Virus record (IMG/VR): IMGVR_UViG_3300028550_000641
Location: 1-21,930 of that record
DNA length: 21,930 nucleotides
DNA from: a virus
Reading direction: 5' to 3' (one strand)
Positions 1-21,930 of the stretch are shown one piece after another. The position numbers and the translations under genes were made by a program. Within the stretch, counting starts at the first letter, position 1; each line of letters starts with the position of its first letter. The notes under the pieces were generated by a model. It searched no databases. It had not been told where the DNA came from and was given only the letters and a program-made list of their open reading frames with translations.

Positions 1-5
1 GCCAT
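1..5 (-). CDS. Start of an unidentified gene leaving the left edge
   Basis: Only the start codon and two further bases are inside the window, so no product can be named. The ATG (complement of 3-5) overlaps the TAA stop of the 37-residue micro-ORF as TAATG. A strong Shine-Dalgarno sequence, GAGGAG on the minus strand (complement of 14-19), lies at the proper distance. Both signs indicate that the minus-strand operon continues beyond the window. This call rests only on translation-initiation signals. Confidence 0.35.
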
Positions 6-118
6 TAGCAGACTCCTCTTAACACGCAGTCGCTGTATGCCATGTTGTTTACAAACAAATATAGTGCCGTCAATGTTAGAGATAGCACCAAGTACTTAAC
101 GTCTTTGCGTATATACAT
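5..118 (-). CDS. 37-aa hydrophobic micro-protein (single TM or lipoprotein-like)
   Basis: A short reading frame of 37 residues starting MYIRKDVKYLVLSLTLTALY. Its ATG overlaps the stop of the VWA gene (TAATG), and its own stop overlaps the next start (TAATG), so it is translationally coupled on both sides. The N-terminus is positively charged (R4, K5, K8). Residues about 9-23 form one hydrophobic stretch, followed by a short tail with cysteines at 31 and 37. This suits a single-pass inner-membrane peptide or an exported peptide. It could be a small lysis accessory or an anchor for the AAA+/VWA system; neither is demonstrated. The overlaps and the hydrophobic segment are seen directly, and the role is unknown. 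It could be a chance frame because it is so short. Confidence 0.5.
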   Translation of the reverse strand: MYIRKDVKYLVLSLTLTALYLFVNNMAYSDCVLRGVC

Positions 119-1407
119 TACATATCCCTCGACTTGATGTGTACTGCCTTACCCTCGTCGGGCACTGCGCTTTTGTTATCCAGTATCGCCCAGAGGACGG
201 GGCAAGTCCAACTCCCCCAACCGCTGTACAAGTAACCATCAGTCAGAACGATACATGCTTGTGGCCTGATACCCTCGTCGGCCATGTACTGCGTGACACA
301 ATTGACATCAGTGCCTCCACCCCCTTTGGGTTTGGTAGATGTAACCAGACTGTCTAGCTCGTGCATGTCGTATGCCTCGTCACCCACAACACTGCTACCC
401 CAATACAACAGACGTATCTTGTCAGGTTTTACTGTGTCGCATACACCCTTGACCTCGGATAGAAACGTGGTCAGTTCCCCCTGACCAATAGAACCTGACG
501 TGTCAATGGCAATCACTAGCTCGCCAACTTGCTCACTGATACCAGATGGCATGATGATGCCCTGACTCATTAGCCTACGGTTGGGCCGTGCGTATGTAGA
601 GTAGTCGTTACCTGCACACGTTGTCTGTATAAACTCACGTAGTACCTCACGCCAATCGACCTGTGGCTGTAGTAACTCGTCGAGATCGCGGTTGCCAGTA
701 CCACCCATCTTACCTGCGGCCATAGCACCCTGACGTATTGCCTCGTCAATGTCCCGCGCCAACTCACGTTGCTCCTCCTCGGATAGTTCCTGCGCACCAT
801 CCCAGTCATGCTCATCGAATCCACTTCCCTGACCTACTGCGGTGTTTTGTGAGCCTGTGGTAGCGCCTCCACTCTGTTCACCCTCACCCTCTGACTCGTT
901 ATCCTGTGAGGCATTACCACTACCCTGCCCGGGGGGCTGTTCTTCTTGCTCCTTGCGTAGAATGTTGAACACTTGCGCGGAGTCCATGCCACGGAACCGT
1001 TCATCTAACAGCCCCTCATACTTGCCAGTTGGCATTGTGGCAAACCCATCGCCCTTGTTGTCATCGACGATCTTGATGTTGATAACGTAGTCACACGCGC
1101 AGTTAGCTAGGTGTGGGTCAATGTCATACATCCACCGCCATGTAGTGAGGTGACGGTATAGCTTGTGTCCCTCGTCCTCGTGCAGTACCACGAACCGTAG
1201 TTCTGAATCTATGAGCGCGTCTACCATCTCACGCCCGTACTTCACATCACGCCCGTTGGTACAGGCTGTCGGTATGTCATCCTCGACCGTCTTCTCACCG
1301 ATCATCAATACACCTGCTAGTGCTGTGTATCTGGGGTGCCCCATGATGGCCACGACTGCCTTGGACAGTCGCTCCTCTGCTGTAAGCTGTTTACCTATAG
1401 TTAACAT
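118..1407 (-). CDS. Metallopeptidase-like / VWA-domain protein (DUF2201-type)
   Basis: A 429-residue protein with two modules joined by a low-complexity linker (about 155-205, rich in G, E, Q, S). The N-terminal module (about 10-150) resembles the putative metallopeptidase domain that accompanies VWA in this family. It carries H76-E77, H81 and H86, but the motif reads HEDEGH, one residue longer than HExxH. The C-terminal module (about 295-415) is VWA-like: DTSGS at 302-306, GGGGTD at 362-367 and LTDG at 388-391 form a probable MIDAS metal site. It begins 10 bases after the upstream AAA+ gene, with a GGGGG ribosome-binding stretch. MoxR-type AAA+ ATPases and VWA proteins commonly work as a pair that remodels or inserts cofactors into a client. 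Phages often carry such a pair, with client unknown. The domain call is strong; the biological role is inferred. Confidence 0.85.
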   Translation of the reverse strand: MLTIGKQLTAEERLSKAVVAIMGHPRYTALAGVLMIGEKTVEDDIPTACTNGRDVKYGREMVDALIDSELRFVVLHEDEGHKLYRHLTTWRWMYDIDPHLANCACDYVINIKIVDDNKGDGFATMPTGKYEGLLDERFRGMDSAQVFNILRKEQEEQPPGQGSGNASQDNESEGEGEQSGGATTGSQNTAVGQGSGFDEHDWDGAQELSEEEQRELARDIDEAIRQGAMAAGKMGGTGNRDLDELLQPQVDWREVLREFIQTTCAGNDYSTYARPNRRLMSQGIIMPSGISEQVGELVIAIDTSGSIGQGELTTFLSEVKGVCDTVKPDKIRLLYWGSSVVGDEAYDMHELDSLVTSTKPKGGGGTDVNCVTQYMADEGIRPQACIVLTDGYLYSGWGSWTCPVLWAILDNKSAVPDEGKAVHIKSRDM

Positions 1408-1417
1408 TGTCTACCCC

Positions 1418-2500
1418 CTATGCTTTGTCTGCGGCGAACATGTAGTTATTCTGCATAGCCCACTCGGTGAACTTCTTGCTCTGCATAACTACGTTACGGT
1501 GTGCGTAGGTATTACTGCGGCACCCATTAGCGAATAGACCTTGCGCTTCCTTGTCTAGTCGTTGCATGTATGTCACCCATGAATCTACCCAGTCACGGTT
1601 CATCGCACCTAGTGCGCGGTACACTGTCATACATATAGCTGATGCTGACTCGGGTACCTTGGCGTTGAGCGGATCGTCCTTGATAGACTGTAGGCTAGGT
1701 AGTTGGTCGGCTAACTTCACGAACGCCATCATGTCCATAGCTCCACGGTCACCGATAGTACCCATGAGTAAAGCTGTTAGGCTGTGATCGTCATACATAT
1801 CGCGTAGCTTGAGCACGTCACTAGCGGCCTCCAATGATCTTGGGGTGATAAACGCGGCACGTTGCGCCTTGGGGTGATAGATGTACGGGTTGTCATCGGG
1901 GTTCTTCACATCCTCGAAGCCTTGTAGTACCTGCGGGAACTCACGTACGAAACCTAGCACACTGTGATCGACCTCGTTGTTGATACCCCAGTCGATAAAC
2001 TCGTCACTGGTAGACTTGCGTGCTGTGACTACGGTGATACGGTTGCGGGTATGTGGGGGTAACAGATCGCCCACACCCTCTGCGCTTAGGTTGGTAGTAG
2101 CGAACACAATGCTACCTTCTGGTAACTTCTTTGTGCCTACCTTGTGCTCTAACATAGTAATGTTGAGGGCGTTCTTCACTGCGGGGTTAGCCTTACCTAA
2201 CTCATCAATGTTAATAAGCAGTGGCTTGCCTAGGTGTATACCGAACTCCTCGTTGGGTAGGTATGTGACGTAACCCTCCTCGGTGTTGAGTGATGGTATG
2301 CTGATGTCACCCAAGTCCTTGGTGGTACAGTCGAAGTAACAAGGTGTGTGGTTGGGGAATCTCTCTGCTAACGTCTTTAACAGTGATGACTTACCGTTAC
2401 CCATGTGACCCTGTACGAGTATGGTGCGTTTGTGTCCAACAGTAGCGATAGCGTTGGCGATTTGGTCTAGCGATAGCGCGTACATATTTTGTGTATTCAT
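1418..2500 (-). CDS. MoxR-like AAA+ ATPase
   Basis: A 360-residue ATPase. Walker A is GHMGNGKSS at 31-39, Walker B is LLINIDE at 94-100, sensor 1 is FATTN at 133-137, and arginine-finger candidates are R152 and R154. The length and order match the MoxR/AAA_5 class, with an extra helical C-terminal region after about 220. It should hydrolyse ATP as a ring and remodel a client, with the VWA protein encoded directly downstream (10-base gap) as its adaptor. The start ATG lies 25 bases downstream of a perfect 18-bp palindrome, which occupies nearly all of the short gap behind the 64-aa gene. The leader just before the ATG is A-rich without a strong Shine-Dalgarno. The ATPase identity is sure; the client is unknown. 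Confidence 0.92.
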   Translation of the reverse strand: MNTQNMYALSLDQIANAIATVGHKRTILVQGHMGNGKSSLLKTLAERFPNHTPCYFDCTTKDLGDISIPSLNTEEGYVTYLPNEEFGIHLGKPLLINIDELGKANPAVKNALNITMLEHKVGTKKLPEGSIVFATTNLSAEGVGDLLPPHTRNRITVVTARKSTSDEFIDWGINNEVDHSVLGFVREFPQVLQGFEDVKNPDDNPYIYHPKAQRAAFITPRSLEAASDVLKLRDMYDDHSLTALLMGTIGDRGAMDMMAFVKLADQLPSLQSIKDDPLNAKVPESASAICMTVYRALGAMNRDWVDSWVTYMQRLDKEAQGLFANGCRSNTYAHRNVVMQSKKFTEWAMQNNYMFAADKA

Positions 2501-2525
2501 AATTTTTACTTAGTCTCTTAGTTAG

Positions 2526-2543
2526 TGTCTACATATGTAGACA
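2526..2543. promoter_or_regulatory. Perfect 18-bp palindrome, copy 1
   Basis: TGTCTACATATGTAGACA is its own reverse complement. This copy sits inside the minus-strand operon, between the stop of the 64-aa gene and the start of the AAA+ gene, 25 bases before that start. As DNA it could be an operator for a dimeric regulator. As RNA it could fold into a 7-bp stem with an AUAU loop just before the ribosome-binding region. An intra-operon position argues for an internal promoter/operator or an RNA-level role. Confidence 0.6.
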
Positions 2544-2545
2544 GT

Positions 2546-2740
2546 TTAGTTGGTTAGTGTCTCGACAATGCGACCATCAACGGCCACGATTTTGTAATAC
2601 GATACGCGGTGTGTGCGTAGCGTGCGTAGGCTCTTGTAGTGCTTGGTGCGCTTGTAGTTGCGCACTCGTAACACCGTCTGCCCATCTAGGTTGCCCAGTA
2701 CCTGACGGTCGTTTGAATCATAGGCTTCAACGTAATACAT
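2546..2740 (-). CDS. 64-aa basic hypothetical protein
   Basis: A small protein starting MYYVEAYDSNDRQVLG. The frame is open further upstream into the preceding gene, but the start at 2740 is preferred: it lies one base after that gene's TAA, with GGGGA just upstream. It is rich in Tyr, Arg and Lys in the middle (KRTKHYKSLRTLRTHR) and ends with a short predicted beta stretch. No family was recognised. Its place between the 297-aa protein and the AAA+ ATPase suggests it belongs to the same functional unit. A small nucleic-acid-binding or regulatory protein would fit the charge, but this is a guess. Confidence 0.6.
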   Translation of the reverse strand: MYYVEAYDSNDRQVLGNLDGQTVLRVRNYKRTKHYKSLRTLRTHRVSYYKIVAVDGRIVETLTN

Positions 2741-2741
2741 C

Positions 2742-3635
2742 TTACATCCCCAATGATGGTAGTGACTTGATGACATCGTCCACTGCCCGTTTAGTTTCGG
2801 CACGGAATGACTCGTTGTTACGTAACCCATCGGGAGTGACCCCGCGTAGCGCATCCTCTAGCTTGAGTGCCATCGCTGACATCTGGCTGTCACCTGATAC
2901 GTTACACACGTTAAGCAGTTCTACCATGTCTAGCACGTTGTCCACTAGCGTATCGCGGAACACTTTCTTCTTGTCGCACCCGCCATAGTCCAGTCGCTCG
3001 GACATATTAGACAGAGCCTTGTACGTACGATCCCAGACATCCTGCATGGCTGACCCCAACTGCTTACTATAGTAGTCGCTATAGTGTGACTCCAAAACGT
3101 CACGTTGCTCGTTGCCCACGTCCACACGAAAATCACCTGCCTCGGGTAGCGGTATGTATGAGATGCTGAACGCAAACTTACTGCGTATAGACTCCTCGGT
3201 CGGGTAGTCCTCGACACGAAACAAACTACCGATACGTGCCTGCGCCCTGCTTACTTCCCAAGTGTAGTTGCTACAAAACGTATCGACCATACCTGTAAAC
3301 TCGTTCTGTAGGTCGGTCATCTGTTGGTGGTACTTGAAGTACTGCGCGGTAGGTAGCAGTCGCATACCCAGATCGCTCCACGGCATTGTCATGCTGTAGT
3401 GTATGTTGCGTGCATTGGCCACGAATTTCTGGATGGCGGTCAGCTCATCGCAATTACCTAGTAACTTCTTATTGACTGATGCCGTACCGTTATCGGCATA
3501 GTTCTGGCTAGTCACTGATGCTGATGCTGACTTGTCTTTCTTGCGTCCAGTCCAACAGCTAATCTTGAGTTCTCCTAACATGGCACTGGACGCGATTGAT
3601 GGTGCGCTTACCTGTGGTGCGTTTGTATTGTTCAT
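2742..3635 (-). CDS. Conserved phage protein accompanying MoxR/VWA genes
   Basis: A 297-residue, mostly helical and soluble protein with no transmembrane segment. After a Ser/Ala-rich N-terminus it has MLGELKISCWTGRKKDK near 19-35, a segment PWSDLGMRLLP near 85-95, and EAGDFRVDVG near 164-173. These phrases resemble a conserved but functionally uncharacterised phage family that I associate with MoxR/VWA gene pairs; I cannot assign a DUF number confidently. It is the first gene of the leftward operon, about 100 bases downstream of a consensus promoter, with a palindrome 18 bases before its ATG. Gene order suggests it is a client, adaptor or regulator of the ATPase. The coding call is strong; the function is unknown. 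Confidence 0.75.
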   Translation of the reverse strand: MNNTNAPQVSAPSIASSAMLGELKISCWTGRKKDKSASASVTSQNYADNGTASVNKKLLGNCDELTAIQKFVANARNIHYSMTMPWSDLGMRLLPTAQYFKYHQQMTDLQNEFTGMVDTFCSNYTWEVSRAQARIGSLFRVEDYPTEESIRSKFAFSISYIPLPEAGDFRVDVGNEQRDVLESHYSDYYSKQLGSAMQDVWDRTYKALSNMSERLDYGGCDKKKVFRDTLVDNVLDMVELLNVCNVSGDSQMSAMALKLEDALRGVTPDGLRNNESFRAETKRAVDDVIKSLPSLGM

Positions 3636-3653
3636 AATGTCTTGCTCCGAATG

Positions 3654-3671
3654 TGTCTACATATGTAGACA
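3654..3671. promoter_or_regulatory. Perfect 18-bp palindrome, copy 2
   Basis: Identical to copy 1, including the following GTT on the plus strand (21 identical bases). It lies in the predicted transcribed leader of the minus-strand operon, downstream of the promoter at 3746-3773 and 18 bases before the 297-aa start codon. That position suits an RNA stem-loop near the ribosome-binding site or a roadblock operator. Confidence 0.6.
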
Positions 3672-3745
3672 GTTAGTTTGTCTTACTGCGTGATAACATC
3701 TTATGACGTATCACTTGATAGGCTAAATCTCTCAGCCATGTAACC

Positions 3746-3773
3746 ATTATACGCTGATGGTGGCTTATGTCAA
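3746..3773 (-). promoter_or_regulatory. Consensus sigma70 promoter for the leftward operon
   Basis: On the minus strand the sequence reads TTGACA (complement of 3768-3773), a 16-base spacer, then TATAAT (complement of 3746-3751). Both hexamers match consensus exactly. Transcription would begin near 3739 and give a leader of about 100 bases that contains palindrome copy 2. Such a strong host-type promoter fits early or constitutive expression by host RNA polymerase. The spacer is one base shorter than optimal. Confidence 0.75.
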
Positions 3774-3810
3774 ATGGTGGCTAAACGTGTTGTTTGGTGT
3801 GAAACGGTGT

Positions 3811-3850
3811 TGTGTACTCCTGTGTACTCCTGTGTACCTGTGTGTAGGTC
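3811..3850. repeat. Tandem 10-bp repeats
   Basis: Four consecutive decamers: TGTGTACTCC, TGTGTACTCC, TGTGTACCTG and TGTGTAGGTC. The first two are identical and the next two share the TGTGTA core. The array lies just upstream of the consensus leftward promoter, at the edge of the AT-rich motif block. A period near one helical turn would put protein-binding sites on the same face of DNA. The function is unknown. Confidence 0.6.
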
Positions 3851-3868
3851 GGTAAGTCCTTGATATAC

Positions 3869-4165
3869 CTACAATGTTACTTTGTTACCTTTTTGACGGA
3901 ATTACAGGGCGATATTTTTATTGGTTTGAATCGGTGAGAGAAAGGTAACAAAGCGAATAATTCCTTGGTACCTAAGTAATTCTGAGGAAAAGGTAACATT
4001 ATAAATTATTTTATAAATAGATAAGAAACAGCACAATCTGATAGGCAATCCTCGATCACCCTGCGTATGTCAGATCATTACTTGTCATCAAAACACACAA
4101 TCTGATAATGTTACTTTTAAAAGGTACAGAGAGGTAACATTACCCTGAAAAAGGTAACATTGTAG
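3869..4165. other. AT-rich block with GGTAACA motifs: candidate origin or control region
   Basis: Noncoding and AT-rich. The motif GGTAACA(T), or its complement (A)TGTTACC, is seen at 3874-3880 (ATGTTAC only), 3883-3889, 3944-3950, 3992-3999, 4108-4114 (ATGTTAC only), 4133-4140 and 4153-4160. Two pairs make perfect inverted repeats: 3880-3892 with 3941-3953 (13 bp) and 3869-3880 with 4154-4165 (12 bp, spanning the whole block). A direct repeat CACAATCTGATA occurs at 4032-4043 and 4096-4107. Iterated short sites in AT-rich DNA are typical of replication origins or multi-site repressor regions. No replication gene lies in the window to support one choice over the other. Confidence 0.4.
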
Positions 4166-4169
4166 TTTT

Positions 4170-4185
4170 GTCTACATATGTAGAC
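4170..4185. promoter_or_regulatory. Palindrome copy 3 (16-bp core)
   Basis: GTCTACATATGTAGAC is preserved; the outermost pair is broken (T at 4169 against G at 4186). It separates the AT-rich motif block from the 28-bp direct repeats and is not directly in front of a convincing gene. Being far from any start codon, this copy fits a DNA-binding site better than an mRNA leader element. Confidence 0.55.
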
Positions 4186-4200
4186 GTTTTTGCCTTGACC

Positions 4201-4332
4201 CGCAACGCGGAGGCTATAACTGGTATCACTAACGTGTCAGGACGTGAGGCGCAACGCGGAGGCTGTAACTGGTATCAACACGTCACGCTGTGTGAGGTGC
4301 GAGGCGCGGCGCGATCTATGAAACTGGTATCA
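4201..4332. repeat. 28-bp direct repeat plus a third partial copy
   Basis: Copies at 4201-4228 and 4250-4277 differ at one base in 28 and begin CGCAACGCGGAGGCT. A third copy keeps only the last 11 bases, AACTGGTATCA, at 4322-4332. The spacings (49 and 55 bases) are not multiples of three, so they do not encode a protein repeat. The region is GC-rich compared with the AT-rich block before it. The third copy runs into a hairpin at 4328-4347 (TATCAAAA / TTTTGATA, loop GACT). It may be a protein-binding array or part of a small untranslated RNA. Confidence 0.6.
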
Positions 4333-4351
4333 AAAGACTTTTTGATAGACG

Positions 4352-4375
4352 AAAAAAAAGCCCCTCGAAAGGGGC
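4352..4375 (-). terminator. Rho-independent terminator of the 199/66-aa pair
   Basis: On the minus strand a 6-bp GC-rich stem (GCCCCT / AGGGGC, loop of four) at 4360-4375 is followed by eight T residues (complement of 4352-4359). It begins 7 bases after the stop codon of the 66-aa gene, so it ends the leftward transcript of that pair. No U-tract follows on the plus strand. Confidence 0.85.
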
Positions 4376-4381
4376 CAGTTG

Positions 4382-4582
4382 TTATTGCCAGCTTAGGATG
4401 TGATCAATGATTGATCGGTGATTACCTAATTTAGATTGTGCTAACTGTCGCTCAATGCGCAGGTCAGACAATACCGAATCCATATCCCTGCTAGAATTAC
4501 CAGTGAGTGATAAGTTCAACTGACATGCCTGTAAATGGGCTATGGTATCTTCGATCAATTTAATCTGAGTAGATGGTTTCAT
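4382..4582 (-). CDS. 66-aa hypothetical protein
   Basis: A small, largely helical protein starting MKPSTQIKLIEDTIAHLQAC. The frame extends ten codons further upstream to an ATG at 4612, but the start at 4582 is preferred because AAGGAAC lies correctly placed before it. A heptad-like pattern (I, L, L spacing) over the first 25 residues and again near 40-55 suggests a short coiled coil or helical hairpin. It is the last gene of a two-gene minus-strand unit that ends in a terminator. No family was recognised. A hairpin-forming inverted repeat, GGCCAT-CC-ATGGCC at 4603-4616, lies between it and the upstream gene. Confidence 0.6.
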   Translation of the reverse strand: MKPSTQIKLIEDTIAHLQACQLNLSLTGNSSRDMDSVLSDLRIERQLAQSKLGNHRSIIDHILSWQ

Positions 4583-4626
4583 AATGTTGTTCCTTATTGA
4601 GTGGCCATCCATGGCCGGTGAGTGGT

Positions 4627-5226
4627 TCAGTGCTTAGGTTCGACTGGGGTGTTTACCAGTTTGACCAGTGCCGCCAGTGCCGCAGTCACTGCGACCACGT
4701 CATACTCTGGTGTTTCCTTTCCCTGAGCGATCTTATTAACCCGATTGAGTAACTCAATTTCCTTGGTCACTCCGAGCTGTTTAGCCGGTGCCGCCTCAGT
4801 CGCTTCACCCTTCGGTTGTTGCGGTGCCTTCTTAGACTTACTGTCGCGGTAAGCCTTATCTTGTCGCAGTCGCATGGCATCCCTATCTGCGCACATGTAT
4901 CGGGCCAGTAGTTTGCCAGCGTCTCGCTTCTCTACCTTGCGTGCTTCACTCAGTGCCTTAGTAGGCGTGTTAGCCAGTTTGACTATGGCCGCGCCCATAC
5001 CCTTGAGTCGGGCCATCTGAAGCGATGCTCTCAGTTCGTCGGTGGCGGTCGACTGGTGGCCGTCATGTTCCTTGCCTACTGCGACCCATTGAGTCCAATG
5101 GTGGTTCTCTTTAATAGCTAGATCGTATGCTACCTGAGCCGCCTTGCGTGCCCCTACATCTTTGCGGGTGGCCGCAGTAATTGCGTTGGCTACTGTATTG
5201 CTTAGGGTGTTGTTTAGCTTTGACAT
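4627..5226 (-). CDS. 199-aa Ala/Lys-rich hypothetical protein
   Basis: A protein of 199 residues beginning MSKLNNTLSNTVANAITAAT, with AAAGG nine bases before the ATG. It is mostly helical, rich in Ala and Lys, with a charged Pro/Gln linker near 130-148 (KSKKAPQQPKGEATEAAP) that separates an N-terminal helical part from a shorter C-terminal helical part ending in a Val/Ala-rich helix. No catalytic motif, membrane segment or known domain was recognised. Its gene and the 66-aa gene form an isolated leftward unit between two noncoding control regions, a typical site for phage early or accessory genes such as host-takeover or anti-defence proteins. That role is inferred only from position. Confidence 0.7.
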   Translation of the reverse strand: MSKLNNTLSNTVANAITAATRKDVGARKAAQVAYDLAIKENHHWTQWVAVGKEHDGHQSTATDELRASLQMARLKGMGAAIVKLANTPTKALSEARKVEKRDAGKLLARYMCADRDAMRLRQDKAYRDSKSKKAPQQPKGEATEAAPAKQLGVTKEIELLNRVNKIAQGKETPEYDVVAVTAALAALVKLVNTPVEPKH

Positions 5227-5330
5227 AATGTATACCTTTAGTTATTCAAGATGCGTTATTGCGTCTTGATGGTTCCCATGTTAACAGGTTACCACGAAAA
5301 GGCAATAGATACCTTACAAGCTAATCAAAA

Positions 5331-5348
5331 TGTCTACATATGTAGACA
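5331..5348. promoter_or_regulatory. Perfect 18-bp palindrome, copy 4
   Basis: The same TGTCTACATATGTAGACA sequence. It lies 104 bases before the start of the 199-aa gene and about 450 bases before terS, in the divergent intergenic region. It could act on the leftward pair, the rightward virion operon, or both. Confidence 0.6.
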
Positions 5349-5796
5349 AACCCACGATTCACCAAGATCCGATACCTACCCCGCCCCCACCCACCACTTC
5401 ACGCTACAGGAGTCCCAGTGCTCTATGTATTACTAGTTTCCACGAATTAATCACTTTTTTCTGAGTTTGAGACCCCTACCCCCTAACATAGGAGACACCC
5501 CCCACCTTGTTTCGGTGAGGGGATACGAAAAAATTTTTTATAGGATTTTTAGAGTGTGGCTTAGGAGAGGTCTTCTACTGCAACAGCGAATAAAGAAATT
5601 ATTACGAAGTAAATCATGTAAACAATCATGTCTGGCCCTTGGTTGGTGAGTAAGAGTGCATTATAAAAGCTATTGGTTATGATTTGAAATGTTGGTTTAG
5701 TATGCAAGTTATACCATAAATGGTATGGGCAACTCCTCTATACTTGTTTCTGTAAAACAAGTGTGTTACAAATGCACCTCCGGTGAATAACCTGCG
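5349..5796. other. Noncoding region before terS: C-rich hairpin and A6T6 tract
   Basis: No convincing gene. From about 5378 to 5506 the plus strand is unusually C-rich, with several runs of three to six C. A stem-loop at 5499-5522 pairs CCCC-CACC with GGTG-A-GGGG (one bulged A, 7-base loop). Six bases later comes AAAAAATTTTTT (5528-5539), a bent-DNA type tract. Small terminase genes often lie next to their packaging site, so a pac/cos or genome-end site is possible here. A leaky terminator shielding the virion operon is the other reading. The promoter of the virion operon must lie here or be phage-specific, because I found no good sigma70 match. Confidence 0.4.
5711..5726. promoter_or_regulatory. 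Inverted repeat upstream of terS
   Basis: ATACCA-TAAA-TGGTAT is a perfect 6-bp dyad with a four-base centre, 70 bases before terS. TTATAC (5709-5714) with TTGAAA (5684-5689) would form a sigma70-like pair, but the 19-base spacer is poor. It may be an operator for the late virion transcript. Confidence 0.3.
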
Positions 5797-6390
5797 ATGT
5801 ACGATATGACGATTAAACTCGAACCCGAGACAGGGGTTCCGCTTTTTGATGACGATCCTGCGGTGGACTTGACTGTCCGTACGCAAGCAGCAAGAACTAC
5901 AGCCTTAGAGCTAGCAGACCACGGGTTAGAATTGAAGCCCAACAAAGAAGACGAAGACATAGCAGCTAAAATTGCTATAGCGTATGCCGACGACCCCGAA
6001 AAAACATCGAAGAAAGCCACGAACAACCGTATGGCTACCCTAACACCTGCCTCTTTGGTGCTTACAGGTAACATACTCACCGAATTTGGTGCCTCAGTAG
6101 TAGAATCTGCTGTATCGGTACGCCACCTTGTAACAAATAAGCTCATCCTAGAGACCGAGAACCCCGATCCACGCGTCCGTATCCGAGCGTTGGAGTTACT
6201 GGGTAAGATTTCAGACGTAGGGCTGTTCTCTGAGAAGTCAGAAGTGACTGTTACACACCAGTCAACGGATGATTTGAAGGCAAAACTGCGTAGGAAGCTA
6301 GAGAAGCTAGTAAATCCGGTAGATGAAGTTGTTTTGAACGGTGAAATAATAGACCTTGACGCTGAGTTAGGGTTAGCAGCCGGTGAGTAG
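5797..6390 (+). CDS. terS: Terminase small subunit
   Basis: A 197-residue protein directly before the large terminase, overlapping it by eight bases. The N-terminal half is acidic and mostly helical. The region RALELLGKISDVGLFSEKSE (about 128-147) matches the 'LELLGK..GLF..K' segment of many phage small terminases. It is followed by a charged helix, DDLKAKLRRKLEKL, likely used for oligomerisation or for contact with the large subunit. The small subunit recognises the packaging site on phage DNA and regulates the large subunit. The start at 5797 has no clear Shine-Dalgarno; a second ATG three codons later (5806) is equally possible. The assignment rests on position plus this motif. Confidence 0.8.
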   Translation: MYDMTIKLEPETGVPLFDDDPAVDLTVRTQAARTTALELADHGLELKPNKEDEDIAAKIAIAYADDPEKTSKKATNNRMATLTPASLVLTGNILTEFGASVVESAVSVRHLVTNKLILETENPDPRVRIRALELLGKISDVGLFSEKSEVTVTHQSTDDLKAKLRRKLEKLVNPVDEVVLNGEIIDLDAELGLAAGE

Positions 6391-7936
6391 TGTCGCCGCA
6401 GACTTTACGCAGGACGAAATCCAGCATATGTTGGATAACATTGATACTTTTAGTGTCGATGAAGTGGCTGAGATAGAGAAACTTGTCGATGAACTGGGTA
6501 AAAGACGTATAGTTAAGGCCGCGTACGACGATTTAATTGAATTTTGTAAACTTATGATGCCTGACTTCATTGTTGGTAAGCATCATAGGATTCTAGCCGA
6601 CCTATTAATGGCTATTGAGAGTGGGGATAAGGATAGAGCGTGCGTAAATATCCCTCCGCGCCACGGAAAGTCCCAACTAGTGTCTATTTTCTTCCCAGCG
6701 TGGTATTTGGGGCGTAATCCAGACAAGAAAGTGATGATGGTATCGCACACAACCGACCTCGCGGTGGATTTTGGACGTAAAGTGCGTAACTTAATCTCTA
6801 GTGAAGCATACACAGACATATTTCCTACCGTAAGGTTAGCCAGTGACTCTAAATCAGCCGGTCGTTGGAGTACTAGTGTAGGTGGGGAGTACTACGCCTG
6901 TGGTGTTGGATCAGCTCTAGCGGGTCGTGGTGCTCATTTACTGTTGGTAGATGACCCACACTCGGAGCAAGACGTGATTAACGGCAACTTTGTCGTCTTT
7001 GAGAAGGCATATGAGTGGTTTACGTTCGGTGCTCGTACACGTCTGATGCCCGGAGGTAGCGTAGCTATCATCCAAACTAGATGGCATATGGACGACCTGA
7101 CAGGGCGCGTGGTCAAGGATATGGCCCAGAACGAGCGAGCTGACCAGTATGAGGTCATAGAGTTTCCTGCAATACTAGATGTAGACGACAAAGACACAGG
7201 TAAGCCCATACAAAAACCCTTATGGCCTGAGTTTTTCGACCTTGAGGCGTTACTCCGTACCAAAGCATCCATGCCTGTGTTCCAGTGGAATGCGCAGTAT
7301 CAGCAACAACCTACCGCAGAAGAAGCCGCATTAGTTAAAAGAGAGTGGTGGAACGAGTGGGAGAAGGAACGCCCGCCCAGTTGTGAGTACATAATCATGT
7401 CGTTGGACTCGGCGGCAGAGAAACACAACCGTGCGGATTACACGGCACTGACTACGTGGGGGGTGTTTCTTAATGAGGAGACTTCAGCGTATAATATAAT
7501 CTTGCTTAATAGTATAAAAGAGCGTATGGAGTTCCATGAGCTGAAAGAATTAGCTATGGATCAGTACACAGAATGGGAACCAGACGCGTTTATCGTGGAG
7601 AAAAAGAGTTCAGGAGTCGCGTTATACCAAGAAATGCGGCGTATGGGGCTACTTGTACAAGAATATACCCCTCATAGGGGTTCTGGTGATAAACTAGCGC
7701 GATTAAACTCTGTATCTGATATTGTGCAATCTGGACTATGTTGGGTTCCGCAGACTAGATGGGCAGAAGAAGTAGTAGAAGAGATCGCTGGATTCCCGTT
7801 TATGAGTAATGACGATCTGGTGGATTCTACAGTTATGGCACTTATGCGGTTCAGGCAGGGTGGGTTTATACGATTACCTACTGATGAGCCAGAAGAGATC
7901 AAATATTTTAAACATCGCGGTAGCGGGTTTTATTAA
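6383..7936 (+). CDS. terL: Terminase large subunit (ATPase and nuclease)
   Basis: A 517-residue DNA-packaging motor. The ATPase domain has Walker A PPRHGKS at 91-97 and Walker B LLLVDDP at 186-192. The RNase H-like nuclease has acidic residues in MSLDSA (D342), IVEKKSS (E406) and SNDDLVDS (D477, D478, D481). Length and motif order are usual for the family, so it looks intact. It cleaves concatemeric DNA and pumps it through the portal into the prohead. The likely start is a GTG at 6383 inside the end of terS (8-base overlap), implying coupled translation. It is the most secure identification in the window. Confidence 0.97.
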   Translation: MSSVAADFTQDEIQHMLDNIDTFSVDEVAEIEKLVDELGKRRIVKAAYDDLIEFCKLMMPDFIVGKHHRILADLLMAIESGDKDRACVNIPPRHGKSQLVSIFFPAWYLGRNPDKKVMMVSHTTDLAVDFGRKVRNLISSEAYTDIFPTVRLASDSKSAGRWSTSVGGEYYACGVGSALAGRGAHLLLVDDPHSEQDVINGNFVVFEKAYEWFTFGARTRLMPGGSVAIIQTRWHMDDLTGRVVKDMAQNERADQYEVIEFPAILDVDDKDTGKPIQKPLWPEFFDLEALLRTKASMPVFQWNAQYQQQPTAEEAALVKREWWNEWEKERPPSCEYIIMSLDSAAEKHNRADYTALTTWGVFLNEETSAYNIILLNSIKERMEFHELKELAMDQYTEWEPDAFIVEKKSSGVALYQEMRRMGLLVQEYTPHRGSGDKLARLNSVSDIVQSGLCWVPQTRWAEEVVEEIAGFPFMSNDDLVDSTVMALMRFRQGGFIRLPTDEPEEIKYFKHRGSGFY

Positions 7937-7947
7937 GAGGTTACAAA

Positions 7948-10419
7948 ATGGCAATTGAGAAAGGTTTATACGCCGCTCCTGAAGGCATCGAAGACGTAGA
8001 AGTAGAGGAACTTGAGGGGGGAAACGAGCTTGAGATAGAGATAGTTGACCCTGAGATGGTTACTCTGGACGATGGTAGTGTAGAGATCACTATTATCCCG
8101 GGCGTTGAAGTAGATGACTTTATGTCGTTTGACACCAACTTGGTAGACGCACTAGATGAAAGTTACCTAAACGAGTTATCAGGTGACCTAATAGGTATGG
8201 TAGACGCTGACGTAGATAGCCGTAAAGACTGGGCTGAAACATACGTTAAGGGGCTTGATATTCTAGGATTCAAGTATGAAGAGCGCACTACTCCTTGGCA
8301 AGGCGCTTGTGGCGTAAACTCTACAGTTCTTGCTGAAGCGGCTATTCGTTTCCAAGCAGAGACCATGAGTGAGACTTTCCCTGCCGCTGGCCCCGTAAGA
8401 GTTAAGGTTTTAGGTAAAGAGACTAAGGATAAACTAGAAGCTGCTGAACGCGTAAAAGCGGACATGAACTACGAGCTTACCGAGAACATGGTTGAGTACC
8501 GTCCTGAACACGAGCGTATGCTATATAGCCTAGGACTCGCAGGATCGGCGTTTAAGAAGGTTTACTTTGATGCTACTATAGGTAGACAGGTAGCGATCTA
8601 TATCCCCGCAGAAGACGTTATCGTGCCCTACGGCGCGTCTAACATCGAGTCAGCGGAGCGTGTTACCCATGTAATGCGTAAGACTAAGAATGAAATGATG
8701 CGACTGCAAGTTAGTGGTTTTTATGCAGGCGTAGAGCTAGGTGATCCAGAGCCGTTCCACACAGACATCGAAGAGAAAAAAGCCGAAGAAGGTGGTTACG
8801 ACATCACCGACGATGATCGGTATACCGTGTACGAGATTCATGCCGAGCTTGTTATAGAAGGTATAGATGACGAAGATGGACTAGCAAAACCTTACATAGT
8901 TACAATCGAGCGGGGCACAGGAGAAATACTTGCCATTCGTCGTAATTGGGACGAAGAAGACATGCTCACCATGAAGCGCCAGCACTTTGTACATTACGTG
9001 TACGTGCCCGGATTTGGCTTCTACGGTCTTGGATTGATTCACATAGTAGGTGGGTACGCCAAAGCAGGAACGTCGATTATACGGCAACTGGTGGACGCTG
9101 GTACCCTATCTAACCTTCCGGGGGGCTTAAAGTCTCGTGGATTGCGTATTAAAGGCGATGACACCCCAATCGAGCCGGGGGAGTTTAAAGACGTTGATGT
9201 GCCATCAGGTAGCATCCGCGAGAACATCATGCCTCTTCCTTATAAAGAGCCTAGCCAGACTCTACTAGCGTTGCTGAACCAGATCACTACTGAAGGCCGT
9301 CGTTTAGGCGCTATCAGTGACATGAACATCTCTGACATGTCCGCTAATGCCCCAGTGGGTACTACACTAGCCCTGCTAGAACGTACTCTCAAACCAATGG
9401 CAGCAGTACAAGCACGCGTACATTACGCTATGAAGCTAGAGTTTAAGATGCTCAAAGCTATCATGGCCGAGGAAGCTCCAGAAGAATACGATTACCAGCC
9501 TAATAGAGGCGAAGTATCAGCACGTCAGTCTGACTACGCTATGGTCGATGTAATCCCTGTAAGCGACCCTAACAGCTCTACAATGGCTCAACGAGTAGTA
9601 CAGTACCAAGCCGTGTTGCAGATGTCGCAACAAGCTCCACAAATATACAACCTCCCTCAATTACATCGTCAGATGATTGAAGTGCTCGGCGTTAAGAACG
9701 CTGATAAGTTAGTCCCTACGGAAGATGACATTAGACCTGCTGATCCCGTAAGCGAGAACATGAACGCGCTAACAGGTACCCCTATAAAAGCGTTTATAAC
9801 TCAAGACCACGAAGCTCACATAACGGCTCACCAGTCGTTTATGCAAGACCCTATGATCGCACAGACCATCGGGCAGAACCCACAAGCACAGCAAATAATG
9901 GCCGCACTCAACGCGCATATCGCTGAACACCTTGGGTTTAGATACCGCACGCAGATGGAAGAGAAGTTGGGCGTTGCACTACCCCCACCGAATGAGGAGC
10001 TACCTGAAGAGATTGAAGTTCAGTTGTCACGCCTCATATCCGAAGGTGGCAAGCAGCTAACCGACCAACATAAACAAGAAGCCGCGCAGAAACAAGCGCA
10101 GCAACAGCAGCAAGACCCCGTGTTCCAGCTACAACAGGCAGAATTACAGGTTAAGCAGCAGGATGTACAACGTAAAGCGCAGAAAGACCAAGCCGATATG
10201 CAACTCAAACAGGCTGAGTTACAGCGTAAAACGCAGAAAGACCAAGCTGATGTGGCTATAGATCAGCAACAACTCGAAATCGAAAAACAAGAGTTGGAAA
10301 TAGATGCTCAGAAAGCCGGAGCTAAACTAGCTGCCGATAGAAGGACAGCTAATACTAAACTCGACCTAGACTTAATGAAAACTCAGAGCGAGGTCGAAAA
10401 CAAACGTAACAAGGAATAA
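7948..10419 (+). CDS. Portal protein
   Basis: An 823-residue protein following the large terminase, with AGAGG before its ATG. The N-terminal 60 residues are very acidic. The body contains the phrases YEERTTPWQGACGVNSTVLA (about 109-128) and LYSLGLAGSAFKKVYFDATI near 191-210, typical of long portal proteins in marine podovirus-like phages. From about residue 704 the protein becomes a Gln/Lys-rich coiled coil with near repeats (RKAQKDQAD and RKTQKDQAD), like the barrel of P22-type portals. Twelve copies would form the vertex through which DNA enters and leaves and to which adaptors bind. It is long compared with the ~500 residues of many portals, but such length is usual for this lineage. Confidence 0.92.
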   Translation: MAIEKGLYAAPEGIEDVEVEELEGGNELEIEIVDPEMVTLDDGSVEITIIPGVEVDDFMSFDTNLVDALDESYLNELSGDLIGMVDADVDSRKDWAETYVKGLDILGFKYEERTTPWQGACGVNSTVLAEAAIRFQAETMSETFPAAGPVRVKVLGKETKDKLEAAERVKADMNYELTENMVEYRPEHERMLYSLGLAGSAFKKVYFDATIGRQVAIYIPAEDVIVPYGASNIESAERVTHVMRKTKNEMMRLQVSGFYAGVELGDPEPFHTDIEEKKAEEGGYDITDDDRYTVYEIHAELVIEGIDDEDGLAKPYIVTIERGTGEILAIRRNWDEEDMLTMKRQHFVHYVYVPGFGFYGLGLIHIVGGYAKAGTSIIRQLVDAGTLSNLPGGLKSRGLRIKGDDTPIEPGEFKDVDVPSGSIRENIMPLPYKEPSQTLLALLNQITTEGRRLGAISDMNISDMSANAPVGTTLALLERTLKPMAAVQARVHYAMKLEFKMLKAIMAEEAPEEYDYQPNRGEVSARQSDYAMVDVIPVSDPNSSTMAQRVVQYQAVLQMSQQAPQIYNLPQLHRQMIEVLGVKNADKLVPTEDDIRPADPVSENMNALTGTPIKAFITQDHEAHITAHQSFMQDPMIAQTIGQNPQAQQIMAALNAHIAEHLGFRYRTQMEEKLGVALPPPNEELPEEIEVQLSRLISEGGKQLTDQHKQEAAQKQAQQQQQDPVFQLQQAELQVKQQDVQRKAQKDQADMQLKQAELQRKTQKDQADVAIDQQQLEIEKQELEIDAQKAGAKLAADRRTANTKLDLDLMKTQSEVENKRNKE

Positions 10420-10421
10420 TC

Positions 10422-10619
10422 ATGGCTAAAACCGTCTTTGACGTGCTTAAAAAGAAAATCGAGGATGATATGTCCTCTGCAACAGAATTTCTAGGTAATG
10501 GGGGAGCTAAAGACTTCTCTCAATACAAAGAAGTAACAGGAATGCTACGAGGTCTCACTTCCTGTCTGAATCATGTAAATGACCTCTCGCGTAACTATAT
10601 GGACGATGATAATGACTGA
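10422..10619 (+). CDS. 65-aa hypothetical protein next to portal
   Basis: A small protein starting MAKTVFDVLKKKIEDDMSSA, two bases after the portal stop, with AAGGA as ribosome-binding site. It is helical in its first part and acidic at the end (MDDDND). Small conserved proteins of this kind are often found between portal and capsid genes in marine phages, but I know of no proven role. Its last eight bases overlap the co-chaperonin gene start, so the two are probably co-translated. Confidence 0.75.
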   Translation: MAKTVFDVLKKKIEDDMSSATEFLGNGGAKDFSQYKEVTGMLRGLTSCLNHVNDLSRNYMDDDND

Positions 10620-10998
10620 TCTAACGATAGTACCTAAAGAAGCTGAAAGTGACGAAGAGCTTGACCTTCAAATACCCACCCCCGTGGGATACCGTGTCTT
10701 AGTAGCCATGCCGGAAGTAGAAGATACCTATGGCGAAAGTGGCATCATTAAGTCCAGTAAAGAAATGCACAATGACTACATTATGTCTACTATCGGGGTT
10801 GTACTCGATATGGGAGCACAAGCGTATTCTGATAAAGAGCGTTTTACTACTGGCCCTTGGTGTAAGACAGGGGACTATGTAATGTTCCGTGCCAATACTG
10901 GTACGCGTTTTAAAGTAGGTGGTGTTGAGTATCGTTTAATGAACGATGATTCAATTGAAGCAGTAGTAAACGATCCTCGTGGCGTTACACGAGTGTGA
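10612..10998 (+). CDS. GroES-like co-chaperonin
   Basis: A 128-residue protein with the Cpn10 layout: PVGYRVLV at 24-31 (first strand), a Gly-containing segment GESGIIKSSK at 41-50 in the place of the GroEL-binding mobile loop, IGVVLDMG at 61-68, KTGDYVMF at 85-92, and a final YRLMNDDSIEAVV at 107-119 that matches the closing strand with its conserved acidic pair. It is longer than cellular GroES (~97) because of an acidic N-terminal arm and an insertion near 68-84. Viral co-chaperonins such as T4 gp31 replace host GroES on GroEL to fold capsid proteins; that role fits this place between portal and scaffold. The ATG at 10612 is chosen over upstream ATGs at 10579 and 10606 because it starts the homologous protein and overlaps the upstream stop. 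Confidence 0.8.
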   Translation: MTDLTIVPKEAESDEELDLQIPTPVGYRVLVAMPEVEDTYGESGIIKSSKEMHNDYIMSTIGVVLDMGAQAYSDKERFTTGPWCKTGDYVMFRANTGTRFKVGGVEYRLMNDDSIEAVVNDPRGVTRV

Positions 10999-11008
10999 GG
11001 AGTATATA

Positions 11009-11983
11009 ATGGGATTTGAAAAAGTAGAGTACACCTTTCCTGACGAACAAGAGGATAAAGGTATAGAGGTAGAAAGTTCTAGCGCCCTAAAAATGGGAGA
11101 AGTTGAGCAGGAAGAAGAAAAAGAAATTGAAGTTGAGGTTGAGGTTGTTGATGACACGCCAAAGGCTGATAGGGGCCGCAAAGCATCTAAGCCCCCAGAA
11201 GACCTTACTGATGACGAGTTAGAAGATTACTCGGACAAAGTACGCAAGCGTATACAACACTTCAGTAAAGGTTACCATGACGAAAGACGTGCTAAAGAAG
11301 CATCACAGCGTGAACGTCAAGAAATGGAAGCGTTTGCCAAGACACTTGTTGATGAGAATAACAAGCTAAAAGGTAGCGTAGAAAAGAATCAAGCAGCCTT
11401 ACTAGAACAAGCTAAAAAGAATTCAGCGATAGAAGTATTATCTGCAAAGCGGGCATACAAACGAGCGTATGAAGCTGGGGACGCAGATAAACTACTTGAT
11501 GCGCAAGATAAACTAACGACCGCTAAGATAAAGTCAGATAAACTAGGAGATTTTGAGCCGGAGTCTTTACAACAAGCAGAGATTCCTGTACAAATACCCC
11601 AAGAGGCTCCGATTCAGCCAGATACCAAAGCGTCCGATTGGGCAAGTGAAAATTCTTGGTTCGGTTCTGATGATGAGATGACAGCTTATGCTATGGGTGT
11701 ACACAGTAAGCTGGTTAAGCAAGGTGTGGACACCACTAGCGATGATTACTACGAGACTATTAATGCTCGTATGCGAAATACCTTCCCTGAAGAATTTGGG
11801 GAAACTGAAGAGTTAGAGGAAAGACCAAGTAAGCGACAGTCTAATGTGGTTGCACCCGCTACGCGGAGCACAGCACCCCGAAAGGTGCGATTAACGCAGA
11901 CACAGGTGGCTATAGCTAAAAAACTTGGGGTACCCCTAGACTTATACGCCAAGAAGGTTGCAGAAGAGATGAGGAAAGTATGA
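11009..11983 (+). CDS. Scaffolding protein (putative)
   Basis: A 324-residue, highly charged protein with no enzymatic motif. The N-terminus is acidic (EVEQEEEKEIEVEVEVVDD). The middle (about 75-185) is a long Lys/Glu/Gln helical region that should form a coiled coil. The C-terminus is basic, with a final amphipathic helix (LTQTQVAIAKKLGVPLDLYA) suited to binding the capsid protein. This profile, together with the place two genes before the capsid genes, is typical of phage scaffolds, which direct shell assembly and then leave. The ATG at 11009 is chosen because GAGGAG lies six bases before it; an upstream in-frame ATG at 10979 lies inside the previous gene. No separate prohead protease gene is visible. 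Confidence 0.75.
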   Translation: MGFEKVEYTFPDEQEDKGIEVESSSALKMGEVEQEEEKEIEVEVEVVDDTPKADRGRKASKPPEDLTDDELEDYSDKVRKRIQHFSKGYHDERRAKEASQRERQEMEAFAKTLVDENNKLKGSVEKNQAALLEQAKKNSAIEVLSAKRAYKRAYEAGDADKLLDAQDKLTTAKIKSDKLGDFEPESLQQAEIPVQIPQEAPIQPDTKASDWASENSWFGSDDEMTAYAMGVHSKLVKQGVDTTSDDYYETINARMRNTFPEEFGETEELEERPSKRQSNVVAPATRSTAPRKVRLTQTQVAIAKKLGVPLDLYAKKVAEEMRKV

Positions 11984-12432
11984 TGGCAGAGAACAGAATT
12001 AAACGTGAAGAAGTTACCCGTGAAAAAACGGCCCGCAAATCGGCTTGGACTAGACCAGAAGTATTACCTTCTCCTAATCCCGAGTCGGGCTACGCATTTC
12101 GATGGATTCGTGTAAGCACGCAAGGCAATGTTGATGCCACTAATGTATCCTCAAAACTACGCGAAGGTTGGGAGCCAGTAAAAGCGACAGACCACCCAGA
12201 GATTACTCTTGTGTCCATTGAGAACGAAAAGTTCAAAGACAACTTGATAATCGGTGGCTTAATGCTATGTAAAGCTCCTGTTGAAATGGTTGAAGAGCGT
12301 AACACTTACTATAACGATCAGAGTAAGGCGCAAATGCAATCAGTTGACAACGGCCTGATGCGAGAAAACGACCCCCGTATGCCCCTGTTTAACGACAGAC
12401 GCACGAATGTTACCTTTGGTAATGGGTCATAA
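11980..12432 (+). CDS. Conserved 150-aa phage protein before the capsid genes
   Basis: A soluble protein with the phrase GYAFRWIRVSTQGNVDATNV at 37-56, followed by REGWEPVKATDHPE. Similar 'YRWIR...REGWEPV' proteins occur next to scaffold genes in many marine podovirus-like phages, without assigned function. The first ATG overlaps the scaffold stop (ATGATGG: start, stop and a second possible start at 11983), indicating translational coupling. A role in head assembly is likely from context. No membrane, catalytic or metal motif was seen. Confidence 0.75.
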   Translation: MMAENRIKREEVTREKTARKSAWTRPEVLPSPNPESGYAFRWIRVSTQGNVDATNVSSKLREGWEPVKATDHPEITLVSIENEKFKDNLIIGGLMLCKAPVEMVEERNTYYNDQSKAQMQSVDNGLMRENDPRMPLFNDRRTNVTFGNGS

Positions 12433-12458
12433 CTTAACTCTATTTATAGGTGAAATAA

Positions 12459-13073
12459 ATGGCAACTACAGCCTCTCCATACGGGTTTGTTCCCGTACGT
12501 AAAGCTGACGGTACACCTTATTCTGGTGCCCGTGACGCTTTTCTTATTACCCCTGCTGGCGTAGCTCAGAACATCGGCTACGGTTCTCTTGTTGAGATCA
12601 ATGCAGGTTACGTTCAACTAGCTTCTGGTACAGGCGCTGACGCAACTACTAATAACCTTGGCGGCAGTAGTATTGGTGGCTTAGGCGTATTCGTTGGTTG
12701 TGAATACATCAATGCTGAAGGTCAGTTGATCTTTAACCAGTACTACCCATCAGGCACTGCCAACGCTACTGCTTATGTAGTAGTCGATCCGGGCGTAACT
12801 TTCCAAGTACAAGCTGATGGCGCTATTGCTCAGGCTGCTCTTGGTCACAATGCTCCTTTGACTGGCGCACAGAATGCTACTACTTCTGTAAACACTGCTA
12901 CTGGTAAGTCTAATGTTGCTCTGGATGCTACTACTGCCACCGCAACTAAGGCGTTTAAAGTAATTGGTTTTGTAACTAAGACTGGTTCTGCCATTGGCGA
13001 CGCTAAGACTGATGTCTTGGTTAAATTTAACCTACCGTACCATCAATTTGGTACCGGCATCGTAGGAGAATAA
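12459..13073 (+). CDS. Virion protein upstream of capsid (decoration-type candidate)
   Basis: A 204-residue Gly/Ala/Thr-rich, beta-strand protein beginning MATTASPYGFVPVRKADGTP. Proteins with the same 'PYGFVPVRKADG' opening are found directly before major capsid genes in uncultured marine phages. Low charge and high Ala/Thr/Gly are typical of exposed head proteins such as decoration or cement proteins. The gap to the capsid gene is four bases, so the two proteins are probably made in comparable amounts. The ribosome-binding site is TAGGTG. The decoration role is inferred, not shown. Confidence 0.7.
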   Translation: MATTASPYGFVPVRKADGTPYSGARDAFLITPAGVAQNIGYGSLVEINAGYVQLASGTGADATTNNLGGSSIGGLGVFVGCEYINAEGQLIFNQYYPSGTANATAYVVVDPGVTFQVQADGAIAQAALGHNAPLTGAQNATTSVNTATGKSNVALDATTATATKAFKVIGFVTKTGSAIGDAKTDVLVKFNLPYHQFGTGIVGE

Positions 13074-13077
13074 CTAG

Positions 13078-13986
13078 ATGGCTATTTCAAGAAGTCAATT
13101 ACTTAAAGAGCTACTCCCCGGATTAAACGCACTGTTTGGTTTGGAATACGCTAAGTATGGTGAAGAGCATAAAGAGATTTTCGAGACTGAAACCTCTGAT
13201 CGTTCTTTTGAAGAAGAAACTAAACTGTCTGGTTTTGGCTCTGCCCCAACTAAGTCAGAAGGTTCTGCAATCGAGTATGATAATGCTCAGGAAGCATGGA
13301 CTGCACGCTACACGCACGAAACTGTTGCAATGGGTTTCTCAATCACTGAAGAAGCGATTGAAGATAACTTGTATGACTCTTTGTCATCTCGTTACACCAA
13401 AGCACTGGCTCGCGCTATGGCATATACCAAGCAAGTTAAAGCGGCAGATATTCTGAACAACGCTTTCGCTGCTGGTAATACCTTCGGTGATGGACAGGTT
13501 CTGTGTTCTACTGCTCACCCTTTGGTTAGTGGCGGAACTAACTCTAACCGTCCTACTGTTGCGGCTGACCTTAACGAAACTTCTTTGGAAGCGGCTATCA
13601 TTCAGGTAGCAGGCTACACTGATGAGCGTGGTCTTTTGATCGCGGCCAAGCCTAAGAAGCTAGTTATCCCACCTTCCTTACAGTTTGTTGCAACTCGTTT
13701 GCTTGAGACTGAAGGCCGTGTAGGAACTGCTGACAACGACATCAACGCCATTATGTCTAACGGCGCAGTCCCCGGCGGATATGCAGTCAACCATTACCTG
13801 ACTGACACTGACGCTTGGTTTATGATGACCGACGTGCCAAATGGTCTGAAGCATTTTGTCCGTAGCCCAATGGCTACTTCTATGGATGCTGATTTCGATA
13901 CTGGCAACAGCCGTTACAAGGCTCGTGAACGCTATTCATTCGGCGTATCCGATCCACTGGGTATCTACGGATCACCCGGCGCTTAA
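13078..13986 (+). CDS. Major capsid protein (Mu gpT-like, HK97 fold)
   Basis: A 302-residue protein with a strong AGGAGA before its ATG. It starts MAISRSQLLKELLPGLNALF and contains ADILNNAFAAGNTFGDGQVL (123-142) followed directly by CSTAHPL (143-149), the signature region of Mu gpT-like major head subunits. The C-terminal part (FVRSPMATSM ... RYSFGVSDPLGIYGS) also fits that class. Hundreds of copies form the icosahedral shell. No long N-terminal delta domain is visible, in line with a separate scaffold gene. A strong terminator 23 bases after the stop isolates it from the following genes, which often goes with very high expression. Confidence 0.93.
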   Translation: MAISRSQLLKELLPGLNALFGLEYAKYGEEHKEIFETETSDRSFEEETKLSGFGSAPTKSEGSAIEYDNAQEAWTARYTHETVAMGFSITEEAIEDNLYDSLSSRYTKALARAMAYTKQVKAADILNNAFAAGNTFGDGQVLCSTAHPLVSGGTNSNRPTVAADLNETSLEAAIIQVAGYTDERGLLIAAKPKKLVIPPSLQFVATRLLETEGRVGTADNDINAIMSNGAVPGGYAVNHYLTDTDAWFMMTDVPNGLKHFVRSPMATSMDADFDTGNSRYKARERYSFGVSDPLGIYGSPGA

Positions 13987-14008
13987 TCGCTTAGTAACAT
14001 GCTGTACT

Positions 14009-14032
14009 AAGGGGGCTTCGGCCCCCTTTTTT
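14009..14032 (+). terminator. Rho-independent terminator after the capsid gene
   Basis: AAGGGGGC-TTCG-GCCCCCTT forms an 8-bp stem capped by the very stable TTCG tetraloop (14009-14028), running into a T-tract through 14032. It ends, or partly ends, the terminase-to-capsid transcript. Confidence 0.95.
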
Positions 14033-14036
14033 ATGT

Positions 14037-14066
14037 TTGACTTAAACATACACACTGTGATATGTT
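14037..14066 (+). promoter_or_regulatory. sigma70-like promoter for the tail-side genes
   Basis: TTGACT (14037-14042), 18-base spacer, TATGTT (14061-14066), directly after the terminator. Five of six -35 bases and four of six -10 bases match consensus. Transcription would start near 14073 and give a leader of about 85 bases before the next gene. Confidence 0.55.
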
Positions 14067-14091
14067 CTATTATATCGGGAAACAATCCGGT

Positions 14092-14149
14092 GAATCTGAC
14101 AGACCCGACTGACGACATGTAGACAGATTCTCCTTAACTCACATGTGAG
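14092..14149 (+). promoter_or_regulatory. Structured leader: inverted repeat and 12-bp palindrome
   Basis: GAATCTG (14092-14098) pairs with CAGATTC (14124-14130). A perfect palindrome, CTCACATGTGAG, occupies 14138-14149, ending nine bases before the ATG, where the ribosome-binding site should be; no normal Shine-Dalgarno is seen. The leader also holds CATGTAGACAG, similar to half of the TGTCTACATATGTAGACA palindrome. It may control translation or mRNA stability. Confidence 0.35.
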
Positions 14150-14158
14150 AACTATATA

Positions 14159-14629
14159 ATGGCTAACACCACTTTTTCTGGCCCTATCCGCGCCGGTAAC
14201 ATCCGAAACACCGTAGGTACTACTGTAGGTACTGACGTAGCTAACGTGGGCTATGTTGTAATGACTCAACAGTACGTAGCTGACTTGTCTGGCGGCGCTC
14301 TAGCTGCTGTAAATACCAACATGGTTATCCCTGCAAACTCTAAGATTGTTAATATTCTAGTTGACCTAGAAGTAGCAGCTAATACTACTACCAACATCAG
14401 TGTTGGACAAGAAGGCGGTGGCGCAGCTACATTCCTTAACACCCTAGCTTCTGGTACTACTGCGGGTCTAAAAACTATTACTACCCAAGGTGGCGGAACA
14501 CTAGTGTGGAAAGACACTGGCTCTTCTGATTTACGTCTTAATGTAACTGCTTCAGCGGCTACTAACGCTGGTACCGCAGTAATTACTGTAATGTATGCAC
14601 AGGCGTTTAACACTGCAATCCAACCGTAA
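14159..14629 (+). CDS. 156-aa beta-rich virion protein (putative)
   Basis: An Ala/Thr/Gly-rich protein beginning MANTTFSGPIRAGNIRNTVG, with predicted alternating strands and almost no charge after residue 20. There are no catalytic residues and no membrane segment. Composition and place after the capsid gene indicate a virion component, perhaps a head fibre, decoration or head-closure protein. It is the first gene after the new promoter, and its leader is unusually structured. The family is unrecognised beyond a general resemblance to marine phage structural proteins. Confidence 0.7.
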   Translation: MANTTFSGPIRAGNIRNTVGTTVGTDVANVGYVVMTQQYVADLSGGALAAVNTNMVIPANSKIVNILVDLEVAANTTTNISVGQEGGGAATFLNTLASGTTAGLKTITTQGGGTLVWKDTGSSDLRLNVTASAATNAGTAVITVMYAQAFNTAIQP

Positions 14630-14639
14630 GGAGTAGATT

Positions 14640-15239
14640 ATGTCTTTTTCTTCTGACATTCAATCGACATTTATATCTGCGGCAGTAGCAAGTGCAACGG
14701 CTATATCCACAGCGGCGGGGGTAGCCGCCAACGCAGCACTCGTACTTGTTGGGGGTAGTCCTTTTACACTTGACGCTGCTAGGAAGATTACTATCACCTG
14801 TGCTGGGGACGATGACGCTATTTCTTTTAATATTGTTGGATTAGACCAACTAGGAAATGCGGCTACAGAAAATCTCGCAGGTACTGATGGTGGTGTATCT
14901 ACTAGTGTTGGGTACTGGACTTCTATTACCTCTATTACAGCAGTAGGTGATCCCGCAGGTAATGTAAGCGCAGGTACTTCTAACAGTGTATCAGCCCCTA
15001 TATTTGGCGGTAGATTACGCTTACAGGGTTTGTATGCTGTTAATACAGGTACCGCAGGTACTATTACATTTAGAGAGACTAGCCCTACAGGTCGTGTTCG
15101 TATGCAGTTTGCCACAGTAGGCTCTGCTACTAGTTCTGAATACCCTGACATACCTGACGATGGAATACTGTTTAAGGATGGGGGATATGTAGATTATTCT
15201 CCTGTAAACATGTCTTCTATAACTTTGTTTTATGCGTAA
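14640..15239 (+). CDS. 199-aa beta-rich virion protein (putative)
   Basis: The ATG follows AAGGAG at good distance. The first 40 residues are Ala/Ser/Val-rich (SAAVASATAISTAAGVAANA). The rest has strand-like segments such as RKITITCAGDDDAISFNIVG, and PTGRVRMQFATV toward the end. Composition is that of an exposed structural protein, similar to its upstream neighbour, and a jelly-roll-like decoration or tail component is plausible. Its end overlaps the start of the following basic protein by eight bases. No secretion signal is likely despite the hydrophobic N-terminus, since the alanines alternate with polar residues. Confidence 0.7.
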   Translation: MSFSSDIQSTFISAAVASATAISTAAGVAANAALVLVGGSPFTLDAARKITITCAGDDDAISFNIVGLDQLGNAATENLAGTDGGVSTSVGYWTSITSITAVGDPAGNVSAGTSNSVSAPIFGGRLRLQGLYAVNTGTAGTITFRETSPTGRVRMQFATVGSATSSEYPDIPDDGILFKDGGYVDYSPVNMSSITLFYA

Positions 15240-15534
15240 GTACTATAAGAAAGGCGGCGGAGTGGGCATGAAAGGTATGTCCATCAGTAGTGGTGATAAA
15301 CGCCCTACTAAATCCGGCGCGGGTATGACCGCCAAAGGTGTAGAGAAGTATAAGCGTAATAATCCCGGCTCTAAGTTAAAGACTGCGGTTACCGAGGATA
15401 AACCAACTGGCAAACGAGCTAGTAGACGTAAGTCATACTGCGCCCGATCTGCTGGACAAATGAAGAAGTTTCCAAAGGCTGCTAAAGACCCTAATTCAAG
15501 GTTGCGGCAAGCTAGGAAACGATGGAAGTGCTAG
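15232..15534 (+). CDS. 100-aa basic protein (DUF6321-like)
   Basis: A very basic protein starting MRKYYKKGGGVGMKGMSISS. It contains GAGMTAKGVEKYKRNNPGSK near 29-48 and a second block RRKSYCARSAGQM near 65-77, closing with RKRWKC. This 'LTAKG...KY / ARRKSFCAR / RKW' arrangement resembles a family of small viral proteins I know as DUF6321, found in marine phages and giant viruses; the number is from memory and should be checked. Net charge is strongly positive, so binding to packaged DNA or to the capsid interior is plausible. It is the first of six successive small basic genes. Confidence 0.7.
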   Translation: MRKYYKKGGGVGMKGMSISSGDKRPTKSGAGMTAKGVEKYKRNNPGSKLKTAVTEDKPTGKRASRRKSYCARSAGQMKKFPKAAKDPNSRLRQARKRWKC

Positions 15535-15543
15535 GAGAATAGC

Positions 15544-15942
15544 GTGAATAAAAGTTCTAAGTCAAAGCAAATGGGTAACCTGCCCACTGCGAAAGATAAG
15601 GCACGTCAGGCCAAGTTAGACGAAGCCTCTTCTCCTGAAGGAGCACGAAAAGCAGGGAAAAAGAAATTTTTTGAGATGTACGAAGATGATGGACGTACCC
15701 CTAAGAAGCCTAAAAATAAGGAAGATAAAATGGACAGAAGTTCTATGTCAAAACAAATGATGAGTGCTGGCGGAAAGCTAAACATGGTAAAGGGAAAAGA
15801 CGGTAAGATGGTTCCCGACTACGCGGCTGACGGTAAAGGCAAGATGATGGCTGGTGGTATGGCCAAGGCGTACAAGGACGGCGGTAAGGTTCGTGGTGCT
15901 GGTAAAGCAACTAAAGGTGTACGTGCCTGTAAGATGAGATAG
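15544..15942 (+). CDS. 132-aa Lys-rich protein with C-terminal VRG motif
   Basis: The start is GTG at 15544, preceded by AGGAGA. Beginning MNKSSKSKQMGNLPTAKDKA, it is Lys-rich throughout and probably disordered. RSSMSKQMMSAGGK near 65-78 echoes its own N-terminus SSKSKQMG. Residues from about 100 read KMMAGGMAKAYKDGG, and the protein closes with VRGAGKATKGVRACKMR. Almost the same ending occurs in the next gene, so these two C-termini are related. No enzyme motif. A virion-internal, nucleic-acid-binding or assembly-anchoring peptide is a reasonable guess. Confidence 0.7.
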   Translation: MNKSSKSKQMGNLPTAKDKARQAKLDEASSPEGARKAGKKKFFEMYEDDGRTPKKPKNKEDKMDRSSMSKQMMSAGGKLNMVKGKDGKMVPDYAADGKGKMMAGGMAKAYKDGGKVRGAGKATKGVRACKMR

Positions 15943-15952
15943 GAGAAATAAC

Positions 15953-16474
15953 GTGCCAAAATCTAAAAACTCAAAAAATTTATCGGGTGTAAACCTTCGA
16001 CAAGAAGCTATAGACGCCGCTAGTATGGACAACAAGCAAGAGGTTAAGGCTGCAACTGAAGCTCAAAAAACTGCTTTGGCTAAGTCCGCAATAAAGCCGA
16101 CCCCAGTACCAACGCTAGCACGACCTGACCAAGACACACTCTCCCTAGCCGACCGTAGGCGAACAGGATCGGGTGGGAGGGTAAATAAGAAAAATAGAGT
16201 TGAGCAGTTAAAGGCGGGAGTCGCATCATCTAGAGCTAAAGGAAAGGTGAGAGCCGCATCTAGAGCTAAAGGAACTACACTAGCTGCGGATAGAAAGGCG
16301 GGAGTCGCACCTAAAAAAGCTAAAAAGGCGGGAGTCGCATCATCTAAAAAAGCTAAGATGCGCACTAAGAAGATGATGAGTGGCGGCATGGCAGAAATGC
16401 CCAAGTACAGTGCCGGCAAATCAGTTCGTGGCTACGGCATGGCTCGTGGTGGCAAAGTTTGTAAGATGCGATAA
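15953..16474 (+). CDS. 173-aa Lys/Ala-rich protein with internal repeats and VRG motif
   Basis: GTG start at 15953 after AGGAGAA. The N-terminal half is polar. The middle (about 86-140) is built from short repeats (KAGVASSRAKGKVRAASRAK and KKAGVASSKKAK), giving a histone-H1-like Lys/Ala composition. The C-terminus has KMMSGGMAEMPKYSAGK followed by SVRGYGMARGGKVCKMR, closely similar to the end of the preceding protein. The middle repeat is exact at DNA level, which suggests recent expansion. An H1- or protamine-like DNA-binding role inside the virion would suit the composition but is unproven. Confidence 0.7.
   Translation: MPKSKNSKNLSGVNLRQEAIDAASMDNKQEVKAATEAQKTALAKSAIKPTPVPTLARPDQDTLSLADRRRTGSGGRVNKKNRVEQLKAGVASSRAKGKVRAASRAKGTTLAADRKAGVAPKKAKKAGVASSKKAKMRTKKMMSGGMAEMPKYSAGKSVRGYGMARGGKVCKMR
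16210..16339 (+). repeat. Exact direct repeats inside the 173-aa gene
   Basis: AAAGGCGGGAGTCGCA occurs three times (16210-16225, 16294-16309, 16324-16339). CATCTAGAGCTAAAGGAA occurs twice (16227-16244, 16257-16274), 30 bases apart. Spacings of 84 and 30 bases preserve the reading frame, so the protein gains or loses whole repeat units. Confidence 0.8.
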
Positions 16475-16638
16475 TGCGTAATTACTACCGCAAAGAAACT
16501 AGCGCGTGTGGATACAAGAAAGGTGGTACAGTAAAAGACGCGTGCTACACTAAAGTAAAGTCACAGTACAAAGTGTTCCCGTCAGCATATGCTTCGGGAG
16601 CCATTGCTAAATGCCGGAAGAAAAAGGCTGGTAAGTAA
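16474..16638 (+). CDS. 54-aa basic protein with 'PSAYASGA..KCRKK' motif
   Basis: A small gene linked at both ends by TAATG overlaps (16472-16476 and 16636-16640). The protein starts MRNYYRKETSACGYKKGG and contains YKVFPSAYASGAIAKCRKK at 32-50. This 'Y.V.PSAYASGA..KCRK' block recurs in virion-associated proteins of marine phages and large DNA viruses, from general knowledge. Cysteines at 12, 24 and 47 could bind a metal or form disulphides. Its small size makes it easy to miss, but the motif and coupled start and stop make it convincing. The exact function is unknown. Confidence 0.7.
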   Translation: MRNYYRKETSACGYKKGGTVKDACYTKVKSQYKVFPSAYASGAIAKCRKKKAGK

Positions 16639-16922
16639 TGCGTAAGAAGATACGCAAGACAGAGAAAGGTGCTTCGTTAAAGCGTTGGTTCAAAGAGGAC
16701 TGGAAAGACGTTAGCACTGGTAAGGCTTGTGGTAGGAAGAAGGGTGATGGTAGAGGTACTCCTTACTGTCGTCCTTCTAAACGGGTATCTGAGAAGACCC
16801 CCAAGACCTCGGGAGAGATGTCTAGCGCCGAGAAGAAAAAGAAGGTAGCGGAGAAGAAAAGACTAGGGCAGCCAGCAGGTAAGCCTAGACGAGTATCAGC
16901 TACTAAGCGGAGTAAAAAATAA
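16638..16922 (+). CDS. 94-aa basic protein (DUF5872-like)
   Basis: The protein contains LKRWFKEDWKDVSTGKACGR (14-33), YCRPSKRVSEKTPKT near 43-57 and GEMSSAEKKKKVAEKKR near 59-75. The 'WF.E.W.DV..GK.CGR ... CRPSKRVS.KTPKT.GE' pattern resembles a small viral family I know as DUF5872; the label should be checked. Two Cys flank a Lys/Arg-rich centre and the tail is a charged helix. It is coupled to the preceding and following genes by TAATG overlaps. The association of this motif with the PSAYASGA motif in the preceding gene is notable, because both occur in viral basic virion proteins. Confidence 0.7.
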   Translation: MRKKIRKTEKGASLKRWFKEDWKDVSTGKACGRKKGDGRGTPYCRPSKRVSEKTPKTSGEMSSAEKKKKVAEKKRLGQPAGKPRRVSATKRSKK

Positions 16923-17104
16923 TGGGTATGGGCGTTAAGCACTACAAAAAAGACGGAAAAGAACACAAAGGCGGTCTACACAAGATGGCTGATGGTAGTC
17001 TTCACACGGGCAAAACCCATAGTAAGACTAGTGTAAAATTGTTCCACTACGGTAAGCTCTCTAGCAAAGCCAAAGTCAAAGCTAAATCAGGGTGGGGTAA
17101 ATAA
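16922..17104 (+). CDS. 60-aa conserved basic phage protein
   Basis: The protein begins MGMGVKHYKKDGKEHKGGLH, then has KMADGSLHTGKTHSKTS at about 21-37 and LFHYGKLSSKAKVKAK at about 40-55. The same layout ('KHY..DG..Y.G..HKM.DG..HTG..H...S..LFH') is found in many marine phage proteins, always small and near virion genes, with no proven role. The many His and Lys residues suggest nucleic-acid or metal interaction. The start and stop are both within TAATG overlaps (16920-16924 and 17102-17106), so it is translated as part of the chain ending in the adaptor gene. Confidence 0.75.
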   Translation: MGMGVKHYKKDGKEHKGGLHKMADGSLHTGKTHSKTSVKLFHYGKLSSKAKVKAKSGWGK

Positions 17105-17790
17105 TGGCTACATCGGGCACTACCGCATTCAACATGGACTTCACGGAGATCGCTGAAGAAGCGTTTGAACGTGCTGGTCGTGAAATGCGTTCTGGTTATG
17201 ATCTTCGCACTGCGAGACGCTCCATGAACCTGCTTACTATCGAGTGGCAGAACCGTGGCATTAACATGTGGACTATAGATAGCGGCACTATAAACCTAGT
17301 CAAAGGGCAGACGCAGTATCCCTTACCAGCAGATACCATAGACTTACTAGAACACCAGATACGTACAGGTAGCGGTAATGTAGCTACTCAAACTGACCTT
17401 ACCATAAGTCGTGTTAGTGTGAGTACTTACGCGTCTATCCCTAACAAGTTAACACAAGGTAGGCCCATCCAGCTTTACATAGAGCGGTTGCGTGATGCTC
17501 CTCTAGCCAACGTGTGGCCTGTACCAGATACTAACGATTATGTTTTATACTACTGGCGTATGCGTAGGATCGAAGACGCGGGTAGTGGTATACAGACTTC
17601 GGACATGAATTTTAGGTTTTTTCCTTGTCTGGTAGCGGGATTAGCTTATTATATAGCTATGAAACTGCCTGAGATGGTTGACCGAGTGCCTTTGTTAAAA
17701 GCTGTGTATGACGAGCAGTTTGAAATGGCCGCAGGAGAAGATAGGGAGAAGACCTCGGCTAGGTTTGTACCTCGTATAGGGTACGTATAA
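17104..17790 (+). CDS. Head-tail adaptor protein (SU10/P22 gp4-like, putative)
   Basis: A 228-residue protein beginning MATSGTTAFNMDFTEIAEEA. The opening helix FERAGREMRSGYDLRTARRS and the following WQNRGINMWTID, then LVKGQTQYPLP and later YYWRMRRIED, match the pattern of phage adaptors that sit under the portal: helical N-terminus, 'LV.GQ..Y.LP' strand, 'YYWR' strand and C-terminal helical segment. Such proteins join the portal to the tail tube or nozzle. Its start overlaps the preceding basic gene, so head-to-tail joining and the small proteins share one operon. The choice between SU10-type and P22 gp4-type cannot be made without a structural search. Confidence 0.75.
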   Translation: MATSGTTAFNMDFTEIAEEAFERAGREMRSGYDLRTARRSMNLLTIEWQNRGINMWTIDSGTINLVKGQTQYPLPADTIDLLEHQIRTGSGNVATQTDLTISRVSVSTYASIPNKLTQGRPIQLYIERLRDAPLANVWPVPDTNDYVLYYWRMRRIEDAGSGIQTSDMNFRFFPCLVAGLAYYIAMKLPEMVDRVPLLKAVYDEQFEMAAGEDREKTSARFVPRIGYV

Positions 17791-17792
17791 CT

Positions 17793-18155
17793 ATGGGCGC
17801 TCAATTTGCTTCTAGTAAAAAAGCCATTGCTTTATGCGATGTATGTGGATTTCAGTACAAACTAAGAGAGTTGAAGAACCTCATAGTTAAGAATAGAGAC
17901 ACTAACATAAAAGCGTGTCCTGAGTGTTGGAACGAAGATCAGCCACAGAACAGATTAGGGGAATTTCCAGTAAACGATCCCCAAGCATTACGTGATCCAC
18001 GCCCTGATACTAGTTTAGGTGAGTCAGGAGATCACAGCAGTAGAGATACCCAGTGGGGTTGGAACCCAGTAGGCGGAGGATTTGATCCCTATAATTTAAC
18101 TCCCAACGCGCTAACAATAGCTGGTAATATAGGGCAAGTTACAGTAACTACTTAA
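17793..18155 (+). CDS. 120-aa zinc-ribbon-like phage protein
   Basis: C15-x2-C18 (CDVCGF) and C42-x2-C45 (CPECW) form a probable zinc ribbon in the first 50 residues. The remaining part is Pro/Asp/Gly-rich without clear secondary structure (PQALRDPRPDT, WNPVGGGFDPYNLTPN). Small proteins with this 'C.xCGF.Y....L......CPEC' start are common near adaptor genes in marine phages. It begins two bases after the adaptor stop. It could stabilise a protein interface in the connector; there is no sign of an enzymatic or transcription-factor role beyond the ribbon. Confidence 0.75.
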   Translation: MGAQFASSKKAIALCDVCGFQYKLRELKNLIVKNRDTNIKACPECWNEDQPQNRLGEFPVNDPQALRDPRPDTSLGESGDHSSRDTQWGWNPVGGGFDPYNLTPNALTIAGNIGQVTVTT

Positions 18156-18168
18156 TAGGAACAATATA

Positions 18169-18321
18169 ATGAAAGAGATAAAAGTAATTAAGAGTAAAGG
18201 CGTGCAGTCCTACTCTAGCGGCTGTAAGCCCTGTATGAAGGACGTTAAGACTTCTGGTATAAAAGTACGCGGAGTTGGCGCAGCAACAAAAGGCACTATG
18301 GCCCGCGGCCCAATGGCATAA
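18169..18321 (+). CDS. 50-aa basic protein with C-terminal VRG motif
   Basis: A short frame starting MKEIKVIKSKGVQSYSSGCK. A CxxC pair lies at 19-22 (CKPC), and residues 33-42 read VRGVGAATKG before the end TMARGPMA. This tail matches the ends of the 132-aa protein (VRGAGKATKG) and, less closely, the 173-aa protein. The next gene starts only three bases after its stop and it starts 13 bases after the previous stop, so it fills its slot exactly. Its small size keeps confidence moderate; the shared motif supports it strongly. Confidence 0.65.
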   Translation: MKEIKVIKSKGVQSYSSGCKPCMKDVKTSGIKVRGVGAATKGTMARGPMA

Positions 18322-18324
18322 ACT

Positions 18325-18954
18325 ATGAATTACACAGAACTGAAAGCTAATATCCAAGACATTTGTGAGAACACATTCACAGATGACCAGCTCGCTATGT
18401 TTACACAACAGGCAGAGCAAAAGATATATAACTCAGTTCAGATACCCGCACTGCGTAGGAATGTTACAGGTACGCTATCTAACGGTAATCAATATTTAGG
18501 TATGCCCTCTGACTTTTTATGGTCGTATTCTTTGGCGGTTATAGACGGTAGCGGTAACTATACGTTCCTTCTGAACAAAGACGTTAATTTCCTACGCGAA
18601 GCCTACCCTAATAACACAGGTACTGGGTTACCAAAACACTACGCGTACTTTGATGATGACTCGTTTATGCTTGGGCCTACCCCTGATGCGGCGTATAGTA
18701 TGGAGCTTCACTACGGGTATTACCCTCAGACTATAGTTACCGCTGGGACTACGTGGTTGGGAGATGAATTTGACTCCGCACTGTTAAACGGTGCGTTAGT
18801 AGAAGCAATACGATTTATGAAAGGCGAACCAGATATTGTATCTAATTACGAGAAAATGTTTGGGTTGTCTATAGGGTTACTAAAGAATCTTGGTGACGGT
18901 AAGTTACGTGAAGATACATATCGTTCTGGACAATTCAGAACACCAGTTAGTTGA
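18325..18954 (+). CDS. Second adaptor/connector-like protein (putative)
   Basis: A 209-residue protein starting MNYTELKANIQDICENTFTD. It has an N-terminal helical pair (DDQLAMFTQQAEQKIYNSVQ), the segment RRNVTGTLSNGNQYLGMPSD, strands such as YSMELHYGYYP, and a C-terminal helical segment with WLGDEFDSALLNGALVEAIR near 152-171. The arrangement fits the SU10-type adaptor group seen in podovirus connectors and is parallel to the 228-aa protein upstream: helix, 'G...Y...P.DF' strand, 'YYP' strand, helix. It probably forms a further ring between portal and tail. A tail-tubular protein is the main alternative. Confidence 0.7.
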   Translation: MNYTELKANIQDICENTFTDDQLAMFTQQAEQKIYNSVQIPALRRNVTGTLSNGNQYLGMPSDFLWSYSLAVIDGSGNYTFLLNKDVNFLREAYPNNTGTGLPKHYAYFDDDSFMLGPTPDAAYSMELHYGYYPQTIVTAGTTWLGDEFDSALLNGALVEAIRFMKGEPDIVSNYEKMFGLSIGLLKNLGDGKLREDTYRSGQFRTPVS

Positions 18955-18965
18955 GGAACTAAAAA

Positions 18966-19403
18966 ATGGCAATAACACAAGCAATGTGTACTTCTTTTAA
19001 AGTCGCTCTGTTAGATGGAGAGATGGATTTTAGTAGTAACACTGGACAGGCTTTTAAAATCGCGTTGTACACGTCTAGCGTAACTCTAAGTGCCGCTACT
19101 ACTGCGTACGCTACCACTAACGAAGTGTCAGGTACAAACTATACTGCGGGAGGAAATACACTATCTATTGCTGCTGCTCCTGCCTCGTCTGGTACCACTG
19201 CATTCTTAGACTTTGCAGATACTACGTGGGCTGACGCTACTATTACTGCTCGCGGCGCTCTTATTTATAAAGCAGGGGGTGGTAACCCAGCGGTTGCGGT
19301 ACTAGATTTCGGCGGGGATAAAACCTCTACAGCCGGGGACTTTACTGTGCAATTTCCCGCAGCAGACGCTACAAACGCTATCATACGTATTGCTACTCCA
19401 TAA
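18966..19403 (+). CDS. Conserved 145-aa phage tail/virion protein
   Basis: A protein beginning MAITQAMCTSFKVALLDGEM, with FKIALYTSSVTLSAATTAYA near 28-47, TTWADATITARGALIYKAGG near 83-102 and AVLDFGGDKTSTAGDFTVQF near 108-127. This is a common phage family recognised by 'FK.ALLDG..DFS', 'FKIALYTS' and 'FGGDK.S..G.F..QFP'. It is small, beta-rich and normally encoded next to tail fibre genes. The exact virion position is not known to me. GAGGAA precedes the ATG. It follows the second adaptor directly and belongs to the tail cluster. Confidence 0.8.
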   Translation: MAITQAMCTSFKVALLDGEMDFSSNTGQAFKIALYTSSVTLSAATTAYATTNEVSGTNYTAGGNTLSIAAAPASSGTTAFLDFADTTWADATITARGALIYKAGGGNPAVAVLDFGGDKTSTAGDFTVQFPAADATNAIIRIATP

Positions 19404-19412
19404 GGTAGTTAT

Positions 19413-20189
19413 ATGCCGTCTTCTGTTAAGTATGTAGGTTGGGGCAAAGGTGCTTGGGGCCAAACGTCTTGGGGTACCGACTTAACCCTAGTATCAGTTG
19501 ATGGCGTTGCCGCAGAAGGAGCGATAGGTTCTGTAACGGTCGATGCGGAAGCAAACCTAACAGTAACGGGCGTAGAAGCTGCTGGAGGTATTGGTACAGC
19601 TACTGTTGACGCTGAATCAGAGGTTACGGTTACCAGCGTTGCCGGAGCTGTTGCTTTAGGTGCCGTTACAGTAGATGCAAAAGCAGATGTAGCAGTAACT
19701 GGCGTAGTAGCTGAAGGAGCTGTAGGTACACTAACTGCAACAGGCATAGCAAACCTAACAGTAACGGGTGTAGAAGCTGATGGAGTTGTAGGGACAGCTA
19801 CAGTAGACGCTGAAGCAAACGCTACCGTAACAGGCGTAGAAGCTGATGGGGCTGTAGGCACTCTAACCGTAGACGCTGAAGCAGATGTATCTGTAACAGG
19901 CGTAGCCGCAGAAGCAGTGTTAGGTACCGTTGCCATTGGGGTAGGTATAACCCTACCTGTTACTGGGTTAAAGGCAGAGGCCGAACTAGGTACGGTAGTA
20001 ACCACCGCTGATGCAGATATTTCCGTAATTGGGCTATCTGCGGTAGTATATGTAGGACAAGTATTAGTATGGGGGGAGATTGATGACGACCAAGACCCCA
20101 ACTGGCAGAACATAGACGATAGTCAGACTCCAAGATGGGGTGGGGTATCGAACACACAAGACCCGAATTGGGAAAATATAGCCGCATGA
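19413..20189 (+). CDS. 22-residue-repeat tail protein (fibre/adhesin-like)
   Basis: 258 residues. Residues 1-28 hold a Trp/Gly-rich cap (YVGWGKGAWGQTSWG). Residues 29-226 are nine tandem 22-residue units of the type VTGVEADGAVGTLTVDAEAD, with the last three diverged. The end (about 224-258) is three 11-residue units: DQDPNWQNIDD, SQTPRWGGVSN and TQDPNWENIAA. The regular strand-turn pattern suggests a beta-solenoid or stacked fibre. Similar caps and PNW tails occur in marine phage proteins beside fibre genes. It is likely part of the tail spike or fibre complex, or an Ig-like decoration. The receptor is unknown. Confidence 0.7.
   Translation: MPSSVKYVGWGKGAWGQTSWGTDLTLVSVDGVAAEGAIGSVTVDAEANLTVTGVEAAGGIGTATVDAESEVTVTSVAGAVALGAVTVDAKADVAVTGVVAEGAVGTLTATGIANLTVTGVEADGVVGTATVDAEANATVTGVEADGAVGTLTVDAEADVSVTGVAAEAVLGTVAIGVGITLPVTGLKAEAELGTVVTTADADISVIGLSAVVYVGQVLVWGEIDDDQDPNWQNIDDSQTPRWGGVSNTQDPNWENIAA
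19497..20090 (+). repeat. Nine 66-bp tandem coding repeats
   Basis: In-frame 66-base units encoding 22 residues each, starting at 19497, 19563, 19629, 19695, 19761, 19827, 19893, 19959 and 20025. Units 2 and 5 start almost identically in DNA, as do 5 and 6; the last three units are degenerate. The period is constant, so expansion or contraction leaves the frame intact. Confidence 0.85.
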
Positions 20190-20199
20190 GGTTGAACAG

Positions 20200-21930
20200 A
20201 TGACAACGCAATATACTCCGATCCTAAAACTCGCACTACCCGTGCAGGGCGAACTTAGTGGTACATGGGGAGATGTAGTAAACGATAACATAACCTCCAT
20301 GATAGAGCAGGCTATTGCCGGACGCTTAGTCATAAACACTTGGTCTGGTAACTCTCACACGTTGACTACTGCTAATGGCACTACCGCAGAAGCGCGTGCG
20401 GCTATGTTGACTTTGACTGATTCGGGTAGTCAACTTAGTGCGGCAGGTACTGTAGTTTGCCCAGCCTTAAATAAAACATACATCGTCAAGAACGGTGCAG
20501 GCCAGATAATCACGGTTAAAACAGCTTCTGGTTCTGGTATTGCTATCCCTAACGGCAAAACAATGCTCGTGTACTGTGATGGTACCAACGTATTAGAAGG
20601 CGTAGATCATGTAGTTACACTGTCTGCGGGCACACTTACTATTACTGGTCTTACTACTTTCGCCTCCCTTAAAGGTGCTGATGCAACAACAGTAACGGGC
20701 ATACTTGATGAAGATAACATGGCATCAAACAGCGCCACTAAACTTGTTACTCAGCAGTCTGTAAAGGCGTATGTTGACGCTCAAGTTGACACGGCAGACA
20801 CTCTAGCTGAAATACTTGCTATTGGTAACACCACTGGATCAAACGACATTGATGTAGATGGCGCTCAAAAAGTTCAATTCCGTGACGCTGCTATATACAT
20901 TAACTCTAGCGCAGACGGACAGCTTGACATTGTTGCAGACACTGAGATTCAGATAGCCACTGCAACCGTAGACCTTAACGGTAACCTAGATGTTTCTGGC
21001 ACAGCCCTTGTTACTGGAACCTTAGACGTTGATGGCGCTACTCAACTTGACTCCACTCTTACTGTAGGCGTTAACGACACAGGGCATGATGTTAAGTTTT
21101 TTGGAGCTACCTCTGGGTCTTACATGCTCTGGGACGAGTCAGCAGATGACTTGATCTTGGGAGGCGCAGCAGGTCTTAATGTTGTGGGTGCGGCTACCTT
21201 TACTACTGAAATCACAGCCAACGGTGGCATAGCATTGGGCGACAATGACAAGGCTACGTTTGGTGCTAGTGATGATTTACAAATTTACCACAGCGGTTCC
21301 CATTCTTTTATTGAGGACGTAGGTGGCGGCAGTTTATTTCTTAAAGGCGGCCCACAGCTCAAACTGATGAACGACGGCGAAAATGCTTTACTTGCTCAAA
21401 AAGACGCTGGTGTAACGCTATATCACAACAGCGTAGCAAAGATTGTAACAACTGCAACAGGCATAGACGTTACTGGCACTGTAACTGTTTCAAACGGTTC
21501 ATACGCCGCCCCAGCTATTGCTTTTGCTTCTGATACCGACACAGGTATTGCGAGGGGCGGCACAAACACTTTAGGTTTTGTATCAGGCGGTGCTCTCAGG
21601 TTTTATACAGACCCTAGCTCTGCTTTAGCAACTGTATCCGCAGGTACAAGTAACCTCACGCTAGGTGTCAACGCAGGTAACAGCATTACTAGCGGTGGTA
21701 ATTATAATGTGGTCGTGGGTGACGAAGCAGGTACTGCGATTACTACGGGTGATAGTAATTCTTTAGTTGGATATGCTGCGGGTGATGCAATAACTAGCGC
21801 TGTAGAAAATACAGCATTAGGTAGGAATGCTTTGGGTGGTGTAACAACAGGTAACTCTAATACTGCCGTAGGAATGCAAGCGGGTACTGCAATTACCACT
21901 GGCACTAACAACGTAGCCGTTGGCCCTTAT
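20200..21930 (+). CDS. Tail fibre / adhesin-like protein, cut by right edge
   Basis: An open frame of 577 codons without a stop, starting ATG at 20200, so the C-terminus is missing. Residues 1-45 (YTPILKLALPVQGELSGTWG, then DVVNDN) match the N-terminal virion-binding block common in marine phage fibres. Near 180-196 is LVTQQSVKAYVDAQ. Near 358-384 is DDLQIYHSGSHSFIED, a frequent repeat of these fibres. Residues 485-577 contain about five units of the form N..VG..AG..ITTG, similar to the YadA-head-like repeats of trimeric adhesins. It should form a trimeric fibre contacting the host. Any chaperone or receptor tip lies outside the window. Confidence 0.85.
   Translation, partial: MTTQYTPILKLALPVQGELSGTWGDVVNDNITSMIEQAIAGRLVINTWSGNSHTLTTANGTTAEARAAMLTLTDSGSQLSAAGTVVCPALNKTYIVKNGAGQIITVKTASGSGIAIPNGKTMLVYCDGTNVLEGVDHVVTLSAGTLTITGLTTFASLKGADATTVTGILDEDNMASNSATKLVTQQSVKAYVDAQVDTADTLAEILAIGNTTGSNDIDVDGAQKVQFRDAAIYINSSADGQLDIVADTEIQIATATVDLNGNLDVSGTALVTGTLDVDGATQLDSTLTVGVNDTGHDVKFFGATSGSYMLWDESADDLILGGAAGLNVVGAATFTTEITANGGIALGDNDKATFGASDDLQIYHSGSHSFIEDVGGGSLFLKGGPQLKLMNDGENALLAQKDAGVTLYHNSVAKIVTTATGIDVTGTVTVSNGSYAAPAIAFASDTDTGIARGGTNTLGFVSGGALRFYTDPSSALATVSAGTSNLTLGVNAGNSITSGGNYNVVVGDEAGTAITTGDSNSLVGYAAGDAITSAVENTALGRNALGGVTTGNSNTAVGMQAGTAITTGTNNVAVGPY

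Follow-up and report, generated by a model that had tools for sequence, protein, structure and literature searches.

Four palindromes in the early region of an uncultured phage belong to a dispersed set of sites whose sequence follows a fast-changing neighbouring gene

What purpose is served by four copies of one palindrome in the gaps between the early genes of an uncultured tailed phage? We addressed this question for a 21,930-bp IMG/VR fragment (the window, i.e., the whole stretch of DNA analysed). A scan of the window allowing up to 3 mismatches returned exactly four matches to TGTCTACATATGTAGACA: perfect copies at 2526-2543, 3654-3671 and 5331-5348, and a one-mismatch copy, TGTCTACATATGTAGACG, at 4169-4186, with its 16-bp core at 4170-4185. 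The expected number was 0, and 100 dinucleotide-preserving shuffles of the window gave zero matches, in agreement with a sequence-only reading that had described these copies and regarded their recurrence as non-random. Its distances to start codons were correct (copies precede the 360-aa ATPase start at 2500 by 25 bp and the 297-aa gene start at 3635 by 18 bp), as was its claim that the copies are confined to gaps: none lies inside any conserved gene, and the + strand ORFs formally covering 4169 and 5331 are mechanical, an ORF list being their sole support. A "related half-site" that it placed in the leader fared less well; the exact 10-mer occurs at 14116-14125, yet it stands alone, lacks a partner arm and is probably incidental. 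Because the record is a fragment, sites past its left end are not visible; a near relative (G007) has six sites. The features discussed below are as follows.

118-1407, minus strand: VWA/DUF2201 gene, the following gene of the early operon
1418-2500, minus strand: MoxR-like ATPase gene (moxR; phrog_1297, 360 aa), downstream of copy 1
2526-2543: palindrome copy 1, TGTCTACATATGTAGACA, within the early operon; the MoxR-like ATPase gene starts 25 bp downstream
2742-3635, minus strand: o297, 297-aa gene with a weak DUF3150 match, our neighbour yardstick, downstream of copy 2
3654-3671: palindrome copy 2; it precedes the 297-aa (DUF3150) gene by 18 bp and lies about 68-85 bp past the predicted P2 start
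3746-3773, minus strand: P2, perfect consensus (12/12) TTGACA-16-TATAAT, ahead of the operon of the 297-aa gene
4169-4186: palindrome copy 3, TGTCTACATATGTAGACG, in a 0.75-kb noncoding gap; relatives have sites in the same gap
4359-4376, minus strand: intrinsic-terminator-like hairpin and T-run, situated between the 76-aa gene and copy 3
4382-4612, minus strand: 76-aa early gene, no function assigned
4627-5226, minus strand: o199, first early gene (199 aa), whose product is proposed to be the regulator that binds the palindromes
5278-5305, minus strand: P1, predicted sigma-70-type promoter of o199, TTGCCT-16-TAACAT, aligned with TTGNNN-16-TANNAT in relatives
5331-5348: palindrome copy 4; it precedes o199 by 104 bp, and the -35 of that gene's predicted promoter by about 25 bp

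Copy 4 thus lies upstream of P1 and does not overlap it. A near-consensus promoter was present at the P2 location in 63 of 106 relatives, vs 12 of 106 shuffled sequences. Several sites share a noncoding gap with other repeats.

Comparison with related phages showed that the positions of the sites are kept and their sequence is not, a different palindrome occupying the same places. The sequence-only reading would have counted the absence of the motif from equivalent gaps in relatives against it; TGTCTACATATGTAGACA is indeed absent from most relatives, but their gaps hold another palindrome, which makes that expectation misleading. In 177 of 258 related contigs, we distinguished 23 arm/spacing classes, assigned by inspection and then by a fixed class list. 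The palindromes are 15-20 bp long, with mostly 4-11 copies per genome that are near-identical to one another, and the array spreads over 10 kb or more. Sites were confined to the early region, and of 182 sites in 22 long contigs none lay inside a late gene. Intercistronic sites end 11-30 nt before the start codons of o297, moxR, f24 and the SNF2 helicase gene; a site could be assigned to moxR in 21 long relatives, and 18 of these sites lay 15-28 bp before its start. The palindrome of the window is therefore one of more than 20 versions of a scattered control-site set shared by a large group of uncultured tailed phages. The group's only representative among 84,980 species genomes was one short MAG contig.

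We then compared pairs of relatives whose neighbour gene o297 was at least 80% identical and which either shared a palindrome or had different ones. Among these pairs, which are not phylogenetically independent, the identity of o199 predicted a shared palindrome with an AUC of 0.98, as compared with 0.46-0.63 for seven other well-sampled genes (o297, moxR, vwa, f10, terS, terL and polA) and 0.73 for f24. The signal resided mainly in the N-terminal part of o199 (approximately residues 1-140, net charge +11), which tracked the palindrome with complete separation (AUC 1.0): its identity was 49-100% in pairs with the same palindrome and 14-39% in pairs with different palindromes. The C-terminal part (the last ~55 aa) varies independently (AUC 0.87). 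When N-part identity was at least 50%, approximately 98-99% of 183 pairs belonged to the same class (base rate 0.11), and the exceptions had related arms.

Genomes that have changed palindrome point the same way. In the pair G041/G027, o199 was the sole strongly diverged conserved early gene (49-50% identity vs 85-100% for the others); further swap pairs were L165/G029, L164/G030 and L172/G029. Near-identical genomes with unrelated o199 had their palindromes replaced site by site within constant flanks, so that specificity differed between genomes otherwise 95-100% identical in protein, and old or hybrid leftover sites were found in G027 and G030. By correlation, these comparisons establish the array, its positions, the pairing of the N-terminal part with the site and the site-by-site replacement. 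Correlative as it is, the evidence from the o199-site pairing is strong: that the palindrome version tracks one fast-changing gene suggests o199 as the site-reading protein, and we consider it very probable that o199 is the reader.

Three other candidates for the reader were rejected. An HTH_17 protein (83 aa) is 98% identical in G041/G027 despite their different palindromes. The fast-evolving f10 protein (308 aa) is 94% identical in that pair and had an AUC of 0.59. The tail 2190-aa gene reached an AUC of 1.0 from nine pairs only and was contradicted by G027/G028 (19% identity with a shared palindrome) and G007/G028 (60% identity with different palindromes).

The o199 gene is fast-changing. 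Its product was modelled by AlphaFold with a mean pLDDT of 89 and had no match in Pfam, PDB or BFVD; a PDB profile search gave chance-level matches only, and the family (93 members) matched no HTH family and no fold. That no DNA-binding fold could be recognised is a point against the proposed role of o199.

The sequence-only reading had left the choice between a phage operator and an RNA stem-loop. We assessed it through the architecture of 767 sites, in which the arms are fixed and the central 3-4 bp are free and occur in both orientations. Orientation was unbalanced in some classes, perhaps due to descent. Spacers of 3 and 4 bp coexist in some genomes (L201/L202), an unusual arrangement for a rigid dimer. 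On the mRNA strand, G-U mismatches were not in excess of A-C mismatches (19 vs 24, p = 0.54), and the proposed check for stem covariation found compensatory change within genomes to be nearly absent (4 of 5,340 pairs); recognition therefore needs exact arms. No Rfam family matched the window. Sites near start codons had no -10/-35 pattern around them and were directly followed by a Shine-Dalgarno signal. Many intercistronic sites immediately precede a Shine-Dalgarno sequence, though only about a third do in gaps >50 bp; such sites would also suit translational control. The operator half of the earlier proposal gains from the early-gap sites, their kept positions and the tracking of site sequence by the N-terminal part of o199. 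The stem-loop half loses support, given the mismatch and compensation counts, a free "loop" beside a fixed "stem", and a copy that precedes the probable promoter of o199.

An RNA element is accordingly unlikely in our estimate, although it is the strongest of the alternatives. It would be a transcribed 7-8-bp hairpin before ribosome-binding sites, through which an RNA-binding protein of the o199 type controls translation, processing or antitermination. The spacing from start codons and the adjoining Shine-Dalgarno signals fit it, as do terminator-like hairpins ahead of some sites and centres of 3-4 nt that suit hairpin loops and vary in length within one genome; the counts and the promoter-upstream site given above speak against it.

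Less probable still is that the action of o199 on DNA is chiefly activation or antitermination (or looping) and not roadblock repression. The o199-upstream site lies ~60-100 bp before the predicted start, with weak helical phasing (Rayleigh p ~0.004 at 10.5 bp, uncorrected for kinship), and terminators precede some sites. However, sites at about +31 to +85 downstream of P2, and those in gaps lacking any promoter pattern, are unsuited to activation.

DNA-hairpin promoters of the N4 type, read by a virion-carried phage RNA polymerase, are very improbable. The palindromes stand just before early genes with a stem of 7-8 and a centre of 3-4, MoxR relatives are present in N4-like phages, and phrog_2206, "virion RNA polymerase", gave a match (E = 6e-9) to a late protein of 2190 aa. 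That match, however, spans only an HExxH-containing stretch, and we saw no polymerase motif. The family profile of the protein gave weak matches in PDB to zinc proteases and others and none to the N4 mini-vRNAP, and a search run without a positive control gave no RNA_pol match. N4 needs specific loop bases where the centres here are free, strong sigma-70 promoters are present, and the palindromes track o199, not the 2190-aa gene. We rejected this explanation, as the polymerase domain was not found and the 2190-aa gene is out of step with the palindromes. Equally improbable are segregation, replication or packaging sites (parS-like or iteron-like) or small mobile repeats, which would fit the several sites among other repeats in the noncoding gap and the precise replacement within constant flanks, but not the recurrence of sites at early-region gene starts, their tracking of one small gene or the negative integrase search (which covered the Phage_integrase family: none in 21 long contigs, control positive in 14/14 genomes).

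Our preferred reading, which we regard as fairly probable as a whole, is that the four palindromes are operators of a dispersed array governing early genes and that they are read by a dimer of the o199 product. The basic N-terminal part of this protein would recognise both arms, and the helical C-terminal part, exchangeable between alleles, would probably serve dimerisation or effector contact. It is likely that o199 acts on DNA; that it represses by blocking transcription is only somewhat favoured. The site upstream of its own probable promoter would provide autoregulation. The other sites lie just past the strong P2 or between early cistrons; a dimer bound there may hinder transcription by host RNA polymerase. 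The outcome would be early-gene shut-off and exclusion of a second phage of the same class from the infected cell; such exclusion would favour new specificities. From sequence, we infer binding, dimerisation, the preference for DNA over RNA, repression and exclusion.

Known systems resemble the array in part. The stoperators of Cluster A mycobacteriophages (L5, Bxb1) are 13-bp asymmetric sites that follow the direction of transcription and number 20-30 per genome; in these temperate phages, a monomeric HTH repressor with two domains binds them (PMC6550527, PMC9283540). As there, many near-identical sites lie at promoters and in short intergenic gaps, one site is near the regulator gene itself, and the site consensus differs among phages and matches their own regulator (here o199, AUC 0.98; N-terminal part, 1.0). 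Unlike stoperators, the sites described here are palindromic, 15-20 bp long, mostly 4-11 per genome and restricted to the early region, with centres in both orientations; the regulator has no known fold or HTH, and no integrase was found. In lambda, operators are clustered at two promoters, the regulators are HTH proteins and the phage forms lysogens. The palindromes share with lambda CI/Cro operators dyad symmetry, conserved arms, a free centre, a location near the divergent early/late boundary, an adjacent regulator gene and specificity in the N-terminal part of the regulator; they differ in extending over 10 kb or more and in that no HTH was recognised in o199. The early promoters of N4 are DNA hairpins for the virion RNA polymerase and require specific loop bases (PMC4496689). 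Both are inverted repeats with a short centre upstream of early genes, and a related MoxR gene occurs in N4-like phages, but here loop bases are not conserved, the sites number 4-11 and not three, no polymerase domain was found and the partner gene is o199.

We found no description of such a system in open-licence papers. How a regulator with many sites changes specificity is an old question, since every site must follow. Here it has seemingly happened repeatedly between genomes 95-100% identical in protein, and since leftover and hybrid sites are still present, the steps of replacement are open to reading and testing. The results also point to a regulator family that has more than 20 specificities and no known fold and that could be used for recognition studies. 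An evenly poised proposal is that o199 represents a new-fold regulator family in which the N-terminal part is swapped for unrelated sequence and the sites are then rewritten singly, in a specificity arms race between superinfection exclusion classes, in widespread uncultured phages in which no integrase was detected, its intermediates being seen in metagenomes. The findings suggest that immunity-like classes exist in phages that show no sign of lysogeny.

The window, a phage fragment, comprises an entire IMG/VR record (21,930 bp). Scanning it for TGTCTACATATGTAGACA yielded perfect copies at 2526, 3654 and 5331 and a one-mismatch copy at 4169, with no further match at up to three mismatches (expected number 0), which bears out the four-copy palindrome described in the sequence-only reading. 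Gene starts throughout are mechanical calls. The relevant features are:

Early region, leftward: VWA/DUF2201 gene (vwa), MoxR-like ATPase gene (moxR), o297 (297 aa, weak DUF3150 match), o76 (76 aa) and o199 (199 aa, 4627-5226, -)
Late region, rightward: starts with TerS and TerL
2526: palindrome, 25 bp before the ATPase gene
3654: palindrome, 18 bp before o297
4169: palindrome, within a 0.75-kb noncoding gap
5331: palindrome, 104 bp before o199
3773-3746 (-): P2, in the noncoding gap upstream of o297, perfect sigma-70 consensus TTGACA-16-TATAAT

The exact 18-mer was carried by only 12 other viral stretches. In TerL relatives, equivalent places held other palindromes, each repeated within its own genome, including TGTATACATATGTATACA, GTTATAAC-NNNN-GTTATAAC, TTAGGTAATTACCTAA, AGTTCTACANTGTAGAACT, TTCGGGC-NNNN-GCCCGAA, TTTAGGG-NNNN-CCCTAAA, GTTAGTG-NNN-CACTAAC and CTAGCC-NNN-GGCTAG. 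Related phages thus keep the positions of the motif, but the window's own sequence is mostly replaced. With three more scans added, 23 classes of arm and spacing, partly made by inspection, covered 177 of 258 contigs; among the remaining 81 are contigs that are short or lack the region. Chimerism is possible in metagenomic contigs; each pattern was seen in several independent ones. Of 182 sites in 22 long contigs, 166 occupied gaps, 16 fell within annotated early ORFs and none was in a late gene; terminally repetitive contigs, treated as complete (e.g., G017), had every site in the early arm. Sites in the long contigs ended 15–28 bp before moxR in most genomes, 17–30 bp before o297, 13–23 bp before f24, 2–14 bp before the SNF2 helicase gene and about 50–140 bp before o199. 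An exact 110-bp palindrome spacing occurred upstream of the early operon in G024 (28849, 28959, 29069) and G025 (7914, 8024), and the near-identical L201 and L202 mixed centres of 3 and 4 bp between the same arms. The phages are probably not integrating prophages, since 21 long contigs contained no tyrosine integrase (positive control 14/14) and 84,980 species genomes yielded one short MAG contig.

We compared near-identical genomes carrying different palindromes. G041 (GTTATAAC) and G027 (TGTATAC) were 50% identical in o199 and 93–100% in conserved early genes, except f24 (85%). Among pairs with o297 identity of at least 80% (compared pairs are not independent), o199 identity predicted a shared palindrome with an AUC of 0.98 (253 pairs with the same palindrome, 130 with different ones); values were 0.73 for f24 and 0.46–0.63 for o297, moxR, vwa, f10, terS, terL and polA. 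Primase, SSB, HTH82 and tail2190 offered very few pairs and were uninformative; tail2190 reached an AUC of 1.0 on nine pairs, but G027/G028 and G007/G028 contradict it as the partner gene. When o199 was divided into its last 55 residues (C-part) and everything else (N-part), N-part identity was 49–100% in same-palindrome pairs and 14–39% in different-palindrome pairs, the ranges being disjoint; the AUC for the C-part was 0.87. C-parts were common to different classes in L019, L132 and L026 (C 88–90%, N 22–38%) and divergent inside one class in L034/L133 (N 70%, C 18%). Among 3,240 pairs in total, the 183 with N-parts at least 50% identical nearly always had the same palindrome (four bins at 97–100%); in both exceptions, window/L028 and L025/L174, the arms are related.

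Replacement was also visible site by site. L165 (GTTAGGG) and G029 (GGTAGTC) share 96–100% identity in the vwa, moxR, o297, terS, terL and f10 proteins and have unrelated o199 (8%). At three distant L165 sites (6418, 7849, 9124), the 40-bp flanks match G029 at 36–40 of 40 positions and the palindrome differs. Different palindromes in like flanks also distinguish G041 from G027 (both flanks at two sites, one at a third). The flanks are less clean close to o199 and within the noncoding gap, where they differ too. G027 retains one GTTATAAC site before f24 beside five TGTATAC sites, for which recombination could be an alternative origin, and G030 combines GGTAGTCC-type and GTTAGTG-type sites with the hybrids GGTAGTGCGGCACTAAC and GGTAGTGCCGGCACTACC, the counterparts found in L164 being GTTAGTG. 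Given these old and hybrid sites and the changed palindromes in constant flanks, individual sites seem to have been rewritten separately following a change in o199.

Near-consensus P2-like promoters were found in 63 of 106 relatives against 12 of 106 shuffled sequences, with the first palindrome typically at about +31 to +85. In many genomes a weaker predicted promoter, P1, separates o199 from the palindrome upstream of it. At 62 loci upstream of o199, distances from the palindrome to the predicted -35 fell in steps of ~10–11 bp (Rayleigh p about 0.004, kinship ignored). The o199 leader (window 5245-5275) has an imperfect inverted repeat, TTCAAGATGC..GCGTCTTGA, and relatives seem to retain a hairpin of altered sequence at this place. 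The noncoding gap at 3780-4340 contains many short direct repeats (GTGTACTCCT; GGTAACATT-like; CGCAACGCGGAGGCTRTAACTGGTATCA twice) and may hold a replication origin or small RNAs. In L165 (~9060-9124) and G029 (~36450-36509), an intrinsic terminator hairpin with a T-run abuts the palindrome of an Hjc-like gene, leaving an ordinary promoter no room. For the o199-upstream site and sites preceded by terminators, a role in activation or antitermination is possible.

A set of 767 non-redundant sites showed pairing at 98% of arm positions, with variable bases at the 3–4 central ones. On the mRNA strand, arm mismatches showed no G-U excess (19 G-U vs 24 A-C, p = 0.54) and only four arm changes were compensated, so the exact arms matter beyond mere pairing. 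This speaks for a symmetric protein acting on DNA and weakens control by an RNA stem-loop, which the sequence-only reading had also proposed. Near start codons, the sites had A-rich borders and a Shine-Dalgarno signal, and no -10/-35 pattern was found in these flanks; in gaps >50 bp, only about one third of sites adjoin a start codon with a Shine-Dalgarno sequence. N4-type promoters would fit large late proteins matching phrog_2206 'virion RNA polymerase', but that match spans the HExxH stretch alone, with no polymerase motif or structure match found and no RNA_pol match (a search without positive control), and N4 promoters require specific loop bases (PMC4496689), which are free here. These proteins (2,100–2,300 aa, HExxH; L108:1-5634 (-), relatives G023, G024, G026) match outside the polymerase domain, and the family label may mislead annotation. 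'HNH endonuclease' looks wrong as the label of phrog_1314, matched by the VWA/DUF2201 protein (window 118-1407, -).

As for the protein that would bind the palindromes, the AlphaFold model of o199 (93 aligned members) was confident and all-helical (mean pLDDT 89, pTM 0.64). It had no significant structural match in PDB or BFVD, and searches of Pfam and of 50,697 phage records found nothing matching o199. The N-part is basic (median charge +7; window +11) and the C-part neutral. Co-variation and charge suggest that o199 is a DNA-binding protein. Closest in working are the mycobacteriophage stoperators, sites scattered in gaps whose consensus is tied to the phage's own regulator; stoperators, however, are asymmetric sites to which an HTH protein binds as a monomer (PMC6550527, PMC9283540), whereas the sites here are palindromic, so the system is not a member of that group. 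Should o199 turn out to have a new fold, its regulator family would itself be a new one.
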